NCBI RefSeq assembly: GCF_008039575.1
Contig: NZ_VDUY01000002.1
Coordinates: forward strand, 310,001-374,000
Source of the DNA: Zeimonas arvi
Lineage (GTDB): Bacteria > Pseudomonadota > Gammaproteobacteria > Burkholderiales > Burkholderiaceae_E
Direction: 5' to 3'
Length of the DNA stretch: 64,000 nucleotides
Shown: piece after piece, positions 1-64,000 of the stretch
Layout of the letters: the number at the start of each line of letters is the position of its first letter
How positions within the stretch are numbered: the stretch's first letter is position 1
The notes under the pieces: model-generated
What the model was told of the DNA's origin: nothing
Database searches by the model: none
The model's input: only the letters and a program-made list of their open reading frames with translations
Position numbers and translations under genes: made by a program

Positions 1-69
1 CTGTCGACGACCACCAAGTCGATCGAGGAGATCGCGACGACGGTGCTGCAGCAGCTCGCCGAGCGCTGA
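1..69 (+). CDS. ppsR: PpsR, PEP synthase regulatory kinase/phosphorylase, 3' end only
   Basis: The first 22 codons read in frame 1 and end at TGA 67-69. The visible tail, TTKSIEEIATTVLQQLAER, matches the C-terminal helix of the DUF299 family, which switches phosphoenolpyruvate synthase on and off by phosphorylation and pyrophosphorylation. Placement beside rnhB and an rRNA methyltransferase gene agrees with the usual Burkholderiales order, in which ppsA is the divergent neighbour. Only about 22 residues are present, so the call rests on the tail motif plus synteny, and no catalytic region can be checked. Confidence 0.6.
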   Translation: MSTTTKSIEEIATTVLQQLAER

Positions 70-83
70 GCGCGCGGACAGGG

Positions 84-986
84 CTACTGCACTGCCCGAT
101 CCGGCGTCGGCGCTGCGCGTTGCCTCAGCTGCTCGTAGAGGCACACCGCGGCGGCCACGCCCACGTTGAGCGACTCGACCGCGTGGGACTGCGGGATCGA
201 CACCCGGCGCACGCCCGGGGCGGACAGCAGCGCGGCCTCGAGCCCCTGCCCTTCGTTGCCGAGCAGCCAGACCCTGGGGCCGCGCAAGTCGGCCTGCCAG
301 AGGCCGGTCGGCGCATCGGCCGTGGTGGCGACGGCCTCGACCGCGAGCCTGGCGAGCAGCTCGGCCGGCGGCACGCCTTCGTGGATGTCCAGATGGAAGT
401 GGGCGCCCATGGCCGCGCGCAGCACCTTGGGCGACCAGCAGAAGGCGGTGCCCGGCGAGGTGATCACGCGCCGAACGCCCACCGCGGCGCAGGTGCGCAG
501 CACGGTGCCGGCGTTGCCCGGGTCCTGCACGCGATCGAGATAGACCGCGTCGTCGACCAGTCGGTCGGGCAGCACCGGTCGCGGCGTGTCCACCAGGGCG
601 ATCGGCCCCGGCCCGTGCTCGACCTGGCTGGCCTGCGCGAACAAGCGGTCGGCCAGCACGACCGGCGTCAGGCCGGTCGCATGGAGCAAGGCGGCGATCT
701 CGGCGATGGTGCCTCCCGCGCCGGCTTGCGCGGCGTCCGGGGCGCCGGCTCGCGCGGCCCCTGCCACGCCGGGGCCCGACATGTCGCGGCCGGCGGCCGC
801 GACGGCCTCCGCGGTGCGCGCCGGCAGGAAGATCTGCCGGGGCGCCCCGCTCCGGGCGAGACAGGCCTCGAGCAGGTGCACGCCCTCGATCACCGACAGG
901 CCGAGCCTGCGCCGCTCGCGCGCCGAGCCCGCGAGCGCGAGCAGCTCGCGGAAGGTCTCGTTCGCCGCCGACTCGATCCGCTTCAT
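84..986 (-). CDS. SpoU/TrmH-family RNA 2'-O-methyltransferase
   Basis: A 300-residue SPOUT methyltransferase, probably acting on 23S rRNA with S-adenosylmethionine. An N-terminal substrate-binding domain ([12 protein letters not shown]...) is followed by the three SpoU motifs: [16 protein letters not shown] near residue 145, [10 protein letters not shown] near 240, and [15 protein letters not shown] near 260, which form the trefoil knot and dimer interface. An Ala/Gly-rich stretch near residues 70-95 lengthens the linker between domains. The ATG at 986 overlaps the rnhB stop by 4 bases, so the two are translationally coupled at the distal end of the rpsB-lpxB run. Similarity is to RlmB/TsnR-like proteins; the exact nucleotide target cannot be read from sequence. 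Confidence 0.9.
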
Positions 987-1603
987 GCCTGCTCCAGCTT
1001 GCGCACCGGCGCGAAGCTGCGCCGATGCTCGGGACAGGGCCCGTGCTCGCGCAGCAGCGCCAGGTGCAGCGCGGTCGGGTAGCCCTTGTGCAGATCGAAG
1101 CGGTACTGCGGGAAACGCTCGTGCAAGGCGTCCATCTGCGCGTCGCGCGCGCATTTCGCCAGGATGGAGGCTGCCGAGATCGCGGGGTCCAGCGCATCGC
1201 CGCGCACCAGGGTCTCCACTGCGCAGGCCAGCACCGGCGCCCGATTGCCGTCGACGCGCGCAAGCGCCGGACGCAAGCCCAGGCCGTCGACCGCGCGGCG
1301 CATCGCCAGCATCGTCGCCTGCAGGATGTTCAACGCGTCGATCTCGGCTGCGCTGGCGCTGGCCACCGACCAGGCCAGCGCCCGCTCGCGAATCGCCCCG
1401 GCGATCGACTCGCGCGCGCGCGCCGAAAGCGCCTTGGAGTCGCGCAGGCCTGCCACCGGCGCGCCGGGGTCGAGCACGACCGCAGCCGCGTACACCGGCC
1501 CGGCAAGCGGCCCTCGCCCGGCCTCGTCGACGCCGCACACCGGGCCCTCGCGCGCAGGCAGGCCAAGCGACAGCTGGCCGTGCGTCGCGGGCCGCTCAGC
1601 CAC
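983..1603 (-). CDS. rnhB: Ribonuclease HII
   Basis: A 206-residue RNase HII, which cleaves the RNA strand of RNA-DNA hybrids and single ribonucleotides in DNA. The acidic catalytic signature [13 protein letters not shown] lies near residue 24, with further conserved Asp in the DGNRAPVL region and [10 protein letters not shown] near 160. The start is a GTG at 1603 that overlaps the end of lpxB by 8 bases; its own stop overlaps the methyltransferase start. The lpxB-rnhB pairing is conserved in many proteobacteria, so expression is probably tied to the lipid A operon. Confidence 0.96.
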
Positions 1604-2747
1604 CGCCGATCTCCAGGATGCGCTCGGCCGCCCGCGAGGCGCAGTCGCGCCGCAACTGTCCGTGCAGGTCGGCGAAGCGCCGGGCGATCGCCTCGCGCCC
1701 GGCGTCGTCGTCGAGCTGCGCGAGCAGGGCCTGGCCGAGCGCTTCCGGCCTGACCGCCGCCTGCACGAACTCGGGCACGATGAACTCGCGGCTCAGGATG
1801 TTGGGCAGCCCGATCCACGGCAGCAAAGCCATCCGCCGCATGATCCGGTAGCTCAACCAGGCCAGCCGGTAGGCGATCACCATCGGCTTGCGCATCAGCG
1901 CCACCTCGAGCGTGGCGGTGCCGCTGGCGACCAGGACCGTGTCGGCCGCGGCGATGACCTCGTGCGAGCGGCCGCTGACCAGCGTGAGCGGGAGGGTGGC
2001 CGGCAGCTTCAGCGCCGTGGCCATCTCCCTGAGCCGCTCGAACAACCGGTCGGAGGCCGCCGGCAACAGGAATCGGATGTCGGGCCGGCGCAAGTGCAGC
2101 CAGGCCGCGGTGCGCAGGAAATCCGGCCCGAGGCGCTCGACCTCGCCGCCCCGGCTGCCCGGCATGAGCGCCACGACCGGCCCGCCGCCGGGAAACAGCC
2201 CGAGCGCGCGGCGGGCGCCTTCGGTGTCGACCCCCTCGGGAATGCGATCGGCGAGCGGGTGGCCCACGTAGGTCGCGGGGATCCCGGCCTTGCGGTAGAT
2301 CTCCTCCTCGAAGGGAAAGATCAGCAGCACGTGGTCCACCGCGCGCCGGATGCGCTCGATTCTCCCGGCCCGCCAGGCCCAGATCGACGGGCCGATGAAG
2401 TGCACGGTGCGCAGGCCGCGCTCGCGCAGCGCGAGCTCGAGGTCCAGGTTGAAGTCGGGCGCGTCGACCCCCACGAACACGTCGGGGCGCCATTCGAGCA
2501 GGCGCTCTCGCAGCGAGTCGCGCATCCGCTTCAGGCGCGGGTACTCGCGCAGCACCTCGATGTAACCGTTGACCGACAAGGCATCGGTGGTCCACCAGGC
2601 GTCGAAGCCGCCATGGCGCATCTGCGGCCCGCCGATGCCTCGGGCATCCAGCGCGTCCGTGCGGGCCGACAGGCCGTCGAGCACGGAGGCCGCAAGCAGG
2701 TCGCCCGAGGCCTCGCCGGCCACCATGCCGAGCCGGAGTCCGGCCAT
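1596..2747 (-). CDS. lpxB: Lipid-A-disaccharide synthase
   Basis: A GT19 glycosyltransferase of 383 residues that joins UDP-2,3-diacylglucosamine and lipid X to give the lipid A disaccharide at the inner membrane. It opens with [18 protein letters not shown], the family signature. [14 protein letters not shown] sits near residue 90, [15 protein letters not shown] is represented as [16 protein letters not shown] near 190, and [18 protein letters not shown] near 285. The ATG at 2747 matches the family start; open frame further upstream is out of register with any homology. It is 14 bases downstream of lpxA and overlaps rnhB. Confidence 0.97.
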
Positions 2748-2761
2748 CGGCGCGGCGCCGC

Positions 2762-3541
2762 TCAGCGGACGATCCCGCGGGTCGCGCCTTCGAGGAAGGC
2801 GACCAGCGCGGCGACGTCGGGGCCGGGCTCGACGCGCAGCGCGGCGATCGCCTCCTGCAGCGTGTGGCCCGAGCGGTAGAGCGTGCGATAGGCGCGCCGG
2901 ATCGCGTTGATCCGGTCGGCCGAGAAGCCGCGCCGGCGCAGGCCCTCGGAGTTGATGCCGTGGGCCTGCGCGCTGCTGCCCGAGGCCATCACGAAAGGCG
3001 GGATGTCGTGAAGCACCACCGAGCTGACGCCGGTCATCGCGTGCGCGCCGATCTTGCAGAACTGGTGGACCTGCGTGCATCCCCCGAGGATCACCCAGTC
3101 GCCGATCTGCACGTGGCCGGCCAGGTTCGTGGTGTTGGCGAAGATGGCGTGGCTGCCGATCAGGCAGTCGTGCGCGATGTGCACGCAGGCCATGACCCAG
3201 TTGTCGTCGCCCAGCGTGGTCACGCCGCGGTCCTGCGCGGTGCCGCGGTTGATCGTGACGAACTCGCGGATCGTGTTGCCGTTGCCGATCTCGAGCGAGG
3301 TCGGTTCGCCGGCGTACTTCTTGTCCTGGGGGTCGGCGCCGATCGACGCGAACTGGAAGATCCGGTTGTCGCGACCGATCGTGGCAGGTCCCTCGATCAC
3401 CGCGTGCGGGCCGATCCGGGTGTTCGCGCCGATCTTCACGCTTGCGCCGATCACCGCATAGGCGCCGACCTCGACCGAGGTGTCGAGCTCGGCGGCCGGG
3501 TCGACGATCGCCGTGGGGTGGATGCGCTGCGCGCCGCTCAT
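2762..3541 (-). CDS. lpxA: UDP-N-acetylglucosamine O-acyltransferase
   Basis: A 259-residue left-handed beta-helix acyltransferase that starts lipid A synthesis by moving an R-3-hydroxyacyl chain from acyl-ACP to UDP-GlcNAc. Hexapeptide repeats fill residues 1-190. The catalytic His lies in [15 protein letters not shown] near residue 125, and the C-terminal helical domain starts at [12 protein letters not shown]. It is 16 bases after fabZ and 14 before lpxB, the standard lpxD-fabZ-lpxA-lpxB order, so the operon couples hydroxyacyl-ACP supply to its two main users. Confidence 0.98.
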
Positions 3542-3557
3542 CGCCAGGCCGCGCGGT

Positions 3558-4073
3558 TCAGGCCGAAGCCGCCGGCGTCGCGCCGCCGTCGGGGCCGGCG
3601 CCGCCCGGATTTCCGCCCCCGTTGGACCCGTCGATCTCCCGCAGCGTGCACATCAACTCGGCCTCGGCGCACAGCTGGCCGTCGACCGTGGTGCGGCCGG
3701 CGTATTTCCAGATCGAGCGGGCGATCCGCACGATCTCGACCTCGAGCCGAAGCTGGTCGCCGGGGACCACCGGGCGCTTGAAGCGCGCATTGTCAACGCC
3801 GACGAAGTAGTAGACCGAGCCCTGGTCCGACACCCGGCCCATGGTCTGGAAGGACAGGATGCCGGCGGCCTGCGCGAGCGCCTCGATCTGCAGCACGCCG
3901 GGCATCACCGGCAGGTAGGGAAAGTGTCCGGTGAAGTACGGCTCGTTGATCGTGACGTTCTTGATCGCCACGATCCGCTTGCCCTTCTCGAGCTCGAGCA
4001 CCCGGTCGACCAGCAGGAACGGATAGCGATGCGGCAGGTGTTCCAGGATGGCGCGAATGTCCATGACTGTCAT
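3558..4073 (-). CDS. fabZ: (3R)-hydroxyacyl-ACP dehydratase
   Basis: A hot-dog-fold dehydratase of 171 residues working in fatty acid elongation. The active-site helix region [20 protein letters not shown], near residues 50-70, carries the catalytic His and Glu. The N-terminus [20 protein letters not shown] is typical. Residues after about 148 form a Gly/Pro/Ala-rich tail ([11 protein letters not shown]...) not seen in the E. coli protein and probably disordered. The start overlaps the lpxD stop in an ATGA, indicating translational coupling. Confidence 0.97.
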
Positions 4074-5122
4074 CGGGTGTTGTCCTCGTCGGTTCGTTCG
4101 AGCCTGCGCACCCGGGTGCGCAGTTCGGGCAGTCGTCGCAGCACGGCGGCCGCGCGCTCCCAGTCGTCATTGTCCATCAGCGGGAACACGCCGGTGTAGA
4201 AGCCCGGCTGCCGGATCGTGCGGGTGACCAGGCTCATCGCCGAAACCGTCACGTCGTCGCAGATCTCGAGGTGCCCCAGGATGCCGGCGCCGCCGCCGAT
4301 CCGGCACCGGCGTCCGATCACCGCGCTGCCGGCCACGCCCACGCAGCCGGCGAGCGCGCTGTGCTCGCCGATCCGCACGTTGTGGCCGATCTGGATCTGG
4401 TTGTCGAGCTTGCAGCCGTCACCGATCACCGTGTCGTCGAGCGCGCCGCGGTCGATCGTGGTGTTGGCGCCGATCTCGACGTCGTTGCCGATGCGCACGG
4501 CGCCGAGCTGCGGGATCTTCTCCCAGCGCCCCTCGGCCGACGCGAATCCGAAGCCGTCGGCGCCGATCACCGCGCCCGAGTGCAGGATGCAGCGCTCGCC
4601 GATCGTGCAAGCGTCGTAGATCGTCACGCGCGCGTGCAGGACCGTGCCGGCCCCGATGCTCACGCCGGCCCCGACCACCGAACCGGGACCGATCGACGCC
4701 CCCTTGCCGATGCTCGCCCCCGCGCCGATCACCACCTGGGCGCCGATGCTGACGCCGCTGCCGATCCGGGCGTCGGGCGCCACCACCGCCGAGGGCTCGC
4801 AGCCGGGCGCGCTCGCGGGGCGCAGCATGGCCTCGAGCTCGCGCGCGAGCGTCGCGAAGGCGCGATAGGGGTCGTCGCTCGCCAGCACGGCGCAGCCTGC
4901 CGGCAGCCCGCTGGCGTCGGATTCCCGGGCGATGATCGCACCGGCAGCGCTGTCGCGGGCCTGCGCCGCGTAGCGGGAATCGGAGAGAAAGGAAAGATCG
5001 GCCGGTCCGGCCGAGGCCAGTGTCGCCAGGCCGCGCAGCAGCCGATCGGGGTCTCCGCGCAGGATGCGCGCCCGGGCGATCCCGGCCGCCGCCGCAAGGC
5101 TCAGACCGGGCCTCAGTTCCAT
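4070..5122 (-). CDS. lpxD: UDP-3-O-(3-hydroxyacyl)glucosamine N-acyltransferase
   Basis: A 350-residue enzyme for the third step of lipid A synthesis, N-acylation of UDP-3-O-acylglucosamine from hydroxyacyl-ACP. An N-terminal uridine-binding domain (residues 1-105, with [16 protein letters not shown]) precedes hexapeptide repeats from about 110 to 300 and a short C-terminal helix. The catalytic His lies in [13 protein letters not shown] near residue 240. I chose the ATG at 5122 because [14 protein letters not shown] aligns with the family N-terminus; the frame upstream runs antisense to the ompH region. It follows ompH by 34 bases. Confidence 0.97.
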
Positions 5123-5156
5123 TGCCGCGCGCCCCGCGTTGCCGCAGAGCCGAAGC

Positions 5157-5684
5157 TCACTTGCCGCCCGAAGTGAGCGCGCGCAGCACCTTCTCGGTGA
5201 TGTCGATACGCGGGCTCGCGAAGACGGCCTCCTGGAGGATGATGTCGTACTTCTCCTGCTCGGCGATCTGCTTGATGACCCGGTTCGCCTTCTCGATGAC
5301 CTGGGCGAGTTCCTCGTTGCGGCGCTGGTTGAGGTCTTCGCGGAACTCGCGCTGCTTGCGCTGGAATTCCTTCTCGACGTCGGCATACTCGCGCTGCCGG
5401 CGCTGGCGATCGCCGTCCGACATGACGGCGCCATCGCGGTCGATGCGCTCGCCCATGGACTTCAGGCGCGCGGCCATGTCCTGCAGCTCCTTCTCGCGTC
5501 GGCTGAACTCCTGCTCGAGCTTCTGCTGCGAAGCCTTGGCCGGGGCGGCATCGCGCAGGATGCGCTCGGTGTTGACGAAGCCGATCCGCGTGCCTTCCTG
5601 GGCGACGGCGAACGATGCGGTCGCGGCGAGCGCGGCGGCCGCAACCAACTTCAGAATCCGGGCGGACGGTGATCCGTTCTTCAT
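5157..5684 (-). CDS. OmpH/Skp-family periplasmic chaperone
   Basis: A 175-residue secreted chaperone that shields unfolded outer-membrane proteins on their way to BamA. A signal peptide covers about residues 1-28 (basic start, hydrophobic VAAAALAATASFAVA, cleavage after AQ). The mature protein starts RIGFVNTERILRDAAPAK, a strand of the OmpH core, and continues as two long charged coiled-coil helices (residues 60-140, rich in Gln, Arg and Glu) ending in the YDIILQEAVFASPRIDIT strand. It is directly downstream of bamA, as in most proteobacteria, separated by 146 bases in which I see no clear promoter. Confidence 0.94.
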   Translation of the reverse strand: MKNGSPSARILKLVAAAALAATASFAVAQEGTRIGFVNTERILRDAAPAKASQQKLEQEFSRREKELQDMAARLKSMGERIDRDGAVMSDGDRQRRQREYADVEKEFQRKQREFREDLNQRRNEELAQVIEKANRVIKQIAEQEKYDIILQEAVFASPRIDITEKVLRALTSGGK

Positions 5685-5830
5685 CGACGGTGGTCCCTAC
5701 ATGCGTGAGCGATCAAGCGGCGATTGTCGCACAGAAGCGCCGCCGCCCCCCGAGGCGCCGGCGCGATGACGCGGCGCCGTCAACCGGGGTTCCGCCCCTC
5801 GGCGCGGCAGCCCCGCCCGGCAACCGGACC

Positions 5831-8167
5831 TCAGAAACCGGTGCCGACCTGGAACTGCAGGCGCTGGGTGCGGTCGCCGGTTTCCTTGTTGATCGGGAAG
5901 GCGACGCTGAGCTTGAGCGGACCGATCGGCGACAGCCAGCTCAGGCCGAGACCGGCGGAGTAGCGCAGGTCTCCGAGGTCGATCGAGGTGCCCTCGAACA
6001 CGTTGCCGGCGTCGAGGAACACGAAGGTCCGGATCGTGCGGTCGCTGCCGGTTCCGGGCAAGGGGAAGATGAACTCGGCGCTGCCGACCACCCTCGACTG
6101 GCCCCCCAGCGGCACCTCGCGGAAGCCGCCGTTGAGCAGCTGCTCGAAGTCCTTCGGACCCAGCGAGGACGGGTAGTAGCCGCGCACCGAACCGATGCCG
6201 CCGGCGTAGAAGTTCTTGAACAGCGGATACGGGTTGCCGCCGAACGCCCGGCCGAAGCCCAGGTCACCGTAGAGCGCGATCGTGTAGTCGCGGTTCAGCG
6301 GGTAGTACCACTCGTGCTTGTAGGCGGCGCGCCAGTAGCGCAGGTCGCCCACCGGCAGGGTCACGTCGAGGGTGGCGCTCTGCAGGCGACCGCGCGTGGG
6401 GATCAGCGCGCTGTCCCGGCTGTCGCGCGCCCAGCCGGCAGTGGCCAGCAGCGCGCTGGCCGATTCGCCGAAGTTCGCCACCTGCTGGATGTAGCGCGAC
6501 GGCGCGAGCGTGCCGAGCTTGACGTCGTTGCGCTCGGCCACCAGGCCGAAGGACAGGCGGTCGTACTCGGTGTAGGGGACGCCGAAACGCAGGCCGATGC
6601 CGCTCGAACGGATCCGGTAGTCGCCCAGGTCGAGCTCGCTCGCGTTGTAGGTGCGGGTGTAGAGATCGAATGCCCGGCTCACGCCGTCCGGCGTGAAGTA
6701 AGGATCGACGTAGGACAGCGCGACCGTGCGGAACAACTTGCTGGTGTTGACGGTCAGGCCCAACGACTTGCCGGTGCCCATGAAGTTCTGCTGGTTCAGC
6801 GACGCCGACAGGATCACCTTCTCGGTGCTGGAGAAGCCCACGCCGAAGGTGACGTTGCCGGTCGGCTGCTCGGTGACCACCACGTTCAGGTCGACCTGGT
6901 CGGGCGCGTCGGGCACTGGCTGCGTGTCGATGCGCACGTCGGTGAAGTAGCCGAGCCGGCTCACCCGCTCGCGCGAGAGCCGGATCTTGTCGGCGTCGTA
7001 CCAGGCATCCTCGAACTGGCGCAGTTCGCGGCGGATGACCTCGTCGCGGGTGCGCGAGTTCCCGGCCACGTTGATCCGGCGCACGTAGACCCGGCGCGCC
7101 GGGTCGACCAGGATCTGGAAGGAGACCTCGCGATTGTCGCGATCGATGGTCGGCACCGCGTTGACGTTGGCGAAGGCGTAGCCGAGCTCGCCCAGCCGGT
7201 CGGAAATCCGCTTGGTGGACTCGGTCAGCTTCGAGCCCGAGAACACGTCGCCAGGCTTCAGCGTGACCCGCTCCGCGAATTCGGCCTCGCGGCCCAGCAG
7301 CGTGCCGCCGAAACCGACGTCCTTGACCCGGTACTGCTCGCCCTCGCGGATGGCGATCGTGAGCTCGACCCGCTCGCGATCGGGCGTGATCGACACCTGC
7401 GTGGACTGGACCTCGAACTCGAGGTAGCCGCGGTCGAGATAGAAGGAGCGCAGGGTTTCGAGGTCGCCGGCGAACTTCTCGCGCGAATACTGGTCGGCCT
7501 TCGAGTACCAGGTGAACCAGTTCGGCGTGGTGAGCCGCATCTCGTCGAGCAGCTGCTTCTCGGTGAAGGCCTTGTTGCCCACGAAGCGGATCGCGCCGAT
7601 CCGGGCGACATCGCCCTCGTCGACGGTGAGCACGATGCCGACTCGGTTGCGCTCGAGCGGGGTGATCGTGGAGGTGACGCTCGCGGCGTAACGGCCGCGC
7701 GCCAGGTATTGCTGCTTGAGCTCCTGCTCGGCGCGCTCGAGCACGCTGCGGTCGAAGATCAGCGACTCGCCCAGGCCCTGGTCGCGCAGTACCTTCTTGA
7801 GGGCTTCCTTGTCGAACTCCTTGGCGCCGACCACGTCCACCGAAGCGATCGCGGGGCGTTCCTCGACGTAGACGACCAGCACGTCGCCGTCGACCTCGAG
7901 GCGCACGTCGCGGAAGAAGCCGGTGGCGAACAGCGCGCGCACGGCCTCGCTGGCCCCCTCTTCGGTGAGCCGCTCGCCGACCTTGACCGGCAGGTAGCTG
8001 AAGACCGTGCCCGGCTCGGTGCGCTGAACGCCTTCGATGCGGATGTCGCGGACGACGAAAGGATCGAAGGCGAAGGCGGCCCTGGCTGCAAGCAGCGCGA
8101 CGGCGGAGACGATCGCCAGACGTACCGCGCTGCGGCCGCGCCGCAGGCGGCTACGTAGGAATGGCAT
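5831..8167 (-). CDS. bamA: Outer membrane protein assembly factor BamA
   Basis: The central Omp85 subunit of the BAM complex, 778 residues, which inserts beta-barrels into the outer membrane. The N-terminal signal ends near AALLAARAAFA, and five POTRA domains follow from FVVRDIRIEGVQRTEPG to about residue 425. The 16-strand barrel carries the conserved loop-6 motif VRGYYPSSLGP near residue 660 and ends in an aromatic residue (QVGTGF), the usual BAM-recognised C-terminus. Its start is 3 bases below the rseP stop, so rseP and bamA are co-transcribed and link envelope stress signalling with barrel assembly. Confidence 0.98.
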   Translation of the reverse strand: MPFLRSRLRRGRSAVRLAIVSAVALLAARAAFAFDPFVVRDIRIEGVQRTEPGTVFSYLPVKVGERLTEEGASEAVRALFATGFFRDVRLEVDGDVLVVYVEERPAIASVDVVGAKEFDKEALKKVLRDQGLGESLIFDRSVLERAEQELKQQYLARGRYAASVTSTITPLERNRVGIVLTVDEGDVARIGAIRFVGNKAFTEKQLLDEMRLTTPNWFTWYSKADQYSREKFAGDLETLRSFYLDRGYLEFEVQSTQVSITPDRERVELTIAIREGEQYRVKDVGFGGTLLGREAEFAERVTLKPGDVFSGSKLTESTKRISDRLGELGYAFANVNAVPTIDRDNREVSFQILVDPARRVYVRRINVAGNSRTRDEVIRRELRQFEDAWYDADKIRLSRERVSRLGYFTDVRIDTQPVPDAPDQVDLNVVVTEQPTGNVTFGVGFSSTEKVILSASLNQQNFMGTGKSLGLTVNTSKLFRTVALSYVDPYFTPDGVSRAFDLYTRTYNASELDLGDYRIRSSGIGLRFGVPYTEYDRLSFGLVAERNDVKLGTLAPSRYIQQVANFGESASALLATAGWARDSRDSALIPTRGRLQSATLDVTLPVGDLRYWRAAYKHEWYYPLNRDYTIALYGDLGFGRAFGGNPYPLFKNFYAGGIGSVRGYYPSSLGPKDFEQLLNGGFREVPLGGQSRVVGSAEFIFPLPGTGSDRTIRTFVFLDAGNVFEGTSIDLGDLRYSAGLGLSWLSPIGPLKLSVAFPINKETGDRTQRLQFQVGTGF

Positions 8168-8170
8168 GGA

Positions 8171-9538
8171 TCAGGAACCGATCAGGCGGCTGATGTCATT
8201 GAACAGGGCCACTGCCATCATCAGCATGATGATCGCGAGGCCGGCTTTTTGCGTGACGACCATGAAGCGCTCGGACAGCGGCCTGCCCTTCACTGCCTCG
8301 AGTCCGTAATATACCAAATGCCCTCCGTCGAGGACCGGCACGGGGAGCAGATTGAGCACGCCCAGGCTGATGCTGATGAGCGCGAGGAAACTCAGGTAGG
8401 CGAACCAGCCCACGCGCGCCGACTGGCCGGCCAGGTCTGCGATGGTCACCGGCCCGCTCAGGTTGCGGATCGACAATTCGCCGGTCAGCATGCGGCCCAG
8501 CATGCGCAGCGTGAACACCGACATGTCCCAGGTCTGGCGTGTGCCCTGCCACAAGGCCTCCAGCGGGCCGTAACGCAGCGTTTCCATCTTCACCCGGTCC
8601 TGCAGCGCGGCGCCGATCCGGCCGATGGTGCGGCCTGCGTCGGCGCCCTCGCCCGCCACGGCCTGGGGCACGACCGGCAAGGCGATCTCGTCGGCGCCGC
8701 GGCGCACCACGATCTGGATCTGGCGCCCGGGATTGGCCTTGACCGCGTCGATCAGGTCGATGGCACGCCCCACCGGTGCGCCGTTCACCGACACCAGCTC
8801 GTCGCCCGGCGCCAGCCCGGCGCTCAGGGCGGCGCCGCCTTCGACCAGCGAACCCACGACCACCTTGCCGGCCGCGAGCCGAAGGCCCATCAGGCCGAGG
8901 AAGTCGCGCTCGGCATCGCGCTCGGACATGCCGGACAGATCGAGCGCAAGCGTGCCGCTGCCTGCCCCACCCTCGCGCTGGACCGTCAATTGCGCGGCGC
9001 GACGCTCGATCAGCGGATCGAGCAGGGCCAGCCGCAGCTCGTTCCAGGAGCGTACCTCGTCGCCGTCGACCGACAGGATCCGGTCGCCGCGCGCCAGCCC
9101 GGCGCGCGCCGCCGGCGTCTCGACCGCCGGCTTGTCGACGATCGGCGCGGGCTCGTCGACGCCGACCCAGCCCAGCACCGCGTAGAGCAGGATCGCGAGC
9201 AGGAAGTTGGCCAGCGGGCCGGCCGCCACGATCGCGGCGCGCTGCGACAGCGGCTTGCGGCTGAAGGCGCGCGAGAGCTCGCCGGCCGGGATGGGCGAAT
9301 CCTGCGACTCGCGCTCGTCGAGCATGCGGACGTAGCCGCCCAGCGGGATCATCGCGAGCGTCCACTCGGTCCGGTCGGGGCCGACGTGCCAGCGCGCAAG
9401 CGGCTTGCCGAATCCGATCGAGAAGCGCAGCACCTTGACCCCGCACCAGCGCGCCACCAGGTAGTGCCCGAGCTCGTGGACGAAGATCAGCAGGGTGAGT
9501 GCCGCCAGGAAGGCGACCAGGGTCTGCAGCCCGCTCAT
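8171..9538 (-). CDS. rseP: RseP-family site-2 zinc metalloprotease
   Basis: A 455-residue membrane-embedded protease that cleaves anti-sigma-E (RseA-type) and signal-peptide remnants. The HELGH zinc site lies in the first transmembrane helix (residues 21-25). Two PDZ domains follow, the second with [17 protein letters not shown] near residue 245, and the C-terminal helices carry [16 protein letters not shown], which supplies the third zinc ligand Asp. The ATG at 9538 overlaps the dxr stop in an ATGA. The order dxr-rseP-bamA is conserved. No anti-sigma factor gene is in the window. Confidence 0.97.
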
Positions 9539-10713
9539 GCCGCGACTCGCTCGAGGAGCGCGCCGGCCGCGCGGCGGCTGTCGCGATCCAGCGCCAGCAC
9601 CGACTCGACGTCGGCGCCCGCGGGCCGGTCGCCGAGCTTGTCGAGGACGCGGGCATTCAGTTGCGCGATGCCGGCGAAGCCGATGCGGCGCGCCAGGAAG
9701 GCCTCGACCGCGACCTCGTTCGCGGCGTTGAGCACGCAGGGCGCGCCGCCGCCGGCGTCGAGCGCCTGGTGGGCCAGCCTGAGGCAGGGAAAGCGTTCCA
9801 TGTCCGGTTCCTCGAAATCCAGTCTGCCGATACGGGCGAGATCGAGCGGCGACACGCCGCTCTCGATCCGCTCGGGATACGCGAGCGCATGGGCGATCGG
9901 CGTGCGCATGTCCGGGTTGCCGAGCTGGGCCAGCATGGACCCGTCGGCATACTCGACCAGCGAATGCACGATGCTCTGCGGATGCACGACGACATCCAAT
10001 CGCGAACCGGGCAAGCCGAACAGGAAATGTGCCTCGATCAGCTCGAGACCCTTGTTCATCATCGTCGCGGAATCGACGGAAATCTTGCGGCCCATCGACC
10101 AGTTCGGATGCGCGCAGGCCTGCTCCGGCGTGGCCTGGGCCATCTCGGCGGCGCTGGCGCGCCGGAAGGGGCCGCCGGAGGCGGTCAGCAGGATGCGACG
10201 GATGCCGGGGCCGTCGGCGCGCCCGCCGGGAGGCAGGCACTGGAACACCGCGTTGTGCTCGCTGTCGATGGGCAGCACCGAGGCGCCGCCGGCGGCGCAG
10301 GCCGACAGGAAGACCTGGCCGGCCATCACCAGCGACTCCTTGTTGGCCAGCAGGATCCGCTTGCCCGCGCGTGCCGCGGCGATCGCGGCCTCGAGGCCGG
10401 CGGCGCCGACGATGGCGGCCATCACCGCGTCGACCTCGGCGGCCGCGGCGACCTCGATCAGGGCGCGCGGCCCGGCCAGGACCTCGGTGCCGCTGCCCGC
10501 AGCCGCCAGGCGCTCGCGCAGGCGGGCCGCGGCAGCCTCGTCGGCCAGCACCGCGTAGCGCGGCGCGAAGCGCAGGCACTGCTCGGCCAGCAGCTCGTGC
10601 TGGCGCTGCGCACCGAGCGCGAACACCCGGTAGCGGTCCGGGTGCCGCCCCGCCACGTCGAGCGTGCTGCGCCCGATCGAGCCGGTGGCGCCGAGGATCG
10701 TGAGATGGATCAT
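9535..10713 (-). CDS. dxr: 1-deoxy-D-xylulose-5-phosphate reductoisomerase
   Basis: The second enzyme of the non-mevalonate isoprenoid pathway, 392 residues, converting DXP to MEP with NADPH. The N-terminal [15 protein letters not shown] is the dinucleotide site. [12 protein letters not shown] near residue 123, the metal-binding [11 protein letters not shown] near 150, LTASGGPFR near 185 and [15 protein letters not shown] near 220 are all present. It supplies precursors to uppS, two genes upstream, and to the squalene genes at 58097-61256. It overlaps rseP by 4 bases. Confidence 0.98.
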
Positions 10714-10756
10714 CTTGGAACGGGGTGTGCGGCCGGAGCGGCGGATGGCTGGCCGA

Positions 10757-11665
10757 TCAACCGAGCAGCCGGTGCAGCAACGATACCGCAGGCATGACCG
10801 GGATCAGCGCATCGATCCGGTCGAGCACGCCGCCATGGCCGGGCAGCAGCGTGCCGCTGTCCTTGACGCCGGCCTCGCGCTTGAGCAGCGACTCGTGCAG
10901 GTCGCCGACGACCGACAGCGCGGCGAGCGCCAGCAGAACCGGCACCGCCAGCACCGCCGAGGCGTCGAAGAGCCGCGCCGCGAGCGTGGCCGACAGCGCC
11001 CCGCCCTGCCCCGCGAAGACGGCGACCGCCCAGCCCGCCAGCACGACTGCCAGCGCGCCGCCGAGCGCGCCCTCCCAGCTCTTGCCGGGGCTGATCGCCG
11101 GCGCCAGCTTGCGCCGGCCGATCGCCCTACCCACGAAATACGCGGCGATGTCGGCGATCCAGACGATGGCCATGGCAGCCAGCAGCACGACCGGGCCGCG
11201 CGCGTGAAGCTCGATCAGCGCCACCCAGCAGGCGAGCAGCAGGAAGGCGGCCAGCGGCGTGCCGCCGCCCCCGGCCCGATGCTGCGCGAGTCGCGCCGGG
11301 CCGGCCAGGCACCACCAGCCGGTGGCGAGCGCGGACAGCGCCAGACCGAACCACTCCGGCCAGCCCGCGGCCGCCCGCCAGGCGAGCAGCGCGAGGCCGA
11401 TCGCCACGACCGCCAGCCCGACCGGCCAGGCGCTTCGCCCCACGGAGCGCACCGGCAGGCCGGCGCTGCCGGGTCCTGACGCGCCGGCGCCCGGAGGCCG
11501 CGCCGATGCCGCCCGGGCGATCGCCAGCAGCCCCGCCCACTCGCGCGCGCCCACGGCCAGAAAGGCGAGGGTCAGCGCGGCCCAGGTCCAGGCGGGCCAC
11601 CAGAAGAGGGTCGGCAGCAGGACGGCCAGCAGGACCAGGGCCGTGATGACGCGCTGGCGCAGCAT
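10757..11665 (-). CDS. cdsA: Phosphatidate cytidylyltransferase
   Basis: A polytopic inner-membrane enzyme of 302 residues that makes CDP-diacylglycerol from phosphatidic acid and CTP. It is strongly hydrophobic, with about eight predicted membrane segments. The signature begins at [19 protein letters not shown] and continues into [13 protein letters not shown] near residues 250-285; [13 protein letters not shown] near 195 is also conserved. An Ala/Pro-rich cytoplasmic insertion ([15 protein letters not shown]) sits near residue 50. It starts 10 bases after uppS. Confidence 0.96.
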
Positions 11666-11675
11666 TGGTGCGCGC

Positions 11676-12446
11676 TCAGGCCTGCGCGCCGGCCGCCAGC
11701 TGGGCGCTGGTGCGGCCGAAGCGGCGCTCGCGGGCGCGAAAGGACTCGAAGGCGCGCTCGAGCTCGGCCTGGTCGAAGTCGGGCCACCAGGTGTCGGTGA
11801 AATAGAGCTCGGTGTAGGCGAGCTGCCAGAGCAGGAAGTTGCTGATTCGCTGCTCGCCGCCGGTGCGGATGAACAGGTCGGGCTCGGGCGCCCAGGCCAT
11901 GGCCAGGTGCGCCGCGATGTCGTCCTCGGCGATGCGCGAGGGCTCGGCGGCGAGCTCGGGCCGGGCCGCCAGCAGCGCCCGGGTGGCCTGGACCAGGTCC
12001 CAGCGCCCGCCGTAATTGGCCGCCACGGTGAGGGTCAGCCGGCTGTTGGCGGCCGTGCGCGCCTCGGCCTGTCCGATCAGCTCCTGCAGCCGCGGCTCGA
12101 AGCGGCTGGTGTCGCCGACGACCCGCAGCCGGATGCCGTTGTCGGACAGCTTGCCGACCTCGCGCTCGAGCGCGGTGATGAACAGGCGCATCAGCACCGA
12201 CACCTCGTCGGCCGGGCGCCGCCAGTTCTCGGAGCTGAACGCGAACAGGGTCAGGTACTCGACGCCGGCTCGCGCGCAGGCCTCGACGGTGCGCCGCACC
12301 GCGTCGACGCCCCTGGCGTGGCCGGCCACCCTCGGCAGGTGGCGCGAGGTGGCCCAGCGGCCATTGCCGTCCATGATGATCGCGACATGGCGAGGCACCC
12401 CTCCGGTGGCGGGGACCTCGCGGGTCGAGCTGGGAAATCTGGGCAT
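11676..12446 (-). CDS. uppS: Undecaprenyl diphosphate synthase
   Basis: A cis-prenyltransferase of 256 residues making the C55 carrier lipid for peptidoglycan and O-antigen. The catalytic motif [11 protein letters not shown] lies near residue 24, followed by [29 protein letters not shown] and the C-terminal [19 protein letters not shown], the substrate-binding region. Residues 1-18 form a short extension. It sits between frr and cdsA, the standard order. Confidence 0.98.
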
Positions 12447-12469
12447 CGAGCGAACGCGATCGACGGCGG

Positions 12470-13030
12470 TCAGACCGTCATGATCTCCTGCTCCTTGGTC
12501 GCGAGCAGCTTGTCGATCTCGGCCACGAAACGGTCGGTCAGTTTCTGGATGTCCTCCTGCGCACGCCGCTCGTCGTCTTCCGAGATCGCCTTGTCCTTGA
12601 GCAGCTTCTTGAGCTGCTCGTTTGCGTCGCGGCGCAGGTTGCGCACGGCCACCTTGGCGTGCTCCGCATCGCCGCGGGCGATCTTGGTCATCTCGCGGCG
12701 ACGCTCCTCGGACAGGGGCGGCATCGGCACGCGGATCAGGTCGCCGCTGGTGGCCGGATTCAGGCCGAGATCGGACTCGCGGATCGCCTTGTCGACGACC
12801 TGGACCATCTTCTTCTCCCAGGGCTGCACGCCGAGAGTGCGCGCGTCCTGCACCGTGACGTTGGCGACCTGCGAGAGCGGCACCATGCTGCCGTAGTAGT
12901 CGACCTGGATGTGGTCGAGCAGGCCCGCGTGGGCGCGGCCCGTGCGGATCTTCTGGAAGCTGGTCTTCATCGCGTCCAGCGACTTCTGCATCTTCTGCTC
13001 GGCCGTGCTCCTGACCTCGGCAACGCTCAT
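12470..13030 (-). CDS. frr: Ribosome recycling factor
   Basis: A 186-residue tRNA-mimic that, with EF-G, splits post-termination ribosomes. The three-helix bundle is recognisable from the N-terminal helix [20 protein letters not shown], the hinge strand region [18 protein letters not shown], and the long C-terminal helix [19 protein letters not shown]. Full family length. It follows pyrH by 22 bases and precedes uppS by 23. An AGGAT-like Shine-Dalgarno sits just upstream of ATG 13030. Confidence 0.98.
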
Positions 13031-13052
13031 GGATCCTCCGGAAAGAAAGGTG

Positions 13053-13811
13053 TCAGACGTGGACCAGCGTGCCCTCGTCCTCGCCGCGGACCGCGCGCAG
13101 CAGCGCGCCTTCCTTGAAGATCGAGAACACGCGGATCGGCAGTTTCTGGTCGCGGCACAGCGCGAAGGCCGTGGCGTCCATGACCTTCAGGTTGCGGCCG
13201 ATGGCCTCGTCGAAGCTGATGCGCTGGTAACGGGTGGCCCCCGGGTCCTTCATGGGGTCCGCGGTGTAGACGCCGTCGACCTTGGTGGCCTTGAGCACCA
13301 CCTCGACACCCATTTCGGCGCCGCGCAGCGCCGCAGCCGTGTCGGTGGTGAAGAAGGGATTCCCGGTGCCGGCCGCGAAGATGACGACCTTGCCTTCCTC
13401 GAGGTAGCGCAGTGCCTTGGGCCGGATGTAGGGCTCGACCACCTGCTCGATCTTCAGGGCGGACTGCACGCGGGCGACCACGCCCTTCTGGCGCAGGGCG
13501 TCCTGCAGCGCCAGCGAGTTCATGACCGTGGCCAGCATGCCCATGTAGTCGGCGGTGGCGCGGTCCATGCCGGTCGCGCCGCCGGCCATGCCGCGGAAGA
13601 TGTTGCCGCCGCCGATGACGATCGCCAGTTCGACGCCCAGCTCGACCACGCTGGCGATCTCGCCGACCATCGCCTCGATGGTCTCGCGATTGATGCCGTA
13701 GGCATCGTCGCCCATCAGGGCTTCACCGGAGAGCTTGAGCAGCACCCGCCGATGCGGGATCGGCGCGGCGAGCGGCTCCGGACGGGCGGCAAGGCTTTCG
13801 ACTGCAGTCAA
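13053..13811 (-). CDS. pyrH: UMP kinase
   Basis: A bacterial-type UMP kinase of 252 residues (amino acid kinase fold), phosphorylating UMP to UDP; usually hexameric and regulated by GTP and UTP. The phosphate-binding region [14 protein letters not shown] is near residue 24, [11 protein letters not shown] near 65, [20 protein letters not shown] near 145, and [15 protein letters not shown] near 180. About 15 residues precede the usual family start. It lies 203 bases downstream of tsf, across a spacer with a strong nested hairpin. Confidence 0.98.
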
Positions 13812-13875
13812 AGTCGATCTCCCGATGTGGACCGGTGCGCCGGGCCGGCTGGGCCGGCTCCGCGACCGGACGAAT

Positions 13876-13939
13876 CCTCGCGATGCGGCACCCGAGGGCG
13901 GGCGCCCTGGACGGGCCGCCCGACGGGGCGCCCGCGAGG
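13876..13939. repeat. Nested GC-rich inverted repeats in the tsf-pyrH spacer
   Basis: The 203-bp spacer between pyrH and tsf contains three concentric inverted repeats: CCTCGC/GCGAGG (13876-13881 and 13934-13939), GGCGCCC/GGGCGCC (13901-13907 and 13926-13932), and an inner CGGG/CCCG hairpin (13912-13922). Together they could form a long hairpin in the tsf-pyrH transcript. There is no U-tract, so it is not a classical intrinsic terminator. It may slow decay or modulate read-through. Confidence 0.45.
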
Positions 13940-14014
13940 TCGGCGCCCGGCAGGGCGCCGCCGTTCGCGATTATCGCCCGATTTCGATGCCCGCGAATTC
14001 GATTGCCGTCTCGC

Positions 14015-14911
14015 TCAGCGACCGGCGGCAGCGGCAGCCTGCGCGGCCACTTCGGCAGCGAAATCGGTCTGCTTCTTCTCGATGCCCTCGCCGACCACGT
14101 ACAGCGTGAAGGCGGCGACCTGGGCGCCGCGCGCCTTGAGCAGCTGCTCGATGGTCTGCTTGCCTTCCGGATCCTTCACGAAGATCTGGCCGAGCAGCGT
14201 GACCTCCTTCAGGAACTTCTGGACGGTGCCCTCGACCATCTTGGCGACGATCTCGGCCGGCTTGCCCGACTCGGCAGCCTTCTGCGAGGCGATCGAGCGC
14301 TCGCGCTCGACTTCGTCGGCCGGCACGCCTTCCTTGGACAGCGCCTTCGGCTTGCTGGCGGCGATGTGCATCGCGAGGTCCTTGGCCAGGGTCTCGTCGC
14401 CGCCGACCAGGTCGACCAGCACGCCGATCCTGGCGCCGCCGTGCAGATAGCTGGCGATCCGGCCCTTGGCCTCGATGCGGGCGAAGCGGCGGATGCTCAT
14501 GTTCTCGCCGATCCGGCCGATCAGGGTCTTGCGGTACTCGTCGACCGTGGTGCCTGCCATCGGCAGCGCCGACAGGGCCTCGACATCGGCCGGGTTGCGC
14601 TCGACCACCAGGGTGGCGAGGTCGCTCGCGAGCTTCAGGAAGTCGTCGTTCTTGGCGACGAAGTCGGTCTCGCAGTTGAGCTCGACCATGGCCGCCTTGC
14701 GACCGTCGGCGCTCACGTGGATGCCGACCACGCCTTCGGCGGCCACCCGGGCGGCCGCCTTGGTGGCCTTGTTGCCGAGCTTGACGCGCAGGATCTCCTC
14801 GGCGCGGGCCATGTCGCCCTCGGCCTCGGTGAGCGCCTTCTTGCACTCCATCATCGGCGCGTCGGTCTTCTCGCGCAGTTCCTTGACCATGGCTGCAGTG
14901 ATTTCGGCCAT
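14015..14911 (-). CDS. tsf: Elongation factor Ts
   Basis: The GDP-GTP exchange factor for EF-Tu, 298 residues. The N-terminal UBA-like domain contains [19 protein letters not shown], and the exchange motif [17 protein letters not shown] sits near residue 75, including the TDFV that contacts EF-Tu. Two core subdomains and a C-terminal module ([12 protein letters not shown]...) complete the protein. It follows rpsB but is separated from it by a strong terminator, so its level can be set independently of S2. Confidence 0.98.
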
Positions 14912-14950
14912 TGCTGGACTCCGTTCGGTTTCGTGGTGTTCGTGTCGGGT

Positions 14951-14979
14951 AAAAAAAAGGGGCTGTCACCGACAGCCCC
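14951..14979 (-). terminator. Rho-independent terminator between rpsB and tsf
   Basis: On the minus strand a perfect 9-bp stem (GGGGCTGTC / GACAGCCCC, loop GGT) is followed at once by eight T. It lies 75 bases after the rpsB stop and 40 before the tsf start, so it would end or attenuate rpsB transcription before tsf. Confidence 0.9.
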
Positions 14980-15053
14980 GCCGCGCCCCCGGCCGGCGGG
15001 CCGTGCCCGCCGCCGATTTCATCGGCCGTCGGCCGCTACGGGGTTGCGACTGC

Positions 15054-15815
15054 TCAGGCTTCTTCGTCCTCGCCGGCGTCGATCTCGACGAATTCCTCGT
15101 CGCCTTCGGTCGCCGTCTTGACGATCTCCTGCAGCGAGGCGGCGCGACCTTCGAGGATCGCGTCCGCGGCGCCGCGGGCATAGAGCTTGATGGCGCGCGC
15201 CGAGTCGTCGTTGCCCGGGATCACGTGATCGATGCCCTCGGGCGAGTGGTTGGTGTCGACCACCGCCACGACCGGGATGCCGAGCTTCTGAGCTTCGGTG
15301 ATCGCGATCTTGTGGTAGCCGACGTCGACCACGAACAGCGCGTCGGGCAGGCCGCCCATGTCCTTGATGCCGCCCAGGCTGCGCTCGAGCTTCTCCATCT
15401 CGCGCTGGAACATCAGGCCTTCCTTCTTGGACATCTTCTCGAGGCCGCCTTCGGCCATCGTGGCTTCCATCTCCTTCAGGCGCTTGATCGAGGCCTTGAC
15501 CGTCTTGAAGTTGGTCAGCATGCCGCCGAGCCAGCGCTGGTCGACGAAGGGCATGCCGGCGCGCGCGGCTTCCTCGGCGATGGTCTCGCGGGCCGAGCGC
15601 TTGGTGCCCACGAACAGCACGGTGCCCCGGTTGGCGGCCAGCTGGCGCAGGTATTTCATCGAGTCCTGGTACATGACCAGGGTCTTCTCGAGATTGAAGA
15701 TGTGGATGCGATTGCGATGGCCGTAGATATACGGGGCCATCCGGGGATTCCAGAACCGCGTCTGGTGGCCGAAGTGAACGCCGGCCTCGAGCATTTGCCG
15801 CATGGTGACGGACAT
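15054..15815 (-). CDS. rpsB: 30S ribosomal protein S2
   Basis: A 253-residue S2 protein. [20 protein letters not shown] and the following [16 protein letters not shown] are the N-terminal signature; [36 protein letters not shown] and [20 protein letters not shown] are also conserved. The acidic tail ends [13 protein letters not shown] 15815 has a GGAG Shine-Dalgarno 8 bases upstream. It is divergent from map and followed by a terminator before tsf. Confidence 0.98.
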
Positions 15816-16004
15816 GACAGACTCCAACTGAGGGTTGTGACTGACGCGCCGCAAAGGCCGCCGGACCGACCGGCCCCGCACGGGCTGGTTGCCTGTGCGG
15901 GCTGATCGGTGGCCGGCGGCACCCGTCAGGTGCGGCGCGCGCGATTTTCGCCATCGACTCAGGCACCGCATGGACAATGCGCGCCATCCGCCGAAAGCGA
16001 AGCC
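15816..16004 (-). promoter_or_regulatory. rpsB upstream region with two hairpins
   Basis: The divergent rpsB-map spacer gives rpsB a possible 5' leader of up to about 190 bases. It contains CCCGCAC/GTGCGGG (15875-15881 and 15895-15901) and GCACC/GGTGC pairing within 15919-15933. S2 levels are autoregulated through the rpsB leader in other proteobacteria; whether these hairpins form a comparable S2 site is inference. No convincing -35/-10 pair for rpsB could be picked. Confidence 0.35.
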
Positions 16005-16010
16005 TATAAT
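16005..16010 (+). promoter_or_regulatory. -10 hexamer of a probably leaderless map promoter
   Basis: A perfect TATAAT ends 7 bases before the A of the map ATG, so the expected start point coincides with the first base of the start codon. There is no Shine-Dalgarno in the six intervening bases. The -35 region at the right spacing is weak. Confidence 0.55.
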
Positions 16011-16016
16011 TCTAGC

Positions 16017-16826
16017 ATGGCAATCAACATCAAGACAGCCTCCGAGATCGAGGCCATGAGGGTCGCCGGCCGCCTGGCCAGCGAGGTCCTCGACTACATC
16101 ACGCCCTTCGTGAAGCCGGGGGTCACCACCGGCGAACTCGACCGGCTGTGCCACGACTACATGGTCGGCGTGCAGGGCACCGTGCCGGCGCCGCTGAACT
16201 ACGCGCCTCCCGGCTACCGGCCCTACCCCAAGTCGGTCTGCACCTCGGTCAACCACCAGGTCTGCCACGGCATTCCCGGCGACCGGGTGCTGAAGAACGG
16301 CGACATCGTCAACATCGACGTCACCGTCATCAAGGACGGCTTCCACGGGGACACCAGCCGGATGTTCCTGGTCGGCGAGGCGTCGATCGCCGCGCGCCGG
16401 CTGTGCCAGGTCACCTGGGACTGCATGTGGCTGGGCATCGAGCAGGTGCGCCCGGGCGCCACGGTCGGCGACATCGGCCACGCGATCCAGCGCCATGCCG
16501 AGGCCCAGGGCTGCTCGGTGGTCCGCGAATTCTGCGGACACGGCATCGGCCGCAAGTTCCACGAGGAGCCGCAGATCCTGCACTACGGCCGGCCGGGCAC
16601 CGGCGACCGGTTCGAAGCCGGCATGATCTTCACCGTGGAGCCGATGATCAATGCCGGCCGCCGCGAGGTCCGCGAGATGGCTGACGGCTGGACCATCGTG
16701 ACCAAGGACCACAGCCTGTCGGCGCAGTGGGAGCACACGGTGCTGGTCACCGACACCGGTTTCGAGGTGCTCACGGTATCCGCCGGCGCGCCGGCCCGCC
16801 CCGAGCCGCTCACCGCGGTCGCCTGA
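16017..16826 (+). CDS. map: Methionine aminopeptidase, type I
   Basis: Removes the N-terminal methionine from nascent proteins; 269 residues. All metal and catalytic residues of the pita-bread fold are visible: His in [12 protein letters not shown], the two Asp in [16 protein letters not shown], His in [15 protein letters not shown], Glu in [12 protein letters not shown] and Glu in [11 protein letters not shown]. The start [15 protein letters not shown] is typical. The gene is divergent from rpsB, and a TATAAT is so close to the ATG that the mRNA is probably leaderless. glnD begins 3 bases after its stop, so the two are probably co-transcribed. Confidence 0.97.
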
Positions 16827-16829
16827 GCC

Positions 16830-19430
16830 GTGGGCGCGCGGGCGCTGCGGGCCGAGGCCCTCCCGCCGCAAGCGGACATGCCCGATTTCGCGCCCGTTCG
16901 CGAGGCGTGGCAGCGCGATCGCGGCGCCGCGATCGAGGGCTTTCGGGCGTCGCAGGATCCGGACCGTCTCCACCGCGCCCTGGGCCGCGCGACCGACCGG
17001 ACCCTTTGCGCGCTGTGGCGGCTGCTGGCGCCCTCGCGGCAGTACGCGCTGGCCGCGGTCGGCGGCTACGGGCGCGGCGAGCAGTACCCGCACTCCGACG
17101 TCGACCTGCTGATCCTGGTGCCGGAGCGCCCCGAGGGCGCGGCGGCGGTGGGCCTGGAGCGGTTCATCGGCGCCTGCTGGGATCTCGGGCTGGAGATCGG
17201 CCACAGCGTTCGCACGCCCGAGGAGTGCCTGCGCGAGGCGCAGGCCGACATCACGGTTCGCACCAGCCTGCTCGAGCGCCGGCTGCTGGCCGGCAGCCGG
17301 CAGCGCTACGAGGCGCTGGGCCGCGAGCTCGACGCCGCGCTGAAGGTCGACGAGTTCTTCTCGGCCAAGCTGCTCGAGATGCGCCAGCGCCACGCCAAGT
17401 TCGACGACAGCCCCTACAGCCTGGAGCCCAACACCAAGGAGAGCCCGGGCGGCCTGCGCGACCTGCAGGTGATCCGCTGGATCGCGCGGGCCAGCGGCTT
17501 CGGCCGGAACTGGAGCGAGCTCCATGCCCGCGGCCTGATCACCGCCAGCGAGGCCACCCAGCTGCGCGCCAACGAGCGCCGCATCGCGCGAATCCGGGCC
17601 TGGCTGCACATCCTGGCAGGACGCCACGAGGACCGCCTGCTCTTCGACCTGCAGGCCCGGGTCGCCGAGGCCCTGGGCCTGGCCCGCAGCTCGGCCCGCC
17701 AGTCGTCCGAAGAGCTGATGCAGCGCTACTACCGGTCGGCCAAGACGGTGACCCAGCTCAACACGATGGTGCTGCAGAACCTGCGCGGCGCGCTGTTCCC
17801 GTCGCCCGGCGCGGTCGCCCGGCCGATCGACCGCGAATTCGTCGACAAGCAGGGGCTGCTGGACCTGGCCGATCCCGAACTCTTCGAGCGCGATCCGTCG
17901 GCCATCCTGCGCTGCTTTCTCGCCATGCAGCGCCATTCCGAGCTCTCGGGCATCGCCACCGGCGCGCTGCGCGCGCTCTGGCACGCCCGGGCCAGGATCG
18001 ACGCGCGCTTCCGGCGCGACCCGTCCAACCGCGCGCTGTTCCTCCAGCTGCTGCAATCGCCGCGCGGCGTGACGCACGAACTGCGGCGGATGAACCAGTG
18101 GTCAGTCCTCGGCCGCTATCTGCCGGCCTTCCGCCGGATCGTCGGCCGCATGCAGCACGACCTGTTCCACGTCTACACGGTGGACCAGCACATCCTGATG
18201 GTGGTGCGCAACCTGCGCCGCTTCGCGATGGCCGAACACGCCCACGAGTACCCGTTCTGCAGCCAGCTGCTGGCGGGCTTCGACAAGCCCTGGCTGCTCA
18301 CGATCGCGGCGCTGTTCCACGACATCGCCAAGGGGCGCGGCGGCGACCACTCGAAGCTCGGCAAGGTCGACGCACGCCGCTTCTGCGTCCAGCACGGCCT
18401 GGAGCCGGCCGACACCGCGCTGGTCGAGTTCCTGGTCGAGCACCACCTGACCATGTCCTCGATCGCGCAGAAGCAGGACCTGGGCGACCCCGAGGTCATC
18501 ACCCGCTTCGTGTCGCTGGTGGGCACCGAGGAGCGGCTGACCGCGCTCTACCTGCTGACGGTGGCCGACATCCGCGGCACCAGCCCCAAGGTCTGGAACG
18601 CCTGGAAGGCCAAGCTGCTCGAGGACCTCTACCGGGCCGCCAAGCGCGCGCTGGAGGGCGAAGCGCCGACCCGCGAGCGCCGGCTCGACGCGCGCCGCGC
18701 CGAGGCGGTCCGCCTGCTGAACCTGCACGCGGTGGCGCCGGAGCGCTACGAGGACTTCTGGAAACGGCTGGGCATGGGCTACTTCCTGCGCAACGACGCG
18801 CAGGACATCGCCTGGCATGCGCGGGTGCTGACCGGGCAGCCTGCCGACCGGCCGGTGGTGCGCACCCGGGTGGCGCCGATCGGCGAAGGCTTCCAGGTCG
18901 TGGTGTGGCTGCGCGACCAGCCCGATCTGTTCGCGCGGCTGTGCGGCTACTTCGACAGCCGCAACCTGTCGGTGCTCGACGCCAAGATCCACACCACGCG
19001 CGATGGGTGGGCGCTGGACAGCTTCCTGGTGGTCGACCCGCTGGGCGAGGTCGGCCAGTACCGCGACATCCTGACCCTCGTCGAGACCGAGCTGTGCGAC
19101 TGGCTGGATCGGCGGGCGCCGCTGCCCACGCCGGTGCGCGGGCGCAGCTCCCGGCGCTCGCGGACCTTCCCGATCGAGCCCACGGTGGACTTGCGCCCCG
19201 ACGAGCGCGGCGAGCACTTCCTGCTCTCGGTCACCGCCAACGACCGCACCGGCCTCTTGTACGCGATCGCGCTGGTGCTCGCCCGGCACGGGATCACGCT
19301 CGAGACCGCCCGCGTGACCACGCTGGGCGAGCGGGTCGAGGACGTGTTCCTGATCGAAGGCCCTGCCCTGCTGAACCCGCGCCAGCAGATCCAGTTCGAG
19401 ACCGACCTGCTCGACTCGCTTCGCGCCTGA
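16830..19430 (+). CDS. glnD: Bifunctional PII uridylyltransferase/uridylyl-removing enzyme
   Basis: The glutamine sensor of nitrogen control, 866 residues, adding UMP to PII proteins or removing it. The nucleotidyltransferase site [20 protein letters not shown] is near residue 75 (G-G and D-x-D). A helical linker and the HD hydrolase domain ([18 protein letters not shown] near residue 497) follow, then two ACT domains from about 690 ([19 protein letters not shown]) and 795 ([18 protein letters not shown]). The start is a GTG at 16830, three bases after map; an in-frame ATG at residue 17 is a possible alternative. No PII gene is in the window. Confidence 0.96.
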
Positions 19431-19567
19431 ACGCCCGAACGCCCGGATGAATCTCCTGCGCGGCCCGATCTCGCCGATTTCTTCAGGCACTCCAAGCCTC
19501 CCGTTCCCGGTCGGCTGGCGGGCCGGCCCGTTTCCGGTCGCTCTCGATTCGCGCGGTCGCTTTCCCC

Positions 19568-20320
19568 TCAGCGCCCTGCCGGCTCGCCGCGGATCGCCTC
19601 GGAGAGGATCCGTCGAACGCGGGCCATGGCCTGGTCGAGCACTTCGGTGATCGCCTCGAGCGAGATCCGCTGCGCGCTCTCGCCGATGCCTGCCGCGTGG
19701 TTGGCCACCACGCACAGCGCGGCATAGGGCAGCTCCAGCTCGCGGGCGAGCGCCGCCTCGGGCATGCCCGTCATCCCGACCAGGTCGCAGCCGTCGCGCG
19801 CCATCCGGCGGATCTCGGCGGCAGTCTCGAGCCTCGGACCCTGCGAGCAGCCGTAGACGCCATGGTCGATCACCGATTCGCCGGCGCGGGCCGCCGCGCC
19901 TAGCAGGCGGGCGCGCAGCGCGGGATCGTAGGGTTCGGTGAAGTCGATGTGGGTGACCGGCTGGTCCGGGCCCTCGAAGTAGGTGCTCTTGCGCCCATGC
20001 GTGTAGTCGATGATCTGGTCCGGCACCACGAGGCAGCCCGGGCCGCAGTCGCGGGCGATGCCGCCCACCGTGGCCACCGCGATCACGCCCTCCACCCCGG
20101 CGTCGCGCAGCGCGCACAGGTTGGCGCGATAGTTGATCTCGTGCGGCGCGATCGTGTGGCCGTAGCCGTGGCGCGCCAGGAACGCGATCTCGCGGCCGTC
20201 GAGCTCGCCGAAGGTCAGCGCGCAGGAAGGATCCCCCCAGGGCGTGCGGGCGATCCGCCGCCGGGGGTTTTCCAGGTCAGCCAGCCGGGCGAGCCCGCTG
20301 CCGCCGATGATTCCGAGCAT
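19568..20320 (-). CDS. Purine nucleoside phosphorylase, probable S-methyl-5'-thioinosine phosphorylase
   Basis: A 250-residue member of the MTAP/PNP trimeric phosphorylase family, which breaks a methylthio-purine nucleoside into base and methylthioribose-1-phosphate. The phosphate site IGGSGL at residues 5-10, RHGYGHTIAPHEINYRAN near 49-66, and the base-binding region LVGMTGMPEAALARELELPY near 170 are present. Where adenosine-specific MTAP has a T-D-Y-D sequence, this protein has A-N-H-A (VVANHAAG), so both base-selecting Asp are absent and the first becomes Asn, as in 6-oxopurine enzymes and the Pseudomonas MTI phosphorylase. That favours methylthioinosine over methylthioadenosine. It lies 54 bases after ligA and converges with glnD. 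Confidence 0.85.
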   Translation of the reverse strand: MLGIIGGSGLARLADLENPRRRIARTPWGDPSCALTFGELDGREIAFLARHGYGHTIAPHEINYRANLCALRDAGVEGVIAVATVGGIARDCGPGCLVVPDQIIDYTHGRKSTYFEGPDQPVTHIDFTEPYDPALRARLLGAAARAGESVIDHGVYGCSQGPRLETAAEIRRMARDGCDLVGMTGMPEAALARELELPYAALCVVANHAAGIGESAQRISLEAITEVLDQAMARVRRILSEAIRGEPAGR

Positions 20321-20374
20321 TCTTCGAGTTCTCCGTTTCAGGTGCGCGAACCTGGCCGACCCGGGAGCCCGGGC

Positions 20375-22552
<2,178 letters not shown>

Positions 22553-23731
22553 TCAGTTGAAGACGCGCATCGCCAGCGTGGAGCCGGCAGGCAGGCCGAT
22601 CGCCTCGAGCGAGGCATAGCGCTGCGCGAGCTGGCGGGCGATCGTGTCGAGCGACTCGAGCGGAATCGGCCGTCCGGCGTCGTCCACGACCCGGCCCGAC
22701 AGCCGGGCCGCGACATCCCGCGCGCAGTCGAGCATCGCCGACCAGCCTTCGAGCGATTCGGCGGTGCGCGGCACGTCGAGCAGGAAGCCCAGCCGCTGCG
22801 GCGAATCGGTGAGGGACATCGTGAACACCAGCTCGCCGCCCGGTCCCAGCCGCGCGTGTCGGTGGCCACCGCGGTCGACCATGCCGAGCTCGGCGGCCAG
22901 CGCCGCCACCTGCGCGGGGCCGAGAGCATCCGGCGCGTCGACGTTCAGGCCGATCTGGGCGTCGAGCTGGGCGCAGGTGGCATCGAGATCGCGCGCCCGC
23001 GCGATCGCGTCGGCCATGTCGGGCGTGTCGGCAAGGGTCGCCAGTTGGTCGGCCACGGCCTGCGCGGCGGCGACGAACTCCGAGTACTCCATCGCGTTGA
23101 GCGGCCCGTGGCGGTTGGCGAGCAGCACGCCCATGCGCAGGGCGCGGAAGGCCATCCCCGCCGCCAGCGGCACCGCGTCGTCCTCGCTCGCGAATCCCGT
23201 GGGCAGCCCGTCGACCAGGATCGGCTTGCCGCCGGCGCGGCGGATGCCCTGGGTGGCCGCCATCAGGCGCTCGCCGGGCATCGGGGTTTCGAGAGGAAGC
23301 GTGACGATGCAGTCGCACATCGGCGATAGCAACGGGGCCGGTGCCGGCGGGCGGGCCGGGGCCGCCGCGGGGGCGCTGCGGGCCGGCCCGGGCTGGGCGA
23401 CGGCTTCCGTCGGCTCGTGCGGCGCGTCGAGCTCAGGGTCCCGTTCCGAAGCGAAGCCGGGCTCGGCCCCCGCCGGGGCCTCGACCTCGCCGAGCCGGGG
23501 CTCGCGGCGATCGGCCCGCGCGCTCCGGGGCGACGCGCCGCGCTCATCGGCCGGTGCGGGCGCCTCGCCCGCCGCCTCGCCGCCGCGCTCGCGGACCTTG
23601 TCGGCCTCGCCTCGCGGGCGAGCCGCCGCCAGCCGCCTGCGTCGCCCCAGCGCCTGCGCGAGGTTGACCGCGACCACCGCGACGATCGCGGAGACCGCCA
23701 GGATCAGGATGCTGATGCCGAGGCTGCTCAT
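22553..23731 (-). CDS. zipA: ZipA-like cell division protein with FtsZ-binding C-terminal domain
   Basis: A 392-residue bitopic inner-membrane protein that ties FtsZ filaments to the membrane. A single N-terminal membrane segment (ISILILAVSAIVAVVAVNLA, residues 6-25) is followed by a basic stretch, a long Ala/Pro/Glu/Arg-rich linker to about residue 150, and a ZipA_C domain covering about 155-390 (CDCIVTLPLETPMPGERLMA at its start). The ATG at 23731 shares one base with the smc stop (TGATG), so the genes are translationally coupled. The order smc-zipA-ligA is also found in pseudomonads. Confidence 0.88.
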   Translation of the reverse strand: MSSLGISILILAVSAIVAVVAVNLAQALGRRRRLAAARPRGEADKVRERGGEAAGEAPAPADERGASPRSARADRREPRLGEVEAPAGAEPGFASERDPELDAPHEPTEAVAQPGPARSAPAAAPARPPAPAPLLSPMCDCIVTLPLETPMPGERLMAATQGIRRAGGKPILVDGLPTGFASEDDAVPLAAGMAFRALRMGVLLANRHGPLNAMEYSEFVAAAQAVADQLATLADTPDMADAIARARDLDATCAQLDAQIGLNVDAPDALGPAQVAALAAELGMVDRGGHRHARLGPGGELVFTMSLTDSPQRLGFLLDVPRTAESLEGWSAMLDCARDVAARLSGRVVDDAGRPIPLESLDTIARQLAQRYASLEAIGLPAGSTLAMRVFN

Positions 23732-26700
23732 CAGGCTGCCTCCGCCATCCGGTGCGCCGCCTCGAGGTCGACGGCCACGATCCGTGACACGCCGCGCTCC
23801 TGCATGGTGACGCCGATCAGTTGCTGTGCGAGTTCCATCGCGATCTTGTTGTGGGTGATGAAAAGGAACTGGGTCTGGTCGGACATCCGTCGCACCATGT
23901 CGCAATAGCGCTCGGTGTTCGCATCGTCGAGCGGGGCGTCGACCTCGTCGAGCAGGCAGAACGGCGCCGGATTCAGCTGGAACATCGCGAACACCAGCGC
24001 GATCGCGGTCAGCGCCTTCTCGCCGCCCGAGAGCAGGTGAATCGAGCTGTTGCGCTTGCCGGGGGGCTGGGCCATGACCTGCACCCCGGCGTCGAGGATC
24101 TCGTCGCCGGTGAGGATCAGCTTCGCCTCGCCGCCGCCGAACAGCTGCGGGAACAGCTGGCCGAAATGGCGGTTGACCGTGTCGTAGGTGTCCTGCAGCA
24201 GCTCGCGGGTCTCGCGGTCGATCCGCCGGATCGCGTCTTCCAGCGTGGCGATCGCCTCGTTCAGGTCCTTCGACTGCTCGTCGAGGAAGCCCTTGCGCTC
24301 GCTGGCCTGGGCGAGCTCGTCGAGCGCGGCCAGGTTGACCGGGCCCAGCGCGGCGATCGCGTTGGCCAGCCGGGTGACCTCGCCCTGCAGCCAGGAAGGC
24401 TTAGGCGTCTGTTCGAGGCCCTCGCGCAGCGCCTGCTCGGCGGTGGCGTCGACCTGGGCCTCGGCGAGCTGCTGCGCGAACTGCTCCTGGTTGAGCCGCG
24501 CCGCCTGCTCCTTGAGCTGCAGCTCGATCACGCGCTGGCGCAGCGGCTCCTGCTCGCGCTCGGCCACCAGGCGCTGCTCGTCGCGCTGGCGCAGCGTATG
24601 GGTCAGGTCGTCGAGCCGCTGGCGGGCTTCGGAGAGCGCCTGTTCGGCCGTGGCGCGGCGCTCCAGCGCCGCCTGCAGCGCCTGCTGCGCGGCGTCGTCG
24701 GACATCTGCTGCAGCCTGGACAGCAGCCCCTCGCGCTCCTCGGCAGCCTGCACGGCCATGGCCAGTCCCTGCTCGATCAGGGCCTCGAGGCGCTCGTTCG
24801 ACGCCTCGAGCGCGCGCACCGCGAAGGCGGCTTCCTGGGCGTCGCGCTCCTGCTGACGAAGCGCCTCGCGGCGCCGGTTCAGCTCGCTCTCGGCTTCCTC
24901 GAGCTCGCGCAGCAGGTCTTCGGCGCGCTGCTGCCGCTCGGCAAGCTCCAGGTCGAGCCGCTCGAAGCTCTCGTTCTCCGCCGCGATCTCCGCCTCGAAG
25001 CCGTCGATCTGGGCGAGCAGCTCCTCGAGCTCGCCGTCGATCCGCTCGCGGCTCTGCGCAACGCGGTCGCGCTCCTGCTCGAGACGCTGCAGGTCGAGCC
25101 GCAGCCCGGCCACCTGCTTGAGCTGGCGATTGTGCTGGTCGCGCAGTGCCATCAGCGCGGCCAGGCGCGCCGAAGCCTCGGTCTCGGTGCGCATCGCGTG
25201 GGTGCGGGCGTCGTCGACCAGCAGTTGCTGGGCGCGCAGTTCGCGAACGAGGTTCTCCAGCTCCTGCCGGCGGGCCAGCATGCCCTCCTGCTCGGAATCG
25301 GCCGCGTAGAGCGCGAGCGACTGGCGGCCGACCACGTGGCCGGCCTGCACCACGAAGCGCGCGCCGGCCGGCAGCGTGTCGCGCCGCGCGATCGCGTCTT
25401 CCAGCGAGTCGGCGGCGAAATGGCCCACCAGCCAGTCGGCCAGCAGGGCCTGCACGCCGGCGTCGCCGCTGTGCACGACCGAGACCAGCGGCCGCAGCCC
25501 GGCCGGCGCGGCCGGCGGCACGACCGCGCCCGAACCGGTGAAGAAACCCACCTTGGAGGGCGGCGCGTCGGCGACCAGCTGGGCGACCGTCTCGAGCCGG
25601 CCCACTTCGAGCGCGTTGACCCGCTCGCGCAGCACCGACTCGATCGCGCTCTCCCAGCCGGCGTCGATCCGCAGCTTCTGCCAGAGCCGGCCCAGGCCTT
25701 CGAGCCCGTGCCGGGCCAGCCAGGGCTGGACCTTGGCCTGGCTCTCGACCCGCTCCTGAAGCTGGCGCAGCGCCGCGATCCGCGCCTCGATCCGGGCCAG
25801 CTTGGCCTCGGCCTCGCGCTGGGCCTCGCGCGCCGGGGCGCGCTGCACGTCGAGCGCGCTCCAGGCCTGCTCGGTTTCGGCGAGCTGGTCGGCCGTCAGG
25901 CGGTCGGCGTGCTCGGCCGCGGCCAGCGCCTCGATCGCGGCCTCGAGCTCGGCGGGGTCGAAGGCCTGCAGCGCCCCGGCCTCGTCCTGCAGCCGGTCGC
26001 GGCGGCGGCGCGCGGCGTCGAGGGATTCGCCCGCCCGTCGCGTGTGCACCGAGGACAGCTCGATCGACTGCCGGGTCTGCCCGACCAGCGCCCGCGCCTC
26101 GTCGACCCGGGCACGGGCCTCGCGCACCCGGGACTCGATCTGCGGGTAGTCGTCGGCCGCGGTGGCGACGATCTCGGCCAGTTCCTCGGAGCGGGCCCGG
26201 GCGCCGTCGAGCTGCATCCGGGTGGATTCGAGATCGGCGCGCGCCTGGTCCTGCTGGAGCTGGGCCCGGTGGGCCTGGGTCTCGACGCTGTCGAGCCGCT
26301 CGCGCAACTGGCCCTGGGTCTGCGACACGAGCCGGATCTCGGCCTCGATGCGGCTGACCTCGGCATTGGCGTCGTAGAACGTGCCTTGCGCCGCGTGCAC
26401 CGCGTCGCCGGCCGCGTAGTGGCTCTCGCGCACCGCCTCGATCTCGGCCTCGACCGAGCGCTGGTCGGCGACGCGCGCCTCGAGCCGTGCCTGCGCCTCG
26501 GCAGTCTGCGCGGCCAGCCGCTGGCGCTCGGCCTCGGCGTCGTCGCGCCTCAGCATCCAGAGCAGCTTCTGCTTGCGATCGCGTTCGGCCTCGAGCTCGC
26601 GATACTGGCGCGCCACCTCGGCCTGGCGCTCGAGCCGCTCGATCTGCCCGTTCAGTTCGCGCAGGATGTCCTCGACCCGGGTCAGGTTCTCGCGGGTGTC

Positions 26701-27255
26701 GGCCAGCCGGTTGCCGGTCTCGCGCCGCCGCTCCTTGTACTTGGAGACCCCGGCAGCCTCTTCGAGGAAGACGCGGACTTCCTCGGGCCGCGCCTCGATG
26801 ATCCGCGAGATCATCCCCTGGCCGATGATCGCGTAGGCGCGCGGCCCCAGGCCGGTGCCCAGGAACATGTCGTGGACGTCGCGCCGGCGCACCGACTGGT
26901 TGTTGATGAAGTAGTTGGACTGGCCGTCGCGAGAGAGCACGCGCTTGACCGACAGCTCGGCGTACTGGCCCCAGCTGCCGCCGATGCGCCCCAGGGAATT
27001 GTCGAAGACCAGCTCGACCGAGGCCCGGACCGCCGGCTTGCGCTCGGACGCTCCGTTGAAGATGACGTCCTGCATGGATTCGCCGCGCAGCTCGGAGGCC
27101 TTGGACTCCCCGAGGACCCAGCGCACCGCGTCCATGATGTTGGACTTGCCGCAACCATTGGGCCCGACCACGCCGACCAGCTGGCTCGGCACGTCGAAGG
27201 CGGTCGGATCCACGAAGGACTTGAATCCGGCGAGTTTGATCTGTTTCAGGCGCAC
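23731..27255 (-). CDS. smc: Chromosome segregation protein SMC
   Basis: A condensin ATPase of 1174 residues that loads on DNA and extrudes loops. The N-terminal head has the Walker A GPNGCGKSNIMDAVRWVLGE near residue 32. Long charged coiled coils flank a hinge at about 500-650 (LEGLGRLWQKLRIDAGWE ... PLVSVVHSGDAGVQ). The C-terminal head carries the ABC signature LLSGGEKALTAIALVFAMF and Walker B FCLLDEVDAPLDDANTE. The start is a GTG at 27255 giving VRLKQIKLAGFKSFVDPT, which matches SMC N-termini. The frame remains open upstream of it, but the residues there do not resemble SMC. Divergent from queF. Confidence 0.96.
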   Translation of the reverse strand: MRLKQIKLAGFKSFVDPTAFDVPSQLVGVVGPNGCGKSNIMDAVRWVLGESKASELRGESMQDVIFNGASERKPAVRASVELVFDNSLGRIGGSWGQYAELSVKRVLSRDGQSNYFINNQSVRRRDVHDMFLGTGLGPRAYAIIGQGMISRIIEARPEEVRVFLEEAAGVSKYKERRRETGNRLADTRENLTRVEDILRELNGQIERLERQAEVARQYRELEAERDRKQKLLWMLRRDDAEAERQRLAAQTAEAQARLEARVADQRSVEAEIEAVRESHYAAGDAVHAAQGTFYDANAEVSRIEAEIRLVSQTQGQLRERLDSVETQAHRAQLQQDQARADLESTRMQLDGARARSEELAEIVATAADDYPQIESRVREARARVDEARALVGQTRQSIELSSVHTRRAGESLDAARRRRDRLQDEAGALQAFDPAELEAAIEALAAAEHADRLTADQLAETEQAWSALDVQRAPAREAQREAEAKLARIEARIAALRQLQERVESQAKVQPWLARHGLEGLGRLWQKLRIDAGWESAIESVLRERVNALEVGRLETVAQLVADAPPSKVGFFTGSGAVVPPAAPAGLRPLVSVVHSGDAGVQALLADWLVGHFAADSLEDAIARRDTLPAGARFVVQAGHVVGRQSLALYAADSEQEGMLARRQELENLVRELRAQQLLVDDARTHAMRTETEASARLAALMALRDQHNRQLKQVAGLRLDLQRLEQERDRVAQSRERIDGELEELLAQIDGFEAEIAAENESFERLDLELAERQQRAEDLLRELEEAESELNRRREALRQQERDAQEAAFAVRALEASNERLEALIEQGLAMAVQAAEEREGLLSRLQQMSDDAAQQALQAALERRATAEQALSEARQRLDDLTHTLRQRDEQRLVAEREQEPLRQRVIELQLKEQAARLNQEQFAQQLAEAQVDATAEQALREGLEQTPKPSWLQGEVTRLANAIAALGPVNLAALDELAQASERKGFLDEQSKDLNEAIATLEDAIRRIDRETRELLQDTYDTVNRHFGQLFPQLFGGGEAKLILTGDEILDAGVQVMAQPPGKRNSSIHLLSGGEKALTAIALVFAMFQLNPAPFCLLDEVDAPLDDANTERYCDMVRRMSDQTQFLFITHNKIAMELAQQLIGVTMQERGVSRIVAVDLEAAHRMAEAA

Positions 27256-27364
27256 GGGAGGATCCTGCGTCGAACGGTGAGGACCCGCCGGACGATCGGT
27301 GCCGCCGCGCCGGCTCGGCCGGGTCGCACTAAAAGGCAAACCAAAGGGCAATACTCGAAAGCGC

Positions 27365-27403
27365 GAAAGCCGCTCGCGGCGGCTTTCTGGCGCTCCGTAT
27401 AAT
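27365..27403 (+). promoter_or_regulatory. queF promoter region: 9-bp palindrome overlapping -35, TATAAT -10
   Basis: A perfect 9-bp inverted repeat (GAAAGCCGC, 5-base loop, GCGGCTTTC) spans 27365-27387 in the smc-queF divergent spacer. TATAAT follows at 27398-27403. A -35 at 17-bp spacing would fall at 27375-27380, inside the palindrome, so it could be an operator. The leader from the predicted start point to the queF ATG would be about 52 bases, C-rich, with no Shine-Dalgarno and no recognisable preQ1 riboswitch. Confidence 0.45.
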
Positions 27404-27461
27404 ACCACCCGCCCCCCGCGCGCCCGGCCCTCCGAGCGGCGCGCCAGCCCCCCCGCGCAAG

Positions 27462-27881
27462 ATGCCCTCCAAGCCCGCCACCCAGCTCGAGACCTTTCCC
27501 AATCCGGCGCCTCGGCGCGACTACGTCGTCCATATCGAGATCCCCGAGTTCACCTGCCTGTGCCCGCTGACCGGCCAGCCGGATTTCGCGACGATCGTGC
27601 TCGACTACATCCCCGACAAGCGCAACCTCGAGCTGAAGGCCCTGAAGCTCTACATGTGGTCCTTCCGCGACCAGGGCGCGTTCCACGAGGACGTGACCAA
27701 CCGGCTGCTCGACGCCTTCGCGAAGGCCACCGCCCCGCGCTTCATGCGGGTGACCGCGAAGTGGTACGTGCGCGGCGGCATCTTCACGACCGTGGTCGCC
27801 GAGCACCGCAAGCGCGGCTGGAAACCGGCGCCGCGGGTGGAACTGGAGCATTTTCCCTCCGAACGCAGTACCCGAGGCTAG
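27462..27881 (+). CDS. queF: NADPH-dependent 7-cyano-7-deazaguanine reductase, short form
   Basis: Reduces preQ0 to preQ1 in queuosine synthesis; 139 residues, the single-domain (type I) tunnel-fold form. The catalytic Cys lies in [13 protein letters not shown] near residue 33, and the NADPH-binding QueF motif appears as [20 protein letters not shown] near residue 62. The substrate-binding Glu/His are in [13 protein letters not shown]. It stands alone, divergent from smc, and is followed by a short terminator-like hairpin. No queC, queD, queE or tgt is in the window. Confidence 0.96.
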
Positions 27882-27907
27882 CGCAAGCGAACTTCGCGCG
27901 TTTTCTT
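27882..27907 (+). terminator. Probable intrinsic terminator after queF
   Basis: Directly after the queF stop, CGC-AA-GCGA / TCGC-GCG forms a 7-bp stem with a 2-base bulge and an ACT loop, followed by TTTTCTT. The stem is modest, but the T-run is distinct in this GC-rich genome. Confidence 0.5.
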
Positions 27908-27950
27908 AAATTACAAAAAAATACAAAATAAATTCATTGAGTTAGCGAGG
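27901..27950 (+). promoter_or_regulatory. AT-rich promoter island and Shine-Dalgarno of dapC
   Basis: About 45 bases here are overwhelmingly A and T, against about 30% A+T around them, including an A7 tract. This suits an UP element plus -10 for the dap cluster, although no single -35/-10 pair stands out. GCGAGG at 27945-27950 is the Shine-Dalgarno for the TTG start at 27955. Confidence 0.5.
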
Positions 27951-27954
27951 CTTC

Positions 27955-29145
27955 TTGAACTCGATTCTCGATCGTTTGCATCCCTATCCCTTCGAACGCC
28001 TGCGCGGCCTGCTGGCCGGCGTCGAAGCCTCGAGGACGCATGCCCCGCTGAACCTGTCGATCGGCGAGCCCAAGCACCCCACGCCGGCGGTGATCCGCGA
28101 CGCGATCACCGCCGGCCTCGACGGCTTGTCGGGCTACCCGCCCACCGCCGGCAGCGACGCGCTGCGCGAGGCGATCGCCGGCTGGCTGAAGCGCCGCTAC
28201 GGACTGGCGTCCATCGACCCGAAGACCCAGGTCCTGCCGGTGCTCGGCTCGCGCGAGGCCCTGTTCGCCTTCGCGCAGACCGTGATCGATCCGCGCGACG
28301 GCGGCTGGGTGGTCAGCCCCAATCCCTTCTACCAGATCTACGAAGGGGCGGCGCTGCTGGCCGGCGCCCAGCCCTGGTTCGTCGAGCAGGTGCCCGAGAA
28401 CGACTTCCGCTGCAACTGGGACTCGGTGCCGCAGGCAGTCTGGTCGCGCACCCGGCTGCTCTACGTCTGCTCGCCGGGCAACCCCACCGGCGCGGTGATG
28501 TCGGTCGACGAGTGGCGCAGGGTATTCGAGCTGTCCGACCGCTACGGCTTCGTGATCGCGGCCGACGAGTGCTATTCGGAGATCTACCTCGACGAATCCG
28601 CCCCGCCCACCGGCGCGCTGCAGGCCGCACAGGCGCTGGGCCGCACCGGCTACGAGCGGCTGGTGGTGTTCTCCAGCCTGTCCAAGCGCTCCAATGCCCC
28701 GGGCATGCGCTCGGGCTTCGTGGCCGGCGACGCCGCCATCCTGAAACGCTTCCTGCTCTACCGGACCTACCACGGCAGCGCGATGAGCCCGACCTTCGCG
28801 GCCGCGTCGATCGCGGCGTGGAACGACGAGGACCACGTTCGCGAGAATCGCGCGCAGTACCGGGCCAAGTTCGATGCGGTGACCCCGGTCGTGGCGTCGG
28901 TGCTCGGCACGGCCCGCCCCGAGGCGGGCTTCTATCTCTGGGCGCGGGTGCCGGGCGGCGACGACCAGGCTTTCTGCCGCGAGCTGCTGCGCCAATATAA
29001 TGTGCTGACCTTGCCGGGCTCCTTCCTGGCCCGCGAGCACGAAGGCCGCAATCCCGGAGCGGGTTTCGTCCGGCTGGCGCTGGTCGAGCCGCTCGAGCGC
29101 TGCGTCGAGGCGGCCGGCCGCATCCGCAGCTTCCTTTCCTCCTGA
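27955..29145 (+). CDS. dapC: Succinyldiaminopimelate aminotransferase
   Basis: A PLP-dependent fold-type I aminotransferase of 396 residues making N-succinyl-LL-diaminopimelate on the lysine/peptidoglycan route. LSIGEPKHPTPAVI near residue 35, SPGNPTGAVMS near 170, ADECYSEIY near 203 and the PLP-lysine region FSSLSKRSNAPGMRSG near 240 are present. The start is an unusual TTG at 27955, giving MNSILDRLHPYPFERL, which matches DapC N-termini and has GCGAGG four bases upstream. dapD follows, and dapE lies three genes on. Confidence 0.93.
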   Translation: MNSILDRLHPYPFERLRGLLAGVEASRTHAPLNLSIGEPKHPTPAVIRDAITAGLDGLSGYPPTAGSDALREAIAGWLKRRYGLASIDPKTQVLPVLGSREALFAFAQTVIDPRDGGWVVSPNPFYQIYEGAALLAGAQPWFVEQVPENDFRCNWDSVPQAVWSRTRLLYVCSPGNPTGAVMSVDEWRRVFELSDRYGFVIAADECYSEIYLDESAPPTGALQAAQALGRTGYERLVVFSSLSKRSNAPGMRSGFVAGDAAILKRFLLYRTYHGSAMSPTFAAASIAAWNDEDHVRENRAQYRAKFDAVTPVVASVLGTARPEAGFYLWARVPGGDDQAFCRELLRQYNVLTLPGSFLAREHEGRNPGAGFVRLALVEPLERCVEAAGRIRSFLSS

Positions 29146-29181
29146 CCGATGGCGCCTCGCGGCGCCCTCCGACCGATCGCA

Positions 29182-30003
29182 ATGAGCCAGATCCAGACCA
29201 TCATCGACAAGGCGTGGGACGACCGCGCGAACATCTCCCCGAAAGCCGCCCCGGCCGAGGTCCGCGACGCCGTCGCGCACGTGATCGCCGAACTGAACGC
29301 GGGCCGGCTGCGCGTGGCCGAGAAATCGGGCCGCGACTGGACCGTGCACCAGTGGATCAAGAAGGCGGTGCTGCTGTCCTTCCGGCTCGAGGACAACGTG
29401 CCGATGCCGGCCGGCTCGCTGCAGTTCTACGACAAGGTGCCCACCAAGTTCGAAGGCTGGTCCGCCGCGGACTTCGCCGCCGGCGGTTTCCGCGTGGTGC
29501 CGCCGGCCGTCGCCCGGCGCGGGTCGTACATCGCCCGCAACGTGGTGCTGATGCCTTCCTACGTGAACATCGGGGCTTACGTCGACGAGGGCACGATGGT
29601 GGATACCTGGGCCACGGTGGGTTCCTGCGCGCAGATCGGCAAGAACGTCCACCTGTCGGGCGGCGTGGGCATCGGCGGCGTGCTGGAGCCGCTGCAGGCC
29701 AACCCGACGATCATCGAGGACAACTGCTTCATCGGCGCCCGGTCCGAGGTGGTCGAGGGCGTGATCGTCGAGGAGAACTCGGTGCTGTCGATGGGCGTGT
29801 TCATCGGCCAGAGCACCAAGATCTACAACCGCCAGACCGGCGAGATCCTCTACGGCCGCGTGCCTTCGGGTTCGGTGGTGGTGCCCGGCACCCTGCCCTC
29901 GGCCGACGGCAAGGTGAACCTGTACTGCGCGGTGATCGTCAAGCGGGTCGACGCGCAGACGCGCGCCAAGACCGGAATCAACGAACTGCTGCGCGGCGAC
30001 TGA
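29182..30003 (+). CDS. dapD: Tetrahydrodipicolinate N-succinyltransferase
   Basis: A trimeric left-handed beta-helix succinyltransferase of 273 residues feeding DapC. Hexapeptide repeats occupy about 100-245 ([55 protein letters not shown]). The N-terminal helical domain begins [21 protein letters not shown] prefer ATG 29182 over the in-frame ATG 33 bases earlier, because homologous proteins begin at MSQ. It lies 36 bases after dapC. Confidence 0.97.
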
Positions 30004-30059
30004 GCGCAGGGGCGCTGCGCCGCCGCCAGCGGCGCCCGCCCTTCCCCGGAGAGCGAACC

Positions 30060-31271
30060 ATGGCGATGATGGAGCGACTGCTGAGGCTGATGGCCGAGAA
30101 GAAGGCCTCGGACCTGTTCCTGTCGCCGGGCTCTCCCATCCAGCTCAAGATCGACGGCGCCACCACCCAGGTGAACGCCCAGCGCCTGGACGCCCAGATG
30201 GTGGCCTCGCTGATGCGCGAGATCGTCGAGCCGCGCCACTGGGAGGCCTTCGAGAACCACAACGAGCTGAACGTCGGCTACGGGCTCGACGGCGTCGGCA
30301 GCTTCCGGATCAACGTGTTCCGCCAGCGCGGCACGCCGGCCAGCGTGATCCGTTACATCCCGGGCGAGATCCCCAAGCTCGACACGCTGGGCCTGCCCTC
30401 CATGCTCGGCGAGCTGATCATGGAGAAGCGCGGGCTGATCCTGGTCGTGGGCGCCACCGGATCGGGCAAGTCCACCACGCTGGCTTCGATGCTCGACCAC
30501 CGCAACGAGCACAAGTCGGGCCACATCCTCACGCTCGAGGACCCGATCGAGTTCGCGTTCCGCAGCAAGCGATCCATCGTGAACCAGCGCCAGATCGGCA
30601 GCGACACCGAATCGCTCGAGATCGCGCTGCGCAACGCGATGCGCCAGGCGCCCGACTGCATCCTGATCGGCGAGATCCGCGACACCGCCACGATGTCGGC
30701 GGCCATGGCCTACGCGCAGTCCGGCCACCTGGTGCTGGCCACCCTGCACGCGAACAACGCCAACCACGCACTGAACCGGATCGTCAGCTTCTACACGCCG
30801 GAGAACCGGCGCGTGCTGCTCTCCGACCTGTCGGCCACGCTCAAGGCGGTGATCTCGCAGCGGCTGATCCGCTCGAAGGGCGAGGGCCGGATCCCGGTCG
30901 TCGAGGTGCTGCTGAACACCCGCCACGTGGCGGAGCTGATCGAACAGGGACGGCTCACCGAGGTCAAGGAAGCGATCGAGAAGAGCATGGCCGCCGGCTC
31001 GCGCACCTTCGACCAGGAGCTCGCCCGGATGGTCCGCGAGGGCCTGATCGGCCGCGAAGACGCGCTCGCCAACGCCGACTCCCCGACCAACCTGCTCTGG
31101 ATGCTCGAGAACGACGCCGACGACGGCGCGCGCGATCGCGGCAAGCCCGCGGCCGCGCCCCAGGCGGGCGGCGCCCCCGCGGGCCGGACCGGCGCCGGCG
31201 CGCAGCGCGGCCCGGCCGAGCCGGCCGATGCCGACGGCCCGTCCTTCTCCGAGTTCCTGCTGAACATCTGA
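30060..31271 (+). CDS. pilU: Type IV pilus retraction ATPase, PilT/PilU family
   Basis: A hexameric secretion-type ATPase of 403 residues assisting pilus retraction. Walker A VVGATGSGKSTTLASML near residue 130, the Asp box ILTLEDPIEFAF, Walker B CILIGEIRDTATMSAA near 205 and the His box HLVLATLHANNANHALN near 225 are all present. Residues beyond about 355 form a Pro/Gly/Ala-rich tail that ends in SFSEFLLNI. GGAGAG precedes ATG 30060. It lies between dapD and the arsC/spx-like gene without other pilus genes. The PilU rather than PilT assignment rests on MAMMERLLRLMAEKKASDL and the tail. Confidence 0.88.
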   Translation: MAMMERLLRLMAEKKASDLFLSPGSPIQLKIDGATTQVNAQRLDAQMVASLMREIVEPRHWEAFENHNELNVGYGLDGVGSFRINVFRQRGTPASVIRYIPGEIPKLDTLGLPSMLGELIMEKRGLILVVGATGSGKSTTLASMLDHRNEHKSGHILTLEDPIEFAFRSKRSIVNQRQIGSDTESLEIALRNAMRQAPDCILIGEIRDTATMSAAMAYAQSGHLVLATLHANNANHALNRIVSFYTPENRRVLLSDLSATLKAVISQRLIRSKGEGRIPVVEVLLNTRHVAELIEQGRLTEVKEAIEKSMAAGSRTFDQELARMVREGLIGREDALANADSPTNLLWMLENDADDGARDRGKPAAAPQAGGAPAGRTGAGAQRGPAEPADADGPSFSEFLLNI

Positions 31272-31281
31272 CGCCGCCCGG

Positions 31282-31656
31282 ATGCCCGAAGTCGTCGTCT
31301 ACGGTATCGAGAACTGCGACCAGGTCCGCAAGGCCCGTGCCTGGCTGCGTGCCCACGGCTGCGCGCACCGCTTCCACGAATTCCGTCGCGACGGGCTCGA
31401 CGCCGATCGGCTGGCCGGCTGGCTCGGCCGGGTGCCCTGGGACTCCCTGCTCAACCGCCGCGGGCTCGCCTGGCGCAAGCTCGATCCGGCGCGCCGCGCC
31501 GAGGTCACCGACGCCGCCAGCGCCGCCGAGCTGATGCTGGCCGACCCCACGCTGGTCAAGCGCCCGGTGCTCGAGCACGCCGATGGCATCGTGGTGGGAT
31601 TCTCCGAGACGGTCTACGATTCTCTGTTCGGCGCCGCGCCCGGCGCCCCGACCTGA
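31282..31656 (+). CDS. ArsC/Spx-family thioredoxin-fold protein (YffB-like)
   Basis: A 124-residue protein of the arsenate reductase/Spx superfamily. It begins VVVYGIENCDQVRKARAWL: a single Cys at the thioredoxin-fold site (C-D-Q-V), not a CxxC pair. KRPVLEHADGIVVGFSETVY near residue 95 is the usual C-terminal strand. E. coli yffB also sits beside dapE, and this family is of unproved physiological role; arsenate reduction should not be assumed. It starts 10 bases after pilU and ends 24 before dapE. Confidence 0.85.
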   Translation: MPEVVVYGIENCDQVRKARAWLRAHGCAHRFHEFRRDGLDADRLAGWLGRVPWDSLLNRRGLAWRKLDPARRAEVTDAASAAELMLADPTLVKRPVLEHADGIVVGFSETVYDSLFGAAPGAPT

Positions 31657-35779
<4,123 letters not shown>

Positions 35780-35790
35780 GCCGACGGCAG

Positions 35791-36447
35791 TCAGCGCGCA
35801 AGCGGCCGCTCGCGCGCCATCAGCTCCGCATTGGCCTTGCGCTCGGCGTCGACGCGCTGCGCCGCCGGGCGTTCGCGCATCCGCTTCAGGTAGTCGCGCA
35901 CCGGCAGGCCGGCCATGAGGTCCTCGCCCCAGATCGCCCTGGAGGTCATCGAGAGCAGCGGCAAGTGCACGTAGGCGGCGCAATCCGCCAGCGTGAACCG
36001 TTCGCCGGCCACGAAGGGCGAGAACCTCGCCAGCCGCGCGAAGGCGGCCACGTTGCGCTCGAGCTCGGAACGGGTGCGCTCGATCAGCGATTCCGAGACC
36101 TTGCCGCCGAAGAAGGCCTGCGGGTAGAGCCGCCGGGCGACCAGTTCCAGGTGCAGTTCCATGAACGCGATGAGCTCCCGCACCTTGGCGCGCTGCCAGG
36201 GGTCGGCCGGCAGGAGCGGGTTCTCGGGGAATGCGTCTTCCAGGTACTCGAGGATGACCTGCGACTCGCACAGCGCCCCCCGGTCGGTCTTCAGGAAGGG
36301 CACCTTGCCGAGGGGGCTGCAGCACAGGGTCTCCTCGTCCTTCGAGGCCCAGTTCAGCTGCTCGTCGAAGGCGACGCCCTTCTCGTAGAGCGCCAGCTTG
36401 ACCTTGTTGTGATAGTTGCTGACCGAAAAGCCGGCGAGCGTGAGCAT
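35791..36447 (-). CDS. Glutathione S-transferase family protein
   Basis: A GST-fold protein of 218 residues. The thioredoxin-like N-terminal domain reads MLTLAGFSVSNYHNKVKLAL, with the cis-Pro motif LGKVPFLKTDRGALCESQVI near residue 52, where the ES binds the gamma-glutamyl of glutathione. The all-helical C-terminal half includes PFVAGERFTLADCAAYVHLP near 150, with the N-capping box of helix 6. Substrate cannot be inferred. It converges with the ABC-F gene 11 bases away and is divergent from the fatty-acid module. Confidence 0.88.
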   Translation of the reverse strand: MLTLAGFSVSNYHNKVKLALYEKGVAFDEQLNWASKDEETLCCSPLGKVPFLKTDRGALCESQVILEYLEDAFPENPLLPADPWQRAKVRELIAFMELHLELVARRLYPQAFFGGKVSESLIERTRSELERNVAAFARLARFSPFVAGERFTLADCAAYVHLPLLSMTSRAIWGEDLMAGLPVRDYLKRMRERPAAQRVDAERKANAELMARERPLAR

Positions 36448-36528
36448 TGGCCATCTCCGTGGTTTTCTGGTGGCAGGACACCGCGCGCGAACGGAATCCC
36501 GGGGCGGCCAGTGTACCGGCCGCTCCAG

Positions 36529-36534
36529 TAGAAT
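36529..36534 (+). promoter_or_regulatory. -10 hexamer of a near-leaderless promoter
   Basis: TAGAAT ends 8 bases before the A of ATG 36542, placing the expected start point at or one base before the start codon. The 7 intervening bases hold no Shine-Dalgarno. The -35 is weak. Confidence 0.45.
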
Positions 36535-36541
36535 CGGGCTC

Positions 36542-38086
36542 ATGACCGATCTCGCCCCCCCCCATCCGTACAAGCAGGCCGGCATCGTCGGCACCGGCGC
36601 CATGGGGCGCGGCATCGCCCAGCTGCTCGCGCAGTCCGGCGTTACCGTCCGGCTGTTCGACAGCAACCCCGAGGCCGTCGCGGCGGCCATCGCCCAGATC
36701 GGCGACACCTTCGCCCGCCTGGCGGAAAAGGGCCGGATGGATCCCGCCGCCGCGAAGGCGGCCTCGGCCCGCCTGCAGCCGGCCGCCTCGCCGCAGGCGC
36801 TGGCCGGCTGCGACCTGGTGGTCGAGGCCATCGTCGAACGGCTCGAGGCCAAGCGCGCCCTGTTCGCCGAACTCGAGGGCATCGTCGACGCGGGCTGCGT
36901 GCTGGCCTCGAACACCTCGTCGCTGTCGGTGACCGCGATCGCGGCCGGCTGCGCGCGACCGCAGCGGGTGGTGGGTTGGCACTTCTTCAATCCGGTGCCG
37001 CTGATGAAGGTCGTCGAAGTCGTGAACGGCGCGCGCACCGAGCGGGGCATCGTCGACGACATGGTCGCGCTGAGCCGCGCCACCGGCCACCTGCCGGTGG
37101 TCGCCCAGGACACGCCCGGCTTCATCGTCAACCACGCGGGCCGCGCCTACGGCACCGAGTCGCTGAAGGCCTTGTCCGAGGGCGTGGCCGACATCCCGAC
37201 CATCGACCGCATCCTGCGCGAGCAGGTCGGCTTCGACGGCAGCGGCTTCCGGCTCGGTCCCTTCGAGCTGATGGACCTGACCGGGCTCGACGTCTCGCAC
37301 CCGGTCATGGAGTCGATCTACCGCCAGTTCTACGACGAGGCCCGCTTCCGGCCCAGCGTGATCACCGCCCAGCGGGTCGCCGCCGGGCTGCTGGGCCGCA
37401 AGACCGGCGAAGGTTTCTACCGCTACGCGGACGGCAAGCAGGAGAGCCCTGCCGAGCCGCCGGTGCCCTCGGTCCCGGTGCTGCCCCCGGTCTGGGTGGC
37501 GCCGGGGCCGCGCCAGGCGCTGGTCGCCGAGACCGCCGCCGGCCTGGGCGCCACCATCGAGACCGGGGAGGAGCCGTCGGCCGCTGCGCTGGTGCTGGTC
37601 GCGCCGCTGGGCCTGGACGCCACCGCCGCCGCGGGCGGGCTGCCGGCGGAGCGGGTCGTGGCCATCGACACGCTGTTCCCCATCGCCACCGGCGCCTGCC
37701 AGCGACGCGTGCTGATGACCACGCCGGCCACCCGACCCGAGTGGCGCGATGCCGCGCAGGCGCTGTTCGCGGCCGACGGCGCCCGGGTCTCGGTGCTGCG
37801 CGACAGCCCCGGCTTCATCGCGCAGCGCGTGGTCGCCATGATCGTTTCGGTGGCCACCGAGATCGCGCAGCAGCGGATCGCCTCGCCGGCCGACATCGAC
37901 ACCGCGGTGCGGATCGGCCTGGGCTATCCGCGCGGGCCGCTCACCATGGGCGACATGATCGGCGCCTCGGCCATCCTCGAGATCCTCGCCAACATGCACC
38001 GGCTGACCGGCGACCCGCGCTATCGCCCGGGAGCCTGGCTGCGCCGCCGCGCGCAGCTCGGCCTCTCGCTGCTCCAGGACGACTGA
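36542..38086 (+). CDS. 3-hydroxyacyl-CoA dehydrogenase (PaaH-like)
   Basis: An NAD-dependent L-3-hydroxyacyl-CoA dehydrogenase of 514 residues. The Rossmann motif GIVGTGAMGRGIAQLLAQSG is near residue 14. SNTSSLSVTAIA near 122 and the catalytic GWHFFNPVPLMKVVEVVNGA near 142 complete the domain. A first C-terminal 3HCDH domain (DTPGFIVNHAGRAYGTE) is followed by a second copy (DSPGFIAQRVVAMIVS) after a Pro-rich linker, the duplicated architecture of PaaH-type enzymes. A TAGAAT lies 7 bases upstream of the ATG. It heads a four-gene acyl-CoA module, with the hydratase gene 3 bases downstream. Confidence 0.93.
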   Translation: MTDLAPPHPYKQAGIVGTGAMGRGIAQLLAQSGVTVRLFDSNPEAVAAAIAQIGDTFARLAEKGRMDPAAAKAASARLQPAASPQALAGCDLVVEAIVERLEAKRALFAELEGIVDAGCVLASNTSSLSVTAIAAGCARPQRVVGWHFFNPVPLMKVVEVVNGARTERGIVDDMVALSRATGHLPVVAQDTPGFIVNHAGRAYGTESLKALSEGVADIPTIDRILREQVGFDGSGFRLGPFELMDLTGLDVSHPVMESIYRQFYDEARFRPSVITAQRVAAGLLGRKTGEGFYRYADGKQESPAEPPVPSVPVLPPVWVAPGPRQALVAETAAGLGATIETGEEPSAAALVLVAPLGLDATAAAGGLPAERVVAIDTLFPIATGACQRRVLMTTPATRPEWRDAAQALFAADGARVSVLRDSPGFIAQRVVAMIVSVATEIAQQRIASPADIDTAVRIGLGYPRGPLTMGDMIGASAILEILANMHRLTGDPRYRPGAWLRRRAQLGLSLLQDD

Positions 38087-38089
38087 CCC

Positions 38090-38884
38090 ATGGCCGCGCG
38101 CCTGCTATCCACGATGCAGGACGCGGTCCTGCAATTGACCATCGCCAATCCGGAGGCGCGCAACGCGCTGCACCCGGACATCTACGTCGAGGGCATCGCC
38201 GCGCTGAAACGCGCGGCGGGCGACCCCGCGGTGCGCGCGATCGTGATCGCCGGCGAAGGCGAGCACTTCTGCGCCGGCGGCAACCTGAACCGGCTGCGCG
38301 AGAACCGCTCGCGACCGCCCGAGGTCCAGGCGGAATCGATCGATACGCTGCACGAATGGATCGCCGCCATCCGCGACTGTCCGAAGCCGGTGGTCGCGGC
38401 GGTCGAGGGCGCAGCAGCCGGCGCCGGCTTCTCGCTGACGCTGGCCTGCGACCTGATCGTCGCGGCGCAGAACGCGCGCTTCGTGATGTCCTACATCCGG
38501 GTCGGCCTCACGCCTGACGGCGGCGCCAGCCACTGGCTGGCCACCCGACTGCCCTACCAGCTCGCCTACGAGATCCTCGCCTGCGGCCACCCCGTGGGCG
38601 CGCCCCGGCTGCACGCGCTGGGCATCGTCAGCGAGCTCACCGAGCCGGGCGACGCCCTGCGCGCCGCGCTGGCCCGCGCCAACGAGCTGGCCGACGGGCC
38701 AGCCTTCGCGCTGGGCCGGGTCAAGTCGCTGCTGTCGGCCGGCGAGCGCGAGGCCCTGTCGCACCAGCTGGTGCGCGAGCGCGAGAACTTCGTGGCCGCC
38801 CTGCACTCCGACGACGCCGGCGAGGGCATCGCCGCCTTCCTCGAAAAGCGCGTGCCCCGCTACCACCGCGGCGGACCGCGCTGA
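38090..38884 (+). CDS. Enoyl-CoA hydratase/isomerase family protein
   Basis: A crotonase-fold protein of 264 residues. The CoA-thioester oxyanion-hole elements are GEGEHFCAGGNLNRL near residue 60 and EGAAAGAGFSLTLACDLIVA near 105; RVGLTPDGGASHWLATRL follows near 138. Crotonases vary widely in reaction, so hydratase is only the default; an oxepin-CoA hydrolase-type role is possible beside a PaaH-like gene, but no other paa gene is here. Its start is 3 bases after the dehydrogenase stop, so they are co-transcribed. Confidence 0.88.
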   Translation: MAARLLSTMQDAVLQLTIANPEARNALHPDIYVEGIAALKRAAGDPAVRAIVIAGEGEHFCAGGNLNRLRENRSRPPEVQAESIDTLHEWIAAIRDCPKPVVAAVEGAAAGAGFSLTLACDLIVAAQNARFVMSYIRVGLTPDGGASHWLATRLPYQLAYEILACGHPVGAPRLHALGIVSELTEPGDALRAALARANELADGPAFALGRVKSLLSAGEREALSHQLVRERENFVAALHSDDAGEGIAAFLEKRVPRYHRGGPR

Positions 38885-38927
38885 GCGCCCGCCACCGTCC
38901 CAAGCAAGAATATAGGAACGCGACACA

Positions 38928-40040
38928 GTGACCGAGCCCGTCTCCCCCAGCGGCCAGGCTTCCGCGGACAGCGCCCAGCAGGCGAACAGCGGCACCACCG
39001 AGGTGCCCGAGCGCCACCGCATCGACCTCGGCACGCTCGAACGCCACCTTCGCGAGCGCATCGACGGCTTCCACGGCCCGCTCACGGTCGAGATGTTCAA
39101 GGGCGGCCAGTCCAACCCCACCTACAAGCTGATCACCCCGGGCCGCAGCTGGGTGATGCGCGCCAAGCCCGGGCCGGTGGCCCGGCTGCTGCCCTCGGCC
39201 CACGCGATCGAGCGCGAGTACCGGGTGCTCGAGGCGCTGGGCCGCGCCGGCATGCCGGTGGCCAGGGTCTACCTGCTCTGCGAAGACGAGTCGGTGATCG
39301 GACGGGCCTTCTACGTGATGGAGTTCGTCGAGGGCCGCGTGCTCTGGGAGCAGAGCCTGCCCGGCATGAGCCCGTCCGAACGCGGCGCGATCTACGACGA
39401 GATGAACCGCGTGATCGCCGCCCTTCACACGGTGGACTACAAGGCGATCGGCCTGGCCGACTACGGCAAGCCGGGCAACTACTTCGCGCGGCAGATCGGC
39501 CGCTGGAGCAAGCAGTACCAGGCCTCGGAGACCGAGAAGATCGAGGCGATGGACCGCCTGATCGAGTGGCTGCCGCATCACATCCCGGACAGCGACGAGA
39601 CCTCGATCGTGCACGGCGACTTCCGCCTCGACAACCTGATGTTCGACCGCACCGAGCCGAAGGTCCGCGCGATCCTCGACTGGGAGCTGTCCACCCTGGG
39701 CCACCCGCTCGCCGACTTCTCGTATCACTGCATGAGCTGGCACATCGAGCCGGGCCAGTTCCGCGGCATCGGCGGCCTCGACCACAAGGCGCTGGGCATC
39801 CCGACCGAGCGCGAATACGTGGAGGCCTATTGCCGGCGCACGCATCGCGATCCCGACGCGGTGATGGCCAACTGGGACTTCTACATCGCCTACAACATGT
39901 TCCGTCTCGCCGCGATCCTGCAAGGGATCATGAAGCGCGCGGTCGATGGCACCGCCTCGAGCGCCCGCGCGCTGGAGCAGGGGCGCCGCGCCAGGCCGCT
40001 GGCCGAGATGGGCTGGGAGATCGCGCAGCGCGTGCGCTGA
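38928..40040 (+). CDS. APH-fold kinase, ACAD10/11 N-domain/LvaA-like, candidate 4-hydroxyacyl-CoA kinase
   Basis: A phosphotransferase of 370 residues with the aminoglycoside-phosphotransferase/choline-kinase fold. A Gly-rich loop ([13 protein letters not shown] near 58), the Lys in [10 protein letters not shown], the catalytic loop [14 protein letters not shown] near 225 and the metal-binding [17 protein letters not shown] near 245 are clear. The family includes the kinase domain of ACAD10/ACAD11 and LvaA, which phosphorylate 4-hydroxyacyl-CoA. Here the partner acyl-CoA dehydrogenase is the next gene, which supports that role over antibiotic resistance. The start is GTG 38928, with AGGAA upstream. 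Confidence 0.82.
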
Positions 40041-40117
40041 ACCGAACCACCAGGGCCGCCCCACCAAGCGCACCGCGCCTCGGGGACGGCCCAAGACTTT
40101 CAAAGGAGAGAGAAGAC

Positions 40118-41383
<1,266 letters not shown>

Positions 41384-41402
41384 GGCTTCCGCTGGATGGG
41401 CC

Positions 41403-41610
41403 GCCCGCTGCGCGGTGCGGCGCCGATCGGGCGGCAAGCCCGGTCCCCGCTGCGCGGGGATCGGGCTTCGCCCGCCCTCTCCGATCTCGGATTTCCGCGC
41501 CCGCCTCGCAGGAGGCTTCGCCCCCCGGCGAGCGGGCGCCCGCGGAAATCCTTTCGGTCGCTCGCGGCTCGGCCAAAGTCGCCCGATCGGCGCCGCACCG
41601 CGCAGCGGGC
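41403..41610. repeat. 208-bp palindromic element with 31-bp perfect terminal inverted repeats
   Basis: The 269-bp spacer between the acyl-CoA dehydrogenase and GST genes is mostly one element. Its ends, 41403-41433 and 41580-41610, are perfect reverse complements over 31 bp. Inside are AAGCCCG-CCCCGC / GCGGGG-CGGGCTT (41436-41468, with a symmetric 2-base internal loop), CCGA/TCGG (41481-41490), and an 11-bp stem GGATTTCCGCG/CGCGGAAATCC (41489-41499 and 41541-41551). The hairpins could fold as a branched structure closed by the long stem. No open reading frame of convincing composition and no target-site duplication are visible. Confidence 0.75.
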
Positions 41611-41652
41611 CCGGCCGTATGCTTCTCTCGCCACCAACACCGAGGAGACACC

Positions 41653-42348
41653 ATGATCGACTTGTACACCTGGCCCACGCCGAACGGCCACAAGGTGCAC
41701 ATCATGCTCGAGGAGTGCGGCCTGCCGTATGCGGTGCATGCGGTGGACATCGGCGCCGGCGAGCAGTTCGACCCGCAGTTCCTGAAGATCAGCCCGAACA
41801 ACAAGATCCCGGCGATCGTCGACTCCGAGGGCCCGGACGGCAAGCCGATGTCGTTGTTCGAGTCGGGGGCCATCCTCGTCTACCTGGCCGGCAAGACCGG
41901 AAAGTTCCTGCCCAAGACCACGCGCGGCCGCTACGAGGCGCTGCAGTGGCTGATGTTCCAGATGGGCGGCCTCGGGCCGATGCTGGGCCAGGCGCACCAC
42001 TTCCGGATCTACGCGCCGCACAAGATCGACTACGCGATCGAGCGCTACACGAACGAGGCCAGGCGCCTGTATGGCGTGCTGGAGCGCCAGCTCGAGCGCA
42101 CGGGGGCCTACGTGGCAGGTCGCGAGTACACGATCGCGGACATCGCCTGCTGGACCTGGACGCGCTCGCACGAGAACCAGGGCATCGACCTGGCGGGTTT
42201 CCCGCAGGTCAGGCGCTGGCACGACGTCATTGCCGCGCGCCCCGCGGTGCAGCGCGCGCTGACCATCCTGGCCGACAGGCGGAAGCCGCTCGTGGACCCG
42301 AAAGCGCGCGAGGCGCTGTTCGGCGGCACGCAGTACCCGAAGCGCTGA
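41653..42348 (+). CDS. Glutathione S-transferase, YfcG-like (nu class)
   Basis: A 231-residue GST of the YfcG type, enzymes with disulfide-bond reductase activity toward small disulfides. MIDLYTWPTPNGHKVHIMLE carries the Thr-Pro-Asn motif that replaces the usual Ser/Cys. Further elements are NNKIPAIVDSEGPDGKPMSL near 55, the LFESGAILVYLA glutathione site near 74, and GREYTIADIACWTWTRSHE near 157. GAGGAGA lies 5 bases upstream of ATG 41653. It is separated from the acyl-CoA genes by the palindromic element, so it may have its own transcript. Confidence 0.9.
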   Translation: MIDLYTWPTPNGHKVHIMLEECGLPYAVHAVDIGAGEQFDPQFLKISPNNKIPAIVDSEGPDGKPMSLFESGAILVYLAGKTGKFLPKTTRGRYEALQWLMFQMGGLGPMLGQAHHFRIYAPHKIDYAIERYTNEARRLYGVLERQLERTGAYVAGREYTIADIACWTWTRSHENQGIDLAGFPQVRRWHDVIAARPAVQRALTILADRRKPLVDPKAREALFGGTQYPKR

Positions 42349-42406
42349 GCGCGACCGCCGGGAAACGCCGGGCAGCAGCGCGCCACCGCGGCGCTCGCAC
42401 CGGCCA

Positions 42407-42883
42407 CTACTGGATCGGGTCCTTCAACGAGCGAGGCAACGGGAAGGCGAAGACTTCGATGCCCTCGTCGGCCAGCTCGGCCCGTTCCTCGGCGGTTGCC
42501 ACGCCGCGGATGCCGCGCTCGGGCGACTCCTGGTAGTGGATGCGCCGCGCTTCCTCGGCGAAGTTCTCGCCGACGTCCTCGGTGTTCGCGACCAGGTGGC
42601 GCGCGAGCTTCATCCACATCGCCTGCAGCTGCTGCGGCGTGGGCGCGGCACCGGCCGGCGCGGGCACGGCCGTCTCGGGCTTGCCGGGCGCACGCATGGC
42701 GGCCGGCTCGGTGGCGCCGGAGAGGTTCAGGCGGGGCGCGCTGGGGAGCTTGCGGATGGCCCGGTCGCCGCAGACCGGACACTCGATCAGCCCGCGTTCG
42801 AGCTGGCCGTCGAAGTCCTCGGCCGAGGCGAACCAGCCTTCGAAGCGATGGTCGTGGCCGCAGGCAAGATTGAATACTTTCAT
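42407..42883 (-). CDS. DUF1178 family protein
   Basis: A 158-residue protein of unknown function. The N-terminal 50 residues contain two small Cys motifs, LACGHDHRFEGWF and LIECPVCGDRAIRKLPSAP, which look like a compact zinc ribbon. A Pro/Ala-rich linker (about 55-80) follows, then a helical C-terminal region (QLQAMWMKLARHLVANTEDV). The start MKVFNLACGHDH is the family N-terminus; about 15 codons of open frame upstream are ignored. Family members are common in alpha- and betaproteobacteria. It converges with the GST gene and is divergent from mnmH. Confidence 0.85.
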   Translation of the reverse strand: MKVFNLACGHDHRFEGWFASAEDFDGQLERGLIECPVCGDRAIRKLPSAPRLNLSGATEPAAMRAPGKPETAVPAPAGAAPTPQQLQAMWMKLARHLVANTEDVGENFAEEARRIHYQESPERGIRGVATAEERAELADEGIEVFAFPLPRSLKDPIQ

Positions 42884-42936
42884 CGATTCCGTGTTCCTTG
42901 ACTCCCGATTGTACGGCCTCGGGGACATCGCGCTGA

Positions 42937-42942
42937 TAGAAT
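42937..42942 (+). promoter_or_regulatory. -10 hexamer of mnmH
   Basis: TAGAAT lies 30 bases before the mnmH ATG, which predicts a leader of about 24 bases. No strong Shine-Dalgarno is visible in that leader. Confidence 0.4.
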
Positions 42943-42972
42943 CCCCGTCCCCTGCCCCCTGGATCGCCCCCG

Positions 42973-44121
42973 ATGAAGGACCCGATCGTCGTCGGCATCG
43001 ACGAGGCGCTCGCGTCGCTCGACAGCTACGACGCGATCCTCGACGCGCGCAGCCCCTCCGAGTACGCCGAAGACCGCCTGCCCGGAGCGATCTCCACCCC
43101 CGTGCTGGACGACGCGCAGCGCGCCCGCGTGGGCACGATCTACAAGCAGCAGTCCTCGTTCGAGGCCAAGCGCATCGGCGCCGCGCTGGTTTCCCGCAAC
43201 ATCGCCGGACTCCTGGAATCCCAACTCGCCGACCGCCCTCGCGATTGGCGCCCGCTGGTGTATTGCTGGCGCGGCGGAAACCGCTCGGGTTCGCTCGCCA
43301 CGGTCATGGCCCGCGTGGGCTGGCGCACGGCGGTGCTCGACGGCGGCTATCGAGCCTTCCGCCGCCGCGTGCTCGCCGACCTGGCGGTCCTGCCGGACAC
43401 CCTGCGCTTGCGCGTCGTGGCCGGTCGCACCGGAAGCGGCAAGAGCCTGATCCTGCAGCGGCTGGCTGGCCTGGGCGTCCAGGTCCTCGACCTCGAGTCG
43501 CTGGCCAGTCACCGAGGCTCGGTGCTCGGCCTGATGCCCGACACGGTCCAGCCCTCGCAGAAACGCTTCGAGTCGCTGCTGTGGGACGCGCTGCGCCGCT
43601 TCGACCCGGCCCGGCCGATCTTCGTGGAGTCCGAAAGTCGCCGCGTGGGCCAGTGCCACCTGCCCGACGCCCTGATCGCCCGGATGCGCGCCGCGCCCTG
43701 CGTGCGCGTCGAGATGCCGGTCGCGCATCGGGCGAGCCTGCTGCTGCGCGAGTACCGTCACTTCGTCGAGGACCGCGCTGCCCTGTTCGAGCGGCTCGAG
43801 CGGCTCGTGCCGCTGCACGGGCGCCGCACCGTGGACGAATGGCGCGCGCTGGCCGAGAGCGGGCGTTGGGACGAATTCGTCACCATGCTGCTGCAGGCCC
43901 ACTACGACCCCGCCTACGACCGCTCGATGGCGCAGAACTACGAGGGAATCGTGTCGGCGGAGCCGCTGCGCCTGGCCAGCGGCGATGACGACGCGCTGGA
44001 GGCCGGCGCCCGCGCGCTGGCCCGGAATGCGGGCATCTCCGGTCGAGACGCGGAAAGCTTCGCGCGAGGCGCGGATGCATCGGGGCGAAGCGCCGGACCG
44101 GCCGCGCCGGACGAGACCTGA
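42973..44121 (+). CDS. mnmH: tRNA 2-selenouridine synthase
   Basis: A two-domain enzyme of 382 residues (SelU/YbbB). It replaces sulfur by selenium at the wobble 2-thiouridine of Lys, Glu and Gln tRNAs through a geranylated intermediate, using selenophosphate. The rhodanese domain holds the active Cys in LVYCWRGGNRSGSLATV near residue 97. A P-loop domain follows with VVAGRTGSGKSLILQRL near 150. The C-terminal helical domain ends in an Ala/Gly/Asp-rich tail. No selD is in the window. It converges with ppiD. Confidence 0.94.
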   Translation: MKDPIVVGIDEALASLDSYDAILDARSPSEYAEDRLPGAISTPVLDDAQRARVGTIYKQQSSFEAKRIGAALVSRNIAGLLESQLADRPRDWRPLVYCWRGGNRSGSLATVMARVGWRTAVLDGGYRAFRRRVLADLAVLPDTLRLRVVAGRTGSGKSLILQRLAGLGVQVLDLESLASHRGSVLGLMPDTVQPSQKRFESLLWDALRRFDPARPIFVESESRRVGQCHLPDALIARMRAAPCVRVEMPVAHRASLLLREYRHFVEDRAALFERLERLVPLHGRRTVDEWRALAESGRWDEFVTMLLQAHYDPAYDRSMAQNYEGIVSAEPLRLASGDDDALEAGARALARNAGISGRDAESFARGADASGRSAGPAAPDET

Positions 44122-44142
44122 CGCGCCCGGTCGCCCCGGCCT

Positions 44143-46065
44143 TCAGCGTTCGACCGGCGTCGGCGCGATCGCCTGCTCGTGGCGCACGATCTTGCGGCGC
44201 GCCTTCACCGCTTCGACGTAGGCGCCGAGCGCTGCCTGGCTGTAGGCCTGTTCGAGCTGCCGCTTGTAGAGCGGCTTGCGCTCGGCGAGCACCTTGTCGT
44301 CGGCCTCGATGACCCTGGAGACCTCGAACACGGCGTAGCCGCCGTCGGGCATGGGCGCGCCGGCATAGCCTGGCAACTTCTGCGAGTCGACCCGGAAGAT
44401 CGCCTCGATCGCCTGGGCCGGCACCGAATCGCTGGGCGCGCGACCGAGCGTGCGCGCCTTGTCGAAGCCTTCGGGGCTGGTCTTGCCCGAACGCAGGTCG
44501 GCGAGCAGGGCTTCGCCGGCCTTGCGCGCCGCCTGCGCCGACTCGCTGGCCACGAGCTGCTTGCGCACCTCTTCGCGGACTTCATCGAAGGGTTGCCGAC
44601 GCGCGGGCGAATGCTCGAGGATGCGGGCCGACACCAGCCGCCCGCCGCCGACGTCGACCGCTTGCGTGTTCCTGCGATTGGCGAGGCTGTCGGCCGAGAA
44701 CAGGGCCTCGAGCAGCCTGGGCTGATTGAGCGGATGGTCGGGCGGCAGGCCTTCGGCCCCGTCGCGACGGACCTTCTCGGCCGTCTGCGGCTTCAGCCCG
44801 AAGCGCTCGGCCGCGGGCTGCAGCGTGTCCGCCTGCTCGTAGACCAGGTTGCTGAAGCTCTCGGCGGCCTCGGCGAAGCGCCCGGCCGACTGCTGCTTGC
44901 GGATCTCGGCCTCGATCTCGGCGCGCACCGTCTGGAACGGCCGCTCGACGCCAGGGCGGATGCCGGTGAGCTTGATGACGTGGTAGCCGAATTCGGTCTC
45001 GACCACCTGGCTGACCTCGCCTTCCTTCAACGCGAAGGCGGCATCCGCGAAGGGCTTCACCATCATCGACGCGCTGAAGTAGCCCAGATCGCCGCCCGAA
45101 GGCGCCGAGCCGGGATCCTGCGACTCGGTCTTCGCCAGCTCGGCGAAATCGGCGCCGCCGGCGATCTTGTCGCGCAGGGCCTGCGCCTTGTCGCGCGCCG
45201 CCTTCCTGTCGGCGTCGCTCGCGCCCTCGTCGACGGTGATCAGGATGTGGCTCGCGCGGCGCTGCTCGGCCGTGGCGTAGCGCGCCTTGTTCTGCTCGTA
45301 GTAGGCCCGGACCTCGTCGGGGTTGAGCTGTATCGTGCTCTCGATCGCGGCAGGGTCCAGCACCAGGTACTCGACCCTGGCCTGCTCGGGCGTCTCGAAG
45401 GCGGCCGCATTCTGCTCGTGGTAGCGCTTGAGTGCCTCCTCCGAGGTGTCGACCGACGACGCGAAATCGGCCGGCGCCAGGACGCGCCGTCTCACCTCGC
45501 GGGTCTGCTCGCCCAGCCGCGCCACGCGCTCGACCAGCGCATCGGGCACGATCGGCGTTTGCGAGATCGCGCCGGGCAACGCCTGCATCGCCAGGTCCTG
45601 GCGCAACTCCGCCTCGAACATCGCCTCGTTGCGGCCCTGGGCGGCCAGCAGCGCGCGATAGCGCTCCATGTCGAAGCTGCCATCGGGTTTCACCAGGTCG
45701 GGGATCGCGAGGATCGCGCGGCGCAGCGAGTCGTCGGACACGACGATGCGCTGGTCCCCCGCCTCGAGCTGCAGCGCGCGCTGCGTGACCAGGCCCTCGA
45801 GGATTTCCGCGCGAATGCCGGCGTTGTCGAGCATGGCGGGATCGACCTGTCCGCCCAGCATCTGCCGCATCTGCTCGAGCTGGCGCTGGCGCGCCTGATC
45901 GAACTCCTGGCGCGTGATGTCGGAGTCGCCGACCCTGGCCACCCCATCGCCGTCGGACAAGAAGCGGTCGTAACCCTGGATGCCGAAGAAGGCGAACGCA
46001 GGAAAGATCAGGATCAGCAGGACGAACTGCAGGAGGCGCTGGTGCTTTCGGATCGAATCGAACAT
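44143..46065 (-). CDS. ppiD: SurA/PpiD-type periplasmic peptidyl-prolyl isomerase
   Basis: An inner-membrane-anchored periplasmic chaperone of 640 residues. Cytoplasmic MFDSIRKHQRLLQ is followed by one membrane helix (FVLLILIFPAFAFFGIQGY, about 14-32). A SurA_N-like domain with GDSDITRQEFDQARQRQLEQ begins near 45. The parvulin domain spans about 265-360 (RRASHILITVDEGAS; PSGGDLGYFSASMMVKPF), and a second degenerate parvulin-like region follows. The ATG at 46065 is the family start; further upstream the frame would read through the terminator and tRNA-Asp. It lies downstream of the lon-hupB block, as in E. coli. Confidence 0.94.
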   Translation of the reverse strand: MFDSIRKHQRLLQFVLLILIFPAFAFFGIQGYDRFLSDGDGVARVGDSDITRQEFDQARQRQLEQMRQMLGGQVDPAMLDNAGIRAEILEGLVTQRALQLEAGDQRIVVSDDSLRRAILAIPDLVKPDGSFDMERYRALLAAQGRNEAMFEAELRQDLAMQALPGAISQTPIVPDALVERVARLGEQTREVRRRVLAPADFASSVDTSEEALKRYHEQNAAAFETPEQARVEYLVLDPAAIESTIQLNPDEVRAYYEQNKARYATAEQRRASHILITVDEGASDADRKAARDKAQALRDKIAGGADFAELAKTESQDPGSAPSGGDLGYFSASMMVKPFADAAFALKEGEVSQVVETEFGYHVIKLTGIRPGVERPFQTVRAEIEAEIRKQQSAGRFAEAAESFSNLVYEQADTLQPAAERFGLKPQTAEKVRRDGAEGLPPDHPLNQPRLLEALFSADSLANRRNTQAVDVGGGRLVSARILEHSPARRQPFDEVREEVRKQLVASESAQAARKAGEALLADLRSGKTSPEGFDKARTLGRAPSDSVPAQAIEAIFRVDSQKLPGYAGAPMPDGGYAVFEVSRVIEADDKVLAERKPLYKRQLEQAYSQAALGAYVEAVKARRKIVRHEQAIAPTPVER

Positions 46066-46124
46066 GCGAAACGGCTCATCGTGCGTTCGGTTGCCGCCAC
46101 CGGTGCGGCCCCTGGCGACGGATG

Positions 46125-46155
46125 AAAAAAAAAGGGCGAACTTCCGTTCGCCCTT
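46125..46155 (-). terminator. Intrinsic terminator after tRNA-Asp
   Basis: A perfect 10-bp stem (AAGGGCGAAC / GTTCGCCCTT) with a 4-base loop, followed on the minus strand by nine T. It lies 7 bases beyond the CCA end of tRNA-Asp and ends the tRNA-Val/tRNA-Asp transcript before ppiD. Confidence 0.92.
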
Positions 46156-46162
46156 CGAGTGT

Positions 46163-46239
46163 TGGCGGAGTGGACGGGACTCGAACCCGCGACCCCCGGC
46201 GTGACAGGCCGGTATTCTAACCAACTGAACTACCACTCC
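46163..46239 (-). tRNA. tRNA-Asp (GTC)
   Basis: A 77-base tRNA with encoded CCA. The acceptor stem is GGAGTGG/CCACTCC, the T-loop GGTTCGAGTC, and the anticodon GTC lies at 46203-46205 in loop CTGTCAC. It is 21 bases downstream of tRNA-Val on the same strand and followed by a strong terminator. Confidence 0.98.
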
Positions 46240-46260
46240 AAGATTCTCTGGGCGCTGCGC

Positions 46261-46336
46261 TGGTGGGTGCTGAGAGGCTCGAACTCCCGACCTACGCCTT
46301 GTAAGGGCGCCGCTCTACCAACTGAGCTAAGCACCC
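46261..46336 (-). tRNA. tRNA-Val (TAC)
   Basis: A 76-base tRNA with encoded CCA. The acceptor stem is GGGTGCT/AGCACCC, the T-loop GTTCGAGCC, and the anticodon TAC lies at 46301-46303 in loop CTTACAA. First gene of a Val-Asp tRNA unit. Confidence 0.98.
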
Positions 46337-46398
46337 TTTGCTGCTTTCGCCCTGATTGAGCGAGTCAAGAATTGACTGCGTCAACCGTAAAGACCGCG

Positions 46399-46404
46399 AT
46401 TATA
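46399..46404 (-). promoter_or_regulatory. -10 hexamer of the tRNA-Val/tRNA-Asp unit
   Basis: On the minus strand TATAAT lies about 63 bases before tRNA-Val, with a TTCTTG-like -35 at 18-bp spacing. It sits just below the hupB terminator, so the tRNAs have their own transcript. Confidence 0.55.
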
Positions 46405-46440
46405 TACGATTTTCGAGCACCGCAAGAAAGCGGGTTTCGA

Positions 46441-46462
46441 AAAAACGCTCTCAGTTGAGCGC
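46441..46462 (-). terminator. Intrinsic terminator overlapping the hupB 3' end
   Basis: On the minus strand CGCTC, loop AACTGA, GAGCG, then six T. The upstream stem arm includes the last hupB codons and the stop, an economical arrangement. Confidence 0.65.
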
Positions 46463-46723
46463 GTCTTTCAGGCCCTTGCCCGGACGGAACTTGGGCAGCT
46501 TGGCCGCCTTGATCTTGATCGTTGCGCCGGTGCGCGGATTGCGGCCGGTGCGGGCGGCGCGCTTGCCGACCGAGAAGGTGCCGAAGCCGACCAGCGTGAC
46601 CGAACCGCCTTTCTTCAGCGTGGTGCGAATGGCGCCGATCATCGCATCGAGCGAACGGCCGGCAGCGGCTTTCGAGAGGTCAGCCTGCTTCGCGATGTGG
46701 TCGATCAATTCGGACTTGTTCAC
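46451..46723 (-). CDS. hupB: DNA-binding protein HU-beta
   Basis: A 90-residue nucleoid protein that bends DNA as a dimer. [20 protein letters not shown] is the N-terminal helix pair. [25 protein letters not shown] near 43-67 contains the beta-arm, with Arg-Asn-Pro at the DNA-intercalating tip. The start is GTG 46723, with AGGGGG 8 bases upstream. It is downstream of lon, as in many proteobacteria, with its own strong promoter about 110 bases upstream. Confidence 0.97.
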
Positions 46724-46832
46724 TAGAACCCCCTCACCTCAGAAACTTTGATGGAATGAGCGCATGAAGAGCGATGCGCGATGGCTTTCTATGTATCGAC
46801 GCCAGGAGCGAGCCGGGCGAAGCGGAGCGCGT

Positions 46833-46861
46833 ATTTAATCGCCCGGATCAAGCAGTGTCAA
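46833..46861 (-). promoter_or_regulatory. Sigma-70-type promoter of hupB
   Basis: On the minus strand: a perfect -35 TTGACA (46856-46861), exactly 17 bases, then TTAAAT (46833-46838). Transcription would start near 46826, giving a leader of about 100 bases before the GTG. This is the best-matched sigma-70 promoter I found in the window. Confidence 0.75.
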
Positions 46862-46922
46862 GCCAGGAACCGGGCGACTTTCCCTCTGGAGACGCAGTTC
46901 GTCGGCCGCGTGCATCCTCCGG

Positions 46923-49343
<2,421 letters not shown>

Positions 49344-49369
49344 CGAATTCTCCAATCGGACTGTCCCGG

Positions 49370-49399
49370 GGATGTTGCGGCACCCCGCGGGATTTCAAG
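49370..49399 (-). promoter_or_regulatory. Sigma-32 (heat-shock) type promoter of lon
   Basis: On the minus strand CTTGAAA (49393-49399) is a perfect heat-shock -35, followed after 15 bases by CAACATCC (49370-49377), a fair match to CCCCATnT. The start point would fall about 20 bases before ATG 49343, leaving room for the GGAGA ribosome site. Confidence 0.65.
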
Positions 49400-49447
49400 T
49401 GTTCGCAACGAGGATACGCCCATTCCCGGCACCCTCCACGCGGGCCG

Positions 49448-49511
49448 AGGGGCCTTTGGGGAGGAGCCCAACACGCGCCCTGGAGGACCGGAAAGGCCGG
49501 CAAAGGCCCCT
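49448..49511. repeat. 11-bp inverted repeat in the clpX-lon spacer
   Basis: AGGGGCCTTTG (49448-49458) and CAAAGGCCCCT (49501-49511) are perfect reverse complements flanking a GC-rich loop that holds a further CCGG..CCGG stem. It lies downstream of clpX and upstream of the lon promoter, without a T-run. A role in 3' end stability or transcript separation is possible but unproved. Confidence 0.4.
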
Positions 49512-49614
49512 GAAGGCTCTCGAGGGCGGTGAGACCCGCAGGAAGCGAAAGCCCTTCTGCGAATCGGTCGCGGCCGGGTCGCCCGCCTTTCGTCGAGCGG
49601 CCCCGGCACGGGGC

Positions 49615-50880
<1,266 letters not shown>

Positions 50881-50900
50881 GCGCTCGTTCCGTACCGGCC

Positions 50901-51563
50901 TCAGGCGGCTTCGCCCCGATTGACCAGTACCTTGTCGATGAGTCCGTAGCTTACCGCATCTTCCGCGGACAGGAAGTTGTCGCGGTCGGTGTCGCGCGCG
51001 ATGCGCTCGACCGGCTGCCCGGTCTTGTCGGCGAGGATCTTGTTCAGCCGCTCGCGCAGATAAAGGATCTCGCGCGCCTGGATCTCGATGTCCGAGGCCT
51101 GGCCCTGCGCCCCGCCCGAAGGCTGGTGGATCATGATCCGCGAGTTGGGCAGCGCGAAGCGCTTGCCCTTCTCGCCGGCCGCCAGCAGGAAGGCGCCCAT
51201 GCTCGCCGCGATGCCCATGCACAGCGTGCTGACCTGCGGCTTGATGAACTGCATCGTGTCGTAGATCGCGAGGCCCGCCGACACCGACCCGCCGGGCGAG
51301 TTGATGTAGAAGGCGACGTCCTTGTCCGGGTTCTCGGACTCGAGGTAGAGCAGCTGGGCCACCACCAGGTTGGCGGTCTGGTCCATGACCGGCCCGACCA
51401 GGAAGATCACCCGCTCGCGCAGCAGCCGCGAATAGATGTCGTAGGCGCGTTCGCCGCGCCCGCTCTGCTCGATGACGATCGGCACCATGCCGAGGCCCAT
51501 GGGCTCCTGGCGCGTGGACAGGTGCGCGTTGACGAGGTCTTCGACGATGCTGTTGAAGGTCAT
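50901..51563 (-). CDS. clpP: ATP-dependent Clp protease proteolytic subunit ClpP
   Basis: A 220-residue serine peptidase forming a double-heptamer chamber. The triad is visible: Ser in [14 protein letters not shown] near 121, His in [15 protein letters not shown] near 146, and Asp in [14 protein letters not shown] near 195. The N-terminal [20 protein letters not shown] is the axial-loop region; about 25 residues before it are a propeptide. It lies in tig-clpP-clpX, 47 bases after tig. Confidence 0.98.
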
Positions 51564-51610
51564 GGATCGCTCCGTGGTCGGGTTGCGCCGGGTTCGGGCC
51601 CTGGCCGGGA

Positions 51611-52921
51611 TCAGCCCTGCTGCTGGGCCATCAGCTCGTCGAAAGCGATGTCCTTGTCGGTCACCTTGGCCTTGCCCAGCGCCCAGTCGACGACGTTCTG
51701 CTCGACGACCAGCGCCTCGACCTCGGCCAGGCGCTCGCGGTCGCTGAAGTAGTAGCGAACGACCTCGGCCGGATTCTCGTAGGCCTGCGCGAACTCCTCG
51801 ATCTGCTTGCGGATCTGGTCGGGCTTGGCGACCAGGCCGTTCTCGCGGACGATCTCGGCCACCAACAGGCCCAGGCGCACGCGGCGCTCGGCCTGCTCCT
51901 TGAAGGTGTCGGCCGGGATGTCGGGCAACTGCTTGAGGTCCATGCCGCGTGACTGCAGGTCGGCCCTGGCGCGCTCGAGCAGCTGGGCGCTCTCGGCCTG
52001 CACCAGCGCGGTGGGCAGCTCGAACCGGGCCAGCTTCGGCAGGGCCTCCATCACATTGGCCTTGGTGCGGGCGCTGACCCGCTGGCCGACCTCGCGCTCG
52101 AGGTTGGCCCGGATGTCGGTGCGCATCTTCTCGAGGTCGCCGCCGGGCACGCCCAGCTGGGTCGCGAACTCGGTGTTCACTTCTGGCAACTTCGGCGCCT
52201 CGACCTGCTTGAGCGTGACCTCGAACTGCGCGGTCTTGCCGGCCAGATCCTTCGAGCCGTAGTCCTCGGGGAAGGCCACCGGGAAGGTCTTCGAAGCGCC
52301 GGGGATCATGCCGCGCACGCCGGTCTCGAAGTCGGCGAGCATCCGGCCCTCGCCGAGCACGAAGGGAAAGTCGCTGGCGGTGCCGCCTTCGAAGGCGACG
52401 TCGTCGAGCTTGCCCACGAAGTCGATCGTGACGCGGTCGCCGTCCTGCGCGGCGCGCTCGGCAGGCTCCCAGGTCACCCGCTGCTTGCGCAGGATGTCGA
52501 TCGTCTTGTCGATCTCGGCATCGCCGATCGCGCAGCGCACCCGCTCGATCTCGAGCGTGGCGGCATCGCCGATCTGCACCTCGGGATAGACCTCGAAGTG
52601 CGCAGTGAAGCCCAGCACGTCCTCGCCGGCGCCCTCGCGGCCCTCGATGCGCGGCTGGCCGGCCACGCGCAGGCCATGCTCCTCGACGGCTGCACCGAAG
52701 GCCTTGCTGACGGCGTCGCCGAGCACCTCGGCGTGCACCTGCGGGCCGTAGGACTGCTCGACCATCTTCATCGGGACCTTGCCGGGGCGAAAGCCCGGCA
52801 TCTTCAGCGTGCGGGCCAGCTTGCGAAGCCGCTCACCGACCTCGCGATTGACGTCGGCCAAGGGCACGTCCATCTGAAGCTTGCGCTCGAGCTGACCGGT
52901 CGATTCGATTTGAGTTGCCAT
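51611..52921 (-). CDS. tig: Trigger factor
   Basis: A ribosome-bound chaperone and prolyl isomerase of 436 residues. The ribosome-docking signature appears as [20 protein letters not shown] near 39-58. The FKBP-like PPIase domain spans about 160-245 ([20 protein letters not shown]), followed by the helical C-terminal chaperone arms. The ATG at 52921 matches [15 protein letters not shown]; a 5-codon extension upstream starts with TTG and is unlikely. tRNA-Leu ends only 57 bases upstream on the same strand. Confidence 0.97.
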
Positions 52922-52978
52922 CAGAGAGGATTCCAAAGCATCTGGGGGTGGGCGGCGCGGCGGCGGCGCCGTCTGCGC

Positions 52979-53063
52979 TGGTGCGGCCGATAGGACTCGA
53001 ACCTACACGCCTTGCAGCGCCAGGACCTAAACCTGGTGCGTCTACCAATTCCGCCACGGCCGC
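52979..53063 (-). tRNA. tRNA-Leu (TAG)
   Basis: An 85-base class II tRNA with encoded CCA. The acceptor stem is GCGGCCG/CGGCCGC, the anticodon TAG lies at 53027-53029 in loop TTTAGGT, there is a long variable arm, and the T-loop is GGTTCGAGTCC. It precedes tig with no terminator between them. Confidence 0.98.
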
Positions 53064-53076
53064 GGCGAAGCGCGAC

Positions 53077-53082
53077 ATTCTA
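53077..53082 (-). promoter_or_regulatory. -10 hexamer of tRNA-Leu
   Basis: On the minus strand TAGAAT lies 13 bases before the mature tRNA-Leu 5' end, giving a leader of about 7 bases. No strong -35 is visible at 17-bp spacing. Confidence 0.5.
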
Positions 53083-53132
53083 AACGAAAGGGCGCTGCGG
53101 GCCTTTTTGCCTGCCCGCTCTTCGGGGAGGGC

Positions 53133-53286
53133 GGCGGCGAGGGGCGGTGCGGTTTCCGGGAACGACGACGCGGCGCACTTCGTGCGCTGCCCGCCCCTCC
53201 TTCGGCAGCGGCCGCCGCCCCGGTGGCCCTTCCTCGTCGGGTCGGCGCGTCCTAAGTTCCCGGAAACCGCACCACCCTTCGCCGCC
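53133..53286 (-). repeat. Structured repeat element, copy A
   Basis: Noncoding element between tRNA-Leu and the RND genes, read here on the minus strand. The closing stem pairs 53256-53286 with 53133-53163: 29 of 31 positions complement, including 18 perfect pairs (GGTGCGGTTTCCGGGAAC and its complement). Inside is an 88-bp core (53164-53251) shared with copy B in inverted orientation. The core can fold into a short GACGCG/CGCGTC stem enclosing three hairpins with loops GGG, GAAGGAGGGG-CG and GAA. Most of its differences from copy B are paired substitutions. No function is known to me. Confidence 0.8.
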
Positions 53287-53565
53287 GGGCACCGTCGTCA
53301 CGGTCGCGGGCAGGCAAGATTGCCCTTCACTGACGGCTGGAGGAAACACCTGCGGAAACTCGGCGCGAACGGCGACCCCATGTACCAATCGCCCCATGGC
53401 CCCATGGCCCTTTCGCCTGATGCCCTCATCGCGTCTCGGAATGGCGGCTTCATGTTCTCGCACACAATGCCGGTGACCACCCACCGCACCGTCGCCAGCG
53501 AACCCCGTTCCGCGAGAGCCTGTCCCGCCTGGGCGCACGCAGCAAGGTGGCCACGAGGCGGTGTC
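53287..53565. other. Segment between the two structured elements, no supported gene
   Basis: About 280 bp bounded by copies A and B, slightly less GC-rich than its surroundings. It contains a tandem CCCCATGG-type repeat near 53390-53410. On the minus strand a 63-codon frame (53298-53489) includes NMKPPFRDAMRASGERAMGP, but I recognise no family and see no ribosome site, so I do not call a gene. With the two elements this accounts for most of the 677-bp gap between tRNA-Leu and the RND gene. Confidence 0.4.
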
Positions 53566-53700
53566 GGGTGTCCCGGAGGTCGGGTGCTTACGACGCGCCG
53601 ACCCGACGAGGAAGGGCCGCGTGGGACGCGGCCGCTTCCGAAGGAGGGGAGGGAAGCGCGCGAAGCGCGCCGCGTCGTCCCACCCGATGCCGGGGCACCC
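53566..53700 (+). repeat. Structured repeat element, copy B
   Basis: Second copy, on the plus strand. The closing stem pairs GGGTGTCCCGG...TCGGGTG (53566-53586) with CACCCGA...CCGGGGCACCC (53681-53700): 17 Watson-Crick pairs plus one G-T. The 88-bp core spans 53592-53679 and by hand alignment matches copy A at 78 positions without gaps. Stems in the core: 53592-53597/53671-53676; 53615-53622/53626-53633; 53634-53639/53652-53657; 53658-53661/53665-53668. A CTTA follows the 5' arm; copy A has TTA at the same junction. Both closing stems pair although their sequences differ. Confidence 0.8.
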
Positions 53701-53740
53701 TACCGCCTCGCGCGCCCAAGCAGCCGGGCCCCAGGCCGAA

Positions 53741-56700
53741 TCAGGCGGCAGCGGCCTTGATGCGGAACCAGGTCACGTACAGCGCCGGCACGAACAGGAT
53801 CGTCAGCACCGTCGCGAAGATCAGCCCGCCCATGATCGAGAAGGCCATCGGGCCCCACAGCACGTCGCGCGACAGCGGGATCATGGCCAGCACCGCGGCG
53901 GCGGCGGTCAGGCTGATCGGACGGAAGCGCCGCACGGTGGATTCGCGCACCGCTTCCCAGGGCGCGATGTCGGCCTCGATGTCCTGGCGGATCTGGTCGA
54001 CCAGGATCACCGTGTTGCGCATGATCATGCCGGCCAGCGCGATCGCGCCCAGTGTGGCAACGAAGCCGAAGGGACGATCGAAGACGAGCAGCGCGGCGGC
54101 GATGCCGATCACGCCCAGCGGCGCGGTGACCAGCACCATGAAGGCCAGCGAGAAGCTGCGCAGCTGGATCATCAGCAGGCCCATCATCACCGCCAGCATC
54201 ATCGGCACGCCGGCGGCGATCGCGGCCTGCGCGAGCGCGTTGTCCTCGCCCGGTCCGCCGAGCTCGATCCGGTACCCGGGAGGCAGTTCGGCGCGGATCG
54301 GGGCCAGCAAGGGATCGATCCGGGCGGCCACGTCGGGGGCCTGGACGCCTTCCACGATGTCGGCCCTGACCGTGATCACCGGCGTGCGGCTGCGCCGCCA
54401 GATGATCGGCTCCTCCATGACCTCGGCGATCGTCGCGACCTGCGAAAGCGGCACCGAGCGGCCGAAGGCCGTCTGCACCTGCAGGTTGGCGAGACCGGCC
54501 AGCGAGGCGCGCTCGCCGGGCGGGGCGCGCAGCACCACGTCGATCAGCTGGTCGTCTTCCCGATACTGGCCGATCGTGGCACCGGACAGCGAGGCGCCCA
54601 GCGAGCGCACGACCTGGGCCGAGTTGAGCCCGATCGCCCGCGCCTTGTCCTGGTCCACCGCGATGCGCACCGCCGGCGAGCGCTCGCCCCAGTCGGCATG
54701 CGAGTCGATCGTCTGCGGATCCGAACGCACCACTTCCGCGACGCGCGCGGCGATCGCCTTCAGCCGGGCGGGATCGTCGCCCAGCACCCGGAACTGCACC
54801 GGATACGCGACCGGCGGGCCGAGCGGCGTGCGGAACGCGCGGGCGCGCACGCCGGGGAAGCGCTCGTCGAGCGCCTCGCGGATGCGCGGCAGCGCCCGGT
54901 CGCGGCCTTCCACGTCGTGGGTCAGGATCACGAACTGCGCGAAGTTGGGCCGGAACAGCTGCTGGTCCAGCGACAGGTAGTAGCGCGGCGAGCCGTTGCC
55001 CACATAGGCCACGTAGGTCGCGATGTCCGGGTCTTCGGCGAGCAGCGCCTCGAGGCGCTTCGCCTCGGCCTCGGTGGCGCGGTAGCTCGCGCCCTCGGGC
55101 AGCCACATCTCGACCAGGATCTCGGTGCGGTTCGAGGTCGGGAAGAACTGCTTCTCGGTCAGGCCCATGCCGACGACGCCCAGCGCGAAGGCCAGCACGG
55201 TGGCCGCGATCGTCGTCCACCGGTGCCGCATGCACCAGTCGATCAACGCGCGCAGCCGCCGGTAGAAGCGGGTGTCGAACACTTCGTGATGGCCGCCGCG
55301 TTCCTTCAGCAGCCAGTTGCCGAGAAAGGGCGTGACCGTGACCGCCGCCACCCAGGAGATCAGCAGCGCGATCGTGACCACCGCGAAGATGCTGAAGGTG
55401 TACTCGCCGGTCATCGACTTGGCCGTCGCGATCGGCAGGAAGCCGGCCGCGGTCACCAGCGTGCCGGTGAGCATCGGGAAGGCGGTGCTGGTGTAGGCGA
55501 AGGTGGCCGCCGAGAAACGGTCCAGCCCCTCCTCGATCTTGCGCGACATCATCTCGATCGCGATCATCGCGTCGTCGACCAGCAGGCCGAGCGCGATGAC
55601 CAGCGCGCCGGTCGACACCCGGTGCAGGTCGATGCCGAACCAGGCCATCGCCACGAAGGTGCCGGCCAGCACCAGCGGGATGGTCAGCGCGACCACGCTG
55701 CCGGCGCGCAGGCCCAGGCTCAGGAAGCTGACCGCGAGCACGATCGCCACCGCCTCGGCCAGCACCGTCATGAAGAGGCCCACCGCGCTGCGCACGATCT
55801 TCGGCTGGTCCGACACCTTGGCGAACTCGATGCCCACAGGCAGGTCGCCCTTCAGCCGCTCCATCGTGTCCTCGAGCGCGCGGCCCAGCGCGATCACGTC
55901 GCCGCGCGGCGCCATCGACACGCCCAGGCCGATCGCCTGACGGCCGCCGAAGCGCATCGTGTAGACGGGCGGATCGACGTAGCCGCGGAAGACGCGCGCC
56001 ACGTCGCCCAGCCGGATCTGGCGGCCGTCTATCGCGAGCCGCAACGACTCGATCTCGCGCACCGTGTCGAACTGCCCGGTGACCCGCATCGGCACCGCCC
56101 TGCTCTCGCCCTGCACCGTGCCGGCCGGCGCGACCAGGTTCTGCGCCTGCAGCTCCGAGGCGATGCGCTGCGGATCGATGCCCAGCGTGGCCAGCGTGCG
56201 CGGCGAGATCTCGATGAAGACCCGCTGGTCCTGCACGCCGAACAGCTCGATCTTCTGCACGTCGCGGATGCGCAGCAGCTCCTGGCGCACGTCCTCGACC
56301 GCGCGGCGCAGTTCCTCGTGATTGAAGCCGTCGCCGGTGAAGGCGTAGATCGTGCCGAAGACGTCGCCGAACTCGTCGTTGAAGAAGGGTCCGACGACTT
56401 CCTGCGGCAGCGTCGCGCGGATGTCGCCGACCTTCTTTCGCACCTGGTACCAGATCTGCGGCACTTCCTTCGCCGGGGCGATGTCCTGCAGCTCGAGCAC
56501 GATCAGCGACTCGCCGGGCCGCGAGTAGCTCTTCGTCCACTTGAAGTGCGGCGTCTCCTGCAGCTTGCGCTCGAGCCGGTCGGTGATCAGTTCGTCGACC
56601 TGCTCGGTGGTGGCGCCGGGCCAGATGGTGCGGATCACCATGGCCCGGAAGGTGAAGTCGGGATCCTCGCTCTGGCCCAGCCGCAGGTAGGCGAGCGTGC

Positions 56701-56803
56701 CGGCGATCGCCACAACCAGCAGGAAGAACAGGGTCAGCTGCGGGAAACGCAGCGCCGCGGCCGACAGGTTGAAGCGATGCTCGCCCGAGTGACCCGCGCT
56801 CAC
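53741..56803 (-). CDS. RND efflux transporter permease
   Basis: An inner-membrane proton/drug antiporter of 1020 residues, HAE-type RND, with 12 predicted helices and two large periplasmic loops. The proton-relay Asp pair is in LVIALGLLVDDAMIAIEMMS (TM4). Where AcrB has K940 in TM10, this protein has Arg (AGMIMRNTVILVDQI), a variant I associate with TriC-like permeases. The start is a GTG at 56803, overlapping the adaptor stop by 4 bases; VSAGHSGEHRFNLSAAALRF leads into TM1. No outer-membrane channel gene is adjacent, so it probably uses a shared TolC-type partner. Substrate is unknown. Confidence 0.93.
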   Translation of the reverse strand: MSAGHSGEHRFNLSAAALRFPQLTLFFLLVVAIAGTLAYLRLGQSEDPDFTFRAMVIRTIWPGATTEQVDELITDRLERKLQETPHFKWTKSYSRPGESLIVLELQDIAPAKEVPQIWYQVRKKVGDIRATLPQEVVGPFFNDEFGDVFGTIYAFTGDGFNHEELRRAVEDVRQELLRIRDVQKIELFGVQDQRVFIEISPRTLATLGIDPQRIASELQAQNLVAPAGTVQGESRAVPMRVTGQFDTVREIESLRLAIDGRQIRLGDVARVFRGYVDPPVYTMRFGGRQAIGLGVSMAPRGDVIALGRALEDTMERLKGDLPVGIEFAKVSDQPKIVRSAVGLFMTVLAEAVAIVLAVSFLSLGLRAGSVVALTIPLVLAGTFVAMAWFGIDLHRVSTGALVIALGLLVDDAMIAIEMMSRKIEEGLDRFSAATFAYTSTAFPMLTGTLVTAAGFLPIATAKSMTGEYTFSIFAVVTIALLISWVAAVTVTPFLGNWLLKERGGHHEVFDTRFYRRLRALIDWCMRHRWTTIAATVLAFALGVVGMGLTEKQFFPTSNRTEILVEMWLPEGASYRATEAEAKRLEALLAEDPDIATYVAYVGNGSPRYYLSLDQQLFRPNFAQFVILTHDVEGRDRALPRIREALDERFPGVRARAFRTPLGPPVAYPVQFRVLGDDPARLKAIAARVAEVVRSDPQTIDSHADWGERSPAVRIAVDQDKARAIGLNSAQVVRSLGASLSGATIGQYREDDQLIDVVLRAPPGERASLAGLANLQVQTAFGRSVPLSQVATIAEVMEEPIIWRRSRTPVITVRADIVEGVQAPDVAARIDPLLAPIRAELPPGYRIELGGPGEDNALAQAAIAAGVPMMLAVMMGLLMIQLRSFSLAFMVLVTAPLGVIGIAAALLVFDRPFGFVATLGAIALAGMIMRNTVILVDQIRQDIEADIAPWEAVRESTVRRFRPISLTAAAAVLAMIPLSRDVLWGPMAFSIMGGLIFATVLTILFVPALYVTWFRIKAAAA

Positions 56804-57885
56804 CGGACAGCTCCGGACTGGTCGTCGGCCAGCCTGACCTGCTGGCCCTCGCGCAGCAGGTTCGCGCCGGCGGTCACCACCCGATCGCCCGGCTTCAGGC
56901 CGGACACGATGCGCACCGTATCGTCGAGCAGCCCGCCGGTGCCGACCTCGACCGATCGCACCGTCAGGTCCTCGCGGACCACCCAGACCTTCGGCGTCTC
57001 GCCGGTGGCGTGGAGCGCCGACATCGGCAGCACGATCGCCTCGCCGGATTCGCGCACCGCGCGCGCGGTCGCGGTCATGCCCAGCGCCACCGAGGACAGG
57101 TCGCCGCCCAGGCTCAGGCGCATCGGGTAGGTGCGCGAGGCCGGTTCGGCGACCGGCGAGAGCTCGCGCACCGTGGCGGGGATCAGCCGGTCGCCCAGCG
57201 CAGCGATGGCCACCTGCCACTCGCGGGCGCCCTTCGCGTTGGCCAGGTCGGCCTCGGGCACGTAGACCAGCATCTCCATCTCGCCGGTGCGCGCCACCCT
57301 CACCACCGGCTGCCCGGCCGCGACCACCTGCCCTGCCTCGGCCTCGATCGCGGTCACCACGCCCGCGTCGTCGGCGACCAGCGACTGGAAGGCAGCCGAG
57401 TTGGCGGCCTGGGCCAGCTGGGCCTCGGCGCTGCGCAGCCGCGACTCGGCCGAATCGGTCTGCGCCTGCTGGCGGTCGACCTGCGCCTGGCTCACGTAGT
57501 TCAGGCCGCGCAACTCCTTCAGCCGCGCGAGCTCGATCCTGGCCAGCTTCAGGTCGGTGAGCGCAGCCTCGCGTTGCGCGCGCGCCGCGGCGACGGCGGG
57601 CGCGACGTCCTGCGGATCGAGCCGGGCCAGCCGCTGGCCGGGCTGCACCCGGTCGCCGACCGATACGAGGCGTTCGGCGATCTTGCCGCCCACCCGAAAG
57701 CCGTAGCGGGTCTCGACCCGCGGACGCACCTCGCCGGGCAGTTCCAGCGTGATCGAAGTGCGCGAAGCTTCGACGACGACGGTGCGCACCGGGCGCGCGC
57801 GCTCTTCCCGGACCGGCACCTGCCGGTCGCAGCCGGCCAGGGTCGTCGCGGCGACCGTCAGGAGGAGCAACAGGGTTCGAAGCAT
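56800..57885 (-). CDS. RND periplasmic adaptor (membrane fusion) lipoprotein
   Basis: A 361-residue adaptor linking the permease to an outer-membrane channel. The lipoprotein signal MLRTLLLLLTVAATTLAGC places the lipidated Cys at residue 19. A first beta-barrel/lipoyl half (GFRVGGKIAERLVSVGDRV) is followed by a coiled-coil hairpin (about 95-165), the second lipoyl half (DDAGVVTAIEAEAGQVVAAG) and a membrane-proximal domain (GLKPGDRVVTAGANLLREGQ). It is the first gene of the efflux pair, with a palindrome 92 bases upstream. Confidence 0.92.
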   Translation of the reverse strand: MLRTLLLLLTVAATTLAGCDRQVPVREERARPVRTVVVEASRTSITLELPGEVRPRVETRYGFRVGGKIAERLVSVGDRVQPGQRLARLDPQDVAPAVAAARAQREAALTDLKLARIELARLKELRGLNYVSQAQVDRQQAQTDSAESRLRSAEAQLAQAANSAAFQSLVADDAGVVTAIEAEAGQVVAAGQPVVRVARTGEMEMLVYVPEADLANAKGAREWQVAIAALGDRLIPATVRELSPVAEPASRTYPMRLSLGGDLSSVALGMTATARAVRESGEAIVLPMSALHATGETPKVWVVREDLTVRSVEVGTGGLLDDTVRIVSGLKPGDRVVTAGANLLREGQQVRLADDQSGAVR

Positions 57886-57976
57886 GGTCTGAGCACCGGA
57901 CAGGCGGGCCGATCGAGGGGAGAAGACGGGCGCCTGCGGAGGGCGCGGAGCCTACCGCCGGATGGCCCGTCAATTA

Positions 57977-57994
57977 AATGACGCAAGAGTCATT
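57977..57994. promoter_or_regulatory. Candidate operator between the RND genes and hpnC
   Basis: AATGAC, six bases, GTCATT: a perfect 6-bp inverted repeat in an AT-rich patch of about 30 bases within a GC-rich divergent spacer. A TTGACG on the minus strand lies just downstream. Size and symmetry suit a TetR/MarR-type repressor, but no regulator gene is adjacent. Confidence 0.4.
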
Positions 57995-58083
57995 AATTAT
58001 CGCCGCGCCGGCAGGGCGCCGTCAACGCGCCGTGCCCGGCACGCGCCCTGCCCGGCCCGCGCGAGCACCAGCCCGACGGGACC

Positions 58084-58089
58084 TAGAAT
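58084..58089 (+). promoter_or_regulatory. -10 hexamer of a near-leaderless hpnC promoter
   Basis: TAGAAT ends 8 bases before the A of ATG 58097, with no Shine-Dalgarno in the 7-base gap. The in-frame ATG at 58088 overlaps the hexamer and is therefore an unlikely start. Confidence 0.45.
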
Positions 58090-58096
58090 GGCGCCC

Positions 58097-58951
58097 ATGC
58101 CATCCCCCGCCGCCGACGCCCCCGCCAGTCCGATCAGTTCGGTCGACCACTACGAGAATTTCCCGGTCGCCTCGCTGCTGGTGCCTGCGCGACTGCGACC
58201 GGCCATTGCCGCGATCTACCGCTTCGCGCGGCATGCCGACGATGTCGCCGACGAGGGCGACGCGCCGCCGGCGCAGCGGATCGCCGAACTCGACGCGCTC
58301 GCGGCCGCGCTTCGCAGCCCCGCGCCGGCCATCCCGGTGGTGGCTGCGCTGCGCCCCCACCAGCTCGCGCACCGATTGCCGGCCGAGCCCTTCGAGGCCC
58401 TGCTGTCGGCCTTCCGCCAGGACGTGAGCACCATCCGCTATCCGGACTTCGCGTCGCTCCAGGATTACTGCCGGCGCTCGGCCGACCCGGTGGGCGAACT
58501 GGTGCTGCGCCTGTTCGACGCGTGGCGCGACGACACCCGGGCGCCCTCCTCTCAGATCTGCACCGCGCTGCAACTGGTCAACTTCCTGCAGGACACCGCG
58601 ATCGACTGGCAGCGTGGCCGGCTCTACCTGCCGCTCGACGAGCTGGCGGCGGCCGGCCTGGGCGAGGCGGACATCGCTGCGGCCTCGGCCGACGGGCAGG
58701 CGTCGCCCGCGCTGCGTGCCTTCCTGGGGGACCAGACGCTGCGCGCGCGCCGGCTGCTAGAATCCGGCGCCTCGCTGGTGCCCAGGGTGCCCAGGCGACT
58801 CGGCTGGGAGCTTCGGGCGATCATCGCCGGCGGCCTGCGCATTCTCGACAGGCTGGCGGCGGACGGCCACGACCCCTTCGCCGCGCGCCCTGCCCTGGGC
58901 TGGCGCGACGCGCCGGCGCTGGTCCGGCTCTGGTGGCGAACCGACCGATGA
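58097..58951 (+). CDS. hpnC: Hydroxysqualene synthase HpnC
   Basis: A squalene/phytoene-synthase-fold enzyme of 284 residues, converting presqualene diphosphate to hydroxysqualene in the bacterial three-enzyme squalene route. The first Asp-rich motif is YRFARHADDVADEGD near 42, the second NFLQDTAIDWQRGRLYLPLD near 165. The start at ATG 58097 gives MPSPAADAPASPISSVDHYE; VDHYENFPVAS is the family N-terminus. It overlaps hpnD by 4 bases. Divergent from the RND pair. Confidence 0.94.
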   Translation: MPSPAADAPASPISSVDHYENFPVASLLVPARLRPAIAAIYRFARHADDVADEGDAPPAQRIAELDALAAALRSPAPAIPVVAALRPHQLAHRLPAEPFEALLSAFRQDVSTIRYPDFASLQDYCRRSADPVGELVLRLFDAWRDDTRAPSSQICTALQLVNFLQDTAIDWQRGRLYLPLDELAAAGLGEADIAAASADGQASPALRAFLGDQTLRARRLLESGASLVPRVPRRLGWELRAIIAGGLRILDRLAADGHDPFAARPALGWRDAPALVRLWWRTDR

Positions 58952-59796
58952 CCCCCGATCAATACTGCCAGGACAAGGCCGCCCGAAGCGGGTCGAGCTT
59001 CTACTACAGCTTCCTGTTCCTGCCGGCCCAGCGGCGCCGAGCGATCACGGCGCTGTATGCCTTCTGCCGCGAGGTCGACGACGCGGTCGACGAGACCGCC
59101 GATCCCCAGGTCGCCCGCACCAGGCTCGACTGGTGGCGGGCCGAGGTCGAGCGCCTGTTCGCGAACGACCCGCAGCATCCGGTCAGCCGCGCGCTCGCGC
59201 CGCACCTCGAGGCCTTCTCGATCGGCCGGCGGCAGCTGCTCGAGATCGTCGACGGCATGCAGATGGACCTCGAGCAGAACCGCTACCTCGATTTCGAAGG
59301 CCTGCGGCTGTACTGCCACCGCGTGGCCGGCGTGGTCGGCGAGCTGGCCGCGAACATCTTCGGCGCGACCGAGCCGGGCACGCGCGACTACGCCCACGAA
59401 CTGGGCCTCGCTTTCCAGCTGACCAACATCATCCGCGACGTCGGCGAGGACGCCCGCAAGGGCCGCATCTACCTGCCGATCGAGGACCTGCAGCGCTTCG
59501 AGGTGCCGGCGCACGAGATCCTGGCAGCGAAGCACAGCGAGCGCTTCGCCGCGCTGATGCGCTTCGAGGCGGCGCGCGCGCGCGAGCACTACCGGCGCGC
59601 CTTCGCGGCGCTGCCCGAGGCCGACCGCCGGGCCCAGCGTCCCGGACTGATGATGGCGGCAATCTACGCCACGCTGCTGGCCGAGATCGAGCACGACGGA
59701 TTCCTGGTGCTCGACCGGCGCACCTCGCTCACGCCGATCCGCAAGCTCTGGCTCGCCTGGCGCACCTTCGTGGGCGGTCGCCCGCCACGGGTGTGA
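58948..59796 (+). CDS. hpnD: Presqualene diphosphate synthase HpnD
   Basis: Joins two farnesyl diphosphates to presqualene diphosphate; 282 residues. MTPDQYCQDKAARSGSSFYYSF is the family start. The Asp-rich motifs are YAFCREVDDAVDET near 35 and NIIRDVGEDARKGRIYLPIE near 160. A paralogue of hpnC with a better-preserved active site. It overlaps hpnC (ATGA) and hpnE (GTGA), so the three are translated as a coupled set. Confidence 0.95.
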   Translation: MTPDQYCQDKAARSGSSFYYSFLFLPAQRRRAITALYAFCREVDDAVDETADPQVARTRLDWWRAEVERLFANDPQHPVSRALAPHLEAFSIGRRQLLEIVDGMQMDLEQNRYLDFEGLRLYCHRVAGVVGELAANIFGATEPGTRDYAHELGLAFQLTNIIRDVGEDARKGRIYLPIEDLQRFEVPAHEILAAKHSERFAALMRFEAARAREHYRRAFAALPEADRRAQRPGLMMAAIYATLLAEIEHDGFLVLDRRTSLTPIRKLWLAWRTFVGGRPPRV

Positions 59797-61256
59797 GCCG
59801 GGACACCGACAGCCCGGCGAGCGTCGGCGGCGAGCCCGCCGCGGGGCACCGGATCGCGGTCGTCGGCGCCGGCTGGGCCGGCCTGTCCGCGGCGCTCCGG
59901 CTCGCCGAGGCCGGCCGGCGGGTCGCGCTGTTCGACGCCGCCCCGACTTCGGGCGGTCGCGCCCGCACCGTCGAGCTGGCGACGCCGCTGGGCCGCTTCG
60001 AGATCGACAACGGCCAGCACCTGATCGTGGGCGCCTACCGCGAGACCCTCGCGCTGATCGAGCGCCTGGGCGCCGGCGCCTTGCTCGGTCGCGCGCCGCT
60101 TTCGCTCGGCTCGCCGGCGGGCCTGCGGATGCGCGCCGCGCGGCTGCCGGCGCCGCTGCACCTGGCGTGGGCGCTTGCGACCGCGCGAGGGCTCGGCCCG
60201 GGCGCGCGCCGCGCGACGCTGCGACTCATGCTGCAGCTGCGCCGCGCCAACTGGCGGGGCGTCGCCGGCGAAACCGTGACTGCGCTGCTGGCACGCCATC
60301 GGCAACCGCCGGCGCTGGTGGCGCGTCTCTGGGCGCCGCTTTGCATCGGCGCGCTGAACACCCTGCCCGGCGAGGCCTGCGCGGCGAGCTTCGCCGCGGT
60401 GCTGCGCGACACGCTGGGCGCCGATCGCCGGGCCTCGGACTTCGTGACCCCCCACGCGCCGCTCGGGCGGCTGCTGCCCGAACCGGCGGTCGAGCGCCTG
60501 CGGGCGCTCGGCGCGTCGATACGCTTCCGCACCCCGGTGCGCCGGCTCGAGGCGCGCGCCGACCCCGCGACCGGCCGCGCTCGGTGGCGCATCGACGACG
60601 GCGAATTCGACCAGGCCGTGCTCGCGATGGCGCCCTGGTCGGCTGCAAGGCTGCTCGAGGCCTCCGACATCCCGCCCGGCCCGATCGGCGACTTCGCGCC
60701 CGAGCCGATCGCGACCGCCTGGGCGCTCTGGCCGGCAAACGCCGCGCCGGCCCTGCCGCGGTGGAGCCTGCTGGACGAGGACGAGGGCCGTTGCCGGCAC
60801 GGCCAGTGGCTCTTCGACCGCGGAACCGTGTCGCCGCTCGAAACCCTCCCGCTTCCCGAAACCCTCTCGCCCCTCGAGCCGGGGCCGGCCCCGGCCGGCG
60901 CGCGCCCCGGCCCGGCACGCCTGGCCGGGATCGTGATCAGCGTGGCGAGCCGGCTCGACGCGCTGACCCCGGAGGCGGTCGTCGCGGGCGTGTCGGCGCA
61001 GCTCGCCGAAGCCTTCGGCGGACCACCTCCGGCCGCGGTGAAACTGGTGACCGAACGCAGGGCGACCTTCCGCTGCACGCCCGATCGACCGCGCCTCGGC
61101 GCCGACCAACTGCGCCGGCAGGCCCCCGGCCTCTGGCTGGCCGGGGATTGGCTTTGGCCGGACTACCCGGCGACGCTGGAGGCCGCGGTGCGCAGCGGCA
61201 CCGATACCGCACTGCGAATCCTGGACGCCCGCACGGCGCCAGGCACCGTCGTATAG
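59793..61256 (+). CDS. hpnE: Hydroxysqualene dehydroxylase HpnE
   Basis: An FAD-dependent amine-oxidase-fold enzyme of 487 residues that reduces hydroxysqualene to squalene. The dinucleotide site is IAVVGAGWAGLSAALRLAEAG near 22, followed by SGGRARTVEL and a C-terminal LWLAGDWLWPDYPATLEAAV near 450. The start is a GTG at 59793, overlapping hpnD. An insertion near residues 350-375 (SPLETLPLPETLSPLEPGPA) is a short repetitive Pro/Leu/Glu loop. No squalene-hopene cyclase gene follows, so the use of squalene is set elsewhere. Confidence 0.94.
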   Translation: MSRDTDSPASVGGEPAAGHRIAVVGAGWAGLSAALRLAEAGRRVALFDAAPTSGGRARTVELATPLGRFEIDNGQHLIVGAYRETLALIERLGAGALLGRAPLSLGSPAGLRMRAARLPAPLHLAWALATARGLGPGARRATLRLMLQLRRANWRGVAGETVTALLARHRQPPALVARLWAPLCIGALNTLPGEACAASFAAVLRDTLGADRRASDFVTPHAPLGRLLPEPAVERLRALGASIRFRTPVRRLEARADPATGRARWRIDDGEFDQAVLAMAPWSAARLLEASDIPPGPIGDFAPEPIATAWALWPANAAPALPRWSLLDEDEGRCRHGQWLFDRGTVSPLETLPLPETLSPLEPGPAPAGARPGPARLAGIVISVASRLDALTPEAVVAGVSAQLAEAFGGPPPAAVKLVTERRATFRCTPDRPRLGADQLRRQAPGLWLAGDWLWPDYPATLEAAVRSGTDTALRILDARTAPGTVV

Positions 61257-61340
61257 GATCGAAGCCTGCGTTTCGCCGCGCCCCGGCGGTCTCGCCGGTG
61301 CCGGACTTCTTCGACGGACGACCCCTTCGGCAGTTCCCAC

Positions 61341-62978
61341 TTGGATAGTTCAAGCCTGGCAATCCTCTTCCCCTTCCTCGGGGGGCTCGGCATGTTCCTG
61401 ATCGGAATGATGCTGCTGACGGATGGCCTGATGAGCTTCGGCGGGCATACGATCAAGCAGGCGCTGGCCCGCTTCACCGGGACGCCGGCCAAGGCCTTCG
61501 CGTCGGGCACCCTGGCCACCGCAGTGGCCCAGTCCTCGACCGCCACCACGGTCACGCTGATCGGCTTCGTCAGTGCCGGCCTGGTCAGCTTCCCGCAGGC
61601 AATCGGCGTGCTGCTCGGCGCAAGCCTGGGCAACACCGCCACCGGCTGGATCGTCGCGGGGCTGGGGCTGAAGGTGAACCTGGGTTTCTACACGATGCCG
61701 ATGATCGGGCTCGGCGCGCTGATGAAGCTGCTGGCGCGCGGCCGCTGGGCCGGGCTGGGCCTGGCGCTGGCAGGCTTCGGCGTGATGTTCGCCGGTCTGG
61801 CCGCCCTGCAGGAGGGCATGCGCGGCCTCGCCTCGATCTTCGACCTGGCCAGCCTGCCGGTAGGCGGCGTGCGCGAGAGGCTGGCCACGATGACGATCGG
61901 GCTCGTGCTGACCGCGCTGCTGCAGTCGTCGACCGCTGCGATCGCCGCCACGCTGACCGCCCTGCATGCGCAAGCCATCAACTTCGACCAGGCCGCGGCG
62001 CTGGTTGTCGGCGCGGCCATCGGCACCACCCTGACCGGCGCGCTGGTGGCGATCGCCGGCACCGTCCACGCCAAGCGCACCGCGCTGGCCTACGTCCTGT
62101 TCAACCTGATCGCCGGCCTGGTCGCGATCGCCCTGCTGCCGGTCTTCCTCGCCGCGATCGAATGGCTCGAAGTCCATGTCCGGCTCGAGGCGGGCGCCAT
62201 GAGCCTGGCCGCCTTCCACACCTTGTTCATCGCCGTCGGCGTCGTGCTGCTCCTGCCCTTCGCGCATCCCTTCGCCCGCCTGGTCGAGCGCCTGCTGCCG
62301 GCGCGCGGCGAGGTGCTCACCGAGCGGCTGGACCACTCGATGCTGGCGATCCCCGCAGTGGCGCTCGAAGCGTCGCAGCGGTCGCTCGAGGCGATCGCCG
62401 CGCATTTGCTCGCGCTGTACGACGGCATGCTGTCGGGCGCCGATGTCGATGACACCGGCAGGCGCCTCGCGCAGGCCGGCCAGGTGCTCGACGCGGTCTA
62501 CGACTTCGTCAGCCGCATCGAGCTCGCCGCCGGCGACGAGGCCGGCTCCGCGCAACGCGTCGCGCAGCTGCACGCGATCGACCATCTGCTGCGGCTGCGC
62601 ACCCGACTCGACGAACTGGCGCGGGCGCGTGTCGACCTGTCCGAGCCCGCATACGAATGGGCCATGCCGAACACGCGCCTGATCCTCGATCTGGCGCGAC
62701 AGGGACTGGCCCTCGCGGATCTCGGGCAGCAGGTGCCGCAGATCGCGCGCGAGGCCCAGGCGCTCGAAGCGCTGTCGCACCGGATGCGGCACGGGGCCCT
62801 GGCCGGCGCGCTGCCGGGCGCCCAGAGCCCGGCGCAGGCCCTGACCCGCACCGATGCCTTCCGCTGGCTGGAACGCATCGGCGGCCACGTCTCGCGGATC
62901 TGCCACTACCTGTCCGAGGGACGCGGCGCGAAGCAGCGCGCGGCAACTCGCCGGCGTCCGCCGCCGAGTCCTGCCTAG
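61341..62978 (+). CDS. Na/Pi cotransporter family protein
   Basis: A 545-residue membrane protein of the NptA/PF02690 type, probably a sodium-coupled phosphate transporter. The inverted-repeat transporter core has two QSS motifs, AVAQSSTATTVTLIGFVSAG near 70 and ALLQSSTAAIAATLTALHA near 193, with about eight to nine helices. From about 330 a soluble helical PhoU-like domain follows. The start is uncertain: TTG 61341 gives MDSSSLAILFPFLGGLGMF, which fits the first helix, but I see no ribosome site. It lies 84 bases after hpnE and converges with radA. Confidence 0.88.
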   Translation: MDSSSLAILFPFLGGLGMFLIGMMLLTDGLMSFGGHTIKQALARFTGTPAKAFASGTLATAVAQSSTATTVTLIGFVSAGLVSFPQAIGVLLGASLGNTATGWIVAGLGLKVNLGFYTMPMIGLGALMKLLARGRWAGLGLALAGFGVMFAGLAALQEGMRGLASIFDLASLPVGGVRERLATMTIGLVLTALLQSSTAAIAATLTALHAQAINFDQAAALVVGAAIGTTLTGALVAIAGTVHAKRTALAYVLFNLIAGLVAIALLPVFLAAIEWLEVHVRLEAGAMSLAAFHTLFIAVGVVLLLPFAHPFARLVERLLPARGEVLTERLDHSMLAIPAVALEASQRSLEAIAAHLLALYDGMLSGADVDDTGRRLAQAGQVLDAVYDFVSRIELAAGDEAGSAQRVAQLHAIDHLLRLRTRLDELARARVDLSEPAYEWAMPNTRLILDLARQGLALADLGQQVPQIAREAQALEALSHRMRHGALAGALPGAQSPAQALTRTDAFRWLERIGGHVSRICHYLSEGRGAKQRAATRRRPPPSPA

Positions 62979-62983
62979 GAGCC

Positions 62984-63004
62984 TGGGCGGCACTCTGCCG
63001 CCCA
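62984..63004. terminator. Hairpin between converging nptA-like and radA genes
   Basis: A perfect 9-bp stem, TGGGCGGCA / TGCCGCCCA, with a CTC loop, centred in the 31-bp gap between two converging stops. No T-run on either side, so a bidirectional transcript-end hairpin is likely but not a classical terminator. Confidence 0.5.
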
Positions 63005-63009
63005 GACCC

Positions 63010-64000
63010 CTAGCCCCAGGCCGCCGCGATCGCCTCGTCGACCCGGTCGAGCGCCACCGCGGTCAGTCCCTCGATCGGCTTCTTGGGCGCGTTGGCCTTC
63101 GGGATCAGCACCCGGGAGAAACCGAGCTTGACCGCCTCGCGCAGCCGCTCCTGGCCACGCGGCGCCGGCCGGATCTCGCCCGCCAGGCCGACTTCGCCGA
63201 ACACCGCCAGGCCGCGCGGCAAGGGCTTGCTCTCGAGCGAGGACACGATGGCCAGCATCACCGCCAGGTCGGCGGCCGGCTCGCCGATCCGCACGCCGCC
63301 CACCGCGTTGATGAAGACGTCCTGGTCGAAGCAGGCCACGCCGGCATGCCGGTGCAGCACGGCCAGCAGCATCGCCAGCCGGCTCTGCTCCAGGCCCACC
63401 GCCAGCCGCCGTGGATTGGCCACGTGCGAGGTGTCGACCAGCGCCTGCACCTCGACCAGCAGCGGCCGGGTGCCTTCCTGGGTGACCAGCACGCAGGAGC
63501 CGGGCACCTGCCGGTCGTGCTGCGACAGGAACAGCGCCGACGGATTGGACACGCCGCGCAGCCCCCGATCGGTCATCGCGAACACGCCCAGCTCGTTGAC
63601 CGCGCCGAACCGGTTCTTGAAGGCCCGCACCAGCCGGTGCGACGAGTGGGTGTCGCCCTCGAAATAGAGCACCGTGTCGACGATGTGCTCGAGCACGCGC
63701 GGCCCGGCGAGCGTGCCCTCCTTGGTCACGTGGCCGATCATGACCACCGCCACGCCGAGCTGCTTGGACAGCCGCGTGAGCTGGGCTGCGCATTCGCGCA
63801 CCTGCGCCACCGAGCCGGGCGCCGACTGCAACTGCGAGGAGTACAGCGTCTGGATCGAATCGACCACCACCACCGCCGGCCGCCGCTCCTCGACCGCGCC
63901 GACGATCCGCTCGAGCTCGATCTCGGCCAGCAACGGCAGCCGCGCGCCGTCGAGCCCCAGCCTGCGAGCCCGCAGCGCGATCTGCGCCGCCGATTCCTCG
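63010..64000 (-). CDS. radA: DNA repair protein RadA, C-terminal part
   Basis: A RecA-like ATPase promoting branch migration in recombination, cut at its N-terminal side by the window end. Visible are Walker B AVVVVDSIQTLYSSQLQ, the RadA-specific KNRFG motif in VRAFKNRFGAVNELGVFAM, and the C-terminal Lon-protease-like domain (from about VNAVGGVRIGEPAADLA; FGEVGLAGEIRPAPRG). The zinc finger and Walker A lie beyond base 64000. The frame is open through 64000, continuing EESAAQIALRARRLGLDGA into the visible part. Confidence 0.96.
   Translation of the reverse strand, partial: EESAAQIALRARRLGLDGARLPLLAEIELERIVGAVEERRPAVVVVDSIQTLYSSQLQSAPGSVAQVRECAAQLTRLSKQLGVAVVMIGHVTKEGTLAGPRVLEHIVDTVLYFEGDTHSSHRLVRAFKNRFGAVNELGVFAMTDRGLRGVSNPSALFLSQHDRQVPGSCVLVTQEGTRPLLVEVQALVDTSHVANPRRLAVGLEQSRLAMLLAVLHRHAGVACFDQDVFINAVGGVRIGEPAADLAVMLAIVSSLESKPLPRGLAVFGEVGLAGEIRPAPRGQERLREAVKLGFSRVLIPKANAPKKPIEGLTAVALDRVDEAIAAAWG

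Follow-up and report, generated by a model that had tools for sequence, protein, structure and literature searches.

Organization of the locus

The DNA analysed here (the window) is a stretch of 64,000 nucleotides from the genome of Zeimonas arvi (contig NZ_VDUY01000002.1, positions 310,001 to 374,000). When the window was scanned for long inverted repeats, a pair of elements, A and B, came out as the top inverted repeat, and besides this pair only one further palindrome was returned (Table 1); five shuffled windows gave no inverted repeat scoring 20 or more. Element A adjoins a tRNA-Leu gene, and element B is located downstream of an ORF for an RND efflux protein and antisense to it. Modelled as single-stranded DNA, A and B each fold better than all 200 shuffled sequences. 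The third palindrome lies 20 bp past the stop codon at 41383 of an acyl-CoA dehydrogenase-like ORF.

Table 1. Features of the A/B locus and the third palindrome, in window positions
Feature	Position	Strand	Evidence or remark
Palindromic element, 31-bp perfect arms	41403..41610	-	Window inverted-repeat scan; sister-species ortholog
tRNA-Leu gene adjoining A	52982..53063	-	Synteny the same in sister species
Element A, whole palindrome (outer arm P0 of ~32 bp plus core)	53132..53287	-	Palindrome scan; fold z -6.84
Core of A	53164..53251	-	Ortholog C in sister species
Spacer between elements A and B	53288..53553	.	Comparison of pairs
Element B, whole palindrome	53554..53710	+	Fold z -6.83
Core of B	53592..53679	+	Ortholog D
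B, helix P1, 5' arm GACGCG (partner CGCGTC, 53671-53676)	53592..53597	+	Alignment
B, left purine-rich strand GACCCGACGA (opposite 53640-53653)	53600..53609	+	Sequence
B, hairpin P2 (GGAAG.../...CTTCC)	53610..53639	+	Alignment
B, right purine-rich strand GAAGGAGGGGAGGG	53640..53653	+	Alignment
B, hairpin P3, C(GAA)G triloop	53656..53670	+	Alignment
End of RND efflux ORF (stop codon), ~30 bp from B	53741..53743	-	ORF list

Homologues and copy number

Blastn against the window's own genome (G000) returned A and B only. Both copies recur in the sister species (G003; copies C and D), inverted in the same way and flanked by the RND gene and tRNA-Leu; one copy is found at the same place in G015, and one in a genome of another genus (G062). 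A covariance model of six sequences, A to F, extended the matches to Derxia lacustris (G038) and Derxia gummosa (G028). A second model, built from ten Derxia elements, gave 43 matches in Derxia gummosa and 37 in Derxia lacustris, 20 in the sister species, 9 further ones in the own genome and a few elsewhere; within the order, 8 of 250 genomes had matches. The matches in the own and sister genomes include further classes with different P2 arms.

Palindrome scans give element spans of about 110–330 bp, mostly 200–230, and branched folds. A 400-kb part of the own genome, taken without selection, contained 14 long-loop palindrome sites, several of them merged pairs, and extrapolation suggests more than 100 such sites in this genome; 63 kb of G018, a short contig and hence a small control, contained none. 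Copy numbers are lower bounds because palindromes probably break assemblies. Several elements were seen at contig ends (L059, L062, L141, L155, L164, L182, L183).

Beyond these genomes, one internal loop, TGTYTGA/GAGTT, recurs. One narrow 21-base form of it matched 13 of the 397 genomes sampled from the phylum, and the loop occurs in other Gammaproteobacteria, often in inverted pairs, where the elements that carry it have predicted folds of the same architecture. GGGTCGCC and a T-rich hairpin (e.g. TACTTTCTTTTGGCGAAGCAAAAGAAAGTA) come after the element in many of these bacteria. Matches to CCGAGCGCACGAGGAAG in many families are coding-like. Endomicrobium loci that matched the right-hand motif were discarded, as they belong to a different palindromic repeat, CATTGCG...GCAATC, in which the motif is part of a different structure; one Endomicrobium MAG contains many such repeats, with CTGCCGAAGGCAGCGAGGGTA in common. 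Viral contigs gave no match to one narrow element motif; one related element had no match in phages and few, partial and mostly unannotated matches in plasmids. Cargo of phages or plasmids was rejected on these searches, made with that one motif and that one element.

The sequence-only reading had proposed the pair as its best candidate for an undescribed system. A comparison with Rfam agrees in so far as no family matches the elements and only the tRNA passes the gathering threshold. What did not hold is their isolation as a two-copy system, since they belong to a multicopy family of extragenic palindromes.

Fold, modules and covariation

The cores of A and B align without gaps over 88 bp and are identical at 78 positions, exactly as that reading had it, coordinates included. 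They differ at core positions 28, 30, 31, 35, 36, 46, 59, 63, 69 and 75. Three of the exchanged pairs it listed were recovered (30:36, C-G to G-C; 31:35, G-C to T-A; 69:75, A-T to G-C), pair 28:38 is indeed A.C in copy A and G-C in copy B, and position 59 is unpaired. Conversely, the second hairpin (GCTTCC:GGGAAGC, with pair 46:63) is kept in A, B and C only and broken in D, E and F. We therefore rejected it as a conserved helix; in B to F the partner of the CTTCC strand is instead an upstream GGAAG. One of the four hairpin exchanges that had been offered in support of the fold, 46:63, thus falls outside the conserved fold. The segments described as conserved and unpaired lie opposite one another; in the alignment they make up an internal loop that is rich in purines and includes tandem G.A pairs. 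Across A to F this loop contains a covarying step, C-C:G-G or G-C:G-C, of which the left strand of B has the former in place of the latter in D and F. The loop equivalent to the P3 triloop of B is GAA, GCA or GTCA in the six sequences.

The common plan consists of a long outer stem P0, helix P1, a junction of opposed purine-rich strands, P2 as a hairpin or branched arm, and hairpin P3. In the Derxia elements P2 bears extra hairpins, and one of them (L061, ~3001) has two extra hairpins inserted within the right purine-rich strand. Covariation was found at each level of sampling. The small independent set A to F, on which the A/B fold is based, has double changes in 12 of 35 pairs. For the ten Derxia elements, aligned simply with MAFFT, both partners changed in 32 of 61 pairs, and the covariation score is 0.381, as compared to 0.121 when shuffled. 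For 51 Derxia elements, aligned by fitting to the covariance model and hence biased towards it, 49 of the 59 modelled pairs changed on both sides, 96.3% of cells are paired, and 625 cells carry double changes (shuffled mean 176, slid controls at most 89). The changes among homologues in related genomes therefore keep the stems, and the selection on folding argued for from the two copies is strongly supported by the covariation.

Exchanges between G-C and A-T occurred in the 51 elements with almost no G.T intermediates; columns 83:114, for example, hold 28 GC, 23 AT and 0 GT. The missing intermediates fit either templating from arm to arm at the DNA level or a strict rejection of mismatches.

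Internal loops recur as modules. The TGTYTGA/GAGTT loop is the most widespread (102 of 112 distinct elements) and is absent from A and B; the CCGAGC/GCGAGGG junction was counted in 38 of the 112 by a strict pattern, and the ACGAG/CGAAGGNAG loop, which changes strand from class to class, in 20. From these common modules we infer that all classes are homologous, although their likeness may be due to convergence. Two own-genome palindromes of a different make-up (L200, 2774-3103 and 4811-5092) have GTCGCTCCCCGATACTCGCTTGGT in common, at the outer arm in one and at the centre in the other.

Conservation at orthologous sites

Three palindrome sites were found in a 200-kb part of the own genome, and each has a syntenic site in the sister species. 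The cores are 92% (B/D) and 90% (A/C) identical, as compared to 70% and 68% in the flanks, and the centre of another own-genome element, e2, is 95% identical to its counterpart. Overall, three of four elements have a core or centre identity of 90–95% versus 63–70% for flanks; in the fourth, the third palindrome of the window, both are high (93% and 88%). The outer arms evolve faster than the core and have diverged yet still pair, and their sequences differ between most copies. Spacers between paired elements are mostly unrelated and unconserved; those of Derxia pairs (L062, L063, L136) contain short tandem repeats of ~6 bp (CAGTCG, CTCGCA). Given the syntenic sites and conserved cores, vertical inheritance appears to be the best reading.

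Two alternatives bear on these data. Ends or remnants of mobile elements (MITE, REPIN, or single-strand transposition of the IS200/IS605 type) would account for multiple palindromic copies in inverted pairs, for contig breaks at copies and for the single-strand DNA signature described below. This reading was already weakened by the orthologous positions retained, the outer arms that differ among most copies and the mostly unrelated spacers; moreover, the Y1 transposase (PF01797) was not found in seven carrier genomes (G000, G003, G015, G028, G031, G038, G062). We consider it quite improbable, and a RAYT/REPIN system was rejected on the missing Y1 transposase. The second alternative is a mutational by-product, in which template switching perfects imperfect palindromes and selection plays no part. 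Double changes do far outnumber single changes, and the arms outpace the core. Still, such a process leaves unexplained why cores are better conserved than flanks, why unpaired loops are conserved, and why the elements have a polarity relative to stop codons (see below). It is contradicted for the core, may perhaps apply to the outer arms, and as a full account is the least probable of the explanations weighed here.

Placement at gene ends

With gene calls from a GC3 heuristic, the 3' side of the element faces the 3' end of a gene in 88 of 109 cases, 66 of which lie within 80 nt of the match end, and no such closeness to gene ends exists on the 5' side. Relative to the adjacent upstream gene, the element strand is thus the antisense one; with one element per convergent gene, the outcome is a head-to-head inverted pair. 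Element B and the third palindrome fit this placement, whereas A is an exception and faces the 5' end of the tRNA gene rather than a gene 3' end.

DNA or RNA form

Only 98 of 5899 cells of the core (1.7%) are G.T, as compared to 13 of 175 in tRNA stems, a small control of 8 tRNAs. On the element strand G.T exceeds A.C in the core (98 versus 63, p 0.007) and in the arms (46 versus 26, p 0.02), which identifies the element strand as the better-folding one. Triloops are predominantly of the GNA type (144 of 209, of which 142 are C(GNA)G, with 7 of the mirror type TNC), some of these loops being counted in matches of a model with its own preference for GCA loops. A class-agnostic check found C(GNA)G-type triloops in 15 of 22 cases inside palindromes and 25 of 169 outside. 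GNA and GNNA loops form exceptionally stable DNA mini-hairpins (PMC4686876). The sequence-only reading had left a choice between an RNA and a DNA fold; low wobble and strand-specific GNA triloops favour folded DNA, without proving it.

The same data bear on two RNA-level explanations. The element strand might be a structured RNA, with promoters in the spacer giving rise to two outward antisense small RNAs, or an antisense 3' regulator. The excess of G.T over A.C and the conserved purine-rich loops on this strand are in line with such a role, as is the orientation of paired elements, whose 5' ends face the common spacer, and strong selection could likewise hold wobble low. Nevertheless, we judge it unlikely in view of the very low wobble, DNA-stable GNA triloops in place of RNA tetraloops, unconserved spacers and the lack of an Rfam family. 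Somewhat less improbable, if doubtful, is that the units work at the mRNA level, forming 3' UTR hairpins that terminate transcription or block exonucleases, a role proposed for REP elements. The elements stand directly past stop codons, and transcription has been argued for REPs so placed (PMC3733652). Against this, the mRNA would carry the complement, in which A.C of the element strand becomes G.U and is the rarer class, the loops would be TNC, and the Derxia elements inspected show no run of T beyond the palindrome when read in the direction of the mRNA (uncounted).

Proposed explanation

Starting from the observed fold and covariation, the placement and polarity, the multicopy state and the conservation at orthologous sites, we lean towards A and B being large, modular, REP/BIME-like extragenic palindromes that form DNA structure at the 3' ends of genes. 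The unit would comprise 150–250 nt, with a long copy-specific outer stem and a branched core with purine-rich internal loops and C(GNA)G-closed hairpins, positioned shortly after a stop codon, its folded strand being the antisense strand of that gene. Its functional form would be folded DNA, as a hairpin on one strand or a cruciform, and the stem arms may stay complementary partly by one arm templating the repair of the other. The weakest step is the cellular task, which is conjecture: as a structural boundary at the 3' end of a gene, the element would limit read-through or the spread of supercoiling from one gene to its neighbour, probably by way of a protein bound to the conserved loops. More tentatively still, the elements could represent a widespread superfamily of structured DNA with RNA-like intricacy, built from reusable loops and GNA triloops on one strand, read by a factor and maintained by arm-templated stems. 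The interpretation from the two copies is partly supported.

If this proposal is right, many large branched DNA folds would stand at gene ends in part of the Gammaproteobacteria (including the former beta class), missed by annotation because stem sequences diverge while pairing holds. They would provide natural test objects for structure conservation at the DNA level, for template-driven maintenance of palindromes and for the role of REP-like elements at convergent gene ends. The covariance models allow searching for these families.

Comparison with known systems

No description of such elements was found in the open-access literature. With the structured RNAs of Rfam they share three-way junctions and covariation as in large ncRNA, and differ in low wobble and DNA-type triloops. 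The attC sites of integrons are recognised by structure as a folded bottom strand, lie directly past a stop codon and have stems variable in sequence, all of which resembles the present elements. Still, these are dispersed among chromosomal genes, the boxes GTTRRRY and RYYYAAC occur at 0 and 2 of 91 element bases, and no integron integrase exceeded the cut-off in G000, G003, G028 or G038, with a partial match in Derxia. attC was rejected on the missing boxes and the lack of an integrase over the cut-off in the own genome. An intact integron integrase was seen only in the sister genome G015 (contig C97; 434 bits). The TIR families of TIRYT transposases (PMC3733652) are likewise long, sometimes self-complementary, arranged as dimers and of moderate number, but are bound to Y1 transposases, absent here.

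The closest likeness is to REP and BIME, which are also extragenic, palindromic and multicopy (PMC3733652, PMC2817692, PMC1525189). REP elements occupy gene ends and the intervals that separate convergent genes (PMC3733652, PMC1525189), and the present elements share with them the position at gene 3' ends and in convergent regions, the pairs in opposite orientation and the complementary changes. A REP, however, is a single hairpin of 20–40 bp, up to 65, tagged by GTAG or CGTC and in many cases accompanied by a RAYT, whereas the elements described here are multibranched with several conserved internal loops. GTAG does occur within helix P2 of the Derxia elements, where it is paired. No RAYT was found in the carrier genomes examined, which sets the elements apart from the GTAG class; CGTC REPs are likewise without one (PMC3733652). 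As a working position, we file the elements as REP-like and outside the described REP classes.
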